Assembly (NCBI RefSeq): GCF_028898845.1
Contig: NZ_CP118574.1
Coordinates: forward strand, 7,179,001 to 7,243,000
Reading direction: 5' to 3'
Length of the DNA: 64,000 bases
Source: Streptomyces sp. WZ-12
GTDB lineage: Bacteria > Actinomycetota > Actinomycetes > Streptomycetales > Streptomycetaceae
Within the stretch, counting starts at the first letter, position 1; each line of letters opens with the position of its first letter. The notes beneath the pieces are model-generated. The model had not been told where the DNA came from. It worked only from the letters and a program-made list of their open reading frames with translations, and did no database searches. The position numbers were made by a program, and so were the translations under genes. Below are positions 1 through 64,000 of the stretch, piece by piece.

Positions 1-1125
1 GTCTGCCCGACGGCCGACGTCCTCGCCCGAGACTTCCCCACGTTCGACACCAAGACCGTGGTTGACGAGCCGCTTGAGTACCTCATCGACGTCCTGCGAG
101 ACACCAAGAAGCGCGCCCTTGCAGAGCGCGGCCTGACCCTCGCAGCAGAGTCCTGGGAGGAAGGCGATACCGAAGCCTCTCTGCGCGTCGTCCGCGAGAT
201 GCTCCAAGTCATCGCTGACGACGTTCCCACTGGAGTCGACTATGACCTGACCCAGAACGGCGACGAACGACTGGAGCGCTACGCCGCCTACAAGGACCTC
301 GACGGCGAACTCGTCGGCCTGCCCACCGGATTCGAGTCCCTGGACAAGGCCACAGGCGGCCTTGTCCAGGGACAGCTCATTGTCTTCACCGGACTGGCCA
401 AGAGCGGCAAGACGCAGCTTTCCCTCAACGTCTCGAAACACATTCACGACCAGGGCAAGACCATGCTCGTCTTCACCTTCGAGATGGTCGCGGCCGAACT
501 GGGCGAACGCCTCGACGCCCTCAACGCGAAGGTCTCGCTGTCCAGGCTGCGCTCCGGTGAGTTGACACCCCTTGAGTACAAGAGGCTGGAGAAATCCGTC
601 CGAGCCATGGAAGGCAAGACGCCGTTCGTCATCAGCGAGGACATCAAGGCGAACACTTCGCTCGGCGCGGTGCAGGCGAAGATCGACGAAGTCAAGCCCG
701 ACGTCTGCTTGATCGATGGCATCTACTTCCTGGTCGACGAGATCTCGGGCGAGCGCATGACGAATACGGCCTTGACCAATATCGCTCAGGGCTGCAAGAG
801 ACTGGCTCGAACCAGCAACATCCCCATCGTCATCACCACACAGTCCCTCCGCTCAAAAATGGGCGCCAATGGCTTGTCGGCAGGCTCGGTCGGATACACC
901 AGCGCCTTCGAGCAGTACGCAGACGTACTGCTCGGAGTAGAGACGACCGACAACAAGGCAGAGACCAAGCTCAAGATTCTGGCCAGCCGCAACTGCCCGA
1001 CAGACGAATTCCTCCTCGTATGGGACTTCGAGACGTCCACCTTCGAGGAAGCCAAGATCGACTTCAGTGCATATAGCGAGGGGGAAGACGATGCGGAGGA
1101 CTGGTTCGGCCACCGCGCAGCGTGA
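1..1125 (+). CDS. DnaB-like replicative helicase, 5'-partial
   Basis: The frame is open from the first base, so the N-terminus is cut by the window edge; an internal ATG/GTG near 58 is not a convincing start. A RecA-fold ATPase core is visible. The Walker A motif GLAKSGKT is encoded at 391-414 and a Walker B-like strand DVCLIDG at about 700-720. The layout LPTGFESLDKATGG before Walker A is typical of DnaB/RecA-type helicases. The gene leads into a primase gene that starts inside its 3' end, so helicase and primase are translationally coupled. It probably unwinds phage DNA at the fork. The C-terminus is acidic. Confidence 0.8.
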   Translation, partial: VCPTADVLARDFPTFDTKTVVDEPLEYLIDVLRDTKKRALAERGLTLAAESWEEGDTEASLRVVREMLQVIADDVPTGVDYDLTQNGDERLERYAAYKDLDGELVGLPTGFESLDKATGGLVQGQLIVFTGLAKSGKTQLSLNVSKHIHDQGKTMLVFTFEMVAAELGERLDALNAKVSLSRLRSGELTPLEYKRLEKSVRAMEGKTPFVISEDIKANTSLGAVQAKIDEVKPDVCLIDGIYFLVDEISGERMTNTALTNIAQGCKRLARTSNIPIVITTQSLRSKMGANGLSAGSVGYTSAFEQYADVLLGVETTDNKAETKLKILASRNCPTDEFLLVWDFETSTFEEAKIDFSAYSEGEDDAEDWFGHRAA

Positions 1126-2050
1126 GCTGATCCCTGGTGATGTCCCTTCTGCACTCGCTGAGCTAGGCATCGCCGTCCTCGGTGACGACGGCGACAACTT
1201 CAAAATCCAGTGCCCCGCCCACCAAGAGCGCGTCGGAAAAACCGATGCCCACCCCAGCTGCTACGTCCACTCGGAATCCGGCGTCTTCATCTGCTTCAGC
1301 TGCGAGTGGGCTGGACCCTTCTCCCGGCTCGTCGCTTGGATGCACGGCACCGACCGGGCCAGCGCCACCGCGTGGATCGCCTCCAAGGGCACCATTGGAC
1401 GCGCGCTGCGCCTCCTGCGCGGTAGCGAGGAGGAAGAATCGGATTCACCAGAGGTCACCGAAGCACACCTGGCTCTATTCACTGACCCGCCGGAGACAGC
1501 TCGTCGACAGCGGGGACTCACCCTGGCGTCTTGTCAGAAGTACGGCGTGCTGTGGGACCAGCACAGGGAATGCTGGATTCTCCCCATCCGGGACGGTGAT
1601 GGCCAACTGCTCGGCTGGCAGGAGAAGTCCAGGCGCCACTTCCGCAACTTCCCGGACGGCGTTGCCAAGGGCACCACCCTGTTCGGGGGGCACATCGGAA
1701 CGACACCGACGCTGGTCATGGTGGAATCACCCCTCGACACCGTTCGCATGGACTCAGTCGGCATTGAGGGTGGGCGAGCCACATACGGAGTGCACGTCAC
1801 GCCCGAGCAGATACGCCAGGCCATGAACACCAGCTCCTGCATCATCCTCGCGCAAGATAACGATCGGCCAGGTCGGAAGGCGCGAGCCAAGCTCTACCGC
1901 ACATACCGATGTCGCGGAACACGGCTCCTGTACTGGGACTATTCAGAGTGCACAGCGAAAGACCCTGGTGAAATGAACGCCTTCGAACTCTACGATGCCT
2001 ACGACGCCGCCTACTCGCCTCTCACACGGCGCCTCACATTGCGGCAGTAA
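1091..2050 (+). CDS. DnaG-type DNA primase (CHC2 zinc finger plus Toprim)
   Basis: This 319-residue protein starts at ATG 1091, eight bases after a GAGGGGG ribosome site inside the 3' end of the helicase gene. An N-terminal zinc-binding module is seen as CPAH...HPSCYV...FICFSCEW, matching the CHC2 finger of DnaG. A Toprim-like segment follows, with the acidic motif MVESPLDTVRM and then ILAQDNDRPG. This pairing indicates synthesis of RNA primers for the phage fork. It is shorter than cellular DnaG because the helicase-binding C-terminal domain is absent or reduced. The adjacent helicase suggests the two act as a pair. Confidence 0.85.
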   Translation: MRRTGSATAQRELIPGDVPSALAELGIAVLGDDGDNFKIQCPAHQERVGKTDAHPSCYVHSESGVFICFSCEWAGPFSRLVAWMHGTDRASATAWIASKGTIGRALRLLRGSEEEESDSPEVTEAHLALFTDPPETARRQRGLTLASCQKYGVLWDQHRECWILPIRDGDGQLLGWQEKSRRHFRNFPDGVAKGTTLFGGHIGTTPTLVMVESPLDTVRMDSVGIEGGRATYGVHVTPEQIRQAMNTSSCIILAQDNDRPGRKARAKLYRTYRCRGTRLLYWDYSECTAKDPGEMNAFELYDAYDAAYSPLTRRLTLRQ

Positions 2051-2083
2051 CACCCGAGTCAGCCTCGGTGAAAAGCTGATGGG

Positions 2084-3694
2084 GTGTTCGTTGGCAAGCT
2101 CCACCCCTATCAGGAACAGGACGTCGGGCACATAACCCAGCGCGGAGCCGTACTCTGCGCCTACACCATGGGTTTGGGCAAGACAGTCCTGTCCCTTGCC
2201 GTGACGGAGGAATGGCTGGCACAGGACGATGTCAGCACGTGCATGATTGTGGTGCCCGCATCGCTGAAGTGGCAATGGGCCCAGTCGATAGCCGAGTTCA
2301 CTGACGTTCCCACCGTGCAGCGGCGGGTAGGCCGGGCCACGATGACCGTGCCGGACAGCACGGTGTGCGCTGTCATCGACGGAAGCAAGGCACAGAAGGC
2401 CAAGCAATACGAGGCCGTCCTTGCACAGCGTCCCGAGTACATCGTCCTCGGATACGAACAGGTCATCCACGACTGGCCCCAGGTCCTGCGCATCAAACCG
2501 GATGCCGTCGTCCTCGACGAGGCGAGCTTCATCAAGAGCTTCCGGGCGCAGCGGACCAAAAAGCTGAAGCGTCTGACAGCCCGATACCGGCTCGCCTTGA
2601 GCGGGACCGTCATCGACAACGGGCAACCAGAGGAACTTTTCAGCCTCTTCGAGTGGGTTGACCCCGTGCTGCTGGGGCGATGGGACCTCTTCGACGCCTC
2701 CTTCATCGAGCGCAGTCGCGCAGGATTCCCCATCGCGTACAAGAACTTGCCGCTCCTCCACCAGAAGCTCAGCACGGCGATGATTCGACGAACCTACCGA
2801 GACGCCGATGTCGCCCCCTACATGCCGAAGGTTCGAGAGTCGGTTCTCCCTGTACAGCTCACCATTGGGACGCGCCGTGCCTACGAGCACATCGCCCAGG
2901 ACGTGCTCACCGAGCTGGACAAGGTCGGGGGAGGAACTGGCTCACTGGACCTAGCGGCGCTCTACGCGGGCAGGGCCGGCACAGGCAGCAGTGCACAGGG
3001 CCGGGTGATGGCAAGGCTGTCTGCGCTTCAGATGCTCCTCAACTATCCGTTCCTTCTCGAAGCCTCGGCTGCTGACTACGCCTCCGGAGACGGTGGCAGC
3101 GAGTATGCGGCCACCCTCATGAAGGAAGGCGTACTTGATGGAGTCGACGGTTCCCCGAAAGTGGACGCCGTCGTTCGGTACCTCCAGAAGGAGCTGCTGA
3201 AGGACCCGGAGCTGAAAGTCGTCGCCTTCGCCTTTCACAAGGGCGTGCTGCCTGTACTGGCTGACCGGCTTGCCGCGTGGCCCTCTGTCTGCTTTACCGG
3301 CGACATGTCAGCCAAGGCCAAAGCTGAGGCGAAGGTGCTCTTCCAGACCGATCCCAGAGTTCGCCTCTTTCTTGCGAGCGACGCAGGCGGGTACGGCGTG
3401 GACCTGCCACAGGCGAGGGTGCTGGTCAACGTAGACCAACGGGATTCCAGCGGAGCCATGGATCAGCGCAACACCCGCCATGTACGGGCGAGTTCGCATT
3501 TCCCCGAGGTCGAAGTCGTCAACGTCGTGGTGCAAGGCACGATCGAAGAACGCCGCCTGGAGCGCCTTGAAATCAAGCGGCGCACAGTCGACGCCATCCT
3601 CGACGGACGCGGCGCCGATCGGGATGGGCGAGTGGTGAACGACGTCGAATCGCTGCGTCAGCACTTGGAACGCACTCTTGGGAGTGTGGCCTGA
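2084..3694 (+). CDS. SNF2/superfamily 2 DNA helicase-like ATPase
   Basis: A 536-residue protein with a GTG start at 2084. Motif I is MGLGKTV near residue 30 and motif II is VVLDEASF (DEAS in place of DEAH). Later helicase motifs include LALSGTVIDN and a C-terminal RecA-like lobe with SDAGGYGVDLPQA and RHVRASSHFPEVEVV. This is the SNF2-like DEAD-box layout common in actinophage replication modules. It presumably remodels or translocates on phage DNA during replication or recombination; the exact role is not known. It lies 33 bases after the primase gene on the same strand. Confidence 0.85.
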   Translation: MFVGKLHPYQEQDVGHITQRGAVLCAYTMGLGKTVLSLAVTEEWLAQDDVSTCMIVVPASLKWQWAQSIAEFTDVPTVQRRVGRATMTVPDSTVCAVIDGSKAQKAKQYEAVLAQRPEYIVLGYEQVIHDWPQVLRIKPDAVVLDEASFIKSFRAQRTKKLKRLTARYRLALSGTVIDNGQPEELFSLFEWVDPVLLGRWDLFDASFIERSRAGFPIAYKNLPLLHQKLSTAMIRRTYRDADVAPYMPKVRESVLPVQLTIGTRRAYEHIAQDVLTELDKVGGGTGSLDLAALYAGRAGTGSSAQGRVMARLSALQMLLNYPFLLEASAADYASGDGGSEYAATLMKEGVLDGVDGSPKVDAVVRYLQKELLKDPELKVVAFAFHKGVLPVLADRLAAWPSVCFTGDMSAKAKAEAKVLFQTDPRVRLFLASDAGGYGVDLPQARVLVNVDQRDSSGAMDQRNTRHVRASSHFPEVEVVNVVVQGTIEERRLERLEIKRRTVDAILDGRGADRDGRVVNDVESLRQHLERTLGSVA

Positions 3695-3721
3695 ATCACG
3701 CTGATGTGGGGTCTGGCTTGT

Positions 3722-3857
3722 CGGCCGTGAAGCCCAAACGCCTTCTATGAAAGGCGTCTTCTCGACCTGCCCTTCTGTGCCTCCAAACCCGTTTGGTCCG
3801 CCCGCTGTTCGTTTGAGTGAGAGCAGTGCATTAGCAGTGCAACAACAGTGCTGTTGT
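3722..3857 (+). promoter_or_regulatory. Candidate control region: hairpin, direct repeats and a dyad
   Basis: The 260-base gap between the SNF2 gene and the next gene holds a hairpin (CGCCTT/AAGGCG, about 3740-3753), which may be a weak terminator. It also holds two direct copies of AGCAGTGCA at 3822-3830 and 3833-3841, and a perfect 7-bp dyad ACAACAG-TG-CTGTTGT at 3842-3857. A TTGAGT hexamer at about 3813 could be a -35 element. This looks like an operator or promoter for the gene run starting at 3955. No regulator is assigned. Confidence 0.4.
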
Positions 3858-3954
3858 AGTGTTCTGGATGTCGAGAGGGTCCGCGGGAACGCCTCCAGCC
3901 AGGCCGGCCCAACCTTCCGACAGTCCATCTGACGTGCCCTCGGGAGGGAATCCA

Positions 3955-4419
3955 ATGCAATTCTCCGACGCCCCTGCATCCAGTGCGCTGACGGCAAGCA
4001 CTCCCGAGAGTGACTTCAATCGCAAGGCGGCTCAGTGGGCTCTCATCCGGGACCGAGTCGAGGCTCAGAATCGCGTTCTTGACGGTCTCAAGGACGCGAT
4101 GGTCACTGACCTGAAAAACCATGGGGTCAAGGACGACAAGGGTTCCTTTGTCATCGACCTCGGGACTTCCTATGAGGTGGCTGGTAAGTCCTTCTCGGCG
4201 ATGAAGTATGAACGTTCGGTCAGACGCGCAGCTGACGAGAACGTTGCCGAAGAGCTTGCGCAGAAGAAGGGACTGCTCGATCGCCTCTTTCCCCGCCAGC
4301 GCATGTTCGACCCCGACGAGGTTTACGTCCTCCTACAGGAAGACCTGCTCACCGAAGACGAAGTCGACGCCATATTCCCCGAGCACGAGTCCTTCCGACT
4401 CGTCCGAGTGGGGAAGTAA
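3955..4419 (+). CDS. Hypothetical phage protein in replication module
   Basis: A 154-residue protein whose start ATG at 3955 follows a clear CGGGAGGGA ribosome site; the open frame extends further upstream without a good start. It is predicted mostly alpha-helical and charged, with a central stretch around DRVEAQNRVLDGLKD that could form a coiled coil. The C-terminal half is rich in acidic residues. I do not recognise the family. It begins a coupled set (stop TAA then ATG with no gap) with a MerR-fold DNA-binding protein and sits among replication genes, so a role in DNA metabolism is an inference from position only. Confidence 0.7.
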   Translation: MQFSDAPASSALTASTPESDFNRKAAQWALIRDRVEAQNRVLDGLKDAMVTDLKNHGVKDDKGSFVIDLGTSYEVAGKSFSAMKYERSVRRAADENVAEELAQKKGLLDRLFPRQRMFDPDEVYVLLQEDLLTEDEVDAIFPEHESFRLVRVGK

Positions 4420-4917
4420 ATGACCACGCACATGCGCAACTTCAAGGTAATCGCGGGCGAAGGCCGGGGCAGTGATGGTGCCTACTACCCAGGCTCCTCT
4501 CGGCGAATACGATCAGTCGACACCAGCACGATGCGGCTCGTTGAGCCCCAGCCCACCGGGCCCGCCTGGGACGCCAGGCCGCGAGTGCTGAGAGTTGGGC
4601 GCCAGTACCACGAATTCTTCAGCATCGGCCCCTTGTCCCAGGCACTTAACCGCTCCCCAGTGACTATCCGGAAGTGGGAGCGCAATGGGACCATCCCGTC
4701 CCCTACCTTCGTCATCAAGGGACAGACGGAGCGAGGAAACCGGAGGCTCTACACCAGAGAGCAAGTTGAGGGGATGATTCGCATCGCCGAAGAGGAAGGA
4801 ATCCTCCACCACGCAGGCGAGGCAATCCATATCTCAGACACGCGATTCTCAGAGCGCGTCATCGCACTCTTTAAATCCCTTGCCAACACCGCTACCGACG
4901 ACAAGCAGGCAGCGTGA
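4420..4917 (+). CDS. MerR-fold DNA-binding protein
   Basis: A 165-residue protein that starts immediately after the previous stop. Residues about 67-118 form a winged-helix of the MerR/excisionase type: FFSIGPLSQALNRSPVTIRKW gives the helix-turn-helix and RLYTREQVEGMI the wing and following helix. The first 60 residues are basic and low in structure. No metal-binding or effector domain is visible. It could be a phage regulator or an accessory DNA-bending protein. Because serine integrases need a recombination directionality factor, and some of these carry such folds, that role is possible but unproven. Confidence 0.7.
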   Translation: MTTHMRNFKVIAGEGRGSDGAYYPGSSRRIRSVDTSTMRLVEPQPTGPAWDARPRVLRVGRQYHEFFSIGPLSQALNRSPVTIRKWERNGTIPSPTFVIKGQTERGNRRLYTREQVEGMIRIAEEEGILHHAGEAIHISDTRFSERVIALFKSLANTATDDKQAA

Positions 4918-5165
4918 GCGACACCAACCCGCCCCTCTTCCGAAAGCGCGTCACCGAGCGCTTCAACATGGGAAGTTACGAGTTTGTCGAGGCTTCCGTC
5001 GACGTCGAATACAGCCCGGACCGGCACGACCTCGCCGACATTGAGGAAACCATCGACCATCTCCTCGTCCGTGAGCGACTGCTCGCGCGGAAGTTCACGA
5101 CAGAGGAGAACTCCTTCGTCCACGTCCATCCGGGACTGACCAAGCCGCACAGCAAGAGGAGTTGA
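4914..5165 (+). CDS. Hypothetical small protein
   Basis: An 83-residue protein starting at GTG 4914 with a 4-base overlap of the preceding stop (GTGA), so it is translationally coupled. The central part, VEASVDVEYSPDRHDLADIE, is acidic and followed by a helical segment. No family is recognised. Its place directly before a putative ssDNA-binding protein suggests an accessory DNA metabolism role, by position only. Confidence 0.65.
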   Translation: MSDTNPPLFRKRVTERFNMGSYEFVEASVDVEYSPDRHDLADIEETIDHLLVRERLLARKFTTEENSFVHVHPGLTKPHSKRS

Positions 5166-5166
5166 C

Positions 5167-6024
5167 ATGCCCCGAACCCGCGCAGCCTTTGATGACGACG
5201 AGGACATCGAGACGCGTCCGAGGCGCCACCGCGCTTTCGACGACGAAGACGAAGGCCCCCAGCGCCCTCGCGAGTCCGCCAGGAGCTCCTTCGGTGATGA
5301 TTCCGACGAACTGGACGAAGGCGTAGGACACAAGCGTCAACGCGATGGTGCCAAGGAGGATAAGCCGAGCCGGATCGATGCGTCGCGTCGTCACACGGCA
5401 GCCGCCGGCTGGGACGAATTCGAGAAGAACACCGGGTCTTCCGACAAGGCTGACTTCGAGGCCAAGAACAACCTCCGGTTGAAGGTCACCAATGACCCAC
5501 AGCTGATTAAGGTCCTCGACCCCGCGCCGTTCGACTCCATGGGCCAGCACTGGGTGCAGGAGATCAAGTCTGGCAAGAGGTCCTTCCGCTGCCTCGGCGA
5601 CAACTGCCCACTTTGCGAAGATCTTGACCACTACGCGCGCAAGCTTGCCTATCTCAACGTCGCCCTCCTCGATGAGAAGTCCGGCGATTGGGAGAATCGC
5701 GTCTGGGAGGTGGGCGTCAAGCTAGGCCGCAAGCTCCGGAAGATCGGCGAGGACGAAAAGCGCGGTCCCATCAATAACCCCAATCTCTACTTCTCGATCT
5801 CCAAGACCGGAGTCAAGACCTCTACCGAATACCACCTGGACCTGGTCAAGGCGCGAGACCTTGAGGACGACTGGGACATCGACCCCATCGACGAGAAGAC
5901 CTACCAGCGGCTGAGCGCGTCCCGCTACACGGAACCGTGGGAGCGCTTCAGCAAGGAAGCGGAACTTCGCCGTGTCGTATCTCGCCTCCTCGACGAGGAT
6001 ACCGACGACGAGTACGACGACTGA
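5167..6024 (+). CDS. Putative single-stranded DNA-binding protein
   Basis: This 285-residue protein has a highly acidic and basic patchy N-terminus (residues 1-70), a structured middle, and an acidic tail ending DEDTDDEYDD. The middle includes a Cys cluster RCLGDNCPLCEDLDHY typical of the zinc-containing gp32-like ssDNA-binding proteins annotated in actinophages. An acidic C-terminal tail is a shared trait of SSB-type proteins, used for partner contacts. The position just before a DNA polymerase fits. Assignment to the gp32-like family is my inference from the layout, not a full motif match. A strong terminator follows. Confidence 0.6.
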   Translation: MPRTRAAFDDDEDIETRPRRHRAFDDEDEGPQRPRESARSSFGDDSDELDEGVGHKRQRDGAKEDKPSRIDASRRHTAAAGWDEFEKNTGSSDKADFEAKNNLRLKVTNDPQLIKVLDPAPFDSMGQHWVQEIKSGKRSFRCLGDNCPLCEDLDHYARKLAYLNVALLDEKSGDWENRVWEVGVKLGRKLRKIGEDEKRGPINNPNLYFSISKTGVKTSTEYHLDLVKARDLEDDWDIDPIDEKTYQRLSASRYTEPWERFSKEAELRRVVSRLLDEDTDDEYDD

Positions 6025-6038
6025 CCCACAGTCCTAAC

Positions 6039-6086
6039 GGCCCCCTCCTGATCACACTGCACTGCACTGCCCATCAGGAGGGGGCC
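6039..6086 (+). terminator. Rho-independent type terminator
   Basis: Perfect 14-bp stem, 6039-6052 pairing with 6073-6086, with a loop rich in CACTG repeats and followed by CTCCTTTC. It closes the 3955-6024 transcript and lies just before the DNA polymerase gene. Confidence 0.8.
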
Positions 6087-6105
6087 CTCCTTTCACGGAA
6101 CTCGC

Positions 6106-8055
6106 ATGCGCAACGTAATCCTGACCAAGGAAGAACTCGCCGAAGCCATCGAGTACTTCAAGAAGCACGACAGCTTCGTGTTCGACGTGGAAACCGTTGG
6201 CGACCACCGAGGAGTCCCCACACAGAATCAGGTGACCTGGATATCCATGGCCACCCACGGAGCAGCGATAGCCATCCCCATGGGGCATCCAAATGGCAAC
6301 GTACTCCTGTCGAAGGCAACTCGGAAGAAGAACAAAGAGACAGGGAAGTTCGATGCCATCCCCGCCGTCTGGGACGCACCTCCCGCACAGCTGCGCCCCT
6401 CACAGGTCTTCGAAGCGCTCCAGCCCTTGATGTTCAGCGAGCGGCGAAAGATCGGACACAATGTGGTCTTCGACCTAGTCAGCGTCGCCAAGTACTACGA
6501 CAACCACGTCCCAACTCGCCCCTACGGCTGCTCGCTCGTCGCCAGCTGGCTGTTGGACGAGAACAGGCTCAACGGTCTCAAGCCTTTGATCGTGGCAACC
6601 TACGGCCACAAGTACGACAACGAGAACGTCGGCAAGAAAGTCGAGATCCACCCCTTCTCGAAGGCAGCCAGATACGCCATCCTCGATGCCAAATACCCAT
6701 GGTTGCTGTGGAATCGAGCTGTACCGCAGCTCAAGTCCGAGGGCCTATCCAGAGTGATGAGTCTTGAGCTTCAGGTCCTCGAAACCTTGCTGGACATGGC
6801 CCGGACAGGTGCACCGCTGGACATGGAGGCCCTGCACCAGCTCGATGGGGATCTGACCAACGAGCTGGAGGACATCACCAGCCGCGTCTATCAGGCAGCA
6901 GGCCGTATCTTCAATGTCAACTCGACCAAGCAGAAGTCCGAAGTTCTCTGGGGCGACCAGGCATCCGGGGGCCAGGGCCTCGCACCTGTAAATCTCACGC
7001 CGGGCGGCCGGAAGAAGAAGCGCGAACGCGCAAAGCCCACCATCTACGACTACAGCACCGACGCCGAAGCCCTCAAGAAATTCAACGGCAACCCGGTAGT
7101 CGACGCCCTCCTGGACTACCAGGAAGTCAACAAGCTGCTCAGCACCTACGTGCACGGCTACCTCGGAGTGGCAAGCGAGGGCAACAAGCCCAGCATCATC
7201 TTCAACGGCCGCATCCATCCGAGCTTCCAGCAGTACGGCACCGTCACCGGGCGCTTCAGCTGCGCCAAGCCCAACCTCCAGAATGTGCCAGCACCCAACA
7301 CGGAGCTGGGCACCAAGGTACGTGGGCTCTTTGTAGCGCCCCAAGGCTACAAGCTGCTCGTGGCCGACTACGGGCAGATCGAACTCCGCGTCATGGCCCA
7401 CTATTTGGGGCGAGGGGCGTGGTACGAGGGCTTCTTCGCTGGAACCGATGCGCACACCGCCACTGCATCAGCCGTGTACGGCGTCTCGCCGGAGGAAGTC
7501 ACCAAGGAGCAGCGGAACAACTCGAAGACCCTCGCGTTTGCGACGTTGTACGGGGCGCAGGCCGAAACGGTAGCCAAGTCGATGAAGTCAACCGTCGCGG
7601 AGGCAGAAGCGTTCCTGGATGTGCATCGACGGACCATGCCTGAGGTGTACGAGTTTCGGGATTGGCTGATCGCCAGGGCGCGCAAGCAAGAGGTCCCTCA
7701 CATACGGACGATCCTCGGGCGTAAACGCCGGCTACCGGATCTGGTTCACGGAACGAGTTGGATTCGAGAGAAGGCCGAGAGACAGTGCCTCAATTCGCTG
7801 ATCCAGGGCAGCGCTGGAGACCTCAACAAGATGGCAGTTGTCCGGATGGGGCACCTGTGCCGACAGAACCCGGACTGGCTCAATCTCTCGCTCACGGTTC
7901 ACGACGAACTGGTGGTGCACTGCCGCGAGGACAAAATTGAGGAGGGGTCAAAGCTCTTGCAGCAAGCGATGATCGGTGAGGGAATCCAAGGTGTGCTCAG
8001 CGTTCCCATCACGGCGGACGTCAAGGTGTGCGATCGATGGAGTGAGGCCAAGTGA
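6106..8055 (+). CDS. Phage DNA polymerase I (family A) with 3'-5' exonuclease domain
   Basis: A 649-residue polymerase. The N-terminal part has a DEDD-type exonuclease motif, FVFDVETVGDH near residue 25. The family A polymerase motifs are clear: motif A VADYGQIELRVMAHY, motif B RNNSKTLAFATLYG and motif C LTVHDELVVH. There is no 5'-nuclease domain, so it resembles T7-type phage polymerases rather than cellular Pol I. It is the likely replicative polymerase of this phage. The gene starts 19 bases after the previous terminator hairpin and overlaps the next gene by four bases (GTGA). Confidence 0.95.
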   Translation: MRNVILTKEELAEAIEYFKKHDSFVFDVETVGDHRGVPTQNQVTWISMATHGAAIAIPMGHPNGNVLLSKATRKKNKETGKFDAIPAVWDAPPAQLRPSQVFEALQPLMFSERRKIGHNVVFDLVSVAKYYDNHVPTRPYGCSLVASWLLDENRLNGLKPLIVATYGHKYDNENVGKKVEIHPFSKAARYAILDAKYPWLLWNRAVPQLKSEGLSRVMSLELQVLETLLDMARTGAPLDMEALHQLDGDLTNELEDITSRVYQAAGRIFNVNSTKQKSEVLWGDQASGGQGLAPVNLTPGGRKKKRERAKPTIYDYSTDAEALKKFNGNPVVDALLDYQEVNKLLSTYVHGYLGVASEGNKPSIIFNGRIHPSFQQYGTVTGRFSCAKPNLQNVPAPNTELGTKVRGLFVAPQGYKLLVADYGQIELRVMAHYLGRGAWYEGFFAGTDAHTATASAVYGVSPEEVTKEQRNNSKTLAFATLYGAQAETVAKSMKSTVAEAEAFLDVHRRTMPEVYEFRDWLIARARKQEVPHIRTILGRKRRLPDLVHGTSWIREKAERQCLNSLIQGSAGDLNKMAVVRMGHLCRQNPDWLNLSLTVHDELVVHCREDKIEEGSKLLQQAMIGEGIQGVLSVPITADVKVCDRWSEAK

Positions 8056-8453
8056 CCGAACAACCCCTGTCCATCACGGCAGAAGCTCTCCAGACGGAAC
8101 TGCTCATGGACATGTGCGAGAAGATCGACGACCAACTGGTCCATCAACTTGAGCAGCTGGGTCAAGCCGGGCGCAGCGAAGAAGTGCTCGCGATGGAAGT
8201 GCGTGCCTCACGAGCACGCGTTGAGAACGTCGCGCAGCTTATGCCCCTCATCGAGCTTTACAGCCGCCTCATCACCGATGGAATGTTCAGGGCTATGCTC
8301 AAACACCCCTCATTTTCCGGCCACAGCAAGGAAGAACAGCAACAGCTGATTGCCGAGTACGGGAACGTTCTCTTCGCCACCAACATCTCGATCCTCGCGA
8401 ACCTCGTCGACAAGCAGATCGTTCGCTTCGTACCACAGGAGGAAAGGCGATGA
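8052..8453 (+). CDS. Hypothetical helical phage protein
   Basis: A 133-residue protein with a GTG start overlapping the polymerase stop by four bases. It is predicted almost entirely alpha-helical, with heptad-like segments such as CEKIDDQLVHQLEQLG. No catalytic motif or family is recognised. Translational coupling to the polymerase on one side and to a zinc-ribbon protein (ATGA overlap) on the other suggests it works in replication, as an inference. Confidence 0.7.
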   Translation: MTEQPLSITAEALQTELLMDMCEKIDDQLVHQLEQLGQAGRSEEVLAMEVRASRARVENVAQLMPLIELYSRLITDGMFRAMLKHPSFSGHSKEEQQQLIAEYGNVLFATNISILANLVDKQIVRFVPQEERR

Positions 8454-8785
8454 GTGGATTCTGGGAGCGCGTTGTCGGCGTACCCGCATCAGCGCCAGCA
8501 ACCCCCGTCCCGCAGCCTCCTCCAGGGAAACTTGATCAGGGCGAGAGCCAGGCCACCAAGGCCCAATCCGCAAGGAGTGCAGCCCACTGCCCTTCGTGTG
8601 GATCAGGCAACTTCATGGCACCCCCCACTGCACCAGAACACCCGAGATGCTTTGAGTGCGGATACCCGAAGCTGCACTCGACCAGTGGGCTCATCGCCTC
8701 TTCCTCCGACGGGCCCGCGAAACCCGCACGCGTTCAGTCCCAAAGCAGCCCCAGCATCAACAACATCGTCAACCGCATCGGCTAA
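8450..8785 (+). CDS. Small zinc-ribbon protein
   Basis: A 111-residue protein with one four-cysteine zinc ribbon, CPSCGSGNFM and about 15 residues later RCFECGYP, between low-complexity Pro/Ser/Gln-rich flanks. It overlaps the preceding gene by ATGA. Such ribbons bind nucleic acid or protein; the precise function is unknown. It is followed after 17 bases by the ribonucleotide reductase. Confidence 0.7.
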   Translation: MSGFWERVVGVPASAPATPVPQPPPGKLDQGESQATKAQSARSAAHCPSCGSGNFMAPPTAPEHPRCFECGYPKLHSTSGLIASSSDGPAKPARVQSQSSPSINNIVNRIG

Positions 8786-8802
8786 CTGACCAAGGACATA
8801 GC

Positions 8803-10764
8803 ATGAGCAACCTCCTGGATCCCCATGGTGACCTTGCCGACCCGTTCCAGTCATACATCGCTAAGAGCCGCTACTCTCGATTCCGCGACGACCTGGGCCG
8901 CCGGGAAACTTGGACCGAAACCGTCGACCGGTATTTCACGTTCATGACCGAGCACCTCAAGACGCAGCACAACTACACCCCCGACAAGGACCTCGCCTAC
9001 TCGCTACGCCAAGCGGTTCTCGACCACGAAGTGCTGCCCTCGATGCGGGCGTTGATGACGGCCGGTGAGGCGCTAGAGCTTTCTAACATCGCTGGGTACA
9101 ACTGCGCTTACACTCCGATTGCCGACATCAGGGCGTTCTCGGAAATCCTCTTTATCCTGCTCAACGGCACCGGAGTTGGGTTCTCTGTCGAGCGAAGCTA
9201 CGTCGACCAGCTCCCGCCTGTCGCACGTTCTCGAATGGACCTGGGAACGGTGCTGTGGGTAGGGGACAGTAAGCAGGGCTGGGCGGAGGCGTTTGCCTCT
9301 CTGCTGGACCTGGTGTGGGTTCAAGGACGCATCCCGACCGTCAACTACGATCGCATTCGGCCTGCTGGAGCCCGTTTGAAGACCTTCGGTGGCCGCGCAT
9401 CAGGGCCCGATCCGTTGCGCGATCTGTTCGAATTCGCTGTGGAGCTGCTAGGTGTCGCTCAGGGCCGAAAGTTGCGCCCGATCGAAGCTCACGATCTGGC
9501 GTGCAAGATTGCGCAGGTGGTTGTGGTTGGCGGTGTGCGCCGGTCGGCGATGATCAGCCTGAGCGATCTCGACGATGAGGAGATGGCCAAGGCTAAGTCG
9601 GGGGAGTGGTGGGTCAATTACCCCTACCGAGCCCTCGCCAACAACTCGGCTGTCTACCACGACGGCGTCGACCGGGACCAGTTCGACGAGGAGTGGGAGC
9701 AGCTCGTCGGCAGCGGCAGCGGCGAGCGCGCGATCTTCCATCGTGATGCCTCGCGACGCCTTGCTGCCAAGTGGGGTCGCCGGGATCCGAGCATTGCCTA
9801 CGGCACCAATCCGTGCAGCGAGATTGTGTTGCGCCCGTATTCCTTCTGCAACCTGAGTACGGTCGTTGTCCGGCCGGACGACACCCTCGGGTCGCTTTGT
9901 CGCAAGGTGTCGCTCGCCACCGTTTTGGGCACCTGGCAGTCCACGCTGTCTGACTTCCCATTTCTCCGGGAGGAGTGGAAGAAGAACGCCCGGGAAGAAC
10001 GGCTGTTGGGTGTGTCAATGACCGGAATTTTCGGGAACGACCGACTCAACGATGCCATAGGTAGCGGGAGGTGCATGGACACAGTCTGCGAGCAGGGAGG
10101 AACAACTGATCTCGATGTGCTGCGTGAAGTCGCACGTAGCGTGAACCACGGCGTGGCGCGAAGCCTCGGCATCAACGAGTCCGCCGCGATCACTTGTGTG
10201 AAGCCTGAGGGGACCACTTCCCAACTCGCTGGAGTCTCTAGTGGTCTTCACCCGTGGCACAGCAAGCACTACATCCGAACGATCCGCAGTGACATCAAGG
10301 ACCCGGTCACTCAGCTCCTCCAGCAGGCCGGGGTTCCTGCCGAGACGGACGTGATGAACGACCAGAACACGGTGTTCGCCTTCCCTGTAAAGGCTCCACA
10401 GGGTGCGGTAACCCGTGAGGATCTCTCCGCTGTTGACCATCTGGAGCTGTGGTTGACCTGGCAGCGCCACTGGTGTGAGCACAAGCCCTCGGTCACGATC
10501 TCTGTTCGGCCGCAGGAGTGGGCAGCAGTCAAGGAATGGGTTTGGGAGCATATCGATGAGCTGAGCGGGGTTTCATTCCTCCCATACACGGAGCACACCT
10601 ATCAACAGGCTCCTTACCAGGAATGCACCGAGGCAACTTACCTTGCTGCTAAGGAAGGAATGCCCACCGTCCTGTGGTCAGACTTGGTGTTCTACGAAGC
10701 GGCCGATCAGACCACGGGCTCGCAGGAACTGGCGTGCAGCGCGGGGGGATGCGACGTGTATTAG
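8803..10764 (+). CDS. Monomeric class II (adenosylcobalamin) ribonucleotide reductase
   Basis: A 653-residue enzyme that makes deoxynucleotides for phage replication. I place the start at ATG 8803 after an AAGGA ribosome site. Key cysteines match the B12-dependent triphosphate reductase of Lactobacillus leichmannii in spacing: C101 in YNCAY, C338 in NPCSEI and C349 eleven residues later in SFCNL. The C-terminal pair C645/C650 in ACSAGGCDV, five residues apart, regenerates the active site. No separate NrdB, NrdG or NrdI gene is present, as expected for class II. It needs host cobalamin. The gap upstream is too short for a cobalamin riboswitch. Confidence 0.93.
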   Translation: MSNLLDPHGDLADPFQSYIAKSRYSRFRDDLGRRETWTETVDRYFTFMTEHLKTQHNYTPDKDLAYSLRQAVLDHEVLPSMRALMTAGEALELSNIAGYNCAYTPIADIRAFSEILFILLNGTGVGFSVERSYVDQLPPVARSRMDLGTVLWVGDSKQGWAEAFASLLDLVWVQGRIPTVNYDRIRPAGARLKTFGGRASGPDPLRDLFEFAVELLGVAQGRKLRPIEAHDLACKIAQVVVVGGVRRSAMISLSDLDDEEMAKAKSGEWWVNYPYRALANNSAVYHDGVDRDQFDEEWEQLVGSGSGERAIFHRDASRRLAAKWGRRDPSIAYGTNPCSEIVLRPYSFCNLSTVVVRPDDTLGSLCRKVSLATVLGTWQSTLSDFPFLREEWKKNAREERLLGVSMTGIFGNDRLNDAIGSGRCMDTVCEQGGTTDLDVLREVARSVNHGVARSLGINESAAITCVKPEGTTSQLAGVSSGLHPWHSKHYIRTIRSDIKDPVTQLLQQAGVPAETDVMNDQNTVFAFPVKAPQGAVTREDLSAVDHLELWLTWQRHWCEHKPSVTISVRPQEWAAVKEWVWEHIDELSGVSFLPYTEHTYQQAPYQECTEATYLAAKEGMPTVLWSDLVFYEAADQTTGSQELACSAGGCDVY

Positions 10765-10775
10765 GAGTCCATGAG

Positions 10776-10952
10776 ATGAGCGAGACCGGTCAGAGACTGG
10801 CGGAAGCACTTGAAGCCGTGGCAGTTGGCTGTGAGGAGCGCGCGGAGCATCTTCACTCCACGTACGCGCTCGGAGACGAGACTGCTGCTGCTCGCTGGCT
10901 ATCGGAACTCGCAGAGATACTCAGAGGCGTGGCGTCGGATCAGGTTTCCTGA
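10776..10952 (+). CDS. Hypothetical small acidic helical protein
   Basis: A 58-residue protein starting at ATG 10776, after TTAGGAGTCC; an ATG five bases earlier is out of frame and stops at once. The sequence is one or two amphipathic helices rich in Glu and Ala (GQRLAEALEAVAVGCEERAE). No family is recognised. It is the last gene before a strong terminator. Confidence 0.65.
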   Translation: MSETGQRLAEALEAVAVGCEERAEHLHSTYALGDETAAARWLSELAEILRGVASDQVS

Positions 10953-10958
10953 CCCATT

Positions 10959-10991
10959 GGCCCCGGAGGTTGTGCACCTCCGGGGCCTTTT
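10959..10991 (+). terminator. Rho-independent terminator
   Basis: A 12-bp GC-rich stem (10959-10970 with 10976-10987), a 5-base loop and a following TTTT run. It ends the reductase transcript. Confidence 0.88.
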
Positions 10992-11135
10992 GCTGTCTGA
11001 CCCGCAGAGGGATTCTTTACCCTTCCGTGACGCAGGGGATTAACTCCTGCCTGAGACATCGACCCACGTCTCTTCGTAGAGTCTTCAGCAGTTGATCAAC
11101 GCGACATCTGCTGGACTTAAAGACGGGGAGGATTC

Positions 11136-12194
11136 GTGGCACTGAGCGAAGACGCCATTGCGCTCATGAACAAGATCAACAAGCAATTCGGGCCCGGCTC
11201 CGTCATGGTGGCCAGCGACATCCGATCCGCTGGTCAACTCCCCAGCAGTATTACCTCACTTGACCTCATCCTCGGCGGCGGATTCCCCCGCAATCAGTGG
11301 TCCGAGGTGATCGGCATGGAAGGCTCTGGAAAGACAACCGTCTGCCATAAGACGGTCGCCCACAACCAAAACCAGAGCCCAGACTTCACCACCCTCTGGA
11401 TAGCAGCGGAGGCATACGACGTCGAACAGGCAGCGATGCTCGGCGTAGACGTAGACCGCGTCATCGTCCACGCAACGAACCGCATGGAAGAGGCGTTCCA
11501 GGTCGCCATCGACGCGGCCGAAGCCCGAACCGTCGACCTCATCATCCTGGACAGCTATCCGGCGCTCGTTCCGGACGGCGAAGCCGAAAAGGACATGGAC
11601 GAAGCCAGCATGACGCTCGGCGCCCGCCTCTTCGGAAAATTCTTCCGCAAGATTGGCAAGGAAACCGGTCGCTCCATGGCGGCCAACGACCGGCCGGTCA
11701 CTGGAATCATTATCAATCAGTGGCGTGAGAAGGTCGGTGGTTTCTCCCCGGCCGGGACTCCCAAGACGACGCCGGGCGGCCTGGCCAAGAACTTCGCCTA
11801 CTACTGTCGTCTGGAAGTCGCACGAGCTGAATGGCTCGACGAGGCGCGCCCCGGTAAGGGCAAGGCCCGCGTCGGACAGGTCATGAAGTTCAAGACCCTC
11901 AAGAACAAGCAGATCGCTGGACAGAAGTCCTCCCAGTCCGACTACTACTTTGAAGACGCTCCGAACTTGGGTTTTCGTGCCGGCGAGTTCGACGCCTTCA
12001 AGGACGTCTTCCTCTGGGCAATCCACTACGACGTCATCGAACGCCGAGGCGCCTACTACAACTTCGGAGAAACACGCTGGAAGGGCAAGGACGAGGCTCT
12101 AGCCGCCATCCGTGAGGACGTAGACCTCATGCACAGCCTGACTGAGGAAGTCATGAGAGCCGCCGACCCTCGACAGCACCAGGAGGCAGCATGA
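11136..12194 (+). CDS. Phage RecA-like recombinase
   Basis: A 352-residue RecA-family ATPase with a GTG start at 11136 behind GGGGAGGATTC. The N-terminus LMNKINKQFGPGSVMV and GGGFPRNQWSEVIGMEGSGKTT (Walker A) are typical RecA. The Walker B strand is TVDLIILDSYPALVP. PGGLAKNFAYYCRLEVAR corresponds to the DNA-binding loop region, though divergent from cellular RecA. It should promote strand exchange and phage recombination. It is preceded by a 148-base gap and followed by coupled small genes for a membrane protein and an Hjc-like nuclease. Confidence 0.9.
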   Translation: MALSEDAIALMNKINKQFGPGSVMVASDIRSAGQLPSSITSLDLILGGGFPRNQWSEVIGMEGSGKTTVCHKTVAHNQNQSPDFTTLWIAAEAYDVEQAAMLGVDVDRVIVHATNRMEEAFQVAIDAAEARTVDLIILDSYPALVPDGEAEKDMDEASMTLGARLFGKFFRKIGKETGRSMAANDRPVTGIIINQWREKVGGFSPAGTPKTTPGGLAKNFAYYCRLEVARAEWLDEARPGKGKARVGQVMKFKTLKNKQIAGQKSSQSDYYFEDAPNLGFRAGEFDAFKDVFLWAIHYDVIERRGAYYNFGETRWKGKDEALAAIREDVDLMHSLTEEVMRAADPRQHQEAA

Positions 12195-12349
12195 GCATCG
12201 AGATCTACCTTTGGATTCTGATTGGGTCTCTGCTCGCAAACGCCATTGCCTCAACCGTGTGCGCAATCACCGGACGCGCAGACCTGCTCCACCTGGACGA
12301 GAGATTCGACGAGCTCGAAGCCCTCCTGACTAAGGAGGACCAGAAGTGA
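12191..12349 (+). CDS. Small single-pass membrane protein
   Basis: A 52-residue protein coupled to recA by an ATGA overlap. One transmembrane helix (YLWILIGSLLANAIASTV, residues 6-23) is followed by an acidic amphipathic tail. The function is unknown. Its next neighbour starts at GTG 12346, overlapping the stop, so it belongs to the recombination operon. It falls below usual gene-length cut-offs and is easily missed. Confidence 0.65.
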   Translation: MSIEIYLWILIGSLLANAIASTVCAITGRADLLHLDERFDELEALLTKEDQK

Positions 12350-12651
12350 CCCTCTCCAACCTCAAGCGCTCTCAGCGCCAGGAGAAGCGCATCGCTGAGC
12401 GGTACCACGGCACCGTCAACTCCGGGAGTGGTAACGGCTGGGTGCACAAGAACGACGTACGCACTGCGCGCTTCTCCTTCGAAGCCAAGACCACCACGAA
12501 GCAGTCGTACAGCATCAAGTACGCCGACCTGATCAAGGCAGAGAAGCACGCCCTGGTGTCCGGACGAGAGATGGTCTTCGTCATCGAACTCGGCGGCCGT
12601 AACTGGTACCTGATGTCCGAGCACGCCTTCGACTCCCTCATAGAGGAGTAA
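12346..12651 (+). CDS. Hjc-like / PD-(D/E)XK nuclease (putative Holliday junction resolvase)
   Basis: A 101-residue protein whose layout fits the type II restriction fold: an N-terminal glutamate helix (RQEKRIAERYHG), a Gly/Ser turn SGSGNG, an aspartate in KNDVRT (D37), and the FEAKT motif (E46, K48). This order, E...D...ExK, is that of archaeal Hjc resolvases. It is coupled to the genes on both sides and lies in the recombination block beside recA, which supports a role in cutting branched DNA. A different small nuclease activity cannot be excluded. Confidence 0.7.
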   Translation: MTLSNLKRSQRQEKRIAERYHGTVNSGSGNGWVHKNDVRTARFSFEAKTTTKQSYSIKYADLIKAEKHALVSGREMVFVIELGGRNWYLMSEHAFDSLIEE

Positions 12652-13058
12652 TGGCGCTCTACTCCCGGAAGAAGGCACCTGACTGGAGCGCCAATGAAGA
12701 CCCCGCTCTCGAAGCCAAGTGCCGGCAGTTCCCCACCCCACACAGCCTGACGTCCGACCCGTGGTTTGACGACCCGGACGAGGCACGAGCCGTATGCAAC
12801 GGCGATGTTGACGGAATCATCTGTCCGATGCGCCAGCAGTGCCTCGTACAAGCCATGGTCAACTGCGAACGGCACGGTGTCTGGGCCGGCCTCAGCGAAG
12901 AGCAACTCGCCTGGATGCGCAAGAGGTACCGGCGCAAGCCCGAGATGTGGCTCGTCGACAACGCCCCAACTCACCAGGAGGCACTTACCGATGCCGCTGC
13001 CTGTGAAGGCTCCCAAGACTCGACGCAAGAAGCAGCTGGCCCCAGCCAGCCTGAATGA
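12651..13058 (+). CDS. WhiB-like iron-sulfur transcription factor
   Basis: A 135-residue Wbl-family protein. Cysteines at residues 24, 49, 58 and 64 can ligate a [4Fe-4S] cluster, and GVWAG at 76-80 is the family's beta-turn, followed by a basic segment RKRYRRKPE. The usual Cys-x2-Cys pair is stretched to Cys-x8-Cys (C49-C58), a variant form. Wbl proteins bind the principal sigma factor and control development and redox responses in actinobacteria. The phage copy probably redirects host transcription. The start ATG overlaps the previous TAA by one base. Confidence 0.85.
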   Translation: MALYSRKKAPDWSANEDPALEAKCRQFPTPHSLTSDPWFDDPDEARAVCNGDVDGIICPMRQQCLVQAMVNCERHGVWAGLSEEQLAWMRKRYRRKPEMWLVDNAPTHQEALTDAAACEGSQDSTQEAAGPSQPE

Positions 13059-14130
13059 CCTCTTCGCGTCACGTAGCAAGGACACGTTCCTCTCCGAGGC
13101 CCGCGCACACGTCGTAGCCAAGCACCATGCCGATGATTCGCGGCGCCAGGACATCATCCACCCCTCGGAGATGGCCAAGGCGGACTGGTGTCCTCGCGCC
13201 ACATACCTACGAATCGAAACCGGAATCCACCACAAGAAGACTTTCGGCTTCCAGAGCCTGAACGTCTTCGACACCGGCCATGAGGCCCATCGCAAATGGC
13301 AACACCGAGCGTGGGACATCGGGTGGCTGGAAGGAAACTTCAGGTGCCTGAACTGCGCTCAACTCTGGTGGGCCACCAGCCCTGATACCTGCGACCGATG
13401 CTCCAGCAAGGCACTCGAATACGCCGAGGTCCCCGTCAAGAACATCGCCGACTACCAGATCGCCGGACACTCCGACGGACTCCTCAAACCCATCCGCAAG
13501 CTGCTCGAAATCAAGACGGTAGGGGAGGGCACCTACCGGTTCGAGCACCCCAAGCTGCTCGCCAAGCACACCGTCCAGCTGCCAGACGGCTCCGAACTCG
13601 TCAATCTCAAGGCCGTATGGGCGGACACCCGCACCCCCTTCCCGTCCCACATTCGTCAAGGCCAGATCTACATGTGGCTCGCCCAGCAAGCCGGGATCGA
13701 CATCGACGGCATGGAGTTCATCTACGAGTCCAAGTTCAACCAGGACGTGAAGAGCTTCACCGTCAAGGCCAACGCTGATCTCATCGCCGACCGTATCGAG
13801 ATGGCCAAGGACATCAAGCAACGCCTCGGCAGCAACAATCCGCCTGCCTGCCCCAAGGGTGGCTGTGCCGACTGCAACGCGTATGAGGAGACCCGTGACG
13901 CCCCCTCTGGACGAGGAAGTACGGACGCTGGCTCAAAGCACGACGAGGAAGCTCCGGCGGAAGGGACTGAAACCTCCTCTGCGACCGGAGGCGGAACCCC
14001 CCGAACTGCCAGCCGTGCTGACCGAACTCACCGACGACAGCCTGATGAGTCTCTTCGTTCAGCTGACGAACTGGTCCGAGTTCGCCGGAACACGGCTGGC
14101 GTGTGCAGCAGTCGACGAGCGCGAAGCTGA
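12991..14130 (+). CDS. Cas4-like PD-(D/E)XK nuclease with Cys motifs
   Basis: A 379-residue protein starting at ATG 12991 after AGGAGG. Residues up to about 305 look like a Cas4/RecB-type nuclease: IAGHSDGLL, then LLEIKTV (the D...ExK active site), an internal zinc finger RCLNCAQLW...TCDRCSS, and a C-terminal CPKGGCADC cluster. It likely processes DNA ends during phage recombination. The last 75 or so residues are Ser/Thr/Arg-rich and overlap another gene in a different frame, so the natural protein may end near the CPKGGCADC cluster in relatives. Its start overlaps the 3' end of the WhiB-like gene. Confidence 0.75.
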   Translation: MPLPVKAPKTRRKKQLAPASLNDLFASRSKDTFLSEARAHVVAKHHADDSRRQDIIHPSEMAKADWCPRATYLRIETGIHHKKTFGFQSLNVFDTGHEAHRKWQHRAWDIGWLEGNFRCLNCAQLWWATSPDTCDRCSSKALEYAEVPVKNIADYQIAGHSDGLLKPIRKLLEIKTVGEGTYRFEHPKLLAKHTVQLPDGSELVNLKAVWADTRTPFPSHIRQGQIYMWLAQQAGIDIDGMEFIYESKFNQDVKSFTVKANADLIADRIEMAKDIKQRLGSNNPPACPKGGCADCNAYEETRDAPSGRGSTDAGSKHDEEAPAEGTETSSATGGGTPRTASRADRTHRRQPDESLRSADELVRVRRNTAGVCSSRRARS

Positions 14131-14392
14131 GACCAGCCTCGACAGACAAAAGGCTCTTGCCGCAGTAAGAGCCAGGGGAGAAAAGAGCGTTACGGCGCAG
14201 AAGGCCGCAGCCGCAGCTGACGAATCCGTCCTCGCCGCCACCGACACCTACAACACTGCCTACGCCACTCGCAAGATCCTTGAATCGCTCTACAACGGGC
14301 TCAATGCCAAAGCGGCTGTCGTATCACGAGAGCTAACTCGCAGAGTCGGCCGAGGAGATCGAGAGAACCGTGCACAGCGATGGACAGCCTGA
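13896..14392 (+). CDS. Conserved-type hypothetical phage protein, overprinted at its 5' end
   Basis: A 165-residue protein starting at GTG 13896 behind ATGAGGAGACCC, inside the preceding nuclease gene, overlapping it by 235 bases. The middle part, LTDDSLMSLFVQLTNWSEFAG, followed by alternating helical segments rich in Ala and Glu, looks like a genuine folded helical protein. I recall similar small actinophage proteins but cannot name the function. It is followed by another gene with an AAGGAG ribosome site. Confidence 0.65.
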
Positions 14393-14404
14393 AAGGAGCT
14401 CCCT

Positions 14405-14590
14405 GTGGAGCCGCGACCCGGCCAGATGTACCTCGATACGCGCAGCAACGGGAATCGGATAGCCGTTGTGAAGCACCTCGACGAGGACCTCGTACACGCC
14501 TACAGCTACAACCTCGCAGCCTCTACTCGACGCGGATTCCGACTGCGACTGTCCACCCTTACGCGGCATTACCGAAAGATGAGCAACTAA
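14405..14590 (+). CDS. Hypothetical small basic protein
   Basis: A 61-residue protein with a GTG start at 14405 and a clear AAGGAG ribosome site. It is predicted as a small beta-rich fold with basic residues at the C-terminus (STLTRHYRKM). No family is recognised. Its stop TAA overlaps the next ATG by one base. Confidence 0.6.
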   Translation: MEPRPGQMYLDTRSNGNRIAVVKHLDEDLVHAYSYNLAASTRRGFRLRLSTLTRHYRKMSN

Positions 14591-14730
14591 TGAACGACCG
14601 CGCGGAAGCCGGCAACTCCTCCTGTACCACGTGTGACTCCTGTCTCTACGAGATCGGTGAAGACGAAGCCCGCACGTACTGCGACGGGGAAACCTACTGC
14701 CTCGCCTGCAACCCGGTTGCCCTGGCCTAA
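14590..14730 (+). CDS. Small zinc-finger-like protein
   Basis: A 46-residue protein with two Cys pairs, CTTCDSC and YCDGETYCLAC, that could bind a zinc ion. It overlaps the preceding stop by one base. The function is unknown, and it is too short for many gene finders. Confidence 0.6.
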   Translation: MNDRAEAGNSSCTTCDSCLYEIGEDEARTYCDGETYCLACNPVALA

Positions 14731-14743
14731 GGAGCCACTCACT

Positions 14744-15190
14744 ATGACCTCGCTTGCCATCGGACAGCTCTGGACCTGCAAGGACCTGCGCCGAGCTGGA
14801 CGCACCCTACGCGTCGCGGCTTTCGACGATGAGAACGTACACGCAGTTGTGGTCACCAATCGCCAGGACGTCCAGGCGCTCGTTGATGCCGGCCGCACTG
14901 ACCTCGACCGGCGCGGCCAGCACACCACCATCTTGCGGCGCCGCTTCGCCGCCGATTGCTACCGACTCGTTGCCCACGCGCCTCAGAACACTCCCGGCGA
15001 CACCGTGGTCCGGTTGCCCCAGACATGTACGGACTACGGCACCCACAAGTGGCTCCCCATCCAGATACTCGGGGTACAAGGGCGGCCATCGATCGTCCGA
15101 CTGGTCTGTACGAAATGCTACGGCCACACCCAGCGGGTATCGCCCTACCTGGCCAACGCAGCCGTCGTCTCCGGCGACTTCGCCGCATGA
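14744..15190 (+). CDS. Hypothetical phage protein
   Basis: A 148-residue protein starting at ATG 14744 after GGAGCC. The N-terminal half is a beta-rich segment (GQLWTCKDLRRAGRTLRV); the C-terminal half has a VCTKCYGHTQRV Cys pair and an upstream QTCTDYGTHKW that together could coordinate zinc. I do not recognise the family. It overlaps the RuvC-like gene start by four bases. Confidence 0.6.
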   Translation: MTSLAIGQLWTCKDLRRAGRTLRVAAFDDENVHAVVVTNRQDVQALVDAGRTDLDRRGQHTTILRRRFAADCYRLVAHAPQNTPGDTVVRLPQTCTDYGTHKWLPIQILGVQGRPSIVRLVCTKCYGHTQRVSPYLANAAVVSGDFAA

Positions 15191-15771
15191 GCAGTGCCAA
15201 CTACCCCTACGTGGGCATCGACCAGTCATACTCCGGATTCGCCCTCGTGATCTACTGCCACCCCAGCGAGATCTACGTGCCCAAGTCCCGTAAATGGGAG
15301 GCGAAACGATACACCTCCCAATCAGACAGACTGGCCCACATTTACCAGGACCTCCAACTCCTCCTGTCCGAGGTCTACTGCGCACACGGAGGCATATCCC
15401 TCATCGCGATGGAGGGCTACGCCCACGGGGCGAAGTTCCAACGCGAAGCCCTAGGAGAGCTTGGCGGCATTGTCAAACTGACCATATCTGAGATCGCTGG
15501 CCAACGACCCTGGCGCCACCCGCTGATTATCTCGCCACCCACCCTCAAGAAGTTCACCACAGGAAAGGGAACAGCCACCAAGCAGGAGATGATGGACGCC
15601 GTACGCAAGCGCTGGGGCGCATCCGTCTACGACGACAACCTTGCTGACGCCTACGCCCTAGCCCGAGCCGCCGCCGTCTGGCATACAGGCCAGGGAACCG
15701 AAGAACAGCTCAACGCCTTGCAGCACATGAAGCCACAGTCCACCAATGGCCCGCTCGGCAAGACCGCTTAA
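15187..15771 (+). CDS. RuvC-like Holliday junction resolvase
   Basis: A 194-residue RNase H-fold nuclease. The first acidic residue is in VGIDQSYSG, the second in IAMEGYAHG, and the C-terminal acidic pair is in DDNLADAYALARAA. This is the RuvC/phage resolvase signature. It probably resolves branched phage replication or recombination intermediates. A host-type ruvC is present separately at 63030. The start overlaps the previous stop (ATGA) and a strong terminator follows. Confidence 0.85.
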   Translation: MSSANYPYVGIDQSYSGFALVIYCHPSEIYVPKSRKWEAKRYTSQSDRLAHIYQDLQLLLSEVYCAHGGISLIAMEGYAHGAKFQREALGELGGIVKLTISEIAGQRPWRHPLIISPPTLKKFTTGKGTATKQEMMDAVRKRWGASVYDDNLADAYALARAAAVWHTGQGTEEQLNALQHMKPQSTNGPLGKTA

Positions 15772-15780
15772 CGAAGAGAC

Positions 15781-15818
15781 AGAGTCCTCCCGCTGGCCAG
15801 CGGGAGGACTCTTCTATT
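15781..15818 (+). terminator. Perfect-palindrome terminator
   Basis: Two 16-bp perfect arms (15781-15796 and 15797-15812) with no spacer, followed by TCTATT. This closes the recombination transcript ending with the RuvC-like gene. Confidence 0.8.
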
Positions 15819-15852
15819 ACCACTAAGTCCAAGCCGCCTCCTACCCTCGGAA

Positions 15853-16176
15853 ATGTCCTTGATAGACATACCCACAGAAGCGGTCAAGATGAAAAACCAT
15901 GAGCCCGAAGAGCTCACCCTCCTGGTGAAGTCCTCCACATCAGCCACGAGCCTCGGCTCCATGCTGGCACGCTGCATCTACGAAGGAAAGCGCGTAACCC
16001 TCAGAGCAATTGGGGCCTCCGCCGTCAACCAAGCAGCGAAGGCAGTTCCCATCGCTCAAGGACACGCAGCCCCCAAGGGACACCACCTTGCAGTGAGCAT
16101 TTCCTTCTTCGACAGCGACATCCAAGGACAGAAGAAGACCGGACTCCAGTTCCGCATCACCGACATCGCCCGGTGA
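15853..16176 (+). CDS. SpoVS-family protein
   Basis: A 107-residue protein matching the small SpoVS (stage V sporulation protein S) fold. LTLLVKSSTSATSLGSMLA, then LRAIGASAVNQAAKAVPIAQG, then HLAVSISFFDSD correspond to the family's conserved blocks. In endospore formers SpoVS affects sporulation and nucleic acid-linked regulation. In phages of sporulating actinobacteria it may modulate host development, which is inference. The start could also be ATG 15889, where the conserved region begins soon after. Confidence 0.8.
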   Translation: MSLIDIPTEAVKMKNHEPEELTLLVKSSTSATSLGSMLARCIYEGKRVTLRAIGASAVNQAAKAVPIAQGHAAPKGHHLAVSISFFDSDIQGQKKTGLQFRITDIAR

Positions 16177-16247
16177 ACCACCAGTCACACACCAAGAAGC
16201 GGCACAACCCCATCCAGGAGCGACCGCGTCCACGGCCAGGAGGCCAC

Positions 16248-16547
16248 ATGAGTGAGCACATCATCTCGTCCGGGCAGTTCCCGACCGTGGGCAAGTCCAT
16301 GGCCCACTCCCACACGACCTTCGTCCAGCCCCAGGCAGGCATTCGAGTCCCCCGAACCGGCAATGCGAAGGGTGGCTCCCCCTACCCCGAGCACGCCGCC
16401 GGCCATCGCACTCCCAAGATCGATCGCAACGGCATCGGAGGCATCAAGGTGTACCGAGCTGTGCGCAATACCCCCGTGGCCGAGGAGACCGCCCGGGGTG
16501 TCCACACCATCCCGTCGAAGTTCCGATTCGACACCTCTGGGCGGTGA
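16248..16547 (+). CDS. Hypothetical small phage protein
   Basis: A 99-residue protein starting at ATG 16248 after CCAGGAGGCC. It is rich in Gly, His, Pro and Ser with no hydrophobic core predicted, so it may be extended or structural. It is the first of seven closely packed small genes (16248-18189). No family is recognised. Confidence 0.65.
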   Translation: MSEHIISSGQFPTVGKSMAHSHTTFVQPQAGIRVPRTGNAKGGSPYPEHAAGHRTPKIDRNGIGGIKVYRAVRNTPVAEETARGVHTIPSKFRFDTSGR

Positions 16548-16548
16548 G

Positions 16549-16788
16549 ATGCTTCCCCTTCTCCTCGGCGCCGCCACGCGTATTGCTGCGCCCGCCATCG
16601 GACGTGCCGCAGCTGGCCGAGCAGCTGGAGCAGCTGCCAGTGGAACTGCCGCGCGACTCCTCCAGCCAGCCCAATTCACCTCGGGGATGGTCATGGGCGC
16701 CAACACCGCAGGGAACTCCAACGCGAGCACTGGCGGCCCCCAGTCAGCACTTGGCGGCGACGACTCCAACCCCGTGTACAACCGCTGA
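16549..16788 (+). CDS. Hypothetical Ala/Gly-rich small protein
   Basis: A 79-residue protein starting one base after the previous stop. The N-terminal 45 residues are Ala-rich and hydrophobic (LPLLLGAATRIAAPAIG), possibly a membrane-associated helix; the tail is Gly/Asn-rich. The function is unknown. Confidence 0.55.
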   Translation: MLPLLLGAATRIAAPAIGRAAAGRAAGAAASGTAARLLQPAQFTSGMVMGANTAGNSNASTGGPQSALGGDDSNPVYNR

Positions 16789-16799
16789 CGAGGAGCCAC

Positions 16800-17093
16800 A
16801 TGCTCAACACGACGTCATACAGAGCCGGCCTGCTCAACCACACGCAATTCGGAAAGATCACAACCGAAGTCGGCAACATCGTGAACGGCGATGCACAGCC
16901 AATGGGTCGAACATCCCCGGCAGGCAACATCATTGGCGGAGTCCTCGGTAGCCAACCTGGCCAAGCCACAACCCCCCAGCCCACAGCCTCAGCAACTACC
17001 GGCCCCACACAGAGAACCCATGGCGGCCAGACGACCTACACCGGTAGCAACCCAGTCACCAACGCCCAAGCCCGACAGGGCGGCCGACCGTGA
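16800..17093 (+). CDS. Hypothetical Gly/Thr-rich small protein
   Basis: A 97-residue low-complexity protein, preceded by a GAGGAG ribosome site. The N-terminus has NTTSYRAGLLNHTQFGK, followed by Gly/Thr/Gln-rich sequence. It overlaps the next gene start by four bases. The function is unknown. Confidence 0.55.
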   Translation: MLNTTSYRAGLLNHTQFGKITTEVGNIVNGDAQPMGRTSPAGNIIGGVLGSQPGQATTPQPTASATTGPTQRTHGGQTTYTGSNPVTNAQARQGGRP

Positions 17094-17575
17094 CCGACAT
17101 CCTGTACTCAACGCCCTACCAACTTCCCAGCAGCGGCACCCCCGTTTACGGCGGAGGCGGCAGCACCAGCATCACCGGAGCCAGAGACATCGCCATCGCC
17201 CGCTCCGGCATGAAGACAGGCCGTCTCCCAGAAGCCGAATACCCCGACGGCTACATCCAAGCGAGCAACACCCGCCGCGCGGACCGCCTCAGCAACGAGT
17301 CAGTACGCACCGTCGAGCGAAACAACACCAGGCCCTACCAGCGCGGTGTGCACAAAGGAAGCCGCCTGGTGCCAAGCGACTACCAGTGGCCTGCGGATTT
17401 CAATCCGACGACCGGCATCAAGTACCAACAGCAGGGCCGCCGTTGGACGGCACAAGGCAATCCCGAGGGGCAGCCGCTGCACAACCCGGCCAAGCCCACC
17501 GCCCCGGCAGATACCGAGGATATCGACCCTCTCAGGCACCAGGCGTTGCGAAAGCTGCTGCCCTCATGGAAGTGA
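17090..17575 (+). CDS. Hypothetical phage protein
   Basis: A 161-residue Pro/Gly/Arg-rich protein with a GTG start overlapping the previous stop. Tyr-rich patches (DYQWPADFNPTTGIKYQQQ) may suggest a structural or binding role. No family is recognised. Confidence 0.55.
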   Translation: MTDILYSTPYQLPSSGTPVYGGGGSTSITGARDIAIARSGMKTGRLPEAEYPDGYIQASNTRRADRLSNESVRTVERNNTRPYQRGVHKGSRLVPSDYQWPADFNPTTGIKYQQQGRRWTAQGNPEGQPLHNPAKPTAPADTEDIDPLRHQALRKLLPSWK

Positions 17576-17579
17576 CGTC

Positions 17580-17786
17580 GTGACATACACCCCCCGCCCC
17601 TGGGAAGCGCTGCGCGAGCACCAGCTGAGCGACCTGCTCAACGCCTACACCACCACCCTGTCGCCCGGACCGTGGGCCGCCCCGCGCCCTAGCCGCATGC
17701 CCTCCAAGGCAAGCCCCACGATCGACGACGCATTCAACCCCGACGCGGCCTATCCCCTCGCCGAGAAGGAGTCACGCCATGGCTGA
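17580..17786 (+). CDS. Hypothetical small protein
   Basis: A 68-residue protein starting at GTG 17580, four bases after the preceding stop. The N-terminal PRPWEALREHQLSDLLNAY is helical. The 3' end overlaps the next gene by eight bases. The function is unknown. Confidence 0.5.
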   Translation: MTYTPRPWEALREHQLSDLLNAYTTTLSPGPWAAPRPSRMPSKASPTIDDAFNPDAAYPLAEKESRHG

Positions 17787-17976
17787 TAAGCCCATGTCGA
17801 TGTTTGACCGGCGCAGATCCGGCCGGGGCGACAACGTGAAGTGGACCGTCTCTGACGATCTCGCTCTCCTGGCCAGAGGCCGACTGGACACCGTCTTCAA
17901 CGACCGCTCGAAGTCCAAGCTCGGCAACCAGAAGCGCACCACGCCGACCCCCCGGATGCCGAAGACGGAGAAGTAG
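17779..17976 (+). CDS. Hypothetical small basic protein
   Basis: A 65-residue basic protein (many Arg and Lys) with AAGGAG upstream. The central segment WTVSDDLALLARGRLDTV is helical. The function is unknown; a nucleic-acid contact role is possible from charge alone. Confidence 0.55.
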   Translation: MADKPMSMFDRRRSGRGDNVKWTVSDDLALLARGRLDTVFNDRSKSKLGNQKRTTPTPRMPKTEK

Positions 17977-18189
17977 ATGACTTACATCCCACGCGGCCCG
18001 CTGGTGGACGAACTCAACTACGGGCTGACGGACGGCACTGTGCGCAAGACCAACCCCCATCGAGGCGGCTACGTCGAAGACACCACGTCTCAGTCACGCG
18101 CCTCTCTCGACTACACGCACTTCGGCTCCCCCGGTATCTCCGACACCGCCGCCACCGCCCTGTACAGCCCCGACAAGCCCCCACCCTGA
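17977..18189 (+). CDS. Hypothetical small protein
   Basis: A 70-residue protein starting directly after the previous TAG. It has short Tyr/Gly/Ser-rich motifs (LDYTHFGSPG) and no recognised domain. It is the last of the small-protein run and lies 18 bases before the endolysin. Confidence 0.5.
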   Translation: MTYIPRGPLVDELNYGLTDGTVRKTNPHRGGYVEDTTSQSRASLDYTHFGSPGISDTAATALYSPDKPPP

Positions 18190-18207
18190 CATTGAGGAAA
18201 CGCGCAC

Positions 18208-19305
18208 ATGAGCACACGTTGGATACCCGAGGCCGAGGACCTGGGAAACGGCCGTATCGGCGGCGACATGGACTCGCCTGGGCGGCCTGCCCGAGTGGTC
18301 TGGCACTCCACTGAGAGCGGCGACGGCGACCAGGCATTCGACAACGTTGCCTCCTGGCTCATCCAAAGCCAGGCACAGCCCCACTTCCTCTACGACCCGA
18401 GCACCGACCGGCTCGGTCAGTTCGGAGCGATGGACTTCTCGGCCCGAGCCCTGCGCAACGACGGCTCGACCCGGACGAACCGCACCGGCTCCGCCTGCAT
18501 TCAGATCGAGGTCCTCGCCCGAGCCGCCAGCCCCTTCACCGACTACTGGAAGCCGGGCCCGAACTTCCAGGCACTGCTGAAGGCAATCAGATCCTGGGGA
18601 ATCCCAGACGAGTTTCCGATGGGCGATCCACCGTCGTACCCCGGCGGCTCCCGACGCGACCGGGGCATCTGGCTCAGCGAGGGCGGCCACTACTGCCACT
18701 CGAATGTCCCAGGCAACGACCACGGAGACCCAGGGGCCATTGATCCGGTTGCGCTCTTCAAGGCAGCCCCAGGCAGTGGCCAGCCCAGCAAGCCCAAGCC
18801 GCCGCCAGACAACCTGGGCCACTACCAGGTCACCATCGACGGCGTGACATACGGTTCTGGCGCGTACGGCAGCCACGTCACCCGCGTCGGCCAGGCCCTG
18901 GTCGCCAAGGGATTCGGCGGCTCCTATGCCGAAGGGCCTGGCCCGCGCTGGACCGACGCCGATACCAAGGCGTACGCCGCCTACCAGAAGAGCCTGGGCT
19001 TCACCGGCAAGGACGCAGACGGCATCCCCGGACCGAAGACCCTGCGGGCACTCATCGGCTCGACCAACACGTCCTTTCCGGGCCGCGACGCAGTCAGGTA
19101 CGGCTCCAGCGGCCCCCAGGTCCTCGCCGTGGACCAGGCCCTGACCCGCCACGGATACGGCCGGTACCTCACCCACGGGGCCTCCGACTATTACGGCAAC
19201 ACCACCAGAGCCGCCGTCCGCGCATTTCAGCTCGCCCAGGGCTGGAGCGGCAGCGACGCCGACGGCAACGTCGGCCCGGCCACCTGGCGGAGGCTGATGC
19301 AGTGA
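18208..19305 (+). CDS. Endolysin: Amidase_2 with two peptidoglycan-binding domains
   Basis: A 365-residue N-acetylmuramoyl-L-alanine amidase. The catalytic domain (residues about 10-190) has WHSTES (H33), PHFLYD (H59) and HGDPG near residue 175, the zinc-binding and active-site positions of the Amidase_2 family. Two C-terminal PG_binding_1 repeats (about 205-278 and 290-365) carry the motifs DADGIPGPKT and DADGNVGPAT. It degrades host peptidoglycan at lysis. The gene has a GAGGAAA ribosome site, and two small membrane proteins follow as likely holin components. Confidence 0.93.
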   Translation: MSTRWIPEAEDLGNGRIGGDMDSPGRPARVVWHSTESGDGDQAFDNVASWLIQSQAQPHFLYDPSTDRLGQFGAMDFSARALRNDGSTRTNRTGSACIQIEVLARAASPFTDYWKPGPNFQALLKAIRSWGIPDEFPMGDPPSYPGGSRRDRGIWLSEGGHYCHSNVPGNDHGDPGAIDPVALFKAAPGSGQPSKPKPPPDNLGHYQVTIDGVTYGSGAYGSHVTRVGQALVAKGFGGSYAEGPGPRWTDADTKAYAAYQKSLGFTGKDADGIPGPKTLRALIGSTNTSFPGRDAVRYGSSGPQVLAVDQALTRHGYGRYLTHGASDYYGNTTRAAVRAFQLAQGWSGSDADGNVGPATWRRLMQ

Positions 19306-19610
19306 CCGAATGGACCGCGCTCGCGGCAGTGCTCAGCGCCGGTCTCGGGTCTCTCATCACCAGCATCTTTCAGGGAATGCGCATGCGCCGCGACGGCTAC
19401 AACCAAACCCGGCGCGAACACATCGAAGACATCGCGCAGTGGCGCGAAGACCTGGCCCGGCAAACACGCGAGCTAGAAGCCCTCCTCAACTACTGGAGGG
19501 GTGTTGCAGCCGGATACGAGTACCAGCTCCGCGCTGCCGGCATCGAGCCAGTGAAGCCCCCCGAACCCCCCGCCTCCCTGCTCTATCGCCGTAACACTGA
19601 AGGAGATTGA
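19302..19610 (+). CDS. Small membrane protein with coiled coil, possible lysis accessory
   Basis: A 102-residue protein with a GTG start overlapping the endolysin stop by four bases. One N-terminal hydrophobic segment (ALAAVLSAGLGSLITSIF) is followed by a long charged helix (REHIEDIAQWREDLARQ) that may form a coiled coil. Placement after the endolysin suggests a role in the lysis cassette, for instance as antiholin or spanin-like protein; this is inferred from position. Confidence 0.6.
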   Translation: MTEWTALAAVLSAGLGSLITSIFQGMRMRRDGYNQTRREHIEDIAQWREDLARQTRELEALLNYWRGVAAGYEYQLRAAGIEPVKPPEPPASLLYRRNTEGD

Positions 19611-19612
19611 CA

Positions 19613-19867
19613 ATGCGTCAGTACATCAAGGACAACCCCATCCTGACCCGCACGCTCGTGGTCGGCATCCTCACCGCGTTGGTCCACTTCGTTCCAGCAC
19701 TGGCTGGTGTCGAGACCAATGAAGCAATCATCGGTGGCCTCAACACACTCCTTGTGCTGATCATCGGTCTCGAATCCCGCACCCGAGTTACGGCCAACCA
19801 CAAGGTGAACGCCACTCTGCCGAACGCCACTTCCTCCAGCTCCGCAGACAACTCGGATCACCGCTGA
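19613..19867 (+). CDS. Putative holin
   Basis: An 84-residue protein starting at ATG 19613 after AGGAGATTGACA; a TTG six bases earlier is an alternative. Two hydrophobic segments (LTRTLVVGILTALVHFVPAL and IGGLNTLLVLIIGL) flank a short loop, and the tail is Ser/Asn-rich and polar. Size, topology and place after the endolysin fit a class II holin that opens the membrane at lysis. Confidence 0.7.
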   Translation: MRQYIKDNPILTRTLVVGILTALVHFVPALAGVETNEAIIGGLNTLLVLIIGLESRTRVTANHKVNATLPNATSSSSADNSDHR

Positions 19868-19872
19868 CGCCC

Positions 19873-19908
19873 CACAGCCCCCAGCAACCACCCCAGCTGG
19901 GGGCTGTG
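19873..19908 (+). terminator. Hairpin after the holin gene
   Basis: A 13-bp stem (19873-19885 with 19896-19908) with a 10-base loop. There is no T run after it, so termination may be partial or factor-aided. Confidence 0.5.
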
Positions 19909-19949
19909 CCGTGCTCGCACCACCACACACACCCACACCAAGGACCAGC

Positions 19950-20579
19950 ATGTCCCGAAAGCTCGCCGCCGCACTCTTGCCCGCGATCACCGCAACCGCG
20001 CTGGCCGTCTCCACCGGACAGGCATCCGCCCGATCAGACCCCAGTGACGCCCCCGCAGCTCCTCCAACTCAGGCTCCCGAGAAGTCCTCCCCGAGCACCT
20101 ACACAGTCCGCGCAGGAGACACCCTGAGCCTCATTGCCGAACGCCACCTCGGCGACAGTCGCCGATGGCCACACCTGTACGAGATCAACAAGGACACCAT
20201 CGGCCCCAACCCGGATGTCATTCAGCCAGGCCAACGCCTTACGCTCCCGACCAGCCATCGCAAGCCCTACACGGGCGAAGCCGAGCGAAAGACCACCACT
20301 CCCCGTCACGCCAAACCGAAGGCCACAGCCACAGACGCTCGAAATGGCATGTGGGATCGACTCGCCCAGTGCGAGTCCTCAGGGAATTGGTCCATCAACA
20401 CCGGCAACGGCTACCACGGGGGACTCCAATTCGCCCTGAGCACCTGGCGAGAGCACGGCGGCAAGGGCATGCCGAACGAAGCATCCCGCGAGGAGCAAAT
20501 ACGCATCGCTGAAAAGGTACTGGCAGACCAAGGACCCGGCGCATGGCCCATCTGCTCGTACGAAGCCGGAATGCGATAA
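19950..20579 (+). CDS. Secreted LysM-Rpf (resuscitation-promoting factor-like) protein
   Basis: A 209-residue secreted protein. Residues 1-28 form a signal peptide (AAALLPAITATALAVSTGQASA). A LysM domain at about 50-99 (YTVRAGDTLSLIAERHLG) binds peptidoglycan. Residues 134-203 are an Rpf/transglycosylase-like domain: WDRLAQCESSGNW holds the catalytic Glu142, and C141/C202 can form the family's disulfide. In Streptomyces such enzymes remodel cell wall at germination. In the phage it may help DNA entry through the wall or reactivate dormant hosts; that is inference. It could also be a cargo gene acquired from the host. Confidence 0.88.
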   Translation: MSRKLAAALLPAITATALAVSTGQASARSDPSDAPAAPPTQAPEKSSPSTYTVRAGDTLSLIAERHLGDSRRWPHLYEINKDTIGPNPDVIQPGQRLTLPTSHRKPYTGEAERKTTTPRHAKPKATATDARNGMWDRLAQCESSGNWSINTGNGYHGGLQFALSTWREHGGKGMPNEASREEQIRIAEKVLADQGPGAWPICSYEAGMR

Positions 20580-20605
20580 CACCCCACCCGCCTGTTAACA
20601 GACCA

Positions 20606-20640
20606 GTCGGCTCGCCCCATAGCGTGAGCGGCGAGCCGAC
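20606..20640 (+). terminator. Hairpin between Rpf-like and next gene
   Basis: An 11-bp perfect stem (20606-20616 with 20630-20640) and a 13-base loop, without a strong T run. It may be a terminator or a translation-control hairpin before the gene at 20663. Confidence 0.5.
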
Positions 20641-20662
20641 ATCCAACCAAAGGGGAAGGTCT

Positions 20663-21172
20663 GTGATAGACGAGAACATCCGGCTGCTGCTGTGCCACAA
20701 CTGCCACACCATAGAAGAACTACCCGACTACGACGGAAACCCCGACGAGGACCACTTGCTTGGCAATCTAGTCAACAGGCACGCGTACCCCGATGGGACA
20801 AAGCATCGAGGACACTTGATGAAGGTGCCGAAGAAGTACTGGGAGAAGACGCACTACAAGGACGAGATCGTCAAGAAGATCAACGATACCGTCGCTAAGG
20901 GGGGAAGCGACGGGCTCGGCACTGAGTACTACAACACACGTGACGCCTTCGGAACTGACGCCTTGCAGTGCTTCAAGCGCCACCACCGCAACCTCGACTG
21001 CTCCGACTGGAAGAGCGACAAGGTGCGCCTGACCCCCGGAACCGTCAAGGAGCGCAAGGCCGCCGGCCTGCCCAAGTACCGCTCGCCAAAGGACCGTTAC
21101 CTCTGCGACTTCTGCCCTGTGGCCAACGCCGTACGGCAGAAGCACTTCGACAAGACCGCACCGAAGGACTGA
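20663..21172 (+). CDS. Hypothetical Cys/His-rich phage protein
   Basis: A 169-residue protein with a GTG start behind AAAGGGGAAGG. It has CHNCHTIEELPDY at the N-terminus and CDFCPVANAV near the C-terminus, with further Cys and His residues between (LQCFKRHHRNLDCSDW), so zinc binding is likely. I recall similar actinophage proteins of unknown function. It lies just before an HNH endonuclease. Confidence 0.65.
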   Translation: MIDENIRLLLCHNCHTIEELPDYDGNPDEDHLLGNLVNRHAYPDGTKHRGHLMKVPKKYWEKTHYKDEIVKKINDTVAKGGSDGLGTEYYNTRDAFGTDALQCFKRHHRNLDCSDWKSDKVRLTPGTVKERKAAGLPKYRSPKDRYLCDFCPVANAVRQKHFDKTAPKD

Positions 21173-21173
21173 C

Positions 21174-21491
21174 ATGGCCTCAACCAAGAAGAAGCAGACC
21201 CGAGGACAGCAGATCCTCGACGGCAAGAAGGGCGCGGAAAAGGGAATCGCCCGCACCAAGAAGGGCTACTCCAGCGTCCGTGACCCGAAGACCGGCAAGG
21301 TCACCTACGGATACCGACTCGTCATGGAACAGAAGCTAGGTCGAAAGCTACGCAGCGACGAGACCGTGGACCACATCAACGGAAACCACCACGACGACAG
21401 TCCGTCAAATCTGCGCGTTGTAAGCAGGGCAGAGAACACGCGGTTGATGCACAAGCGACGGGACAAGAAGAAGGGCACCGAGAAGAAGTGA
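21174..21491 (+). CDS. HNH endonuclease
   Basis: A 105-residue protein with a basic N-terminus. The nuclease core is YRLVMEQKLGRKLRSDETVD followed by HINGNHHDDSPSNLRVVS, the HNH_3 pattern with the DH and N residues of the active site. It may act as a free-standing homing endonuclease or in packaging; HNH proteins near cohesive ends often do the latter. It ends the plus-strand late run before the minus-strand cargo block. Confidence 0.85.
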   Translation: MASTKKKQTRGQQILDGKKGAEKGIARTKKGYSSVRDPKTGKVTYGYRLVMEQKLGRKLRSDETVDHINGNHHDDSPSNLRVVSRAENTRLMHKRRDKKKGTEKK

Positions 21492-21607
21492 TCAACTACA
21501 ACACGCGAATCGGTCACCAGGTGCCAACCACTGGGAAACCAAGGGGAACAGCTCATCCGGACCGAAGAACCAAGCCGCCCCACGAACACTAGGGGTTTGG
21601 AGCTCGG

Positions 21608-22375
21608 TCAGCCGTAGGGGCCCTTGTCGTGTGCGCCAAGCAACCGCTCAATCCGACTGCCAGCGCCGGAGAGGACGTGCGGAGGCATCGTGTAGTTGAT
21701 GAAGGGATAGAACCGCTGGCTGATGAAGCGCCGTCCGTACGCGGTGGTCAGCACATAACGGGTGCGGCCTGTCTCGTTCTGCGCTCCTCGGTGCCATGTC
21801 TGACTGTTGACGAGGTAGCAGTCACCAGTCTGCGCCCGGAGCGACACCGGTTCCCATCCGGCTGGAAGGTCCGGAGAGCGTTCTGGCCGGCGACCGGAGA
21901 GGTGACTTCCGGGTGCCACCTGCGTAGGGCCAAATGCGTCCGTGGGGACGTCGCTGAGCGCGATCATCACGTTGAGACTGTAGACAGGCACGTGCTTCGG
22001 GTCGATGTTGAGATCAGCGAAGAACGGGAAGAACAAGGCGTCATCAATGTGCCAATTCACGATTCCGCGACCTGTGGGAGTCCTCAGAACGTTCTGCGAA
22101 ATCACATGACAGTCGTCACCGAGAAGCGCTTCAACGACTTGGATGACGGGTTCGAGTGCCAGCACGTCGCGGAAGGCCGTACCGAACTCGAAGGCGCGCA
22201 TGAGGCTCACCCCGCCACGCAGGGTGTCACGGTCGGGTGGGTCAGCCACGCATGCTCGGTAGCGGCCCTCGGCAAGATTCCGCATCAGTTTCACCTGATC
22301 AGGCGGAAGGACGGAGCGGAACACGGTGAACCCCTGTTGCCGGAACTCTTCGGCGTGAAGATCCAAGGTGTTCAC
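21608..22375 (-). CDS. PhyH-family Fe(II)/2-oxoglutarate dioxygenase
   Basis: A 255-residue protein with start GTG 22375 after AAGGAGGG; a TTG fifteen bases upstream is possible. It carries the iron-binding HxD in NWHIDD and the distal His in WHRGAQNETGRTRYV, where the Arg would bind 2-oxoglutarate. Such enzymes hydroxylate small molecules or peptides. Here it ends a minus-strand block with a GRDP-like protein, a short peptide and an APH-fold kinase. The substrate is unknown. It interrupts the plus-strand phage gene order and is probably cargo. Confidence 0.85.
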   Translation of the reverse strand: MNTLDLHAEEFRQQGFTVFRSVLPPDQVKLMRNLAEGRYRACVADPPDRDTLRGGVSLMRAFEFGTAFRDVLALEPVIQVVEALLGDDCHVISQNVLRTPTGRGIVNWHIDDALFFPFFADLNIDPKHVPVYSLNVMIALSDVPTDAFGPTQVAPGSHLSGRRPERSPDLPAGWEPVSLRAQTGDCYLVNSQTWHRGAQNETGRTRYVLTTAYGRRFISQRFYPFINYTMPPHVLSGAGSRIERLLGAHDKGPYG

Positions 22376-22408
22376 TCCGCCCTCCTTCAACTCCTGGGCC
22401 CATTGCGC

Positions 22409-22966
22409 CTACCGGTAGTTCTCTTCGGGTACGAAGGGTTGGACGTGATCGGCGCCGACCCAAATCCGGTTACTGAAGTCCTCGTAGTGCTCGGGATGCA
22501 GCAGGAACGCGTGCCACACCATGTCTACGGGGCCGGACGGGGCATTACTCTCTTTCGGGTAGATCATCGAGAGAGCAACGAACTGGCGGAACTCCTCAAT
22601 GAGGGGAATGACGTAGGTGGCGAAGAAGTAGTCGCGGAACTTCACCGCCTTTTCGTCATCGACGCCTTCGAAGTCCCCCTCGGATGGGTTGAAGGTCAGC
22701 CATTGCTTCATGACCTCCGCGCCCCAGTTGCGGCAGTGCTTATCCCATTGACCGAACCAGAGCAACATTGGTAGCACTTGCTCATTGTCGAACAGTCGGC
22801 CATCCCGTAGGAGTCGACGGGGGCTCAACCCGAGCAGGAGAAAGCCTAGGTCGTACCCTTCCAGGAGCTTGAGTCGGTCCCGTATCTCGTCGCTGATGTT
22901 TGGCTTCGCAGCGACGCAGGGGCCAACGAGACTGTCCTTTGGAGCGATGAGCGTGATCTTGTTCAC
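22409..22966 (-). CDS. Protein with GRDP/DUF1399-like C-terminal motif
   Basis: A 185-residue protein with a GTG start at 22966, directly downstream of a small peptide gene (three-base gap). The C-terminal VDMVWHAFLLHPEHYEDF resembles the WHxHxLxPxxY motif of glycine-rich-domain/DUF1399 proteins, and an earlier cluster of aromatic residues (PMLLWFGQWDKHCRNW) is notable. No catalytic role is known. Its tight spacing between the peptide and the PhyH gene suggests a shared pathway. Confidence 0.6.
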   Translation of the reverse strand: MNKITLIAPKDSLVGPCVAAKPNISDEIRDRLKLLEGYDLGFLLLGLSPRRLLRDGRLFDNEQVLPMLLWFGQWDKHCRNWGAEVMKQWLTFNPSEGDFEGVDDEKAVKFRDYFFATYVIPLIEEFRQFVALSMIYPKESNAPSGPVDMVWHAFLLHPEHYEDFSNRIWVGADHVQPFVPEENYR

Positions 22967-22969
22967 CGG

Positions 22970-23143
22970 TTACGACGCAACCGCAGGGGCGACGCTGTAG
23001 CACTTGGAACATGTCTGGTCGTTTTCCGGCCAGAACCGGTCACTGCGGGCGCCGAAGACCGCCTCTATCCGGGCCTTTGTCTCCTTGTAGACCGGCGCAA
23101 ACGCGTCGCCCGTCTGTTCGTTCGCGGGAACGTGACCTCGCAT
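22970..23143 (-). CDS. Small peptide with Cys/Ser tail, candidate modified-peptide precursor
   Basis: A 57-residue open frame not obvious in standard gene calls. It starts at ATG 23143 behind a purine-rich AGAAGGGCGG stretch and ends three bases before the next gene. The first 40 residues are charged and leader-like (PVYKETKARIEAVFGARSD); the last 14 are TCSKCYSVAPAVAS, with two Cys and three Ser. Its place between an APH-fold kinase and a PhyH dioxygenase recalls ribosomal peptide clusters such as class V lanthipeptides and thioamitides. However, no HopA1-like lyase, YcaO or other known RiPP enzyme is present here. It could instead be a small zinc-binding protein. Confidence 0.5.
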   Translation of the reverse strand: MRGHVPANEQTGDAFAPVYKETKARIEAVFGARSDRFWPENDQTCSKCYSVAPAVAS

Positions 23144-23224
23144 GGATTTCCGCCCTTCTTCTCTCGGAGAGATCTTGCGTACCGGGGAAGGCTAGGTGCC
23201 ACCGGACCGCCCCGTGAGGGGCTT

Positions 23225-24163
23225 TCAGGACAAGTCGAGTCGGCTCTTCGCCCACTCCCACGCCGCCTGAGCTGTCCGTTTCTGCAACGCACGCAGGTGC
23301 GGGAGTCCCGGCATAGGGGCCGCCCTGCTGCATGCCTCCCAATGCCCGGCCAGGGCGACGACGAGAGAGGTGACAGCTTCCTCCGGTACGTCGCCCAGCA
23401 GAGGGGCGACGACGGCTTCCGCGCTCTTGGGGCTGTGACCAGCCAGCACCAGGTGAGGTACCAGAAACACCCCTTCAAGCCAGGAAGCCCCTTGCCGAGA
23501 GCAGGACCAGTCAATGAGCACAGGGCCGGAGGAACGCTTGAGGATGTTGTCTGGCCGCGTGTCGAGGTGTACCAGCGTGTCACCGACTGCGTGCTTCTCC
23601 CATGTTCGTTCAATCGCGATCAGCCTCGGCAGGTTCTCGACCATGAGCGGGTCCAGATCCGGGGGCATCTCCTCCTCAAGCTCTTGCCAGCACGCCAGGG
23701 CTCGCCCCATGAGATCAACTACCTGCGGTGCGTCCGGAAGAGGACAAGGTGATAGCACGCCGGCCAGATGCCCGAGGGTGGCCACTAGGTCCGATACGTC
23801 TGGTGACCCGGGCGACAGGTCGACGTGACCACCGCCGATGTCCTCCGTGCACAGCAGTACCCAGCCAACTCCGCCGGAGGGAAGGGACGACCACAACAAA
23901 TGGGGAAATGGGCCCTCCGGAAGGGCCGCTGTCAGATATGTCTCCGTCGCGTACACCCGCTCAAGCGCGTGGCCAGCTGGCACGCCCTTCACGAAAACAC
24001 GGCGGCCGTCGTCCAGCTCTAGCCGGCACGCCATCCCCTCCGTGTAACCGCCGCTGACCGTCTGAGCGTTGGCCACCTTCGCTTCGAGACGCTTCTCGAT
24101 GTAGTCACGTACAGGGGCTGGAACGGCTTCCCAGTCGGGCCGGACCGTGGTGAGTGAGGTCAT
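23225..24163 (-). CDS. APH-fold phosphotransferase
   Basis: A 312-residue kinase-fold protein. The catalytic loop is LVHLDTRPDNIL (HxDxxxxN) and the metal-binding motif is VLIDWS, as in aminoglycoside phosphotransferase-type enzymes. The N-terminal lobe has RRVFVKGV with the ATP-contacting Lys. I place the start at ATG 24163, although the frame is open to 24235. The substrate is unknown; it need not be an antibiotic. It is the first gene of the minus-strand cargo block and is divergent from the WXG100-like gene. Confidence 0.8.
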   Translation of the reverse strand: MTSLTTVRPDWEAVPAPVRDYIEKRLEAKVANAQTVSGGYTEGMACRLELDDGRRVFVKGVPAGHALERVYATETYLTAALPEGPFPHLLWSSLPSGGVGWVLLCTEDIGGGHVDLSPGSPDVSDLVATLGHLAGVLSPCPLPDAPQVVDLMGRALACWQELEEEMPPDLDPLMVENLPRLIAIERTWEKHAVGDTLVHLDTRPDNILKRSSGPVLIDWSCSRQGASWLEGVFLVPHLVLAGHSPKSAEAVVAPLLGDVPEEAVTSLVVALAGHWEACSRAAPMPGLPHLRALQKRTAQAAWEWAKSRLDLS

Positions 24164-24487
24164 AGTCAGCAACCGTAGAGACCTGCGTCGTGAGCGTCGG
24201 GCGGATTGCTCAATGATCACCCAGACGACTCCCACGGCTGAAGGCCAGCCTCACCGCCGTCGACACCGCTCACGAGCGCCCGCACCTTCGGTGGGGGCAG
24301 CGGAAGTCTGCTGCCGGGCATCCGCATTGGGATTTCCAGCCACCGGCTTGGCTGCATCTGACTGCCCAACGTTCGCAATAACGGCGAAATGGGGCGCAGG
24401 TTGACGGTCGCCAATCGGGCACGAGCACTGTCAGAGGTACAAGGTAGGTTCGTGCTGGACCTGAAGGCATGCTGCTTGGGGGGATTC
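24164..24487. promoter_or_regulatory. Divergent intergenic region between cargo block and toxin cassette
   Basis: This 324-base gap separates the minus-strand kinase gene from the plus-strand WXG100-like gene and must hold both promoters. A TTGACG hexamer at 24401 is a possible -35 for the plus-strand transcript, but I see no well-spaced -10. Otherwise I see nothing certain in it. Confidence 0.35.
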
Positions 24488-24817
24488 GTGGCCGCTTCTG
24501 GCTTCGACGTCGACACAGACCAACTGAAGAATGAAGCACCGAAGTTCGGCAGAGAGTCAGCCGCTTTGGCGAAGGCGATAGAGAAGCTGAAGCACTCACT
24601 CGATGGCCTCGGCGAGCCATGGGGAAACGACGAACAAGGGCAGAAGTTCGAGGGTGTTTACAGCCCGCATCGCGCCCAAATCGAGCGCGCCGCCCATGCG
24701 TTGGTGAAGGGCCTGGAGAGCATTCACACGTCCATGAGCGACATGGCAGATAACCACGAGGAAACGGATCGCTCCAACGCCTCTGGTCTCAAGTCGCAAG
24801 GGGGTGGTGCGCATTGA
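24488..24817 (+). CDS. WXG100/ESX-like small helical protein
   Basis: A 109-residue protein starting at GTG 24488 behind GGGGGGATTC. Two helices flank a turn with GEPWGNDEQG, which corresponds to the WxG turn of WXG100 proteins exported by type VII secretion. It overlaps by four bases the start of a large toxin-like protein. The pair suggests a chaperone or co-exported partner for the toxin. Confidence 0.75.
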   Translation: MAASGFDVDTDQLKNEAPKFGRESAALAKAIEKLKHSLDGLGEPWGNDEQGQKFEGVYSPHRAQIERAAHALVKGLESIHTSMSDMADNHEETDRSNASGLKSQGGGAH

Positions 24818-26121
24818 GTGCTGCGGACAAGGCCAAGGAGATCGTTCAGGATCTCACCGGCATGTGGTGGCCGAAGGGTGATGAAGACGAACTTCGAGAA
24901 GCCGCTCGCGCCTGGCGGACATTTGCTGATGACGTCAAGGACATCACCTCTGCGACGCACAAGTCCGCGCAGGACGTCATCGACAACAACAAGGGTAAGT
25001 CCATTGAGGCGTTCGGCGAGTTCTGGCGCAAGTACCACGGCGGGGGCAAGGGGTACCTGGATGATCTCGCCTCCGCTGCGGAGGACATGGCCAAGGCCCT
25101 AGACAAGTTCGCCGACCAGATCGCCACAGCGAAGAAGAAGATCGAGCACGAACTGGAGATCGCGGGCGCGGTCCTGGTCGCCGGTACAGCCCTGGCCGTC
25201 TTTACCGGCGGAATCAGTGAGGTCGCCGCCGCAGGCGCGACCGCGACGCTTGAGGCGGCTGCGGCCGCTGCGGGCGTTGCCGTCTCTGCCACCATCACCG
25301 AGATCGCCGGCACCGTCCTGGCCACCGCGGCGATCGGCGGCATCGAGGCCATCACGGTGGACGTGGTCGTCGCCCAAGGCGGTAGGAATCTGCTCGGTGA
25401 CCAGCACGGGATCAATCTCGCAGAGGCCAAGGATTCCGCTGTCTCCGGCGTGCTTTTGGGTGGTGCTGTCGGCGGAGCAGCACGTGGCATCAAGGCCGTG
25501 GCCGACGCTGGCGGCGTCAAGAACGTCCTCGGCGGAATGAAGCTGGAGGGCTTGGACAACCTCACCAACCCACTGGCCGGCCCGCGCGTAGCGATGGCAA
25601 GCGAAGGTCCCGTCGGCCCGACTGGGCAGCCCCTGATGCGCAACGCCGACGGAGGCGGCGGGGGTGGGGGAGGCCGCGCTTCATGGCCAGCAGGAGAGCA
25701 TGTCCCGGGGCCCGCACGAGGTAAAACGATCAAGGCTCCAGCCGATCGGCATTTCTGGGGTGGGGTCAAACGTGGGCCAGCAAAGGACAGCAACACTGTG
25801 GTGCTGCCAGGATATAACCAGGCAGTCAAGGACGACATCGGTGAGATCGCATCTGGTAAGGCAGCGTGGAACCAAAAGACGCAGGCGTATGACATCAACG
25901 GCCGCTCGTACAAGGTCGAGTCATCCGGTACCGTATTCCCCGTATCAGGGTCCGGCCTTGTCAACCTGAGCCGTGCTGAATATGGCGCCTTGGGCGCCAT
26001 TATGCGAGCCGACGGCGACTTGACCCAGTGCGAGAAGTTCTTCGCCAACGCCAAACAATTCAAGGACGAACCTCACGCCGTCCAGGTGGCGATCGATCTA
26101 TACAGGACGTACCAACTATGA
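24814..26121 (+). CDS. Polymorphic toxin-like protein with WXG100-like N-terminus
   Basis: A 435-residue protein with a TTG start in the TTGA overlap. Residues 1-110 are helical and WXG100-like (LREAARAWRTFADDVKDI; FWRKYHGGGKGYLD). Residues about 115-200 are very Ala/Gly-rich and hydrophobic. A Gly-run hinge (residues 284-291) precedes a C-terminal domain of about 130 residues (HFWGGVKRGPAKDSNT onward) that I do not recognise. This layout (export module, hydrophobic spacer, variable C-terminus) is that of type VII polymorphic toxins. The following gene is placed as an immunity gene. Confidence 0.7.
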   Translation: MSAADKAKEIVQDLTGMWWPKGDEDELREAARAWRTFADDVKDITSATHKSAQDVIDNNKGKSIEAFGEFWRKYHGGGKGYLDDLASAAEDMAKALDKFADQIATAKKKIEHELEIAGAVLVAGTALAVFTGGISEVAAAGATATLEAAAAAAGVAVSATITEIAGTVLATAAIGGIEAITVDVVVAQGGRNLLGDQHGINLAEAKDSAVSGVLLGGAVGGAARGIKAVADAGGVKNVLGGMKLEGLDNLTNPLAGPRVAMASEGPVGPTGQPLMRNADGGGGGGGGRASWPAGEHVPGPARGKTIKAPADRHFWGGVKRGPAKDSNTVVLPGYNQAVKDDIGEIASGKAAWNQKTQAYDINGRSYKVESSGTVFPVSGSGLVNLSRAEYGALGAIMRADGDLTQCEKFFANAKQFKDEPHAVQVAIDLYRTYQL

Positions 26122-26972
26122 TGTGCACCCTACTGACGACCGGTAACGGAGTCCTCGAACGTATCGCTCCAGTTCTGGCCCGCTTCTTTGGAACCGTTGC
26201 GGACGACGTCGATGTCTGCGATGCGTGGGATCTCGAAAATCGTAACTGGGATGCCTCGATTAGTTGCGAGTACATGGCGCTCGGTGGCGAACTCAGCTGG
26301 TCTCTCGCCATCGCCACCGATGACACACCTCATCTGTCTGAAGAAGATCTCGCGTTGACAGTAGCGCGCGAGTTGGGAATCGTCGTCATCTTCGCTTCCG
26401 ACTACAAAGACATCTCGTGGATCGATCGCGCCGCGACGCCCGCAGGTGAGGTGTGCTACGTCAACACCGAACAGGAAGAGGCTGAGCCTCCCCGGTGGAG
26501 AGTGGCGGTCTCCGAGATCAACATCCCCGAATTCCCCAACGCGGAAGTCCGCCGCATCCCAGAAATCATCAAGCAACTTCAACTGCCAACCCCCATCACC
26601 GATTCCTGCATGCCCAAGGAACACCCGCAGCCAGAAATCTTCTATCCACTGCTCAACTGGGAACGGCTTACGGTCCGCATGAAGATGGACTGGCCCCCAT
26701 CGGCCTGGTACCCAGCCTCCATGTACGTGGAGGACCTGGAACTACGCGACCAGCTCGACGACGTGATCGCGCAACTGCCTCCGGCGGACCAACAGCCGGT
26801 CAGAGAAGCCGTGGAGCAGGTAGACCAGATGTATCGCGCTCTCACTCACGATGACGGCGGCAGAAATTTGGCCGAGGCAACAAAGGCGCCAATCACCGAC
26901 CGTCCGTGGTACTGGTACAGGCGCCCGCTTAACCCCCCGTGGGACAACCCCGGCAAGCAGCCGCTGCGCTGA
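26118..26972 (+). CDS. Probable immunity protein for the upstream toxin-like protein
   Basis: A 284-residue protein starting at ATG 26118, overlapping the toxin stop by four bases. It is predicted cytoplasmic, acidic, alpha/beta, with no signal peptide. The N-terminal half (LSWSLAIATDDTPHL; LTVARELGIVVIFASDY) resembles small immunity-type folds seen after polymorphic toxins, but no family is identified. The call rests on coupling and position. A 20-bp perfect terminator follows, closing the cassette. Confidence 0.6.
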   Translation: MMCTLLTTGNGVLERIAPVLARFFGTVADDVDVCDAWDLENRNWDASISCEYMALGGELSWSLAIATDDTPHLSEEDLALTVARELGIVVIFASDYKDISWIDRAATPAGEVCYVNTEQEEAEPPRWRVAVSEINIPEFPNAEVRRIPEIIKQLQLPTPITDSCMPKEHPQPEIFYPLLNWERLTVRMKMDWPPSAWYPASMYVEDLELRDQLDDVIAQLPPADQQPVREAVEQVDQMYRALTHDDGGRNLAEATKAPITDRPWYWYRRPLNPPWDNPGKQPLR

Positions 26973-26974
26973 CA

Positions 26975-27017
26975 CGAAGTGCCCCGCCTCCGAACTATTC
27001 GGAGGCGGGGCACTTCG
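26975..27017 (+). terminator. Strong terminator after toxin cassette
   Basis: A 20-bp perfect stem (26975-26994 with 26998-27017) with a 3-base loop. It separates the cassette from the region holding the decayed nucleotidyltransferase copy and would also act on minus-strand transcripts. Confidence 0.85.
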
Positions 27018-27045
27018 GTGCTGGAAAGCTCAGCTCCTCGACGAG

Positions 27046-27175
27046 ACTTGACCCAATCTCTTCGATGGCACACAGCTCAAAACGAAAATCCGCGACTGAA
27101 TTCTGGGCACCCTGCGAGACTTCTTCCACGACACCCCGGGCTTTGAGCAATAGGCCGGCGTATGGCCGGCGACGT
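27046..27175 (+). pseudogene. Decayed fragment of a second nucleotidyltransferase-like gene
   Basis: Reading CTC TTC GAT GGC from 27058 gives a peptide that aligns with residues 41-79 of the intact protein at 27790: LFDGTQLKTKIRD, stop, ILGTLRDFFHDTPGFEQ, stop, AGVWPAT. The intact gene has Trp at both stop positions (TGG changed to TGA and TAG). One base is missing just before, so the reading frame shifts there (LDPNLFDG in the intact gene). The match stops at the start of the convergent gene at 27176. This is a clear remnant of a paralogue, not the source of a protein. Confidence 0.85.
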
Positions 27176-27700
27176 CTAGGAGCGGTATGCGGACAACGGC
27201 TCGCCGACGTCGACCAACATGCTCTCGTCCACGCCATGCTCAAGCCAGAGTCGCATGAGGGATGAAGCGAACAAGAGCCCACCATCCATGAAGAACTCGT
27301 TCGCATCAATCACTAGGTAAGGCACCTTCCATTTCACAGGCAACCCTACATAAGAAGTGCCGACACTTTCCCACGTGGTCTCCAACAGTGCACCGTCCTC
27401 GTTGACGCACCAGGCGTGCTCGGTCGGGAAAAAGGACGATGCGAAGCCCTCGACATATGTCAGTCCCTCGGCCACCGACACCTCAGCTGAGTTGTGGTAA
27501 CAACGCCTAGCTGGCCCTGGTTCGCTCACGGGAACCGCCAACTCGGGGCGAAAGACGCGGCCGTACTCCAGCAGAACCTCAGCTCCGTGAGCAAAGCGCC
27601 ACCCGTCAAAACGACCACGAGCATTAGACCGCCCAACCTCGGCCAACAACTCGATGTAGCGCACCGTGCTCTGAGTGTCACTACTGCTTTCCACGCCCAC
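27176..27700 (-). CDS. Hypothetical protein, possibly immunity or phage accessory protein
   Basis: A 174-residue protein with start GTG 27700 behind GGGAGGGG. The core CYHNSAEVSVAEGLTYVEG and EHAWCVNEDGALLETTW (Cys, then His-Ala-Trp) resembles a family of actinobacterial and phage proteins with a papain-like or transglutaminase-like look (Cys...His...Asp). The activity is unproven. It is convergent with the toxin cassette and divergent from the nucleotidyltransferase operon. Confidence 0.65.
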   Translation of the reverse strand: MGVESSSDTQSTVRYIELLAEVGRSNARGRFDGWRFAHGAEVLLEYGRVFRPELAVPVSEPGPARRCYHNSAEVSVAEGLTYVEGFASSFFPTEHAWCVNEDGALLETTWESVGTSYVGLPVKWKVPYLVIDANEFFMDGGLLFASSLMRLWLEHGVDESMLVDVGEPLSAYRS

Positions 27701-27789
27701 ACTGACCCCTCCCTGTGATGGCTGTCATCCTACAACGGGCAAATTGAGCCACTAACACTTGACCAAGGACCACTCGTAGCGTCGCACCT

Positions 27790-28773
27790 ATGAGTGGCCC
27801 CAACGCTTTCTACAACCACCTCGCCAAAGCGGCACACGACATCGGTACGCCGGGTCACGCTGGCCGCAGCGGATATTTCTCCGCACCAGCCGGTCACCTC
27901 GACCCAAACCTCTTCGATGGGGACCAGGTCAAGCAGGAACTCCGGAGCTGGATCACCCGCACACTTCGCGAATTCTTCCACGCGACCCCCGGAATCGATC
28001 AGTGGGCAGAGGTATGGCTAGCGGGATCAGGAATCTCCTACCAGTGGGAAGCTGATCGAGGGAACGGCGACCTAGACGTGCTGATCGGCGTGGACTATTC
28101 AAAGTTCACCCACTGCAACCCCGCCTATGCAGGACTATCCTCCGAAGAAGCCGCACAGTTCATCAACGACTCTCTCCGGAAAAGCCTTTGGCCTAAGACT
28201 GCGAACACGCGAATCGGCACGAACACCTACGAGGTCACCTTCTACTGGAACCCTGCCAAGGGCGTACGGGACATCACCGCCATCCACCCCTACGCCGCAT
28301 ACAGCCTGACCCGTAACCAGTGGACTGTCCGTCCTCCCGAACTGCCCCAAGACCCACGCCGTCTCTACCCCAGCGAGTACACCGACGCCGCTGACATCGA
28401 CGAACAGCAGGCTCGATACCTGATCGACCGCTACCGATCCCTCCAACGCCAGCTCACACGCCTCACCAAGGCATCTCCGGCCTGGATGAACGCAGCCACT
28501 GAACTCAAGAACACCGTCGCCGAGGCTGCCCAGCTCTTCGACTCCATCCACACCGGCCGCCAGCAGGCATTCACCCTCAACGGAGACGGCTACTCCGACT
28601 TCACCAACTTCCGCTGGCAGTCAGCTAAGGAACGCGGAATCGCCACAGCCCTCCGAGAAATCAAGAACATCGGCACCACCGCCCATGAGCTCACCGACAC
28701 CGAACTCTACGGACAACCAATCGCTGACGCGCGACACGCTCTCATCAACGCAGCACTGTGGGGCAAGCGATGA
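27790..28773 (+). CDS. Nucleotidyltransferase-fold protein
   Basis: A 327-residue protein. A GSG turn (79-81) is followed at a suitable distance by D94-L-D96 in GNGDLDVLIGVD, the G[GS]...DxD motif of the polymerase-beta-type nucleotidyltransferases. A third acidic residue is less clear; EVTFYW or RDITAIH may supply the strand. The C-terminal half is helical, with GDGYSDFTNFRW near 260. It could modify RNA, protein or a nucleotide, or be a defence-type synthetase; I cannot choose. It is followed by two coupled genes (ATGA and GTGA overlaps), and a decayed copy lies upstream. Confidence 0.7.
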   Translation: MSGPNAFYNHLAKAAHDIGTPGHAGRSGYFSAPAGHLDPNLFDGDQVKQELRSWITRTLREFFHATPGIDQWAEVWLAGSGISYQWEADRGNGDLDVLIGVDYSKFTHCNPAYAGLSSEEAAQFINDSLRKSLWPKTANTRIGTNTYEVTFYWNPAKGVRDITAIHPYAAYSLTRNQWTVRPPELPQDPRRLYPSEYTDAADIDEQQARYLIDRYRSLQRQLTRLTKASPAWMNAATELKNTVAEAAQLFDSIHTGRQQAFTLNGDGYSDFTNFRWQSAKERGIATALREIKNIGTTAHELTDTELYGQPIADARHALINAALWGKR

Positions 28774-29261
28774 ACATCGTCATCACCGTTGAAGGCATCC
28801 TCCGAAACACCGACAACGACGCGCTCATCTCAACAGGCAGCGGCATCTACCACTCCTTCGCCGCCCACCACAGCGTCTACCTCATCTCCGACGACGCCGA
28901 TCACGACGCCGCCCGTCGCTGGCTGCGACTCCACGGACTCGACCGCCACATGAAGGTCATCCAGAACAGGCTGACCAACGAGTGGCGCTCCACAACTCAA
29001 GTCCGCCTCGACGCCGTCGGCCAACTGTCCGGCACCGGCGCAAAGGTGGACCTCATCATCGAGCCCAACCCAGCCATCACGGCAGAACTCCTCGCCCTGG
29101 GCTACCCGATAGCCACCATCACACTGCCTCACTTCGCCCGACCGGAATGGCGACCCGACTACGCCCAGACCCCCCGCCCCTGGGATGACCTCATCGCCGA
29201 AGCGCGACTCCAGGCTGACGCACACGCGGCAGACCCCCGACGCACGGCGGAGCCCCTGTGA
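28770..29261 (+). CDS. Degenerate HAD-like protein
   Basis: A 163-residue protein coupled to the gene before it by ATGA. The N-terminus MNIVITVEGILRN, followed by a hydrophobic helix and SVYLISDDADHDAARRWLRL, resembles a HAD-fold hydrolase. The usual first catalytic Asp-x-Asp is replaced by Thr-Val-Glu-Gly, so classic phosphatase chemistry is unlikely. It may be a fold-only partner for the nucleotidyltransferase or the next gene product. Confidence 0.6.
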   Translation: MNIVITVEGILRNTDNDALISTGSGIYHSFAAHHSVYLISDDADHDAARRWLRLHGLDRHMKVIQNRLTNEWRSTTQVRLDAVGQLSGTGAKVDLIIEPNPAITAELLALGYPIATITLPHFARPEWRPDYAQTPRPWDDLIAEARLQADAHAADPRRTAEPL

Positions 29262-30544
29262 AGCTCTACCTCGCAGGCACAGAATTCCCTACGTACCGCC
29301 GCCTGCTCGCAGCCGAAGGACACGCGGACGTCGCCCTCTCCTACACAGGGCTGCGTAAGCGCCGCAAGGTGGACAAGCCCCTGCTCCTGGCCGAGCAGTT
29401 CGAAGACAGGGCGCAGATCCTCCTCGACTCCGGCGCCTACAGCCTCAGCGACGAGCTGTCGTCCGAAGAGCTCCGCGCCATGACCGACGCCTACTACACC
29501 AACCTTGTTACGCCGAACGTGGATCGCATCGAGTTCTTCACCGAGTTCGACGCGCAGAATCTGGGGGAGGACGAGCGGGAACGCTGGCGCACATGGATGA
29601 CCAGCCACAAGGACAAGGCAGTCGTCGTCTGGCACCCCGGCCAGGACCTCGCAGAGCTCAGTGTTCACTGGCCCAACATCGCAATCCCGAAAGATGCAAT
29701 CGACGACCACCTCGTCCGTCGACTCAAGTCCCTCCTCCGGGAGAACGACATCCGGCTCTTCGGCCTGGGCATCACAAAACCTGCGGTCATGGAACGCGTC
29801 CCGTTCCACGGGGTGACGAGTACCAGCTGGCTCAGCCCGTCCCAATTCGGGGAGACCATCTGGTTCTCCGGCGGAGAACTGCGCCGCTACCCCAAGAAGA
29901 TGAAGGAGAAGGCACGAAAGCGACATCGACAGGAGTTCAGCGACGCCGGATTCGACGTCGACCTTATCGAAGCTGACGACGCGACCGAAGTACTCCGAGT
30001 CTCGATCTACGCCTGGGCCCGCTACATGGACAAGCTCAACGCTCGGAGCAGGGGAGTAAGTACACACGTGGAAACGCCATCTCCCGAAAACACGGATCTG
30101 ACCCCCCAGACAGTTGATCCCCAGGACCTGGAGGGCCGGCACGGGAGAGTAACTTCCCTGCCTTCCTGGCGACGAGAAGAGCCCATCTGCGTACGCACCA
30201 AGGAACAGCTCGCCGACGCCGAGGCCAGTGTCCTAGAACTCCAGCTCGGGCGCGTCTACAAGCGAGCACGACAGGAGGAGTCGTACCAAGACGGCGAACT
30301 CGACCCGGTCCTGTCCGAGGAAATCGACAGGTTCAGCACGCTAATTACCAAGAAACGCAAGGCAGATGAGACGTCCTTCAGCATCTCCATCAAGGCATCT
30401 CAGAAGGGTGAGGCGCAGACCGGTTTGATTTCCCGACTCTTCGGCCGTGAGGACGACGCCCAGGCTAAGGCCCTACCAGCTCCCGCCGCAGTACCCCAAC
30501 AGAAAGACATAGTGGACGCAGAGATCATTGAGGACGCCACATGA
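29258..30544 (+). CDS. TGT/DpdA-like protein (putative guanine transglycosylase fold)
   Basis: A 428-residue protein with a GTG start overlapping the preceding stop. Residues 1-260 resemble the TIM-barrel of tRNA-guanine transglycosylase and the phage DNA transglycosylase DpdA. ILLDSGAYSL (57-61) matches the DSGG/DSGA motif with the general acid Asp, FGLGITKP (168-175) corresponds to the GLAVGEP-type motif, and VTSTSW (186-191) is near where TGT has its nucleophilic Asp. Residues 260-428 are an unrelated charged region. No preQ0 or preQ1 synthesis genes are in the window. Function in base exchange on DNA or RNA is inferred. Confidence 0.55.
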   Translation: MKLYLAGTEFPTYRRLLAAEGHADVALSYTGLRKRRKVDKPLLLAEQFEDRAQILLDSGAYSLSDELSSEELRAMTDAYYTNLVTPNVDRIEFFTEFDAQNLGEDERERWRTWMTSHKDKAVVVWHPGQDLAELSVHWPNIAIPKDAIDDHLVRRLKSLLRENDIRLFGLGITKPAVMERVPFHGVTSTSWLSPSQFGETIWFSGGELRRYPKKMKEKARKRHRQEFSDAGFDVDLIEADDATEVLRVSIYAWARYMDKLNARSRGVSTHVETPSPENTDLTPQTVDPQDLEGRHGRVTSLPSWRREEPICVRTKEQLADAEASVLELQLGRVYKRARQEESYQDGELDPVLSEEIDRFSTLITKKRKADETSFSISIKASQKGEAQTGLISRLFGREDDAQAKALPAPAAVPQQKDIVDAEIIEDAT

Positions 30545-30699
30545 CGAGTAAGTACGCAAGGGCAACGACCACTTGGAATCACAGTCTTGAAGGACGCAAC
30601 CTCATCGAGCGCCCATGCCCACGCTGCCGAGGTCGCTATCCCGAAATCGATGCCTGCGTCGAATGCGAAGGAAATGGAACAGTGCTCATAGGTCACTAA
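30541..30699 (+). CDS. Small DnaJ-type zinc-finger protein
   Basis: A 52-residue protein coupled by ATGA to the TGT-like gene. It has one CPRCRG and one CVECEGNG motif, as in half of a DnaJ Cys-rich domain, so it can bind one zinc. It is the last gene of the four-gene run from 27790, and a terminator follows at once. Too short for common gene callers. Confidence 0.7.
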   Translation: MTSKYARATTTWNHSLEGRNLIERPCPRCRGRYPEIDACVECEGNGTVLIGH

Positions 30700-30707
30700 C
30701 CAACCAA

Positions 30708-30733
30708 GAAGGGCCCGGCGAACCGGGCCCTTC
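30708..30733. terminator. Bidirectional terminator
   Basis: An 11-bp stem (30708-30718 with 30723-30733) with a CGAA tetraloop, between convergent genes ending at 30699 and 30741. It can end both transcripts. Confidence 0.85.
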
Positions 30734-30740
30734 AAAGCGA

Positions 30741-31073
30741 TCATACAGTCTTAGGCCACGCCGGCCACTTCCCGGGCAACTTGGGCTCGGACAAGTAGGC
30801 GTCAAGTGCTTCCATGTCCAGAACGCCATCCGAGACATCACGCCACGTCAAGTTATCCTCCTGGCAGTACCACACCGGCCACTCACTAGGAGGCTGTGGC
30901 GCCAGACGGCACGACAGACGTACCGCCTCGTCTGTGGCACACAGGGCGCAAATTCGAATACCCGGGTCATTCAACGTCGCTGACGATGCGCCAACATCAC
31001 CTGGGAAGGCGGCGACTTTTCCAGTACAACGAGGGCACTGCTCTTCCACGGTTCGATTCTCCTTGAGGACCAT
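30741..31073 (-). CDS. Small zinc-ribbon phage protein
   Basis: A 110-residue protein; I choose ATG 31073 behind GCAGGGG, although the frame is open to 31232. CPRCTGKVAAFPGDVG and ICALCATDEAVRLS give two Cys pairs of a zinc ribbon type that I recall as frequent in actinophages. The C-terminus is Trp/Pro-rich (LPGKWPAWPKTV). The function is unknown. It is convergent with the zinc-finger gene at 30541. Confidence 0.7.
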   Translation of the reverse strand: MVLKENRTVEEQCPRCTGKVAAFPGDVGASSATLNDPGIRICALCATDEAVRLSCRLAPQPPSEWPVWYCQEDNLTWRDVSDGVLDMEALDAYLSEPKLPGKWPAWPKTV

Positions 31074-31167
31074 TAACCCCTGCTTAAGATGTTTTGAGCC
31101 TGATGGAAAGCTCGGGAGAGAGAGGGAACTTATCTTACCCGCGTCCTCACCGCAAGACATCGAACGA

Positions 31168-31278
31168 TCAACGCTTGCGATGGCGGCCTCGCGAGTCCGA
31201 AACGCCGATGAGCCACACCACAGCCAAACCAAGGACTGCTATGGCGATGAACGCAAGGACGACCCACATGTGACTCAC
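31168..31278 (-). CDS. 36-residue single-pass membrane peptide
   Basis: A 36-residue peptide with GTG start 31278 and a near-ideal AAGGAG ribosome site five bases upstream. It has one hydrophobic span WVVLAFIAIAVLGLAVVWLI and a basic tail SRGRHRKR. It is upstream of the zinc-ribbon gene on the same strand. A function as toxin, antiholin or host-membrane modulator is possible but unproven. Confidence 0.6.
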   Translation of the reverse strand: MSHMWVVLAFIAIAVLGLAVVWLIGVSDSRGRHRKR

Positions 31279-31300
31279 TGCATCTCCTTAAGGTAAACAA

Positions 31301-31326
31301 AGAAGGGCCCCATGTGGGGCCCTTCT
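31301..31326 (-). terminator. Terminator downstream of the integrase transcript
   Basis: An 11-bp stem (31301-31311 with 31316-31326) with an ATGT loop, placed where minus-strand transcription from the integrase would exit. It separates the integrase from the small genes at 30741-31278. Confidence 0.75.
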
Positions 31327-31447
31327 GGGTATAGCGACCTGCCTCTTGAACTCGCTGCTTTCCTCAGTGGCCTGACTGTGTCGAAGTAACACCTCCGGAC
31401 TTGATCGCCATAACGTTCCCGTGTCACAACGAGAAACGGGAGTTGCT

Positions 31448-31594
31448 ATGGAGCGACACGATCAGCGATGCAGCGAGCAGCAGTGTTGGGATTCCTTCTG
31501 GACAGTGATTGCCCACGCTGCGATCGAACGGCAGAAGAGGTGGGCACAGGACCAGCAACCAATCCAGCCCCCACCTCTCAACGGCTCTGCCTAA
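31448..31594 (+). CDS. Small protein convergent with the integrase
   Basis: A 48-residue frame starting at ATG 31448 after CGGGAG. It is rich in Gln, Trp and charged residues (ERHDQRCSEQQCWDSFWTV). Its stop TAA (31592-31594) overlaps in opposite strand the integrase stop (31591-31593). It could be a small regulator or directionality factor; this is speculation from position. Coding status is moderate, as no promoter is identified. Confidence 0.45.
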   Translation: MERHDQRCSEQQCWDSFWTVIAHAAIERQKRWAQDQQPIQPPPLNGSA

Positions 31595-33339
31595 ATGACT
31601 TCATCCGCAGGGTGTATCGACTGGGGCGGGGCGAGCCTGTCATGCTCCGCCGCCCAGAGCGGAACTACGCGAATCCTGGGCTTACTCCGCTTCTTCTCCC
31701 GGTACACCCAGAAATGCGAGATCACAGTCGACAGGGCCTGACGCTTCCGTGAATACGTCATGTGCTCCCACTCCTCAACCAAGCCGAGGAATCGGGCCTG
31801 CGCAGGCCGCAACGCAGTCACCTTTACGGACGAACGCTCTAGACGCTCCCTAGCCGCAGAGATATCTAGCTCAATGCGTTGCTTCTCCTTGACGTACTTG
31901 TCCTCGTCGATGATTCCCTTCGTGTAGCCGCGCACCAAACGAGAGGACTCCTCGTCTAGTTCCTGGAGCTGCTTAGCTGTCTCTTCTTGCTCGTCGGCTG
32001 AGCCCCTCAAGGCGAACTGGTCCTTCGCTGCGGTTATCTTCTCATTGACCGACGCCTCGCCTACAGATTGCTTCGCCAGCCAGTCGAGCAGTTCCTTCTC
32101 CGCCCGCGCGACGCCGATTGAACCGCTTCCTGTGCAGTCCTTGTACAAAGCTCCGTGAGTGCAGCGGAAGAAAACAGTGTGAGGATTGCGGTCTCCGTTC
32201 GGTAGCGGCGGATGTTGCTCCATCCTCTCCTTGCCTCGCGAGAAGGCACCCTCATTGCGCCCACAGATTGCCGGCTTCCACTGGCCGCGCTCACGAGTGA
32301 TCTCGAAGAGTCGTAGCCCCGTGCAGCGAGCCAGGCCAGAAATGCTGTACTTCGGATCATGATGCGACTTGGGGAGCTGAGGCGAACCGAAGCGCTTGGA
32401 CAGATAGGTCAGCCAGAGCAGCTCGCGCTCATTGGGGTCCTCGATGACAGACTCGTGCGCCCCGGCCTTCCAGACGTCGAAATACTCCGGACGGGAGCTA
32501 CGATAGTAGTTCTTTCTTCCTTCACGGACGACCTTCTTATCCTGGAGGATCTTTTCCTTGGAACGCCAGCGAACCCAACCAAGGCTGAAGCCACTGTCCA
32601 GCCACTTGTACATCTGTGTTGACGTGATCCGCTCTCCACTATCCGTCCGGAATCCGCGCTGCCACAGGTCATCGCAGATACGTTTCATTGGCTCGTTCTG
32701 GAAAGTGAAGCGCCGCCACGCCTCGGCGAGCACACCCTTCGTGGCAGGGTCCAGCTTCTGGATTCCCTCACGGCACTCGTTACACTTGTTGCGACGCTCA
32801 CCCGGCTCATTCGGCGGACACGTAAAGCAAATCTTGTACCCGAACGTCTTGAAGCCGCTGTGGGGGAGCCCCTTCTTGCGTCGGTATTTGTGGGCGGACT
32901 GCCAGTTCTCACCGATCTGGTCGGACTGGAACTGAGCCCAGCCGAGCATCTGGGTGATCTGGAGACGACCGACACTCGTCTTCCCGTCGAAGTCCTCCGT
33001 CGCCGCACGAACATCGCCGCCTGCTTTGTAGATGCGCTCGATGTTCAGCAGGGATTCAAGGGTGTTACGACCAAATCGGCTCCACTTCCAGAGGAGGACG
33101 ACCTCGATGATGCGCTTCTCTACGTCCTCGACGAGAGTGCTGATCTGTCGCTCTTCGAACTCTCGCCCGGAGAGGCCGAGGTCCTGAATCGGCTCTGCTA
33201 CCTGCTCGATGTTCTCGCGTATGGCAAGGCCATCGATCTCGTCGTGCTGAATTTCCGGGCTGATCATGTCCCGGCGTTTCTTCGAGACGCGGATGTACCC
33301 ACGTCCCTTGCGGCGCGGCTTGTCCCGCACGTCGACCAT
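31591..33339 (-). CDS. int: Large serine integrase
   Basis: A 582-residue phage integrase; start ATG 33339 is eight bases from a GAGGGG site. The resolvase domain begins at GRGYIRVSKKR, which includes the catalytic Ser, and continues with LLWKWSRFGRNTLESLL. A recombinase domain follows, then a zinc ribbon region (CTGLRLFEI...FFRCTHG) and a coiled coil (LQELDEESSRLV). It recombines attP and attB without host factors. It reads toward the phage interior and its start abuts the host methyltransferase remnant, so the attachment site lies within about 80 bases upstream of its start. Confidence 0.95.
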   Translation of the reverse strand: MVDVRDKPRRKGRGYIRVSKKRRDMISPEIQHDEIDGLAIRENIEQVAEPIQDLGLSGREFEERQISTLVEDVEKRIIEVVLLWKWSRFGRNTLESLLNIERIYKAGGDVRAATEDFDGKTSVGRLQITQMLGWAQFQSDQIGENWQSAHKYRRKKGLPHSGFKTFGYKICFTCPPNEPGERRNKCNECREGIQKLDPATKGVLAEAWRRFTFQNEPMKRICDDLWQRGFRTDSGERITSTQMYKWLDSGFSLGWVRWRSKEKILQDKKVVREGRKNYYRSSRPEYFDVWKAGAHESVIEDPNERELLWLTYLSKRFGSPQLPKSHHDPKYSISGLARCTGLRLFEITRERGQWKPAICGRNEGAFSRGKERMEQHPPLPNGDRNPHTVFFRCTHGALYKDCTGSGSIGVARAEKELLDWLAKQSVGEASVNEKITAAKDQFALRGSADEQEETAKQLQELDEESSRLVRGYTKGIIDEDKYVKEKQRIELDISAARERLERSSVKVTALRPAQARFLGLVEEWEHMTYSRKRQALSTVISHFWVYREKKRSKPRIRVVPLWAAEHDRLAPPQSIHPADEVI

Positions 33340-33470
33340 CGGGATGCCCCTCGTGTGTGTCGGATGATCCTTTTTCACACACGTGTTGGCTTGGTAGTTA
33401 ACTTGTGCCACCGACCAACATCGGCGCCATCTTCCGCAGCGCCGCGGCCCTCGGGATGGACGCGGTCCTC
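33340..33470. other. Probable attR junction
   Basis: The integrase start (33339) and the first codons of the truncated methyltransferase (from 33405, encoding PPTNIGAIFRSAA) bracket this interval. A serine integrase needs only a 2-3 base crossover core, so no long direct repeat is expected. The host half should lie in the codons for the conserved PTNIGAIF segment. The exact core needs the left end of the element or an unoccupied relative. Confidence 0.65.
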
Positions 33471-33845
33471 CTCTCCCCGGACTGCGCCGACCCCCTCTAC
33501 CGCCGCTCGGTGAAGGTCTCCATGGGCGCGGTGTTCTCCGTCCCCTACGCCCGGTTGGAGAGCTGGCCGCGCGACCTGTCCGCCGTACGGGAGGCCGGTT
33601 TCCGCCTCCTCGCCCTGACCCCGGCCGAGGGCGCCACCGACCTCAACGAGGTGGCCCCGCACGCCCTCGAACGCGTCGCCCTCATGCTCGGCGCGGAGGG
33701 CGGCGGCCTCACCACGGGCGCCCTCCGCGCCGCCGACGCATGGGTCCGCATCCCCATGGCCCACGGCATCGACTCCCTCAACGTAGGCGCAGCCGCCGCG
33801 GTCTCCTTCTACGCGGTCACCGCATCCCCACCCTCAACGAAGTAA
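33405..33845 (+). pseudogene. 3' remnant of TrmH/SpoU-family RNA 2'-O-methyltransferase gene
   Basis: A 146-residue open frame representing the C-terminal SPOUT domain: NIGAIFRSAAALGMDAVLLS, then LMLGAEGGGL and IPMAHGIDSLNVGAAAAVSFY, the family's SAM-binding knot motifs. The N-terminal substrate-binding domain is missing, as expected if the phage integrated into the gene. The 5' part should be at the far left end of the prophage. A GTG at 33405 could start a truncated protein, but this is unlikely to be an active enzyme by itself. Excision would restore the gene. Confidence 0.85.
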
Positions 33846-33867
33846 CCCCCGCCCCCCACCCGCACCC

Positions 33868-34290
33868 GCGGAACGCCCAGCCTTGTCCGCTCGCGGAACG
33901 CCCAGCCCGTCCACCAGCGGAACGCCTAGCCCTGCCCACCCGTGGAACCCCGTCGTCCTGGCCGCCCACGGAACGCTCGCCGTCCCCACCCGTGAGATGT
34001 GCGCCGCCGCACTGACCAGTGGAATCTGCGCCGCCGCACCGGCTCGTGGAACGTTCGCTGTCGCCCCGGCTCGTGGAATGTTCGCCGCCGCCCCACCCGT
34101 GGGTTGTTCGCCACCGCGGCGGCCCCGGGTTGTTCGCCGCCCGGCCGGCCCGTGAGATGTGCGCCGCCGGGCCGGCTCGTGCGATATGAGCTGCCGGGCC
34201 GGCCCGTGGGATGTGCGCCGCCCACCCCACCCGTGGAACGCCTCGCCCCGTTCCCCGCGGAACAGCCCGACGCACCGCCCCTCCCGCGGA
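33868..34290. repeat. Degenerate tandem array of about 27-bp units
   Basis: Starting just after the methyltransferase stop, about 14-15 imperfect units of 24-29 bases (mostly 27) follow each other. The recurrent core is like GTGGAATGTGCGCCGCCG, with a linker such as CCCCGGCTC. Units at about 34017-34080 are the most regular. Because the period is nine codons, several frames translate into repetitive peptides, which I regard as shadows. No coding evidence is seen. The rest of the gap to the kinase gene (to 34462) holds GC-rich sequence without clear features. Confidence 0.75.
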
Positions 34291-34462
34291 ATAACCCCCA
34301 CCCCCAACCCCGTTGTGGCTCCGCAGGGGGCCCGCGCACCCCCTAGGGGACGTCCCCTCAGCCACCCCCACCACCGACCAACACGACGGAGTGAATCACC
34401 CCTGATCCCGCATCAGGGACGGGAGGCGTACGTGCGCGAGTCCGCGCGCAGACGCCACAGCC

Positions 34463-35851
34463 TCAGCCCAACTCCCCAGCCACTCCCACACCCGCACCCT
34501 CATCCGAGCCCCCAACCGCATACGACGCAACGCTCACCGGCCGCTCCCCGCCCAGCCCCCGAGTCGGCCCCTGGCACCCCTGGGCGGCCGCGATCCCCAG
34601 CGCCACCAGCAACGTCACCACCACGAACACCACGACCCGCTGCCGCAACAGCCGCCGGTCCGGCCCCGGCCGCCGGCCCCCGGCGCCGGTGCGCACCGCA
34701 GGACGTGAACCGTTTCGCCCCGTAGGGCGGGAGGCCGGACCCCGCCCCCCGTTACGCCCGCCGGTCCGCGGATTCGCCCCCGACGCCGGGCCCTGCGCCC
34801 GCGCCGCCGAATCCCGCACGGCCGCCTCCCGCGGCGCCGCCTCTCTGGCCGCCGCCGGGCGGGCCGGCCCCGGGCGCCCCCCCGATGCGCCCCCCGTACC
34901 CCGCTCGGTCCGCTGCCGCGCGTACTCCTCAGCCCGCTGACCGGTCGGACGCTCCGACGGCCGCCGCTCGGCACGACCCCAACCGTCCCCGCCCCCGGGC
35001 TCGTTCTCCCACGCACCGCCCGACAGCCCGTGCGCCTCACGGGCCGCGATCTCCTTCAGCCGCAGCGACAGCGACAGCGTGCTGGGCCGGTCCGCCGGGT
35101 CCTTGGCGAGGCACGCCGCGAGCAGCGGCGCCAACGCGTCCGGCACCCCGGCCAGGTGCGCCTCCTCATGGACGACGCGGTAGAGCATGACCTCCGAACT
35201 GCCTTGCCCGAACGGCGAGTCCGCGGTGCAGGCGTACGCCAGCGTGGCACCCAGCGAGAAGATGTCGGTGGCCGGCGTCACCGCGGCGCCGCGCACCTGC
35301 TCCGGCGCCAGGAAGCCGGGCGAGCCGACCGCCGTCCCGACGTGCGTCAGCGTGCTGGCCCCGGTCGCCCAGGCGATCCCGAAGTCGATGATCCGCGGCC
35401 CCTTGGGCGACAGCAGGATGTTGGACGGCTTCAGGTCCCGGTGCACCACGCCCGCGTCATGGACGGCCAGCAGCCCCTCGGACAGCGCCGCGCCGACGGC
35501 GGCGACCTGCGCGGGGGAGAGCGGCCCCTCCTCGTTCACCTTGTCGTGCAGCGAGGGCCCGGGGACGTACTGGGTCGCGAACCATGGGCGGTCGGCGTCC
35601 AGATCGGCCGCCACCAGCCGGGCCGTGCAGCCGCCGCGGATCCGCCGGGCGGCCGAGACCTCGCGGGCGAACCGCGACCGGAACTCCTGATCCTCCGCCA
35701 GATCCGGCCGGATGACCTTCAACGCGACCCGCTGCCCGCGCTTGTCCGAGCCGAGGTAGACCACGCCCATCCCGCCCGCGCCGAGCCGGCGGTGCAGCCG
35801 GAACGATCCGACGACACGCGGGTCCTCGCGCCGGAGCCGCATCATCGCCAT
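34463..35851 (-). CDS. PknB-type serine/threonine protein kinase
   Basis: A 462-residue membrane-anchored kinase; start ATG 35851 follows AGGGGACGG. The kinase domain (about 15-275) has GAGGMG, VALKVIRP (ATP Lys), HRDLKPSNIL and IDFGIA. A low-complexity Arg/Gly/Pro-rich linker follows and then one transmembrane helix RVVVFVVVTLLVALGIAA near the C-terminus, with a short outside tail. No PASTA repeats are present, so it differs from PknB proper. The substrate is unknown. It is divergent from the small membrane protein gene at 36461, with a 609-base gap between them. Confidence 0.9.
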   Translation of the reverse strand: MAMMRLRREDPRVVGSFRLHRRLGAGGMGVVYLGSDKRGQRVALKVIRPDLAEDQEFRSRFAREVSAARRIRGGCTARLVAADLDADRPWFATQYVPGPSLHDKVNEEGPLSPAQVAAVGAALSEGLLAVHDAGVVHRDLKPSNILLSPKGPRIIDFGIAWATGASTLTHVGTAVGSPGFLAPEQVRGAAVTPATDIFSLGATLAYACTADSPFGQGSSEVMLYRVVHEEAHLAGVPDALAPLLAACLAKDPADRPSTLSLSLRLKEIAAREAHGLSGGAWENEPGGGDGWGRAERRPSERPTGQRAEEYARQRTERGTGGASGGRPGPARPAAAREAAPREAAVRDSAARAQGPASGANPRTGGRNGGRGPASRPTGRNGSRPAVRTGAGGRRPGPDRRLLRQRVVVFVVVTLLVALGIAAAQGCQGPTRGLGGERPVSVASYAVGGSDEGAGVGVAGELG

Positions 35852-36460
35852 GTCCGTCCCCTGCCTGCGGTGGGGAGGCCCCACTCCGCTCAACCGTCTG
35901 ACGTGGCACAGCTTACGGATTGACGGCTCGCTGTGCTGAGAGGCCGCGCATGCGTCGGTAACCGGATCGCCGGTGGCCGCCGCGATCCCCGCCGCACGGA
36001 AGGAAATCGCTCCGCCCTCCCGCCTCGCTACCCGCGCTCGGCCCCAATGATCCCTTTCTCAACGGAGTTTGACGGTAGGAAAGGTGACGGTGCGACGGAC
36101 CCGGCGGGCGCCGCGGATTTCGCGCTGCTGCCGGTGCGGCGGCGCGCGGGGGAGCCTCCTGAGTGATCGAAGTCACCGTTTCGGCGCCCGCGCAACCGGC
36201 AATTCTCCCCGCCCGACGTGCGCCCTGTCTCCGCGTCGCGCGCCCCTCTCAGGGATCTCCCGGGGTTCCGCTCCGCGCTCTCCACCCAGGGGAGTACACC
36301 GGTCCCCACCCCGTCATCCTCCTGGAGGCCAGGCAAGCGGTACGACGGCATGACGCCCGGCCTTTCCCGCGCGCCTAGGCTTGAGGTCAAGCGGCGGGCG
36401 CAGCACTCGTCCCCCGAGGTCAGACGCCCGCCGCCCTGGATCAGGACAGGAGCAGGTTCG
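35852..36460. other. Intergenic region between kinase and small membrane protein genes
   Basis: This 609-base gap holds the divergent promoters. A short open frame at 36047-36166 (MIPFSTEFDGRKGDGAT) lacks a ribosome site, and I do not accept it as a gene. No repeats or RNA structures are clear to me. Confidence 0.4.
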
Positions 36461-36670
36461 ATGGCGCACAGCACGGGGCGGACGGCCCTCCGGACGCCGG
36501 GCCGCAGGGCCACCACCGCGTTCGGCGGCACCCGCCCCTCGGGCACCCGCCATCCCCTCGTCGCGGTCGCCATGGTGCTGCCGTTGGCGTTCCTCTTGGC
36601 CGTGGTCTTCGGCGGCTGGGAGGCCGTCGTCACACAGGCGTCGTCCGTGGTCGGAATGCTGGGGCGCTGA
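36461..36670 (+). CDS. Small single-pass membrane protein
   Basis: A 69-residue protein starting at ATG 36461 after GGACAGGAGCAGG. An Arg/Thr-rich N-terminus is followed by one transmembrane helix (HPLVAVAMVLPLAFLLAVVF) and a short tail. The function is unknown. It reads toward the tRNA cluster. Confidence 0.65.
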   Translation: MAHSTGRTALRTPGRRATTAFGGTRPSGTRHPLVAVAMVLPLAFLLAVVFGGWEAVVTQASSVVGMLGR

Positions 36671-36881
36671 GCGGCGCCCCGGTCCCGGGAGAGCGGCCCG
36701 GGACGGGACTTCCGACCGAAACCCCGTGGGGACGGGGGTGCGGCGGACGGCACGAGTGGCCGGGCATCTGGGGAGATGCCCGGCCATCGGGCTTTTCGGG
36801 CAGCCCACCGGGCGCCCGCGCTCTCTCCGAACTGCCCGCCCGCCCGCGGAAGTTGACCGCCGAGGCAGGCTCCGACAAACG

Positions 36882-36914
36882 CCAAGGGCCGGAGCTCCTC
36901 GCTCCGGCCCTTGG
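36882..36914. terminator. Terminator at end of the tRNA cluster
   Basis: A 14-bp stem (36882-36895 with 36901-36914) with a TCCTC loop. It lies just beyond the 3' end of the first minus-strand tRNA-Val gene and probably ends that cluster. Confidence 0.8.
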
Positions 36915-36922
36915 CTTTCCGG

Positions 36923-36994
36923 TGGACGATACTGGGATTGAACCAGTGACCTCTTCCGTGTCAGGGAAGCGCTCTCCCGCTGAGCTAATCGTCC
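36923..36994 (-). tRNA. tRNA-Val (GAC)
   Basis: A 72-base cloverleaf with acceptor GGACGAT/ATCGTCC and a D-arm TAGCTCAGCGGGAGAG. The anticodon loop is CTGACAC, giving GAC. It is the first of three near-identical minus-strand copies. CCA is not encoded. Confidence 0.95.
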
Positions 36995-37033
36995 TCGGGA
37001 CCGCGGATTTCGTGGATCACCGCGGGTACTGCG

Positions 37034-37105
37034 TGCGCGATACTGGGATTGAACCAGTGACCTCTTCCGTGTCAGGGAAGCGCTCTCCCGCTGAGCTAAT
37101 CGCGC
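37034..37105 (-). tRNA. tRNA-Val (GAC), second copy
   Basis: Same anticodon loop CTGACAC and arms as the first copy, but with acceptor stem GCGCGAT/ATCGCGC, showing a compensating change in both strands. 72 bases. Confidence 0.95.
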
Positions 37106-37130
37106 GGGGACCTGCATGTTGCCAGGTCAG

Positions 37131-37202
37131 TGGACGATACTGGGATTGAACCAGTGACCTCTTCCGTGTCAGGGAAGCGCTCTCCCGCTGAGCTAATCGT
37201 CC
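37131..37202 (-). tRNA. tRNA-Val (GAC), third copy
   Basis: Identical in the aligned positions to the copy at 36923, with acceptor GGACGAT/ATCGTCC and anticodon GAC. 72 bases. Confidence 0.95.
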
Positions 37203-37203
37203 T

Positions 37204-37277
37204 TGGAGGTGGAGACGGGATTTGAACCCGTGTAGACGGCTTTGCAGGCCGTTGCCTCGCCTCTCGGCCACTCCACC
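37204..37277 (-). tRNA. tRNA-Cys (GCA)
   Basis: Acceptor GGTGGAG/CTCCACC, with the U discriminator typical of tRNA-Cys. The anticodon loop CTGCAAA gives GCA. The 3' CCA is encoded (37204-37206). Confidence 0.95.
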
Positions 37278-37315
37278 AGGAGTGTGCGGGGGGCTCGGGA
37301 TGATCCCCCACATCG

Positions 37316-37388
<73 letters not shown>

Positions 37389-37565
37389 GGGTGGCTCTCC
37401 CAGACCAGGTCGGGGAGCTCCCTGTCCTCCGGGGCGCTTTCGCGTCCCGGCGACGTGTTGAACTCTAGCGGATTCCTGGGCCAGTACAAAAACGCGTTTG
37501 TGCAGCGTGCTGCGGTGCTCGCTCGACCCGGGCGATCGACGGTGCCCCGCCATAGACTCACTGAC

Positions 37566-38630
37566 GTGCACGATTTCGCTCCGATGGCCCGCTTCGGCGG
37601 GCTGATAGCCACCGACCTGCGCGATGTCACCAGCGATCCCGCGGCATTGGATTCCACGGGTTGGTGGGCGGTGACCGCCGACTTCGAGGGGGGCGTGGTC
37701 TGCGCCCGCTTCGCCGACGTGCGGCCGGCCACCGCCGCGGACGCTCCCGCGCCCGACGCCTGGCGCGGGCCCTCCCCGGCGGACTGGTGCAGCTCCATGG
37801 ACCGCGCCGCCTATACGGACGGCGTCCGCCGCATCCGTGCCCACATCGCGGCCGGCACGGTCTACCAGGTCAATCTCTGCCGGGTGTTGACCGCGGCGTT
37901 GCCCGACCCCGAGCGCTCCGACGTGGACGCGCTCTCCGCCGTATTGGCGCGCGGGAACCCCGCACCGTATGCCGGAACGATTCGCCTGCCCGGTTACGGC
38001 GTCGAGATCGCCACCGCCTCCCCGGAGCTCTTCCTGCGCCGGGACGGCCGCATCGTCGAGTCCGGCCCCATCAAGGGCACCGGGCGCACCGAGGCGGACC
38101 TCTCGGAGAAGGACCGGGCGGAGAACGTGATGATCGTGGACCTGGTCCGCAACGACCTTGGGCGGGTGTGCGGCACCGGTTCGGTCACCGTCCCCGCGCT
38201 GTGCGCGGTGGAGGAACACCCGGGCCTCGTCCACCTCGTCTCCACGGTGCGCGGCGAACTGGCCGAGTCCCACGAGAAGACGGCGTGGGCCGATCTCCTC
38301 GACGCCACCTTCCCGCCCGGGTCGGTCACCGGAGCCCCCAAGTCCAGTGCCCTGCGGATCATCGACGAGTTGGAGACCGCCCCGCGCGGCCCGTATTGCG
38401 GCGGCATCGGCTGGGTGGACGCCGACCGCCGGACCGGCTGGCTCAACGTCGGCATCCGCACGTTCTGGATCGACCGCGCCGCCCCCGAGGGCCCGGCGCT
38501 CCGGTTCGGCGCCGGGGCCGGGATCATCTGGGACTCGGACCCCGAGCGGGAGTGGGCGGAGACCGAGTTGAAGGCGCGCCGACTGCTCGCGGTAGCGTCC
38601 GGTGAGCACGAAGTGAGCGGAGGACGGTAG
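37566..38630 (+). CDS. pabB: Chorismate-binding aminodeoxychorismate/anthranilate synthase component I
   Basis: A 354-residue enzyme; I choose GTG 37566, though ATG 37584 is also possible. The conserved chorismate-binding blocks are RIRAHIAAGTVYQVNLCRVL, IKGTGRTEADLSEKDRAENV, FPPGSVTGAPK and GAGIIWDSDPEREW. It makes 4-amino-4-deoxychorismate for folate with a glutaminase partner encoded elsewhere. The directly following gene is a class IV aminotransferase-type lyase, so the pair fits PabB-PabC. A role in another chorismate pathway is less likely. Confidence 0.85.
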   Translation: MHDFAPMARFGGLIATDLRDVTSDPAALDSTGWWAVTADFEGGVVCARFADVRPATAADAPAPDAWRGPSPADWCSSMDRAAYTDGVRRIRAHIAAGTVYQVNLCRVLTAALPDPERSDVDALSAVLARGNPAPYAGTIRLPGYGVEIATASPELFLRRDGRIVESGPIKGTGRTEADLSEKDRAENVMIVDLVRNDLGRVCGTGSVTVPALCAVEEHPGLVHLVSTVRGELAESHEKTAWADLLDATFPPGSVTGAPKSSALRIIDELETAPRGPYCGGIGWVDADRRTGWLNVGIRTFWIDRAAPEGPALRFGAGAGIIWDSDPEREWAETELKARRLLAVASGEHEVSGGR

Positions 38631-38632
38631 CG

Positions 38633-39457
38633 ATGAAGATCTGGTTGGACGGAGCACTGCGGGACGCCGAGAGCGCCCGGGTCTCGGTCTTCGATCACGG
38701 CCTGACGGTCGGCGACGGGGTCTTCGAGACGATCAAGGCCGAGCGGGGCCGGGCCTTCGCCCTCACCCGCCACCTGGAGCGCCTGGCGACCTCAGCCCGT
38801 GGTCTCGGGCTGCCCGCCCCCGACCTCGACGAGGTCCAACGCGGCTGCGCCGCCGTCCTGGAGGCCAACCCGATACCCCTGGGCCGGCTGCGGATCACCT
38901 ACACCGGGGGCGTCTCCCCGCTCGGCTCGGACCGCGGTGAGGCCGGCCCCACCCTGGTCGTCGCGCTCTCGGAGACCGGCCGGCGGCCCGACACCACCGC
39001 GGCGGTCACCGTCCCCTGGACGCGCAACGAGCACGGCGCCCTCGCCGGTTTGAAGACCACCTCGTACGGCGAGAACGTCGTCGCCCTCGCCCGCGCCCGC
39101 GAACAGGGCGCCTCCGAGGCGCTGTTCGCCAATACGGCCGGCGCGCTCTGCGAGGGCACCGGCTCCAACGTCTTCGTCGTCCTCAACGGCGAGCTGCACA
39201 CCCCGCCGCTGGCCTCCGGCTGCCTGGCCGGCATCACCCGCGCCCTGACCATCGCCTGGGCCGGCGCCAAGGAGACCGACCTGCCGCTCGCGGCCCTGGA
39301 GAGCGCCGAGGAGATCTTCCTGACCTCCACGTTGCGCGACGTCCAGGCCGTGACCCGGATCGACGGCCGCCAACTCGCCGACGGGCCGGGCCCGGTGACC
39401 ACCGAGGCGATGCGGATCTTCGAGCGGGAGTCGGCCGCGGACTTCGACCCGCGCTGA
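38633..39457 (+). CDS. pabC: Class IV PLP enzyme, probable aminodeoxychorismate lyase
   Basis: A 274-residue fold-type IV PLP enzyme. The N-terminal VFDHGLTVGDGVFETIKAE, the catalytic Lys in GLKTTSYGENVVALARA and NAAGALCEGTGSNVF correspond to this family; LTSTLRDVQAV is the phosphate-binding turn. It starts two bases after the pabB stop, so the two are co-translated. The likely reaction is cleavage of aminodeoxychorismate to 4-aminobenzoate. A branched-chain aminotransferase activity is a less probable alternative. Confidence 0.85.
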   Translation: MKIWLDGALRDAESARVSVFDHGLTVGDGVFETIKAERGRAFALTRHLERLATSARGLGLPAPDLDEVQRGCAAVLEANPIPLGRLRITYTGGVSPLGSDRGEAGPTLVVALSETGRRPDTTAAVTVPWTRNEHGALAGLKTTSYGENVVALARAREQGASEALFANTAGALCEGTGSNVFVVLNGELHTPPLASGCLAGITRALTIAWAGAKETDLPLAALESAEEIFLTSTLRDVQAVTRIDGRQLADGPGPVTTEAMRIFERESAADFDPR

Positions 39458-39494
39458 TGATGACGGGCCGCGGGCGGGCGAGTAGAAAGTCCTC

Positions 39495-40325
39495 GTGACG
39501 ACTACGCTGCGCCCCGCGGGCCCCGAGGTACGACACGACGACGGCCGCCGGTCCCGCCCCTACGACATCTGCGTCAACAGCCGCCGGGTCGGCGGGATCC
39601 AGTTGGCCACGGACGCCCGGTTCGGGCCGACCGCCGGGCGGATCGAGGCCCTGACCGTCGACGCCCCCGACCGGCACCGCGGCCGCGCCACGGTCGCCGC
39701 GCTGGCCGCCGAGGAGGTGCTGCGCGGCTGGGGCTGCCGGCAGATCGAACTGACCGTGCCCGCCGAGGCGGAGGCCGCGGTGCGCCTCTCGGCCGCCCTC
39801 AACTACACCGAACGCAGCCGCATCATGTCCCGGCCCCTGAGCCGCCCGGGTCCGCTCCCGGACGGTAGCGCCGATCGCCCGTTGGCTGAGGCCGAGTTCG
39901 GGGCCTGGCGGGACGCCGCGATCGCCGAGCACGTCCGGCAGGAGACCGCCCAGGGGATGCCCCGCGAGCGCGCCGAGGAGATCTCTCCGGGCAGGCACGA
40001 CGCCCTGCTCCCCGAGGGCGCGGCCACCGCCGGCCAGGTACTCCGGGTCCTCGTCCACGAGGGCAGCGACGTCGGCACCCTCTGGCTCGCCCTGCGGCTC
40101 CCCGGGCAGCCCGGTGGCTACGTCATGGACCTGCGGGTCGCGCCCGAGCGCCGCGGGGAGGGGCACGGCCGCAGCCTGATGCTCGTCGCCGAACGCGAGA
40201 CCCTGGCCGCTGGGCGCTCCTCGCTGGCGCTCAACGTCCGCCCGGACAACGCCCCGGCGCTCGGCCTGTACCGCGCGCTCGGCTACCGGACGGCCGCCTA
40301 CCGGCTCTGGAAGCCGATCCTCTGA
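39495..40325 (+). CDS. Tandem-GNAT N-acetyltransferase
   Basis: A 276-residue protein with GTG start 39495. Two GNAT folds are seen: the first around IEALTVDAPDRHRGRATVAA (residues 55-75) and the second around MDLRVAPERRGEGHGRSLML near 215, each with the acetyl-CoA pyrophosphate loop (RxxGxG/A type). The layout resembles double-GNAT enzymes such as mycothiol synthase, but the substrate is not known. It follows pabC by 37 bases. Confidence 0.8.
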   Translation: MTTTLRPAGPEVRHDDGRRSRPYDICVNSRRVGGIQLATDARFGPTAGRIEALTVDAPDRHRGRATVAALAAEEVLRGWGCRQIELTVPAEAEAAVRLSAALNYTERSRIMSRPLSRPGPLPDGSADRPLAEAEFGAWRDAAIAEHVRQETAQGMPRERAEEISPGRHDALLPEGAATAGQVLRVLVHEGSDVGTLWLALRLPGQPGGYVMDLRVAPERRGEGHGRSLMLVAERETLAAGRSSLALNVRPDNAPALGLYRALGYRTAAYRLWKPIL

Positions 40326-40378
40326 CCGGCGCCCGGGGCGCCCTCCCGGGCCGCTCCGGCGCCGCCGGGCGCGGCGCG

Positions 40379-40930
40379 TCAGCCCGCCGCGCTGTCCTGC
40401 CCGCCCAGCAGCCGCTCGACGAGCTCCTCGACCCGGGCCCGCAGGCCCCCCTGGCTCTTGCCGCCGTCCAACCGCTCGCCGCCGATCACATACGTCGGGG
40501 TGCCGGTGACCCCGATCGCCTTGCCCTCTGCCTGGTCGGCGTCCACCACCAGCAGGTGCCGCCCGTCGATCAGTGCGGTGTCGATCTCCTCGGCGTCCAG
40601 CCCGAGTTCCCCGGCGACGTCCAGCAGCGCCTGCTCGCCGCGCTTGCCCACCTCCTCGGTCCGCGCCAGCACCGCCTCGATGTACGGCCAGCCCTGGCCC
40701 TGCTCGACGGCCTCCTCGGCTGCCTGGGCGGCCGCGTACGCGTGCTTGTGCTTGGCCAGCGGGAAGTGGCGCAGCCGGATCTCCAGGCGGTCGCCGAAGC
40801 GCTCGCGCAGCGCCCGTACGTCGGTCAGGGCGGTGGCGCAGTCCGGGCACTGCAGGTCGCACCACACGTCGAGGACGGGGCGGGCGGGGCTGGCGGGATG
40901 GTGGGGGCCGGAGACGGCGGCGTCGTTCAT
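40379..40930 (-). CDS. DsbA-family thioredoxin-fold protein
   Basis: A 183-residue protein with start ATG 40930 (MNDAAVSG). The redox motif CPDC follows VLDVWCDLQ near the N-terminus and the cis-Pro loop is in GTPTYVIGG. No signal peptide is visible, so it acts in the cytoplasm, as FrnE-type DsbA homologues do. It is convergent with the GNAT gene. Confidence 0.85.
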   Translation of the reverse strand: MNDAAVSGPHHPASPARPVLDVWCDLQCPDCATALTDVRALRERFGDRLEIRLRHFPLAKHKHAYAAAQAAEEAVEQGQGWPYIEAVLARTEEVGKRGEQALLDVAGELGLDAEEIDTALIDGRHLLVVDADQAEGKAIGVTGTPTYVIGGERLDGGKSQGGLRARVEELVERLLGGQDSAAG

Positions 40931-41103
40931 GGGGCCAGTGTTCCAGCCCGCGGCCCTGGCCAGGAACCCGGACCTGCGGAGGAGGGCGACCCCGAGATCT
41001 CCCTGAGGTCGTCGTCGGAACATGGCCGGCGAGGGGTCCGAGAGGGCAGGATGGAGGTGAGCGCGGAAGGACCGCTCGCCCTCTCGACCGGCAGGAGGAC
41101 CGG

Positions 41104-41559
41104 ATGCTGACCTCGACAGTCTGTGCCGCGGTATCGGCAGCGGGCCTGGGCATTGCCGCGCTGACCGCCTACCGCAGGCGCTTCCTGGCCGCGACCCGGA
41201 TCGCCGCCTTCGCCCTGATCCCGATCGGCCTGGTGATGACGGGCGTCATCGACTGGGTCACCAGCGTCGTCCTCAAGCCCACGGTCTGGGTCGGTTTCGG
41301 GGTGCTCGCGCTCTCCGCGGTGCTGTTCGCGATCGGCAGGCTGGCGGAGCGGCGGCGCGGGATAACGGGCCGCAAGGAGCGCCGGGCCGCGGCGGGTTCA
41401 GGGGCTCCGGCGGTGGCGCCGGCCGCCTCCGCGCCCTCCCTCGGCTCCGGCCAGAAGGCCCCCAAGGCCCAGAAGGCCGCCGCGGCCCCGGGCGCGGGCG
41501 TGGCCCCCAAGGATGACTTCTCGGACATCGAAGCGATCCTGAAAAAGCACGGGATTTGA
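41104..41559 (+). CDS. Two-helix membrane protein with C-terminal Ala/Pro linker
   Basis: A 151-residue protein starting at ATG 41104 after AGGAGG. Hydrophobic segments at about 1-22, 35-52 and 62-82 (IAAFALIPIGLVMTGVIDWV; GFGVLALSAVLFAIG) precede a charged low-complexity region. The C-terminal tail DDFSDIEAILKKHGI is a conserved-looking short helix. The function is unknown; it is a typical streptomycete conserved membrane protein. Confidence 0.75.
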   Translation: MLTSTVCAAVSAAGLGIAALTAYRRRFLAATRIAAFALIPIGLVMTGVIDWVTSVVLKPTVWVGFGVLALSAVLFAIGRLAERRRGITGRKERRAAAGSGAPAVAPAASAPSLGSGQKAPKAQKAAAAPGAGVAPKDDFSDIEAILKKHGI

Positions 41560-41627
41560 TGAACTCCCGCTGCTGACAGGGTTTTTGGGGATTCCGGGAC
41601 GATCATCTGCGCGATGATGCGCACGAG

Positions 41628-41783
41628 ATGAACGATGAGTGCGCCCTCGCCCAAGACGACGCCCCGTCCGCCGAACCGCGCGGTTGTCTTTTCGCGCTGT
41701 CCCAGCCGCCGTTGATGCTCTTCCTCGCCATCATCGGCCTACTGCTCCTCCTAGGCGCAGTACACGACCTCTACATCCTCTGA
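41628..41783 (+). CDS. Small C-terminal-anchored membrane protein
   Basis: A 51-residue protein, too short for most gene callers. A polar N-terminus (NDECALAQDDAPSAEPRG) is followed by one transmembrane helix PPLMLFLAIIGLLLLLGAV and a short end. The ribosome site is weak (CACGAG), so the start is uncertain. The function is unknown. Confidence 0.6.
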   Translation: MNDECALAQDDAPSAEPRGCLFALSQPPLMLFLAIIGLLLLLGAVHDLYIL

Positions 41784-41856
41784 ACGCCGAGGGGCGCGTT
41801 CGGAGCGGGTCGGACGGACCCCGTTGTCGATGGGCGGGCGGTCGTGCCGCGGTCGC

Positions 41857-42423
41857 TCAGCTCGCCGCCTCCCGCCGCCGGGCGCGGTACGCCGCGACGT
41901 GCAGCCGGTTCCCGCAGGTCCGGCTGTCGCAGTAGCGCCGCGAGCGGTTGCGGGAGAGGTCCACGAAGGCGTGCCGGCAGTCCGGGGCCTCGCAGTGCCG
42001 CAGCCGCTCGCGCTCCCCGGCGACGAGGATGAAGGCCAGCGCCATTCCGCCGTCCGCGGCCAGGTGGTCGGCGACGGAGGCGCCCGGCGCGAAGTAGTGC
42101 ACGTGCCAGTCGTAGCCGTCGTGGTCGGTCAGCCGCGGGGTGGTGCCCGCCGAGGCGACCAGCGTGTTCAGCCGCGCGGCCGCGGTGCGGTCGTCGTCGG
42201 CGGCGAAGACCCCGGCGAACCGCGCCCGCACGGCCCGCACGGCCGCCAGGTCGCCCGGCCCCAGCGCGCCCACGTCACTGATCGCGTTGCGCCGGACGAA
42301 GTCCTGCAGGGCCGCGGGGCCGGTCAGGCTGTCCGGGGCGCCGGGGGACTCGCCTTCGGGTGCGGTGTTCAGCAGATCGACGACCGCGTCCAGCGCGCAC
42401 CGGGTGTCATGGGTGATCAGCAC
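41857..42423 (-). CDS. CGNR zinc-finger protein, probable transcription regulator
   Basis: A 188-residue protein with an N-terminal ABATE-type region (LITHDTRCALDAVVDLLNT) and a C-terminal CGNR domain: CEAPDCRHAFVDLSRNRSRR, then YCDSRTCGNRLHVAAYRARR. The four Cys bind zinc and the basic segment contacts DNA. These are stress-linked regulators in actinobacteria; the target is unknown. Confidence 0.9.
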   Translation of the reverse strand: MLITHDTRCALDAVVDLLNTAPEGESPGAPDSLTGPAALQDFVRRNAISDVGALGPGDLAAVRAVRARFAGVFAADDDRTAAARLNTLVASAGTTPRLTDHDGYDWHVHYFAPGASVADHLAADGGMALAFILVAGERERLRHCEAPDCRHAFVDLSRNRSRRYCDSRTCGNRLHVAAYRARRREAAS

Positions 42424-42510
42424 GGTTCCGCTCCCTGGCCGGGTGGGGTCGGCCGGTGCCGCCCCGGTGTCGTTGGCGAATGGTCGCCGACTCTAGCGCC
42501 TGGAACGGGC

Positions 42511-42552
42511 TTCGGCGCCGTCCCCGCGGTGCTCCGCGGCGACGGCGCCGAA
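42511..42552 (-). terminator. Hairpin downstream of ssgB
   Basis: A 12-bp outer stem (TTCGGCGCCGTC with GACGGCGCCGAA) with further inner pairing. It lies between ssgB and the CGNR gene and probably ends the ssgB transcript. Confidence 0.65.
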
Positions 42553-42648
42553 AGTGTGCCGTGTGAACTTGTCGGTCCTGCGCCGTCTCCCCGAGTTGGA
42601 CGGTCGCAAGTGTGAGCGGGCGGATGCGATAGGTGTGCGTGCTGCGTC

Positions 42649-43062
42649 TCAGCTCTCCGCCAGGATGTGGGAGAGCTCGGTGTCGAGATCGAAATGCCGA
42701 TGCTCCGTACCGGGCGGTACGGCGGCGTCGGTCCGCTTCAGGAACGATTCCAGCGCCCGCGCGGGGGCCTCCAAGAGGGCTTCCCCCTCCGGGGAGCTCA
42801 GGGCGATGCAGACGACGCCCTGCCCGTGGCTCCGGGACGGCCAAACGCGGACGTCTCCGGTGCCCGTGGGCCGGTGCAGGCCCTCGGCGAGGAGGTCGCG
42901 GGCGAAGACCCACTCAACCGTTTCCTCGGCTCCGGTATGGAAGGTGGCATGCACGGCATACGGATCGGCCGTGTCATACCGCAGGCCCGCGGGTACAGGC
43001 AGTGAGGACTCGCTCGACACAACGAGGCGCAGGTGCAGCTCGCAGCTGACCGTGGTGTTCAT
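42649..43062 (-). CDS. ssgB: SsgB, sporulation-specific cell division protein
   Basis: A 137-residue SsgA-like protein with start ATG 43062. The sequence MNTTVSCELHLRLVVSSE, ADPYAVHATFHTGAEETVEW and WPSRSHGQGVVCIALSSPEG is that of the SsgB group, which is very highly conserved among streptomycetes. SsgB, with SsgA, recruits FtsZ to future septum sites in aerial hyphae. Its presence supports Streptomyces as host. In S. coelicolor it is controlled by a sporulation sigma factor; I cannot confirm that promoter here. Confidence 0.95.
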   Translation of the reverse strand: MNTTVSCELHLRLVVSSESSLPVPAGLRYDTADPYAVHATFHTGAEETVEWVFARDLLAEGLHRPTGTGDVRVWPSRSHGQGVVCIALSSPEGEALLEAPARALESFLKRTDAAVPPGTEHRHFDLDTELSHILAES

Positions 43063-43440
43063 AAGCGCCAGGGCCTTTCGCTCAGTGTGCGCTCGGGGAT
43101 TCGCACGTCGGCGAAATCGACATGCCACCTACGGTGCCGTTGTAAACCCCTCTGACGGTTTTGGGTGGCTTCTGGTACCTCTTACGGCGGATTGCGTGAT
43201 CGTCCTGGGTGGTGTTTCGGCCAGGTGACCTTGGTGGCGTGTTGACGATTTGGATACGCAGAGTAATGGGTGCCGGGTCGTCGCGTGGTGATCTTGGGTG
43301 GCTCGGCGTGCCGGGTGTGGTGGGGGTGTTTCCTCGTGCGGGGCGGGCGGCGGTCGGCCGGGGTGGTCGCTCGAAGATCATCGGGGTGGTCGGAGTGGTC
43401 GGAGGCGCCCCCGACGTGCGGTAATGTTGGCGGTGCGCCC
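43063..43440. promoter_or_regulatory. ssgB upstream region and tRNA-Val promoter region
   Basis: This 378-base gap carries the minus-strand ssgB promoter and the plus-strand promoter of the tRNA-Val gene at 43441. On the plus strand TAATGT at about 43422 is a plausible -10 for the tRNA. TTGACG at about 43243 with TAATGG sixteen bases on is another candidate. The ssgB promoter is not identified. No coding frame is convincing. Confidence 0.4.
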
Positions 43441-43512
43441 GGGCGATTAGCTCAGTGGGAGAGCGCTTCGTTCACACCGAAGAGGTCACTGGTTCGAACC
43501 CAGTATCGCCCA
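43441..43512 (+). tRNA. tRNA-Val (CAC), copy 1
   Basis: 72 bases with acceptor GGGCGAT/ATCGCCC. The anticodon loop TTCACAC within CTTCG/CGAAG gives CAC. CCA is not encoded. A strong terminator follows. Confidence 0.95.
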
Positions 43513-43519
43513 CCCCGGA

Positions 43520-43554
43520 CGACGGCCCGGAGACTCCAAGTCTCCGGGCCGTCG
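43520..43554 (+). terminator. Terminator after tRNA-Val copy 1
   Basis: A 16-bp perfect stem (43520-43535 with 43539-43554), a 3-base loop and a following CGTTTGTT. Confidence 0.88.
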
Positions 43555-43599
43555 CGTTTGTTGGGCGCTGTGCGAGCGCCGGGGGGGCACACTGGGATC

Positions 43600-44070
43600 A
43601 TGTCCGCCCCGCCCGGTCGTCCGCGTCGTCTGCACCGCTACCGCTTCCGCAATGTCTGGCTGTTGAGTGCGCCGCCCACCGTGGTCTATGCGGTGCTGGG
43701 GCGGGCCGAGAGCTATCCCGGGTGGTGGCCGCAGGTGCGGGCGGTGGCTCCGCTGGAGGGTGGCGGCGGTGCCGCGCGGTTCCGGTCCTTCCTGCCGTAC
43801 GAACTGGCCGTGGTGGTGCGGGAGACCGTGCGGGACCCGGGGGCGGGGGTGTTGGAGATAGCGATGGGCGGGGATCTGGCCGGCTGGGCGCGGTGGACGG
43901 TCGTGCCGGGGGAGAGCGGTACCCGGGCGGTCTTCGAGCAGGACGTGGAGGTCCGCAAGCCGGCGTTGCGGCGGTGGGCGTTGCTGGGGCGGCCGCTTTT
44001 CCGGGTCAATCACGCGCTGATGATGCGGGCCGGGCGGCGCGGGTTGGCGGCCTGGCTGGCCCGTGGGTGA
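43600..44070 (+). CDS. SRPBCC (polyketide cyclase/dehydrase-like) lipid-binding fold protein
   Basis: A 156-residue protein with start ATG 43600. The N-terminus FRNVWLLSAPPTVVYAVLGR, then WWPQVRAVAPLEGG, and FEQDVEVRKPALRRW are typical of the START/SRPBCC helix-grip fold. The cavity ligand is unknown. The gene lies between two identical tRNA-Val genes. Confidence 0.75.
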   Translation: MSAPPGRPRRLHRYRFRNVWLLSAPPTVVYAVLGRAESYPGWWPQVRAVAPLEGGGGAARFRSFLPYELAVVVRETVRDPGAGVLEIAMGGDLAGWARWTVVPGESGTRAVFEQDVEVRKPALRRWALLGRPLFRVNHALMMRAGRRGLAAWLARG

Positions 44071-44087
44071 GGGGGCGGAACAGGAAT

Positions 44088-44117
44088 TTGATGGAAGGGT
44101 GCGACGGCCTGTATTGT
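44088..44117 (+). promoter_or_regulatory. Promoter of tRNA-Val copy 2
   Basis: TTGATG (44088-44093), an 18-base spacer and TATTGT (44112-44117), ending 35 bases before the tRNA. This is a reasonable principal-sigma promoter. Confidence 0.6.
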
Positions 44118-44152
44118 TCAGGTCGTTCGCAGGGGAAACCCCGCGGAAACCC

Positions 44153-44224
44153 GGGCGATTAGCTCAGTGGGAGAGCGCTTCGTTCACACCGAAGAGGTCA
44201 CTGGTTCGAACCCAGTATCGCCCA
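44153..44224 (+). tRNA. tRNA-Val (CAC), copy 2
   Basis: Identical over its 72 bases to the copy at 43441, with anticodon CAC. Flanking sequences differ, so it is a duplicated gene with its own promoter and terminator. Confidence 0.95.
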
Positions 44225-44237
44225 CCGGGATCAGGGA

Positions 44238-44266
44238 GCCGGGCCGCCAACAGGCGGCCCGGCTTT
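44238..44266 (+). terminator. Terminator after tRNA-Val copy 2
   Basis: An 11-bp stem (44238-44248 with 44253-44263), an AACA loop and a following TTT. Confidence 0.85.
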
Positions 44267-44343
44267 CTGCGTTGAGGTGGTGCGTTCGCGGGCGGCGCGG
44301 TGGCCGTTTCCGCCGTGGCGTCGTGGTCTTGGGTGAGGTGGAG

Positions 44344-45072
44344 TCAGGCGGCGGCGGGGAGTTCGGGGCGGAGCGGCCAGTGCGGGTCGACGGCCTCGGG
44401 GGAGCCGGTGCGGGCGAACCACGCCTGGAGGCCGCGGGCCTGGGCCGCGTACCAAACCGCCTGCCGGGTGTGCAGTTCGGCCGGTTCCAGCTCCGCCAGC
44501 CGGTCGGCGAAGCGCCGGCCCACCTCCCGGACCACCCGGAGCGCGGCCATGGCGTCCGCGGCCGCCTCGTGGGCGTCGGTCAGCTCGACCTCGTAGTGCG
44601 CGCACAGGTCGGTGAGGGTGCGGCGGCCCTTGCGGTAGCGGTCCAGGTGCTTGTCCAGGACGCGGGGGTCGAGGACGTGGAGTGGTTGCGCCGCCAGGTA
44701 GGTGGCCAGGGAGCTGGCGCGGTGGCGCTTCAACTCTCGTTCCATGAGCGTGAGATCGAACGGGGCGTTCATCACCACCAAGGGGCGGCCGGCCACCGCC
44801 TGGGCGGCCAGTGCGCGGGCCACCTCCTCCAACACCGGCGCCGGCCAACGGCCGTGCAGCGCGAGGTGGTCGGCCGTCAGGCCGTGCACGGCCTGCGCGG
44901 CCTCCGGTATCTCCACCCCGGGGTTGATCAGCCAGCGGGTGACGCGCGGCGCGGCGCGCGGGGTCTCCTGGACCACCAGGGCGGCGGAGACGATGCGATC
45001 GCGCTCGACGTCGATGCCCGTCGTCTCGGTGTCAAAGGCGGCCAGTGGACCGTCATACCAGCGCGGCATCAT
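44344..45072 (-). CDS. DEDDh 3'-5' exonuclease (DnaQ/epsilon-like)
   Basis: A 242-residue exonuclease; the first of two ATGs at 45072 is preceded by GAGGAG. Motifs: AAFDTETTGIDVERDRIV (Exo I DxE), VVMNAPFDLTLMERE (Exo II region) and TDAHEAAADAMAALRVV (Exo III HxxxxD). It is probably a proofreading or repair exonuclease rather than the main epsilon subunit. The C-terminus after about residue 190 is extended. Confidence 0.9.
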   Translation of the reverse strand: MMPRWYDGPLAAFDTETTGIDVERDRIVSAALVVQETPRAAPRVTRWLINPGVEIPEAAQAVHGLTADHLALHGRWPAPVLEEVARALAAQAVAGRPLVVMNAPFDLTLMERELKRHRASSLATYLAAQPLHVLDPRVLDKHLDRYRKGRRTLTDLCAHYEVELTDAHEAAADAMAALRVVREVGRRFADRLAELEPAELHTRQAVWYAAQARGLQAWFARTGSPEAVDPHWPLRPELPAAA

Positions 45073-45291
45073 CCAACTCCTCGCGGTCGTACGGGGGATG
45101 ACGGTGCACGTCACCCGTGCTGGTGATACCCGACTGGCAGTCGGCTCGAACCGCCCTTGTTTGCGGCCCTCTTGACGCGGAGACAACCAAGGTGACGGGT
45201 GGCGCGCACCGCGCGGTCCGGCAGTGCAGTACGCCGGCCCCGGCCCCGCCGCCCGCCCGCAACGATCGGCACAGCCCGGAAGGCACCCGCG

Positions 45292-45879
45292 ATGACCCTC
45301 GCGCAGCCCGAACCGGGCGGGCTGTTCCCTACCAGCGACAGGTACCCCCCGCCCCCCACCGCGCCGCAGCGCGGCGGACTCGCCACGACGGCCTGCATGG
45401 AGACGCTCCAAGTGGGCTATCTGCACGCGGTCGCCGCCGCCTCCGGATGCTCGCTGGCGCAGCCCTTCCCGGACAACGGCATCGACTGGCACGTCAGCCA
45501 CGCCGCGCCCGGCCACACCGTCGACGACGAGGTGACCGTCAAGGTGCAGCTCAAGTGCACCTACCAGATCGCCCCCCGACCACCGGGGCCCACCTTTGCC
45601 TTCACGCTCGACAACGACCACCTGGTGAAGCTGGCCCGCACCCCGGTGGCGGTGCACAAGATCCTCGTCGTGATGCTGGTCCCGCGGGACCCGGACGACT
45701 GGCTGCGGGCCGGGCACGACCACCTCGAACTGCGGCACTGCTGCTACTGGATCAACCTCGCCGGCCATCCGGTGACCGGCCGGCGCAGGACCACCGTGCG
45801 GGTCCCGACCACGCGGATCTTCGACGACCGTGCGCTGCGCGAGATCATGACGCGGGTCGGGGCGGGAGGGAGACCCTGA
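45292..45879 (+). CDS. DUF4365-type conserved hypothetical protein
   Basis: A 195-residue protein starting at ATG 45292. The segment CMETLQVGYLHAVAAASGCS, then DNGIDWHVSH and VKVQLKCTYQI fits the DUF4365 fold, which has PD-(D/E)XK-like features (D...QxK). Nuclease function is only inferred. It is coupled to the following gene by a one-base overlap. Confidence 0.75.
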   Translation: MTLAQPEPGGLFPTSDRYPPPPTAPQRGGLATTACMETLQVGYLHAVAAASGCSLAQPFPDNGIDWHVSHAAPGHTVDDEVTVKVQLKCTYQIAPRPPGPTFAFTLDNDHLVKLARTPVAVHKILVVMLVPRDPDDWLRAGHDHLELRHCCYWINLAGHPVTGRRRTTVRVPTTRIFDDRALREIMTRVGAGGRP

Positions 45880-47108
45880 TGGACCGGCTGACCGATGACT
45901 ACGGCGCGCGGCCGCCGGACCCCGCGCGGCTCGACCCGGCAGTGCTGGGCGCCCTGTTGGCCCGGCACGGTTGGCGGCGCCGGGGCGGCGCGGCCGGCCC
46001 GTATTCCCGCTGGACCCCGCCGGGTGGGGCGGGCGGCACCAGCCTCCTGGTGCCGCACGACCGCCGTTTCCCGGACAGCGCCGAGCTGCTCGCCGAGGCG
46101 CTGGCCGCGCTGGCGCGCAGCGGCACCCCCTCGGCCCGCGAGGTGCTGGTCGGGCTCGCGGTGCCCAGCGACGAGGTCCGCTGGGAGCGCGAGGTCCCCG
46201 ACGGCGGCACCGGTGGGGCGCGCGGGGCGGCGCAGGAGCAACTGCGCGGCGCGGCCCGGGCGATGCTGACCGCCGGCGCGCTGGCCAGTTATTCCCGGGC
46301 CGGCTTCTACGGCGCCCGCCACCAACGCCGCGCCGAGGGCTTCCTCGGGCAGGTGCTGATCGGCCCGGCGCCCGCCGGGCGGCACCTGGCCGCCTTCGTC
46401 CCCGTACCGGCCGGGCGGGGCGCGGTCGCCGCGCTCCAACGGGCGCTGCACGCGGCCCGGGACGCCACCGACTACCAGCGGGCCACCGGCGGCATGGAGG
46501 CGTTCGACGCCGCCGTCGGGCTGGGCGTCTGCCACGAGTTGGCGCAGTCGTTGATCGCGCTGGTGCGGGGCGCGGAGGGGGTGCGGATCGCCCTCGCGTG
46601 GTCGCCGGCGGCGGGCACTCCGCCCGGGTTCGCGGCCCGCCCCGAGCCCGTCGAGTTCTCGCCCGGCGACCTGCCCGCCCTCCAACAGGCCGCGCAGCGC
46701 TACGTCCGGGCCGAGCCGTCGGTGCCGGTGCGGGTCACCGGCACCGTCGTACGGCTGCGCCGGGAACAGCCGGACGGCCCGGGGGCGGTGCGGCTGCGGG
46801 TGATCTCCGGCGCGGACGTGCGGCAGGTGCGGGCGGCCCTGGGGGAGGAGGACTACCGGATCGCCGGGCACGCGCATCTGGCCGGGCTGCCGGTCCGGGT
46901 CTGCGGCCGGCTGGAGAGCCGGGGCGGTTTCCGACGGATCACCGGAGCCCGGGACGTCACGCCGGTCCCGGTCGACCCGGCCGACCGGGACCGGCTGCTG
47001 AAGGCGCTCCTGGACGACCCCACCGACCCGGTGGGCACCGCGGGTTCCGGGGGCGCGGTCTTCGACGACCCGGACGCGGCGTGCGAGGGGTCGCCGGCGG
47101 ACGCCTGA
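45879..47108 (+). CDS. Conserved streptomycete hypothetical protein
   Basis: A 409-residue protein whose ATG at 45879 overlaps the preceding TGA by one base. Alternating beta-rich stretches include LLVPHDRRFPDSAELLAEAL and RVTGTVVRLRREQPDGPGAV near the C-terminus; the latter resembles an OB-like strand pattern. No catalytic motif is recognised. The upstream coupling suggests it works with the DUF4365 protein. Confidence 0.7.
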   Translation: MDRLTDDYGARPPDPARLDPAVLGALLARHGWRRRGGAAGPYSRWTPPGGAGGTSLLVPHDRRFPDSAELLAEALAALARSGTPSAREVLVGLAVPSDEVRWEREVPDGGTGGARGAAQEQLRGAARAMLTAGALASYSRAGFYGARHQRRAEGFLGQVLIGPAPAGRHLAAFVPVPAGRGAVAALQRALHAARDATDYQRATGGMEAFDAAVGLGVCHELAQSLIALVRGAEGVRIALAWSPAAGTPPGFAARPEPVEFSPGDLPALQQAAQRYVRAEPSVPVRVTGTVVRLRREQPDGPGAVRLRVISGADVRQVRAALGEEDYRIAGHAHLAGLPVRVCGRLESRGGFRRITGARDVTPVPVDPADRDRLLKALLDDPTDPVGTAGSGGAVFDDPDAACEGSPADA

Positions 47109-47205
47109 GCGGGCCGCGATAACCGTTTCGCGGTGCGGTCCGGTGGCTCGGTACGATTCGGGGGCGCAGCAAACGCTGACGTGAGTAAAGAGTCAGGAGA
47201 GACCG

Positions 47206-49185
47206 GTGTCAGACGTCCGTGTGACCGTCCAACGCGATTCCGAGCGGGAAGAACGCGTGGTGACCACGGGCACTACGGCCGCCGACCTCTTCCAGGGTGA
47301 GCGCAGCATCGTGGCCGCGCGGGTGGCCGGCGAGCTGAAGGACCTCACCTACGCACTGGCCGACGGCGACGAGGTCGAGCCGGTCGAGATCACCTCCGAG
47401 GACGGCCTGAACATCCTGCGACACTCCGCCGCGCACGTGATGGCGCAGGCGGTGCAGGAGCTCTTCCCCGAGGCCAAGCTGGGCATCGGCCCGCCGATCA
47501 AGGACGGCTTCTACTACGACTTCGACGTCGAGAAGCCCTTCCACCCGGACGATCTCAAGCGCATCGAGAAGAAGATGCAGGAGATCCAGAAGCGCGGCCA
47601 GAAGTTCGCCCGCCGCGCGGTGTCCGATGAGGCGGCCCGCGAGGAGCTGGCGGACGAGCCGTACAAGCTGGAGCTGATCGGCCTCAAGGGCTCCGCCGCG
47701 GACGCCGCCGAGGGCGCCTCCGCCGAGGTCGGTGCCGGCGAACTGACCATCTACGACAACCTCGACGCCAAGACCGGCGAGCTGTGCTGGAAGGACCTGT
47801 GCCGCGGGCCGCACCTGCCCAGCACCCGGCACATCCCGGTCTTCAAGCTGATGCGGTCGGCCGCCGCCTACTGGCGCGGCAGCGAGAAGAACCCGCAGCT
47901 CCAGCGCATCTACGGCACCGCCTGGCCGACCAAGGACGAGCTGAAGGCGTACCTGGACTTCCTCGCCGAGGCCGAGAAGCGCGACCACCGCAAGCTGGGC
48001 GCCGAACTGGACCTCTTCTCCGTCCCGGAGCAGATCGGCTCCGGCCTCGCCGTCTTCCACCCCAAGGGCGGCATCGTCCGCCGGGTGATGGAGGACTACT
48101 CGCGGCGCCGCCACGAGGAAGAGGGCTACGAGTTCGTCTACACCCCGCACGCGACGAAGGGGAAGCTCTTCGAGACCTCGGGCCACCTGGACTGGTACGC
48201 CGACGGCATGTACCCGCCCATGCAGCTCGACGAGGGCGTGGACTACTACCTCAAGCCCATGAACTGCCCGATGCACAACCTGATCTTCGATGCGCGCGGC
48301 CGCTCGTACCGTGAACTGCCGCTGCGCCTCTTCGAGTTCGGGACGGTGTACCGCTACGAGAAGTCCGGCGTGGTGCACGGCCTGACCCGGGCCCGCGGCT
48401 TCACGCAGGACGACGCGCACATCTACTGCACCCGCGAGCAGATGGCCGACGAGCTCGACCGGACGCTCACCTTCGTGCTCAACCTGCTGCGCGACTACGG
48501 GCTGGACGACTTCTACCTGGAGCTGTCCACCAAGGACCCGGAGAAGTTCGTCGGCTCGGACGAGGTCTGGGAGGAGGCCACCGAGACCCTCCGTCAGGTC
48601 GCGGACAAGCAGGGCCTCCCGCTGGTCCCGGACCCGGGCGGCGCCGCCTTCTACGGCCCGAAGATCTCCGTCCAGACCAAGGACGCGATCGGCCGCACCT
48701 GGCAGATGTCGACGATCCAGCTCGACTTCAACCTGCCGGAGCGCTTCGACCTCGAATACACCGCGGCGGACGGCAGCAAGCAGCGGCCGGTCATGATCCA
48801 CCGCGCGCTGTTCGGTTCGATCGAGCGGTTCTTCGCGGTGCTGCTGGAGCACTACGCGGGCGCCTTCCCGGCGTGGCTGGCCCCGGTGCAGGCCACCTGC
48901 ATCCCGATCGGCGACGCGCACGTCCCGTACCTGGCGGACTTCGTCAAGGAGGCGAAGGCCAAGGGGCTGCGGCTGGAGGTGGACGCCTCCTCGGACCGGA
49001 TGCAGAAGAAGATCCGGAACGCGCAGAAGGCCAAGGTGCCGTTCATGATCCTGGCCGGTGACGACGACCTGGCCGCCGGTGCGGTGTCGTTCCGCTACCG
49101 CGACGGTTCGCAGGAGAACGGCATCCCCAGGGAGGAGGCGCTGGCCAAGCTCCTGGACGTGGTGGAGCGCCGCGCGCAGATCTGA
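47206..49185 (+). CDS. thrS: Threonyl-tRNA synthetase
   Basis: A 659-residue class II aminoacyl-tRNA synthetase starting at GTG 47206 after AGGAGAG. Domains in order: TGS (1-65), the editing domain with [12 protein letters not shown], the class II core with [17 protein letters not shown] (motif 2), DDAHIYC, and [19 protein letters not shown] (motif 3), then the anticodon-binding domain. It charges tRNA-Thr. It heads the conserved actinobacterial run with the HIT protein and PIM genes. No T-box leader is seen in the 97-base gap upstream. Confidence 0.97.
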
Positions 49186-49200
49186 CGCGCACGACGTGAC

Positions 49201-49229
49201 GAGGGGCGGTTCCACGGGGACCGCCCCTC
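49201..49229 (+). terminator. Hairpin after thrS
   Basis: A 10-bp stem (49201-49210 with 49220-49229) and a 9-base loop, with little T tract. It may give partial termination before the HIT gene. Confidence 0.6.
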
Positions 49230-49269
49230 GCCGCATCTCCGGCCGGCCCGGGAGAATATGCTTCGCAAC

Positions 49270-49815
49270 ATGACGAGTGAGCCGGAACAGCAGATCGGAG
49301 TCGGGACGCAGGACGCGTTCCAGCGCCTGTGGACTCCCCATCGGATGGCGTACATCCAGGGGGAGAACAAGCCGAGCGGCCCGGGGGCCGGGGACGGCTG
49401 TCCGTTCTGCAGCATTCCCGCGAAGTCGGACGAGGACGGTCTGGTGATCGCCCGCGGGGAGCGGGTCTACGCGGTGCTGAACCTCTACCCGTACAACGGC
49501 GGGCACCTCATGGTCGTCCCGTTCCGGCACGTCGCCGACTACACCGACCTCGACGAGGCGGAGACGGCGGAGCTGGCGGACTTCACCAAGCGCGCGATGA
49601 CGGCGCTGCGCACCGCGTCCGGGGCGCACGGCTTCAACATCGGGATGAACCAGGGCTCGGTCGCGGGCGCCGGTATCGCCGCCCACCTCCACCAGCACGT
49701 CGTTCCCCGCTGGGGCGGCGACACCAACTTCATGCCGGTGGTCGGGCACACCAAGGTGTTGCCGCAACTCCTCGCCGACACCCGGGCGATGCTCGCCGCT
49801 GCCTGGCCGGCGTAG
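49270..49815 (+). CDS. HIT-family nucleotide hydrolase/phosphorylase
   Basis: A protein of 181 residues from ATG 49270 (a start at 49258 is possible). CPFCSIPAKSDEDG, RGERVYAVLNLYPYNGGHLM and AHLHQHVVPRW (the HIT triad) are present. The mycobacterial homologue in the same place after thrS is an Ap4A phosphorylase, so that role is likely. It probably clears dinucleoside polyphosphates. Confidence 0.88.
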   Translation: MTSEPEQQIGVGTQDAFQRLWTPHRMAYIQGENKPSGPGAGDGCPFCSIPAKSDEDGLVIARGERVYAVLNLYPYNGGHLMVVPFRHVADYTDLDEAETAELADFTKRAMTALRTASGAHGFNIGMNQGSVAGAGIAAHLHQHVVPRWGGDTNFMPVVGHTKVLPQLLADTRAMLAAAWPA

Positions 49816-49901
49816 GCGTTGCACCCCGGTGAACGGGGCGACACGCACCCTGATAAACCGTACAAATCGCCTCGATTGGGAATTCTTCCGCCTCTAATGG
49901 G

Positions 49902-50705
49902 GTGGTGACTTCCCTAGATCGTCGTTCCGTGCTGCGCGCGGCGGCCTCGGCCGCGGCCGCCGGCGCACTCACGACGGGCTGTGACCCGAAGCGGTCGGCG
50001 GACGACTCCGCCTCCGCACCGGCCCCCGGCGGACCGAGCTCCCAGGGGACGGGCCGGCCCGCCGCCCCGCACCCCGCCGCCCGGCCGCCGACCCGCGCGC
50101 CCGGCCTCCCCGCGGAGATCGAACACGGGCCGCGTGAGGGCCACGCGGTGGCCCTCACCTTCCACGGCCGCGGCGACCCGAAGCTGGGGCGGGCGCTGCT
50201 GGGCGAGGCCGAGCGGGCCGGCGCCCGCGTCACCGTCCTCGCCATCGGCGACTGGCTCGACGAGCAGCCCGAGATGGCCCGCCGGATCCTCGACGGCGGC
50301 CACGAGCTGGGCAATCACACCATGCACCACCGCAACATCTGCGCGCTGCCCGCGGATGCCGCGTACGCCGAGATCAGCCAGTGCGCCGACCGGTTGCGCA
50401 GGCTCACCGGCAGCATCGGTAGCTGGTTCCGCCCCTCGCAGACCCAACGGGCCACCCGGCAGGTGATCCAGCTCGCCCGGAAGGCGGGCTACCCGCACGT
50501 CCTGTCGTACGACGTGGACTCCCTCGACGCGAACGATCCCGGGGCCCGGGCCGTCCAGCGCACGGTCCTCGACGGCGTCCGACCGGGCTCGGTCGTCAGC
50601 CTCCACCTCGGGCACGCCGGCACGGTGGCCGCGCTGCCCCCGATCCTCGACGGCCTCCGCCGGCGCGGTCTGCGCGCGGTGACGACAACGGAGCTAGTGA
50701 CCTGA
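49902..50705 (+). CDS. Polysaccharide deacetylase-like lipoprotein with altered metal motif
   Basis: A 267-residue protein with GTG start. The N-terminus RRSVLRAAASAAAAGALTTG followed by Cys has Tat-like and lipobox features, so it is probably a surface lipoprotein. The NodB fold is shown by ELGNHTMHHRN (the HxxxH motif), WFRPS and VSLHLGHAG. The usual TFDDGP is replaced by TFHGRGDP, losing the metal and catalytic Asp pair. Activity is therefore doubtful. It overlaps the next gene by one base. Confidence 0.75.
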   Translation: MVTSLDRRSVLRAAASAAAAGALTTGCDPKRSADDSASAPAPGGPSSQGTGRPAAPHPAARPPTRAPGLPAEIEHGPREGHAVALTFHGRGDPKLGRALLGEAERAGARVTVLAIGDWLDEQPEMARRILDGGHELGNHTMHHRNICALPADAAYAEISQCADRLRRLTGSIGSWFRPSQTQRATRQVIQLARKAGYPHVLSYDVDSLDANDPGARAVQRTVLDGVRPGSVVSLHLGHAGTVAALPPILDGLRRRGLRAVTTTELVT

Positions 50706-51898
50706 TGGCTGACCGGAACCGTACCCATCCCCGCCCGACCGGCCCCCGCCCCACCCGCCGCGCCGCGCTGCTGGTCGCCGCCTGCGCCCTGGCGGCGGGG
50801 TGCAGCGGCGGCGGGCAGTCCGCCCCCGCGCGGCCCGCGTCGGCCGCGCCCCACAAGGCCGTCGTCCAGGGGCTGCCCGGCATGCCGCCGGTGCTGGACG
50901 CGCACGACCTGTACGCCGCGGACCGGCCCAACCAACTGGCGTCGCACGTCAAGGACTTCCCGTCGCGGGTGTACGTGCCCAACACCGGCTCCGACACGGT
51001 CAGCGTCATCGACCCCAAGACGTACAAGGTCATCGAGACGATCCCGGTGGGCGTGCAGCCGCAACACGTGGTGCCGTCCTGGGACATGAAGACCCTGTGG
51101 GTCAACAACAACCGGGGGCACGACCTCACCCCGATCGACCCGGCCACCGGCAAGGCCGGCAAGCCGGTGAAGGTCCATGACCCGTACAACCTCTACTTCA
51201 CGCCCGACGGGAAGTACGCGGTGGTGATGGCGTCCATGGACCGGCAGTTGGTGTTCCGGGACCCGCACACCATGGAGATCCGCAAGACCCTGCCGGTCGA
51301 CTGCGCGGGCGTCAACCACGCCGACTTCTCGCCCGACGGCAAGTACTTCATCGTCTCCTGCGAGTTCTCCGGGGAACTACTCAAGGTCGACACCGCGAAG
51401 ATGGAGGTGGTCGAGAAGCAGAAGCTGCCGTTCGAGGGCGCGATGCCGCAGGACGTGAAGATCTCGCCGGACGGCAGGACCTGGTACGTCGCCGACATGA
51501 TGGCCGACGGCGTGTGGATCCTGAACGGCGACACCTTCGGCAAGCCCAAGCTGCTGCCGACCGGCAAGGGCGCGCACGGCCTCTACGTCAGTCGCGACTC
51601 CCACACCATGTACGTCTCCAACCGGGGCGAGGGCTCCATCTCGCTGCTGGACTTCAGGAGCGGTGACCTGGTCGACAAGTGGCACATCAAGGGCGGCGGC
51701 AGCCCCGACATGGGCGGGGTCTCGTCGGACGGCAAGGTGTTGTGGCTCTCGGGGCGGTACAACTCCGAGGTCTACGCGCTCGACACCGCGACGGGGAAGA
51801 CGTTGGCGAAGATCCGGGTGGGGGAGGGGCCGCACGGGCTGGCGGTGTACCCGCAGCCGGGGCGGTACTCGCTGGGGCACACCGGGATCTTCCGCTAG
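50705..51898 (+). CDS. YncE-like beta-propeller lipoprotein
   Basis: A 397-residue protein with an N-terminal lipobox (VAACALAAGCSGGG). Repeated blades carry the YVTN-type motif: VYVPNTGSDTVSVIDPKTYK, LWVNNNRGHDLTPID, YVSRDSHTMYVSNRGEGSI and LSGRYNSEVYALDTATGK. It is an extracytoplasmic seven-bladed propeller; the ligand is unknown. It is coupled to the deacetylase-like gene, so the two may act together on the envelope. Confidence 0.85.
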   Translation: MADRNRTHPRPTGPRPTRRAALLVAACALAAGCSGGGQSAPARPASAAPHKAVVQGLPGMPPVLDAHDLYAADRPNQLASHVKDFPSRVYVPNTGSDTVSVIDPKTYKVIETIPVGVQPQHVVPSWDMKTLWVNNNRGHDLTPIDPATGKAGKPVKVHDPYNLYFTPDGKYAVVMASMDRQLVFRDPHTMEIRKTLPVDCAGVNHADFSPDGKYFIVSCEFSGELLKVDTAKMEVVEKQKLPFEGAMPQDVKISPDGRTWYVADMMADGVWILNGDTFGKPKLLPTGKGAHGLYVSRDSHTMYVSNRGEGSISLLDFRSGDLVDKWHIKGGGSPDMGGVSSDGKVLWLSGRYNSEVYALDTATGKTLAKIRVGEGPHGLAVYPQPGRYSLGHTGIFR

Positions 51899-51938
51899 CC
51901 GCTCGGCATCGGCCCGCCGACGGAGCGGGGCGGACAAC

Positions 51939-51982
51939 GGACGGGCGCGCGCCCGGCTTTGCTGCCGTGCGCGCGCCCGTCC
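51939..51982. terminator. Bidirectional terminator
   Basis: A 14-bp GC-rich stem (51939-51952 with 51969-51982) between convergent genes ending at 51898 and 52004. Confidence 0.75.
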
Positions 51983-52003
51983 GCGTGGGTGCGGGGTGCC
52001 GCC

Positions 52004-53662
52004 CTACGCGTTGTACTCGTCGGCCTTCTTCGGCTCGGCGCCCTGGACCATGCCGCTGAGCACCAGCGAGCGGTTGTCGAAGCGCTCGGTGTCGACGCCG
52101 TGCTCCCGCAGGACGCCCATCGCGGCGGTGTGCACGGCCCGCAGGACCGGGGTCGCGGCGCGCAGCGCGTCATCGGCCATGAAGCGGTGGCGCCAGGGCT
52201 TGTCGGCCCAGACGTGGCGCAGGCCGAACGGCTCCGGGAGGCCCAACTTGCCGCCGAGGAAGTCCAGTACCGGGGGGAACCACGTCAGCGGGGCGCGGGC
52301 GGCGAGCCGGACCACCTCGGACGGTTCGATCAGCGGCAGCGTCTGGGTCCTGGTCTCCCAGAACCGGACGACCTTGGCGACCTGCTTGGTCTTGGGTGAC
52401 GGCTTGCCCATGAAGAGGGAGTTGACCGGGCCCAGGGCGTGGCCGCTGACCTCGATGCGCAGCGTCTCGTGCAGGACGGTGACGGTGATCAGCAGCGTGA
52501 GCACCAACTGGCCGTCCCACAGCACGAATTGGACGCCGAGGTAGTGCCGGTCGCCGCTGCCGAACTGCTGCTCGTTGCAGATCCGCTCTATCTCGTGCCC
52601 GCGGATCTCGTAGCCGTCCACGTGGCTGCCGTCGGGGCGGGAGACGCCCTTGGCGTTCTCGCCGACCGGGGAGACGATCCAGTGGCGGACGGACGGCGGC
52701 TGCTGGAAACCGCCGGTGTGCAGCGGACTGCGCTCCAGCAGGCGCAGCCGGTCGTGGATCGCGCGGATGACGTCCCAACTGCGGAACGGGTGGATCTCGG
52801 TGCCCTCTTGGGCCGGCCGGAGCTCCTCGGCCAACTGCCAGCTTCCCCAGCGGGTGCCCATCCCGAGTATGCCCTTGGGGCCGGCGTAGAAGACGACGTT
52901 GCTGCGCTGCTCGGCGGAGACCTTGGCGAGGTTGTGCCGCAGGGTCTCGGCGGAGGTGTGGTTGGGGTCCTGCGGTACCGCCTCGGGGATCTTCGCGGCG
53001 ACCCCGCCGCCCTCCAACAGGCCCTTCCACGCCTCCCGCAGGGTCACCGCGGTCCGCTCGCAGATCTGCTTGGCCAGCCACCAGCCCACCACCGGGGCGA
53101 CGAGCATGCCGCGGGCGTACAGCGGCCAGAAGCCGTTCCACGGCAGCTTGATCATGAAGAACAGGCCGGCGGCGGCCAGCAGTGCCAACAGCGTGCCGCC
53201 CAACAGGGAGATGCCGTTGCCCTCGCCGTCCTTGGAGAACATCTTGCGGAGCTGAAAGGCGCCCAGCCAGAGCAGCACCCCGGGCAGGAACAGCAGCCCG
53301 CACACCACCATCAGGACCGTCAGCTGGGTGTCGCGCTGCTTGCGGATGCGGGTGGCCGACAGGCAGTGCTCGACGATCGTCTGGGGCTCCGTCCCGAAGG
53401 ACTGGATCAGCGGACCGCGGCCGCCGCCGAGCATCCGCACCTGGACGGCGCGCGAGAACGCCTCGCCCAAGTTGGGCGCGAACAGGGACAGTTTGGGCTT
53501 TTTGATGTCGGAGGCACCGGAGTCGGAGTCCGCCTTGGAAATGTCCGACAGCGGGCTGTCCCGGTAGGCGGCCGAGGCCAGCGCCTGGGTCGCCGCGGTC
53601 TGTCCCGCGCCCCCCGAGATGGGGACCTGCGCCCCCGGACTGAAGTCAAAGCCGTCTGCCAC
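52004..53662 (-). CDS. Conserved streptomycete multi-pass membrane protein
   Basis: A 552-residue protein; I choose GTG 53662 behind GGGGGCGG (VADGFDFSPG). Two or three hydrophobic stretches (TVLMVVCGLLFLPGVLLWLG; GTLLALLAAAGLFFMIKL; ARGMLVAPVVGWWL) lie in the N-terminal half. The rest is a large cytoplasmic domain with no recognised motif (RWGSWQLAEELRPA). The function is unknown. It is divergent from no close gene; the EF-G-like gene lies upstream on the same strand. Confidence 0.8.
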   Translation of the reverse strand: MADGFDFSPGAQVPISGGAGQTAATQALASAAYRDSPLSDISKADSDSGASDIKKPKLSLFAPNLGEAFSRAVQVRMLGGGRGPLIQSFGTEPQTIVEHCLSATRIRKQRDTQLTVLMVVCGLLFLPGVLLWLGAFQLRKMFSKDGEGNGISLLGGTLLALLAAAGLFFMIKLPWNGFWPLYARGMLVAPVVGWWLAKQICERTAVTLREAWKGLLEGGGVAAKIPEAVPQDPNHTSAETLRHNLAKVSAEQRSNVVFYAGPKGILGMGTRWGSWQLAEELRPAQEGTEIHPFRSWDVIRAIHDRLRLLERSPLHTGGFQQPPSVRHWIVSPVGENAKGVSRPDGSHVDGYEIRGHEIERICNEQQFGSGDRHYLGVQFVLWDGQLVLTLLITVTVLHETLRIEVSGHALGPVNSLFMGKPSPKTKQVAKVVRFWETRTQTLPLIEPSEVVRLAARAPLTWFPPVLDFLGGKLGLPEPFGLRHVWADKPWRHRFMADDALRAATPVLRAVHTAAMGVLREHGVDTERFDNRSLVLSGMVQGAEPKKADEYNA

Positions 53663-53845
53663 TACCGCCCCCACACCCTCGCGTACCCGCTGATGCGCTC
53701 TACCCGACTGCGCTTGCGCGCACACCTGCCGCGCCGGCCGGTTCGCACGGTGGCGCACGACGCCCGTCGCGGCGAGGAGTCCCAGCGTACAGCCGCCGCC
53801 CCGACCCAACAGGGCCCTTGTGGACGGCGGCTGACCTGGCGTTAA

Positions 53846-56044
53846 CTATGCGCCGACCTCGACCCGTTCGCGCATCTTGGCGGCGAGCTGCCCGGGCATC
53901 GGCTCGTGCCGCAGATAGCCGCGGCTGAACCGGCCGGTGCCGTGCGAGAGCGAGCGCAGGTCGACGGCGTAGCGGTCGACCTCGATCTCCGGCACCTCGG
54001 CGCGGACCAACGTGCGCCCGGCGCCGGACTGTTCGGTGCCCACCACCCGCCCGCGGCGGCCGGAGAGGTCGCTGAGCACCGGGCCGACGTACTCGTCCGG
54101 CACCAGGACGCGGATGTCGGCGACCGGTTCCAGGAGCGCGATCGTGATCTGCGCTGCGGCCTCCCGCAGCGCCAGCGCCCCCGCCGTCTGGAACGCGGCG
54201 TCGGAGGAGTCGACCGAGTGGGACTTGCCGTCGAGCAGGGTGACCCGGATGTCGACGAGCGGATAGCCGGCGGCGATCCCGCGGGCGGCCTGGGCCCGCA
54301 CCCCCTTCTCCACGGAGGGGATGAACTGCCGGGGCACCGCGCCGCCGACGACCTTGTCCACGAACTCGATGCCGGAACCGCCCGGCAGCGGCTCGACCTC
54401 GATCTCGCAGATCGCGAACTGGCCGTGCCCACCGGACTGTTTGACGTGCCGGCCGCGGCCCGCGGCGGCGCCGCCGAACGTCTCCCGCAGCGCCACCTTG
54501 TGGTCCACGGTGTCGACCTGGACGCCGTAACGGGAGCGCAGCCGCTCCAGCGCCACGTCGGCATGCGCCTCGCCCATGCACCACAGGACCACCTGGTGGG
54601 TGTCCTGGTTGTGCTCCAGCCGCATCGTCGGGTCCTCGGCCACCAGACGGGCCAGCCCCTGGGAGAGCTTGTCCTCGTCGGCCTTGCTGTGCGCCCGGAT
54701 GGCGATCGGCAGCAGCGGGTCGGGCATCTCCCACGGCTCCATCAGCAGCGGGGAGTCCTTGGCGGAGAGGGTGTCGCCGGTCTCGGCGCGGGTCAGCTTG
54801 GCCACGCAGGCCAGGTCACCGGCGATGGCCTGGGGCAGCGGGCGCTGCTGCTTGCCGAAGGGTGCGGAGAGCGCGCCGACCCGCTCGTCGACGTCGTGGT
54901 CCTCGTGGCCGCGGTCGGTCAGGCCGTGGCCGGAGACGTGCACCGTCTCGTCGGGGCGGAGGGTGCCGGAGAAGATCCGGACCAGGGAGAGCCGGCCCAC
55001 GTACGGGTCCGACGAGGTCTTGACCACCTCGGCGGCGAGCGGGCCCTCGGGGTCGCAGCCCAGGCCCGCCCGGGGCGAGCCGTCCGGGCCGGTGACGGCG
55101 GGGGCCTCGCGCTCCGACGGGGTGGGGAAGCCGCCGGTGATCAGCTCCAGCAGTTCCACGGTGCCCAGCCCCTGCTTGGCGCCGTCGACGGCCGGGGCGG
55201 CGGCCAGGACGGGGTGGAAGGAGCCCCGGGCCACCGCGGTCTCCAGGTCGCCGATGAGGGTCTTGACGTCGATCTCCTCGCCGGCGAGGTAGCGGTCCAT
55301 GAGGGACTCGTCCTCGCTCTCGGCGATGATCCCCTCGATGAGCCGGTTGCGGGCCGCCTCGATCAGCGGGAGCTCCTCGTCGGTGGGCGCGCGCTCGGTG
55401 CGTTCGCCCGAGGAGTAGTCGAAGACCCGTTGGGAGAGCAGGCCGATCAGGCCGTGGACGGGCGCGTGCCCGTCGGCGCCGGGGGTGCCGTACAGCGGGA
55501 GGTAGAGCGGGAGGACGGCGTCCGGGTCCTCGCCGGCGAGGGTGACCGCGCAGCGCCGGGTCATCTCGTCGAAGTCGGCGCGGGCGGCTTCCAGGTGCGT
55601 GACGACCAGGGCGCGCGGCATCCCGACCGCCGCGCACTCGTCCCACACCATCCGGGTCGCGCCGGCCACGCCGTCCGCCGCCGAGACGACGAAAAGGGCC
55701 GCGTCCGCGGCGCGCAGACCGGCCCTGAGTTCCCCTACGAAATCGGCGTATCCGGGGGTGTCCAACAGATTGATCTTGATTCCGCCCCAGTCGACCGGGA
55801 CGAGGGAGAGCTGTACCGAGCGCTGCTGGCGGTGTTCGATCTCGTCGTAGTCGGACAGACAGCCGCCGTCCTCGACCCGGCCCGCCCGGTTGACCGCGCC
55901 GGACGCCAGCGCGAGCGCCTCGACCAGGGTGGTCTTCCCCGAGCCGCTGTGGCCGACCAGCACCACATTGCGCAGGGCTGCGGGCCGGTCGGCCGCCGGT
56001 GCCCTTCCGGCGGCTCCTGGGTGTGTACTCGACTTCTCGCTCAT
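53846..56044 (-). CDS. EF-G2-like translational GTPase
   Basis: A 732-residue EF-G-like factor with start ATG 56044 after GGAGGCGAG. G1 is GHSGSGKTT, G3 is DTPGYADF, and G4, normally NKxD, is THLE in ALVVTHLEAARADF. Domain II has GTLRPDETVHVSGHG; the C-terminal EF-G domains IV and V are present (SGGHGQFAICEIEVEPLPGG; VPEIEVDRYAVDLRSLS). The mycobacterial EF-G2 group is known to bind GTP but lacks normal ribosome-dependent GTPase. Its role is unclear; the altered G4 sets it apart from the main FusA. Confidence 0.88.
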   Translation of the reverse strand: MSEKSSTHPGAAGRAPAADRPAALRNVVLVGHSGSGKTTLVEALALASGAVNRAGRVEDGGCLSDYDEIEHRQQRSVQLSLVPVDWGGIKINLLDTPGYADFVGELRAGLRAADAALFVVSAADGVAGATRMVWDECAAVGMPRALVVTHLEAARADFDEMTRRCAVTLAGEDPDAVLPLYLPLYGTPGADGHAPVHGLIGLLSQRVFDYSSGERTERAPTDEELPLIEAARNRLIEGIIAESEDESLMDRYLAGEEIDVKTLIGDLETAVARGSFHPVLAAAPAVDGAKQGLGTVELLELITGGFPTPSEREAPAVTGPDGSPRAGLGCDPEGPLAAEVVKTSSDPYVGRLSLVRIFSGTLRPDETVHVSGHGLTDRGHEDHDVDERVGALSAPFGKQQRPLPQAIAGDLACVAKLTRAETGDTLSAKDSPLLMEPWEMPDPLLPIAIRAHSKADEDKLSQGLARLVAEDPTMRLEHNQDTHQVVLWCMGEAHADVALERLRSRYGVQVDTVDHKVALRETFGGAAAGRGRHVKQSGGHGQFAICEIEVEPLPGGSGIEFVDKVVGGAVPRQFIPSVEKGVRAQAARGIAAGYPLVDIRVTLLDGKSHSVDSSDAAFQTAGALALREAAAQITIALLEPVADIRVLVPDEYVGPVLSDLSGRRGRVVGTEQSGAGRTLVRAEVPEIEVDRYAVDLRSLSHGTGRFSRGYLRHEPMPGQLAAKMRERVEVGA

Positions 56045-56317
56045 GTGTCTCGCCTCCAGGTCGACACTTTGCGGTGATTCGAGCTTTCCACCGGGTTCAG
56101 GATGCGTCCATACATGGCGCGCGGGCCGGCCGCTCCCTAGGCGCCGCCCGGCCATCCTGGTCCCGCGGGGGTGCCGGTCGGCGCGCGACGGCCGGCCCGA
56201 GCCCCGGGGAAGCGCCCCGCGCCGCGATGCCTTCGTGGTGCCCCGCGGCGTCCTGGCTACGATGGGCCAGCCGGTGGCCCCTTGACCGCGCGGCCCATAT
56301 CGACTTCCGGGAAGGTC

Positions 56318-56971
56318 ATGCTGAACAAGTACGCGCGTGCGTTCTTCACGCGTGTTCTCACTCCGTTCGCCGCCCTGCTCATCCGTCTCGGGGTCAGCCC
56401 GGACGCGGTCACCCTCGTCGGGACCGGCGGTGTGGTGGCCGGCGCCCTGATCTTCTATCCCCAGGGCGAGTTCTTCTGGGGCACGGTCGTGATCACGCTG
56501 TTCGTCTTCTCCGATCTGGTCGACGGGAACATGGCGCGGCAGTTGGGCCGCTCCAGCAGGTGGGGCGCTTTCCTCGACTCCACCCTCGACCGGGTCGCGG
56601 ACTCCGCGATCTTCGGCGGGCTGGCGCTCTGGTACGCGGGGCGCGGCGACAACCTCGCGCTCTGCGCGGTCGCCATCTTCTGCCTCGCCAGCGGCCAGGT
56701 CGTCTCGTACACCAAGGCGCGCGGCGAGGCCATCGGGCTGCCGGTGGCCGTCAACGGGCTGGTGGAGCGGGCCGAGCGGCTGGTGATCTCGCTGGTCGCC
56801 TGCGGCCTGTCCGGGCTGCACGCGTTCGGCGTGCCCGGCGTGCAGGTTCTGCTGCCGATCGCCCTGTGGGTGGTCGCCGCGGGCAGCGCCGTCACCCTCG
56901 GCCAGCGCGTGGTGACGGTACGACGAGAGTCGGCCGAGGCCGACGCCATCGCGCAAGGGGGGAACGGCTGA
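56318..56971 (+). CDS. pgsA: CDP-alcohol phosphatidyltransferase, probable phosphatidylinositol phosphate synthase
   Basis: A 217-residue membrane enzyme from ATG 56318 behind GGAAGG. The catalytic signature D-x2-DG-x2-AR-x8-G-x3-D-x3-D is present as DLVDGNMARQ and WGAFLDSTLDR. About five to six transmembrane helices follow. In mycobacteria the gene in this position, before the PIM acyltransferase and pimA, makes phosphatidylinositol phosphate from CDP-diacylglycerol. It acts in the membrane at the start of PIM synthesis. Confidence 0.92.
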   Translation: MLNKYARAFFTRVLTPFAALLIRLGVSPDAVTLVGTGGVVAGALIFYPQGEFFWGTVVITLFVFSDLVDGNMARQLGRSSRWGAFLDSTLDRVADSAIFGGLALWYAGRGDNLALCAVAIFCLASGQVVSYTKARGEAIGLPVAVNGLVERAERLVISLVACGLSGLHAFGVPGVQVLLPIALWVVAAGSAVTLGQRVVTVRRESAEADAIAQGGNG

Positions 56972-57909
56972 TGGGCCGCGGAAACCTGATCGACATCGAC
57001 AAGCTGACGGACGGGCTCTACGGCCTGGGCTGGAGCACCGTCAAGCGGCTGCCCGAGGGCGTCGCGGTGCAGCTCGGGCGGCAGATCGCCGACCTGGCCT
57101 GGCGGCGGCGCGGCAAGGGCGTCCGGCGCCTGGAGGCCAACCTCGCCCGGGTCGTGCCGGACGCCTCCGCGGAGCGGCTGACCGAGCTCTCCCGGGCCGG
57201 GATGCGCTCGTACATGCGGTACTGGATGGAGTCCTTCCGGCTGCCGGCGTGGAGCCCAGAGCGGATAAAGGCCGGTTTCGCTCCCCAGGACGTGCACTAC
57301 CTGGAGGAGGGCCTCAAGAGCGACCGCGGGGTGATCCTCGCGCTTCCCCACATGGGCAACTACGACCTGGCCGGTGTCTGGGTCACCACCGAGCTCAACA
57401 CCCCGTTCACCACCGTCGCCGAGCGCCTGAAGCCGGAGTCGCTCTACGACCGGTTCGTCGCCTACCGCGAGGGACTGGGCATGGAGGTGCTGCCGCACAC
57501 CGGCGGCGCCGCGTTCGGCACGCTGGCCCGGCGGCTGCGCGCCGGCGGCCTGGTCTGCCTGGTCGCCGACCGCGACCTGTCCAGCTCCGGGATACCGGTG
57601 AAGTTCTTCGGCGAGCAGACGAAGATGCCGGCCGGACCCGCGATGCTCGCCCTCCAGACCGGTGCGATGCTGCTCCCCGTCACCCTCTGGTACGACGAGA
57701 GCCCCATCATGCGCGGCCGGGTCCACCCGGAGGTCGACGTACCGGAGAACGGCACCCGCGCCGAGAAGGCCGCCCACATGACGCAGGCGCTCGCCGACGC
57801 CTTCGCCTCCGGCATCGCCGACCACCCCGAGGACTGGCACATGCTCCAGCGCCTGTGGCTCGCCGACCTGGAGCCCCGCGGCGGCACCCCCGGAACGGAG
57901 CCCGCGTGA
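56971..57909 (+). CDS. patA: PIM acyltransferase (lipid A biosynthesis acyltransferase family)
   Basis: A 312-residue enzyme whose start overlaps the pgsA stop by one base. The HxxxxD-type motif lies in ALPHMGNYDLAGVWV, and CLVADRDLSSSGIPVKFFGE plus GPAMLALQTGAMLLPV are conserved family blocks. It acylates phosphatidylinositol mannoside using acyl-CoA at the inner membrane face. Its position between pgsA and pimA matches mycobacteria. Confidence 0.9.
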   Translation: MGRGNLIDIDKLTDGLYGLGWSTVKRLPEGVAVQLGRQIADLAWRRRGKGVRRLEANLARVVPDASAERLTELSRAGMRSYMRYWMESFRLPAWSPERIKAGFAPQDVHYLEEGLKSDRGVILALPHMGNYDLAGVWVTTELNTPFTTVAERLKPESLYDRFVAYREGLGMEVLPHTGGAAFGTLARRLRAGGLVCLVADRDLSSSGIPVKFFGEQTKMPAGPAMLALQTGAMLLPVTLWYDESPIMRGRVHPEVDVPENGTRAEKAAHMTQALADAFASGIADHPEDWHMLQRLWLADLEPRGGTPGTEPA

Positions 57910-59066
57910 AGATCGGCATCGTCTGCCCGTACTCCTGGGACGTCCCCGGCGGCGTCCAGTTCCACATCCGCGACCTGGCCGAGCACCTGATCCGCCTCGG
58001 CCACGACGTCTCCGTCCTGGCCCCCGCCGACGACGAGACCCCGCTGCCCTCCTACGTCGTCCCCGCCGGCCGCGCCGTCCCCGTCCCGTACAACGGCTCG
58101 GTGGCCCGCCTGAACTTCGGCTTCCTCTCCGCCGCCCGGGTCCGCCGCTGGCTGCAGAACGGCGCCTTCGACGTCATCCACATCCACGAGCCGGCGTCCC
58201 CGTCCCTCGGCCTGCTCGCCTGCTGGGCCGCCCAGGGCCCGATCGTGGCGACGTTCCACACCTCCAACCCGCGCTCCCGCGCCATGATCGCCGCGTACCC
58301 GATCCTGCAGCCCGCGCTGGAGAAGATCAGCGCGCGGATCGCGGTCAGCGAGTACGCCCGCCGCACCCTGGTCGAGCACCTCGGCGGCGACGCGGTGGTC
58401 ATCCCCAACGGCGTGGACGTCGACTTCTTCGGCCGGGCCGAACCGCGCCCCGAGTGGCAGGGCCGCACCATCGGCTTCATCGGCCGGATCGACGAGCCCC
58501 GCAAGGGCCTGCCGGTCCTGATGAAGGCGCTGCCCGCGATCCTCGACGCGGTCCCCGACGCCCGCCTGCTGGTCGCCGGCCGCGGCGACCAGCACGAGGC
58601 GGTCGCCGACCTGCCCGCCGAACTGCGCTCCCGGGTCGAGTTCCTCGGCATGGTCTCCGACGAGGACAAGGCGCGCCTGCTGCGCAGCGTGGACGTCTAC
58701 GTCGCGCCCAACACGGGCGGCGAGTCCTTCGGCATCATCCTCGTGGAGGCGATGTCCGCCGGCGCCCCCGTACTGGCCAGCGACCTCGACGCGTTCGCCC
58801 AGGTCCTGGACCAGGGCGAGGCCGGCGAACTCTTCGCCAACGAGGACGCCGAAGCGCTCGCCGCCACGGCGATCCGCCTCCTCAACCACCCCGAAAGACT
58901 GGCCGAACTCCGCACCCGCGGCACGAAGCACGTCCGCCGCTTCGACTGGACGACGGTCGGCGCGGACATCCTCGCCGTCTACGAAACGGTGGCCGCCGGC
59001 GCGTCAGCGGTGGCAACGGACGAGCGCGTGGGGGCGAGGGCACGACGCTGGCTGACGAGGGACTAG
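57906..59066 (+). CDS. pimA: Phosphatidylinositol mannosyltransferase PimA
   Basis: A 386-residue GT4 glycosyltransferase with a GTG start overlapping the previous stop by four bases. The N-terminal CPYSWDVPGGVQFHIRDLAE and the C-terminal GGESFGIILVEAMSAGAPVL (the nucleotide-sugar E-x7-E motif region) are typical of PimA. It transfers mannose from GDP-mannose to phosphatidylinositol at the cytoplasmic membrane face. Confidence 0.92.
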   Translation: MKIGIVCPYSWDVPGGVQFHIRDLAEHLIRLGHDVSVLAPADDETPLPSYVVPAGRAVPVPYNGSVARLNFGFLSAARVRRWLQNGAFDVIHIHEPASPSLGLLACWAAQGPIVATFHTSNPRSRAMIAAYPILQPALEKISARIAVSEYARRTLVEHLGGDAVVIPNGVDVDFFGRAEPRPEWQGRTIGFIGRIDEPRKGLPVLMKALPAILDAVPDARLLVAGRGDQHEAVADLPAELRSRVEFLGMVSDEDKARLLRSVDVYVAPNTGGESFGIILVEAMSAGAPVLASDLDAFAQVLDQGEAGELFANEDAEALAATAIRLLNHPERLAELRTRGTKHVRRFDWTTVGADILAVYETVAAGASAVATDERVGARARRWLTRD

Positions 59067-59079
59067 CGGTTGGCTGCCC

Positions 59080-59725
59080 TCCCACGTTTTTGGCTCGGCT
59101 TCCCACGTGGTTGGCTTTCCCGCCGCGCGGGTTGCTGTTCTTAGCGCCTTGCGGCGCTGGCCTGTTGTCCGCTGCCGGTCCGCTGCGCGGGGCGGGCCGA
59201 CGTGTCCGCTGCGCGGGGCTTTTGGGGTGCGGTGACGGGCCTGCGGGGCGGGCATGCCAGACTGCTTCGCTTTACGTCTGGCACACCCGCCCCTCCGGCC
59301 CGTCCCCTCCCGTTGGGGGTGGGTGAAAACGGTGGGTGCCACGTTCTGCCGGTGGGTCAACTCGGGCCGTTGGGTTGGGTGGTGGCCGTCAGATGACGGG
59401 TACGTGTGAGCCTGAGTGGTGACCGTAAGAGGACAGGTGGCCCAAGCAACCGGGCGGTGACTGTCAGCGGACCACAGTGGCCAGCCCCATCTCAGAGAAT
59501 TCCACCCACCCAACGGGAGGGGACGGGCCGGAGGGGGTGGTGTGCCAGACGTAAAGCGAAGCAGTCTGGCATGCCGCCCCCGGAGGCCCGTCACCGCACC
59601 CCGACAGCCCCGCGCAGCGGACAACAACTCCACCCGTCCCGCGCAGCGGATCGGCCCGCCGCAGGCGCCACGGCGGGAAAGCCACCAACGTGGGCAGCAA
59701 GCCAAGCGCAGCGGACGGGTAACGT
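59080..59725. repeat. Large imperfect inverted repeat, MITE/REP-like
   Basis: The whole 660-base gap between pimA and the LemA-like gene is an inverted repeat. The best-matched arms are 59204-59317 and 59509-59622 (114 bases each), with weaker similarity extending to about 59085 and 59720. Inside each arm lies a small 8-bp hairpin (59255-59283 and 59543-59571; TGCCAGAC/GTCTGGCA). No open frame is convincing; the frames in both arms give the same shadow peptides. I recall the arm sequence as a dispersed Streptomyces intergenic repeat, but cannot verify this. Confidence 0.85.
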
Positions 59726-59733
59726 AACCCCGC

Positions 59734-60282
59734 GTGACAACCACGTTTATCTGGATCGCCGTTGCCATCGTCCTCGTCGGGGTCTATCTGAGTTGGACGG
59801 CGGGGCGGTTGGACCGGCTGCACGCGCGTATCGACGCGGCGCGGGCGGCGTTGGACGCGCAGTTGTTGCGGCGGGCGTCGGTCGCGCAGGAGGTGGGGAC
59901 CTCGGGGGTGTTGGATCCGGCCGCGTCGATCGTGCTCTACCAGGCCGCGCACGAGGCCCGGCAGGCGTCGGAGGACCACCGGGAGGTCGCGGAGAGCGAG
60001 CTCAGCCAGGCGTTGCGGGCCGTCTTCGAGGACGAGGCGCAGTTGGAGGCGGTGCGGGAGGCCCCGGGTGGGGAGCACACGGTGGCGGAGCTGACGGCCG
60101 CGGTGCGGCGGGTCCCGATGGCGCGGCGGTTCCACAACGACGCCGTACGGGCCGCGCGGGCGGTGCGCCGCCACCGGGTGGTGCGGTATCTGCGGCTGGC
60201 GGGGCACGCCCCGTTTCCGATGGCCTTCGAGATGGACGATCAGCCGCCGGCCATCCTGGACGACCGTTCCGCCGGCGCCTGA
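59734..60282 (+). CDS. LemA-like membrane-anchored coiled-coil protein
   Basis: A 182-residue protein with GTG start 59734. One N-terminal helix TTFIWIAVAIVLVGVYLSW anchors it; RLHARIDAARAALDAQLLRR and RRFHNDAVRAARAVRRHR are LemA-like helical blocks. The function of LemA proteins is not known. It reads toward pdxS. Confidence 0.7.
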   Translation: MTTTFIWIAVAIVLVGVYLSWTAGRLDRLHARIDAARAALDAQLLRRASVAQEVGTSGVLDPAASIVLYQAAHEARQASEDHREVAESELSQALRAVFEDEAQLEAVREAPGGEHTVAELTAAVRRVPMARRFHNDAVRAARAVRRHRVVRYLRLAGHAPFPMAFEMDDQPPAILDDRSAGA

Positions 60283-60423
60283 CCGCACGGTGGAATTTGT
60301 GCCTCCGGTTGGTGTGACGGTCGACGCCACAAGCCACTGACCTGTAATTGGCTCTTTCCCCGAGCACCTCACCAACGGTTGTGTGGGCGCGAAGCACAAC
60401 CACCCGCACTGAGTGAGGTCATC

Positions 60424-61335
60424 GTGTCCAGCACGCCCACCACGCCCCAGAACCCCGAGACCGGAACCGCGCGCGTCAAGCGCGGCATGGCCGAGCAGCT
60501 CAAGGGCGGCGTGATCATGGACGTCGTCACGCCGGAAGAGGCGAAGATCGCCGAGGACGCCGGTGCGGTCGCCGTCATGGCCCTGGAACGGGTCCCGGCC
60601 GACATCCGCAAGGACGGCGGCGTGGCCCGTATGTCCGACCCCGACATGATCGACGGCATCATCAACGCGGTGTCCATCCCGGTCATGGCCAAGTCCCGGA
60701 TCGGCCACTTCGTCGAGGCCCAGGTCCTCCAGTCGCTCGGCGTCGACTACATCGACGAGTCCGAGGTCCTCACCCCGGCCGACGAGGTCAACCACTCCGA
60801 CAAGTGGGCCTTCACCACTCCGTTCGTCTGTGGTGCCACCAACCTGGGCGAGGCCCTGCGCCGTATTGCCGAGGGCGCCGCGATGATCCGCTCCAAGGGC
60901 GAGGCCGGCACCGGCAACGTCGTCGAGGCGGTCCGTCACCTGCGCCAGATCAAGGGCGAGATCGCCAAGCTGCGCGGCTGCGACAACAACGAGCTGTACG
61001 CCGCCGCCAAGGAGCTGCGCGCCCCGTTCGAGCTGGTCAAGGAGGTCGCCGAGCTCGGCAAGCTGCCGGTCGTGCTGTTCTCCGCCGGTGGCGTCGCCAC
61101 CCCGGCCGACGCCGCCCTGATGCGCCAGCTCGGCGCCGAGGGCGTCTTCGTCGGCTCCGGCATCTTCAAGTCCGGCGACCCGGCCAAGCGCGCCGCCGCG
61201 ATCGTCAAGGCCACCACCTTCTACGACGACCCCAAGGTCATCGCGGAGGTCTCCCGCAACCTGGGCGAGGCCATGGTCGGCATCAACTGCGACACCCTCC
61301 CCGAGGCCGAGCGCTACGCCAACCGCGGCTGGTAA
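60424..61335 (+). CDS. pdxS: Pyridoxal 5'-phosphate synthase subunit PdxS
   Basis: A 303-residue TIM-barrel enzyme with GTG start 60424. Conserved blocks include [40 protein letters not shown] and [19 protein letters not shown]. With PdxT it makes PLP from ribose 5-phosphate, glyceraldehyde 3-phosphate and glutamine-derived ammonia. It is followed by pdxT after 15 bases. Confidence 0.97.
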
Positions 61336-61350
61336 GGACGCAGAGACGAC

Positions 61351-61959
61351 ATGAGCACCACTCCCACCATCGGTGTGCTGGCGCTCCAGGGCGACGTCCG
61401 CGAGCACCTGAAGGCGCTCGCGGACGCCGGCTCCGAGGCGCGCCCGGTACGCCGTCCCGAGGAACTCGACGACGTCGACGGCCTGGTCATCCCGGGCGGC
61501 GAGTCCACCACCATGTCCAAACTGGCGGTCTCGTTCGGCATGTTGGAGCCGCTGCGCGCGTTCGTCCGCGCGGGCCGGCCGGTCTACGGCACCTGCGCCG
61601 GCATGATCATGGTCGCGGACAAGCTGCTGGACGGCCGGGAGGACCAGGAGACGCTCGGCGGCATCGACATGATCGTGCGCCGTAACGCCTTCGGGCGGCA
61701 GAACGAGTCGTTCGAGGCGGCCGTCGAGGTCGCCGGGATCGACGGCGGTCCCGTGGAGGGCGTCTTCATCCGGGCCCCGTGGGTCGAGTCGGTCGGCGCC
61801 TCGGCCGATGTCCTGGCGACGTACGGTGGACACACGGTGGCCGTGCGGCAGGGTAACGTCCTCGCCACGTCGTTCCATCCGGAGCTGACCGGCGACCACC
61901 GCATCCACGCGCTGTTCGTGGACATGGTGCGCGCCGTCCTCACGAAGGGCCGCGACTGA
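61351..61959 (+). CDS. pdxT: Pyridoxal 5'-phosphate synthase glutaminase subunit PdxT
   Basis: A 202-residue class I glutaminase. [28 protein letters not shown] (nucleophilic Cys) and [14 protein letters not shown] (catalytic His-x-Glu) are present. It supplies ammonia to PdxS through the complex channel. Confidence 0.97.
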
Positions 61960-62058
61960 GCGTCCCGTGACGGGCGGAGGGGTCGGGACACCACCGCGCC
62001 GCCCGGTAGGATCTGGGGCGATCGTTTCTGAACTTGGTTACGCGAAGGAGACAGGCGG

Positions 62059-62808
62059 ATGTCCGGCCACTCTAAATGGGCTACGACGAAGCACAAGAAG
62101 GCCGTGATCGATGCCAAGCGCGGCAAGCTCTTCGCGAAGCTGATCAAGAACATCGAGGTCGCGGCGCGGATGGGCGGCGTCGACCTGGAAGGTAACCCGA
62201 CGCTCTACGACGCCGTTCAGAAGGCGAAGAAGCAGTCGGTCCCGAACAAGAACATCGACTCCGCGATCAAGCGCGGTGGCGGTCTCGAAGCCGGCGGTGC
62301 CGACTACGAGACGATCATGTACGAGGGCTACGGTCCCAACGGTGTCGCGGTCCTCATCGAGTGCCTCACCGACAACCGGAACCGCGCCGCGTCCGACGTC
62401 CGCGTCGCGATGACCCGCAACGGCGGCTCGATGGCCGACCCGGGCTCGGTGTCCTACCTCTTCAACCGCAAGGGCGTGGTGATCGTCCCCAAGGGCGAGC
62501 TGTCCGAGGACGACGTCCTGGGCGCGGTCCTGGACGCCGGTGCGGAGGAGGTCAACGACCTCGGTGAGTCCTTCGAGGTGCTCAGCGAGGCCACCGACCT
62601 GGTCGCGGTGCGCACCGCGCTCCAGGAGGCCGGCATCGACTACGACTCGGCCGAGGCCAACTTCGTCCCGACCATGCAGGTCGAGCTGGAGGAAGAGGGC
62701 GCGCGCAAGATCTTCAAGCTGATCGACGCGCTGGAGGACAGCGACGACGTGCAGAACGTCTTCGCCAACTTCGACGTGCCGGACAACGTCATGGCCTCCA
62801 TCGACTGA
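62059..62808 (+). CDS. YebC/PmpR-family protein
   Basis: A 249-residue protein starting with [20 protein letters not shown], the family signature, after AGGAGACAGG. Other blocks are [20 protein letters not shown] and [19 protein letters not shown]. YebC proteins act as DNA-binding regulators or as translation factors relieving proline stalling; which applies here is open. Confidence 0.95.
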
Positions 62809-62920
62809 CCTGGTGCGCAAGGGCGTCCGGCCGCCGCGGGGCGAGGATCGCCACGACGTGTCGGACGACGTCATGACCCAAGGCCGACGCCTGACGGGCG
62901 CGCACTGACCGGTCGTACGA

Positions 62921-62953
62921 CGGGCCGGCGGGGACACACCCCGCCGGCCCGTC
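62921..62953 (+). terminator. Terminator before ruvC
   Basis: A stem of about 12-13 bp (62921-62932 with 62941-62953) with an ACAC-type loop and a following TCGGTTTG. It ends the pdxST-yebC transcript. Confidence 0.8.
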
Positions 62954-63029
62954 GGTTTGTCAGTGGCAGCTACTAACCTGCAAGAACGTCAGGAACAGAC
63001 GACCGAACGACGGCGAGGGGCGGGGCCCG

Positions 63030-63581
63030 ATGAAGGTGCTGGGGGTGGACCCGGGGCTGACGCGCTGCGGGGTCGGCGTGGTCGACGGGGTGGCCGGACG
63101 GCCGTTGAGCATGGTCGGCGTCGGCGTGGTGCGCACTGCGGCGGATGCGGACGTCGCGCAGCGTCTGGTGCTGATCGAGCGCGGCATAGACGCGTGGCTC
63201 GATGAGCACCGGCCCGAATGCGTCGCCGTGGAGCGGGTTTTCAGCCAGCACAACGTCCGTACGGTCATGGGCACCGCCCAGGCCAGTGCGGTCGCGATGC
63301 TGTGCGCCGCCCGCCGCGGGCTGCCGGTCGCGCTGCACACCCCCAGCGAGGTCAAGGCCGCGGTCACCGGCTCAGGACGGGCCGACAAGGCGCAGGTCGG
63401 CGCGATGGTGACGCGGCTGTTGCGGCTGTCCGCGCCGCCGAAGCCGGCCGACGCCGCCGACGCCCTCGCCCTGGCCATCTGTCACATCTGGCGCGCCCCC
63501 GCGGTCAACCGCCTCCAGCAGGCCCAGGCCGCGGCCCGCCGCACCTCCGTTCCCGCTCGCACCCTGAAGGGCACCCGATGA
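63030..63581 (+). CDS. ruvC: Holliday junction endodeoxyribonuclease RuvC
   Basis: A 183-residue resolvase. The first catalytic Asp is in [17 protein letters not shown], the second acidic residue in [11 protein letters not shown], and the C-terminal pair in [13 protein letters not shown]. It cuts Holliday junctions with RuvAB. It overlaps ruvA by four bases. The prophage carries a diverged relative at 15187. Confidence 0.97.
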
Positions 63582-64000
63582 TCGCCTTTGTCTCCGGCCC
63601 GGTCGCGGGCCTCGCACCGGACAGCGCCGTCGTCGAGGTCGGCGGCATCGGCATCGCCGTCCAGTGCACGCCGAACACCCTCTCCGGCCTCCGGCTCGGC
63701 GAGCGCGCCAAGTTGGCCACCTCCCTCGTCGTCCGCGAGGACTCCCTGACCCTCTACGGCTTCGCCGACGACGACGAGCGGGGGACGTTCGAGCTGCTGC
63801 AGACCGCCAGCGGCGTCGGCCCGCGGCTGGCCCAGGCGATGCTCGCGGTGCACTCCCCGGACGCCCTGCGGCTCGCGGTGTCCACCGGCGACGAGAGGGC
63901 GCTGACGGCGGTGCCGGGCATCGGCAAGAAGGGCGCTCAGAAGCTGCTGTTGGAGCTCAAGGACCGGCTCGGCGCGCCCGTCGGCGGCGCCCGTCCGGTC
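63578..64000 (+). CDS. ruvA: Holliday junction helicase subunit RuvA, 3'-partial
   Basis: The first 141 residues are visible; the gene runs past the window edge. [20 protein letters not shown] and [20 protein letters not shown] form the N-terminal OB domain, and [20 protein letters not shown] is the helix-hairpin-helix region. It binds Holliday junctions and loads RuvB. Confidence 0.97.

Follow-up and report, generated by a model that had tools for sequence, protein, structure and literature searches.

Four overlapping genes in a Streptomyces prophage, for a nucleotidyltransferase-like protein (NT), a HAD protein (HAD), a DpdA-like protein (TGT) and a zinc-finger peptide, represent a conserved phage module. 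Its TGT protein is derived from DpdA and lacks the transglycosylase nucleophile; it has the base-pocket Asp, mostly has the acid of the DSG motif, and ends in a C-terminal domain of the small-terminase family. Its partner in the module, a HAD protein resembling Pnkp phosphatase, has likewise lost its nucleophile. The TGT relative probably recognises guanine-containing DNA or RNA for a purpose other than base swapping. Our preferred reading, to which we assign a probability of about 40% and which reaches beyond homology, linkage and residue loss, is that TGT and HAD would act as a nucleic-acid-binding complex in phage genome processing, with NT supplying the chemistry when present.

The module matters as a coherent DpdA-derived group in which a change shows in the sequences themselves: no informative row retains the nucleophile, HAD is constant and QueC and QueD were not found. 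Hutinet et al. (2019, PMC6884629) describe singleton phage DpdA without synthesis genes and ask whether their function has diverged, a question on which the module bears. The annotation 'queuine tRNA-ribosyltransferase' or 'dpdA-like', found in two of the six phage records matched below, would suggest modified DNA or tRNA. In the open-licence literature searched, including the consulted parts of PMC6884629, PMC12839542, PMC7453282 and PMC11465772, the module is described nowhere, in keeping with the preliminary description, which knew of no system with this gene set.

The window, the whole 64,000-nucleotide stretch that was analysed, covers contig positions 7179001-7243000; the genome measures 9.5 Mb. 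A region of low G+C extends from about 7,103 kb of the contig to 33.4 kb of the window, where it ends at a serine integrase. This stretch is a prophage of roughly 109 kb, its left end placed by G+C only. Compared with the annotated phage GiJojo, it contains homologues of the large terminase (TerL; 54.6% identity) and the major capsid protein (61.9%), together with portal, scaffold, tail sheath, tube, baseplate, helicase, primase, DNA polymerase, RecA and RuvC homologues, in much the same order as in GiJojo. The SpoU methylase gene fragment beside the integrase is the probable attachment site. The features of interest are collected in Table 1.

Table 1. Features of the module and its surroundings, in positions of the window
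Feature	Position	Strand	Remarks
NT, Pol-beta-type nucleotidyltransferase-like, 327 aa	27790..28773	+	GS 79-80, DxD 94-96
HAD, Pnkp 3'-phosphatase-like HAD protein, 163 aa	28770..29261	+	ATG at 28770; T6 replaces nucleophile Asp, E8 replaces second Asp
TGT, DpdA-like, 428 aa	29258..30544	+	GTG start; nucleophile position T187
TGT domains			DpdA-like ~1-260; terminase-small-subunit-like C-terminal ~309-428, zinc knuckle deleted in window copy
Zinc-finger peptide, CxxC...CxxC, 52 aa	30541..30699	+	DnaJ/anti-TRAP-like cysteine pattern, weak matches
GC-rich hairpin 3' of last gene	30708..30733	+	Possible terminator
RuvC-like resolvase	14956..15771	+	First gene of conserved phage block
Endolysin	18208..19305	+	In conserved block
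F3	20543..21172	+	Conserved block gene; shortly upstream of NT (or HAD) in relatives
Decayed second-NT fragment	27049..27189	+	Model positions 36-83, internal stops, E=1.2e-5
Serine integrase	31591..33411	-	Right prophage end
SpoU methylase gene fragment	33405..33845	+	Adjoins integrase; model positions 12-142 of 142

The module genes are joined by 4-base overlaps (ATGA, GTGA and ATGA), exactly as first described, and three 4-base overlaps also occur in Streptomyces sp. UNOC14_S4. The terminator proposed after the last gene stands in part: a strong hairpin is present there (-24.7 kcal/mol, z -5.3), and because it has no T-run, its action as a terminator is only plausible.

Profile comparison places a homologous DpdA/TGT catalytic domain in the TGT protein, so that its initial assignment as TGT/DpdA-like holds. 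TGT matches phrog_887 with E=4e-42, and a profile of the module proteins matches a DpdA profile built from four proteins of phages that carry preQ0 genes (hhalign E=2.1e-15), Salmonella 7-11 DpdA (E=5.5e-13) and Bipper DpdA alone (E=1.5e-9); the hhalign E-values refer to single pairs, and unrelated profile pairs used as controls gave 0.06, 0.08 and 0.55. E. coli Tgt yielded no useful direct alignment with TGT, only 14 columns at DSG, and when the PDB set was searched by sequence, neither NT nor HAD nor TGT gave a useful relative. The motifs DSGAY (residues 57-61) and FGLGITKP (168-175) and the VTSTSW found at the DpdA nucleophile site had all been reported correctly. On the basis of the TGT literature we take the conserved Asp column to be the transglycosylase nucleophile (its position here comes from the alignment), the DSG acid to be the catalytic acid and the FD/LD Asp to be a base-pocket residue.

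Asp is present at the nucleophile column in none of the 29 informative module rows, which have Ser (12), Ala (11), Thr (4), His (1) and Gly (1); one more row, L043, is cut at a contig end and lacks this column. Duplicates had been dropped by residues 20-140 of each protein, and because near-identical rows remain (e.g. L040/L041), the rows are not independent. The module rows exclude L014, L015 and L018, of which L014 and L018 were then added to the TGT rows as comparators. Both Bacteroides-type rows have Asp. In a separate alignment, all 11 DpdA comparators, from 10 hand-picked phages, have it as well (Bipper, Sonali gp87, Megan gp2 and gp3, Salmonella 7-11, RHEph04, PEAT2, Vibrio K396, phiFN37, BS162P1 and gut phage L018; the short Sonali gp81, annotated queuine tRNA-ribosyltransferase, was left out). 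All 32 rows have the base-pocket Asp (FD/LD, D98 column). Two residues ahead of it, all 30 module rows have Glu (E96) and the two Bacteroides-type rows have Asn, and the DSG acid (D57 column) is Asp or Glu in 28 of 30 module rows and not acidic in the other two. With pocket Asp and Glu kept, the DSG acid mostly kept and the nucleophile lost, the module proteins retain putative recognition residues but no longer have the one for exchange. Base modification by guanine exchange, an early suggestion for this gene set, is not supported, since the nucleophile Asp is missing in 29 of 29 informative rows. In human gut phage L018 (2518-4716), an apparent intein of ~424 residues splits DpdA directly after the nucleophile Asp-Ser, and a QueE-like gene lies downstream.

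The lack of preQ0 synthesis genes seen at the outset extends to the relatives: neither QueD (PF01242) nor QueC (PF06508) is matched in any of 24 module records, some of them fragments, and the control phages in the same searches gave matches (QueD 3/3, QueC 2/3). The window's genome has no PF01702 and no QueF (PF14489) match; it does have two partial QueC matches in long frames and one PTPS/QueD-like gene (7641001-7641381) far outside the prophage. The simple rule that the nucleophile Asp tracks the phage's own preQ0 genes is weakened, for in Salmonella 7-11 the Asp is present although neither QueC nor QueD is matched. The DpdA of this phage differs in this from the module proteins, which do not keep the residue. 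The same difference separates them from the DpdA of PEAT2, Vibrio K396 and phiFN37, where Asp is kept and the stretch fetched holds no synthesis gene. Relative to phage DpdA as presented by Hutinet et al. (PMC6884629), the module proteins share the homologous domain by profile, the DSG acid and the LD/FD base-pocket Asp, but the module has no nucleophile Asp and no QueC or QueD match, and it adds a TerS-like C-terminus, a constant HAD and usually an NT.

The C-terminal part of TGT resembles small terminases (TerS) in its knuckle and helical domain. BRock TGT residues 340-433 match the terminase small subunit family phrog_6902 (E=0.0064), the module profile matches a set of seven TerS proteins (hhalign E=1.4e-7 over 132 columns), and the knuckle spacing C-x2-C-x5-C-x8-C is common to both groups; in return, the match of Mbo2 TerS to phrog_887 is weak (E=0.055). 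Of 30 module rows, 24 have the knuckle; it is missing from the window copy and from UNOC14_S4, L019 and L020, and two rows end before reaching it. A search with Mbo2 TerS matched 115 phage records, and among the 60 listed, 56 match only from residue 243 onwards, where its conserved C-terminal part lies. The TerS of Gordonia, Rhodococcus and Tsukamurella phages (phrog_6902, phrog_16015) thus share this C-terminal knuckle and helical part with TGT, but the N-terminal part of TGT is different, and TerS adjoins TerL in six of the seven fetched, whereas TGT does not adjoin it in the prophage (TerL at contig 7136219-7137784, TGT at 7208258, ~70 kb apart). In L061 (Gordonia phage Gmala1), the gene after the small terminase is annotated as DarB-like antirestriction and not as large terminase. 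Two Bacteroides-type phages encode such a domain in a gene of its own, immediately following that of a DpdA with the Asp, and QueC and QueD are matched in both records; this arrangement fits a general DNA-binding role as well.

Structure comparison covered NT and HAD. For HAD, it supports the HAD identity proposed earlier, with a phosphatase fold of the Pnkp type and a resemblance that includes the Pnkp1/Rnl/Hen1 RNA repair complex; Pfam over 21 members gave nothing useful. The nucleophile Asp is found in 0 of 29 rows. The loss of the whole catalytic Asp pair, as originally reported, is exact for the window copy, but the family keeps the second Asp in 19 of 29 rows. Compared with the T4 Pnkp 3'-phosphatase domain and bacterial Pnkp1, module HAD proteins lack the nucleophile Asp (29/29) and have no kinase domain. 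The GS...DxD motif noted in the first protein is there (G79 S80; D94, D96) and recurs in 26 of 26 NT rows. The motifs thus favour a nucleotidyltransferase, as had been proposed, and the fold match of the N-terminal part to Pol-beta nucleotidyltransferases is weak (Z 5.3-5.8). NT shares the motif with HI0073, 1ylq, a tRNA processing enzyme (3wfq, which we take to be a CCA-type enzyme) and cGAS, and its N-terminal part resembles their fold at low Z, but it has a long helical C-terminal half and no sequence match in the PDB set. NT is apparently intact and usually precedes HAD and TGT.

Searching the phage collection by tblastn with NT and with TGT returned the same six records of five Streptomyces phages: BRock (two records), GiJojo, LuckySocke, Alone3 and pSt2308. 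These phages have a further gene, X, between HAD and TGT, split by the record ends in pSt2308. Scans of viral contigs with three alignments as queries gave 10, 15 and 3 loci; a first scan with a single protein as query had found nothing. These 28 IMG/VR loci include BRock three times and some other contigs twice. All 28 have HAD and TGT together on the same strand with no more than 1.6 kb between them (in L043 the contig end truncates TGT); NT is present in 22. The six loci without NT represent four distinct records, and in all four, searched whole, NT is absent elsewhere too; NT is therefore not essential to the module everywhere. Since the set recurs in other contigs, it is not a chance association. 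The search for the same gene order that had been recommended thus found the linkage. Absent folds or unlinked relatives, which were to count against the original interpretation, were not encountered for HAD and TGT, but six of the 28 loci have no NT, and NT gives only a weak fold match. NT is found in 3 of 392 genomes of the same genus, the window's own included, and none of the plasmid records holds TGT. The closest relative found is Streptomyces sp. UNOC14_S4 (TGT 84-85% identical). The order RuvC-F11-F10-F8-F7-F6-(lysis)-F3-(F13)-NT-HAD-(X)-TGT-(Zn) is broadly kept, which places the module in a conserved block. In the window and UNOC14_S4, several kb of other genes lie between the two.

We arrive at a binding complex in genome processing because both nucleophiles are lost in a constant HAD-TGT pair, the recognition residues are kept and a terminase-type domain is attached. 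In such a complex of TGT and HAD, the DpdA-like pocket would read guanine, or a modified guanine, without exchange, and HAD would dock a strand end or phosphate. The C-terminal domain of TGT could tie the complex to DNA or to the packaging or recombination machinery. NT, when present, would transfer a nucleotide to a nucleic-acid end or a protein partner; this optional protein is the likely catalyst of the module. The complex may act between recombination and packaging. A more specific version, which would be a new kind of phage nucleic-acid transaction, is rather unlikely: a DpdA barrel and a Pnkp phosphatase, both former catalysts without their nucleophiles, would form a guanine- and end-recognition complex fused to a small-terminase domain, and the nucleotidyltransferase would mark or cap the recognised end to licence genome processing or packaging. 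The missing knuckle in the window copy and three relatives and the loci without NT count against this reading. The clearest evidence against it lies in the distance of ~70 kb between TGT and TerL, the dissimilar TerL pair described below and the Bacteroides arrangement, all of which leave room for a plain DNA-binding role. The module can be tested directly, since the cultivated phages Alone3 and LuckySocke (host S. lividans) carry it.

The C-terminal homology to TerS could also mean that TGT is itself the phage small terminase, with the DpdA-derived domain reading the packaging site, the C-terminal domain docking the motor, and HAD and NT as accessories. In line with this, seven other proteins encoded near GiJojo TerL were scanned, and none has a match to a terminase-small-subunit PHROG at E 0.1 (gp56, gp57, gp60, gp63, gp66 and gp67 lay outside the scan). 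However, TGT does not adjoin TerL, four members have lost the knuckle, and related large terminases in GiJojo and Mbo2, which docking of this kind would favour, were not found, as this sole pair compared has no similarity by BLASTP; we regard a small terminase as rather unlikely. The conserved base-pocket acids, the E96 found in all 30 module rows and the linkage with a nucleotidyltransferase would suit an enzyme that still modifies bases, either non-covalently or through a residue other than the lost Asp (the D57 acid or E96, which is specific to the module). Such an enzyme would act on a base other than free 7-deazaguanine, and HAD and NT would make or transfer the substituent. We consider this unlikely given the 29 of 29 nucleophile losses, a D57 column that is not acidic in 2 of 30 rows, the six loci without NT, the missing QueC and QueD matches and a host without PF01702 or QueF match.

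A role in tRNA maintenance, with Pnkp-like, TGT-like and CCA-enzyme-like parts acting on phage or host tRNA, draws on the likeness of HAD to Pnkp, including the RNA repair complex, on weak matches of NT to TUT1 and 'tRNA processing enzyme', and on GiJojo's annotated RNA ligases and polynucleotide kinase. BRock and GiJojo also carry 29 tRNAs, according to PMC7453282 and PMC11465772. The prophage, however, keeps the module though no tRNA gene was found in window 1-33400 or contig 7099001-7179000, and the C-terminal domain points to DNA packaging, which makes this role quite improbable. Defence or counter-defence, raised in the preliminary description, has little support and is very improbable: an ArdA-like gene does lie 2.5-2.9 kb downstream of TGT in GiJojo, LuckySocke and Alone3, but virulent BRock, the prophage and other contigs share the conserved block that holds these genes, and no model of a known anti-phage defence system in PADLOC is credibly matched, the sole match (Cas10b, 15.1 bits, E=0.0012) being judged spurious.

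Between the conserved block and NT, window positions 21339-27790 hold cargo, and UNOC14_S4 has several kb of other genes at the same place; the stretch may be a cargo site. It includes an APH-family gene (23225-24235, minus strand) and two WXG100-type genes (24389-24817 and 24814-26121). The longer of these has a C-terminal extension that, in our view, recalls polymorphic toxins, and the next gene could encode immunity. The decayed NT fragment at the end of this stretch is perhaps a trace of how the cargo arrived.
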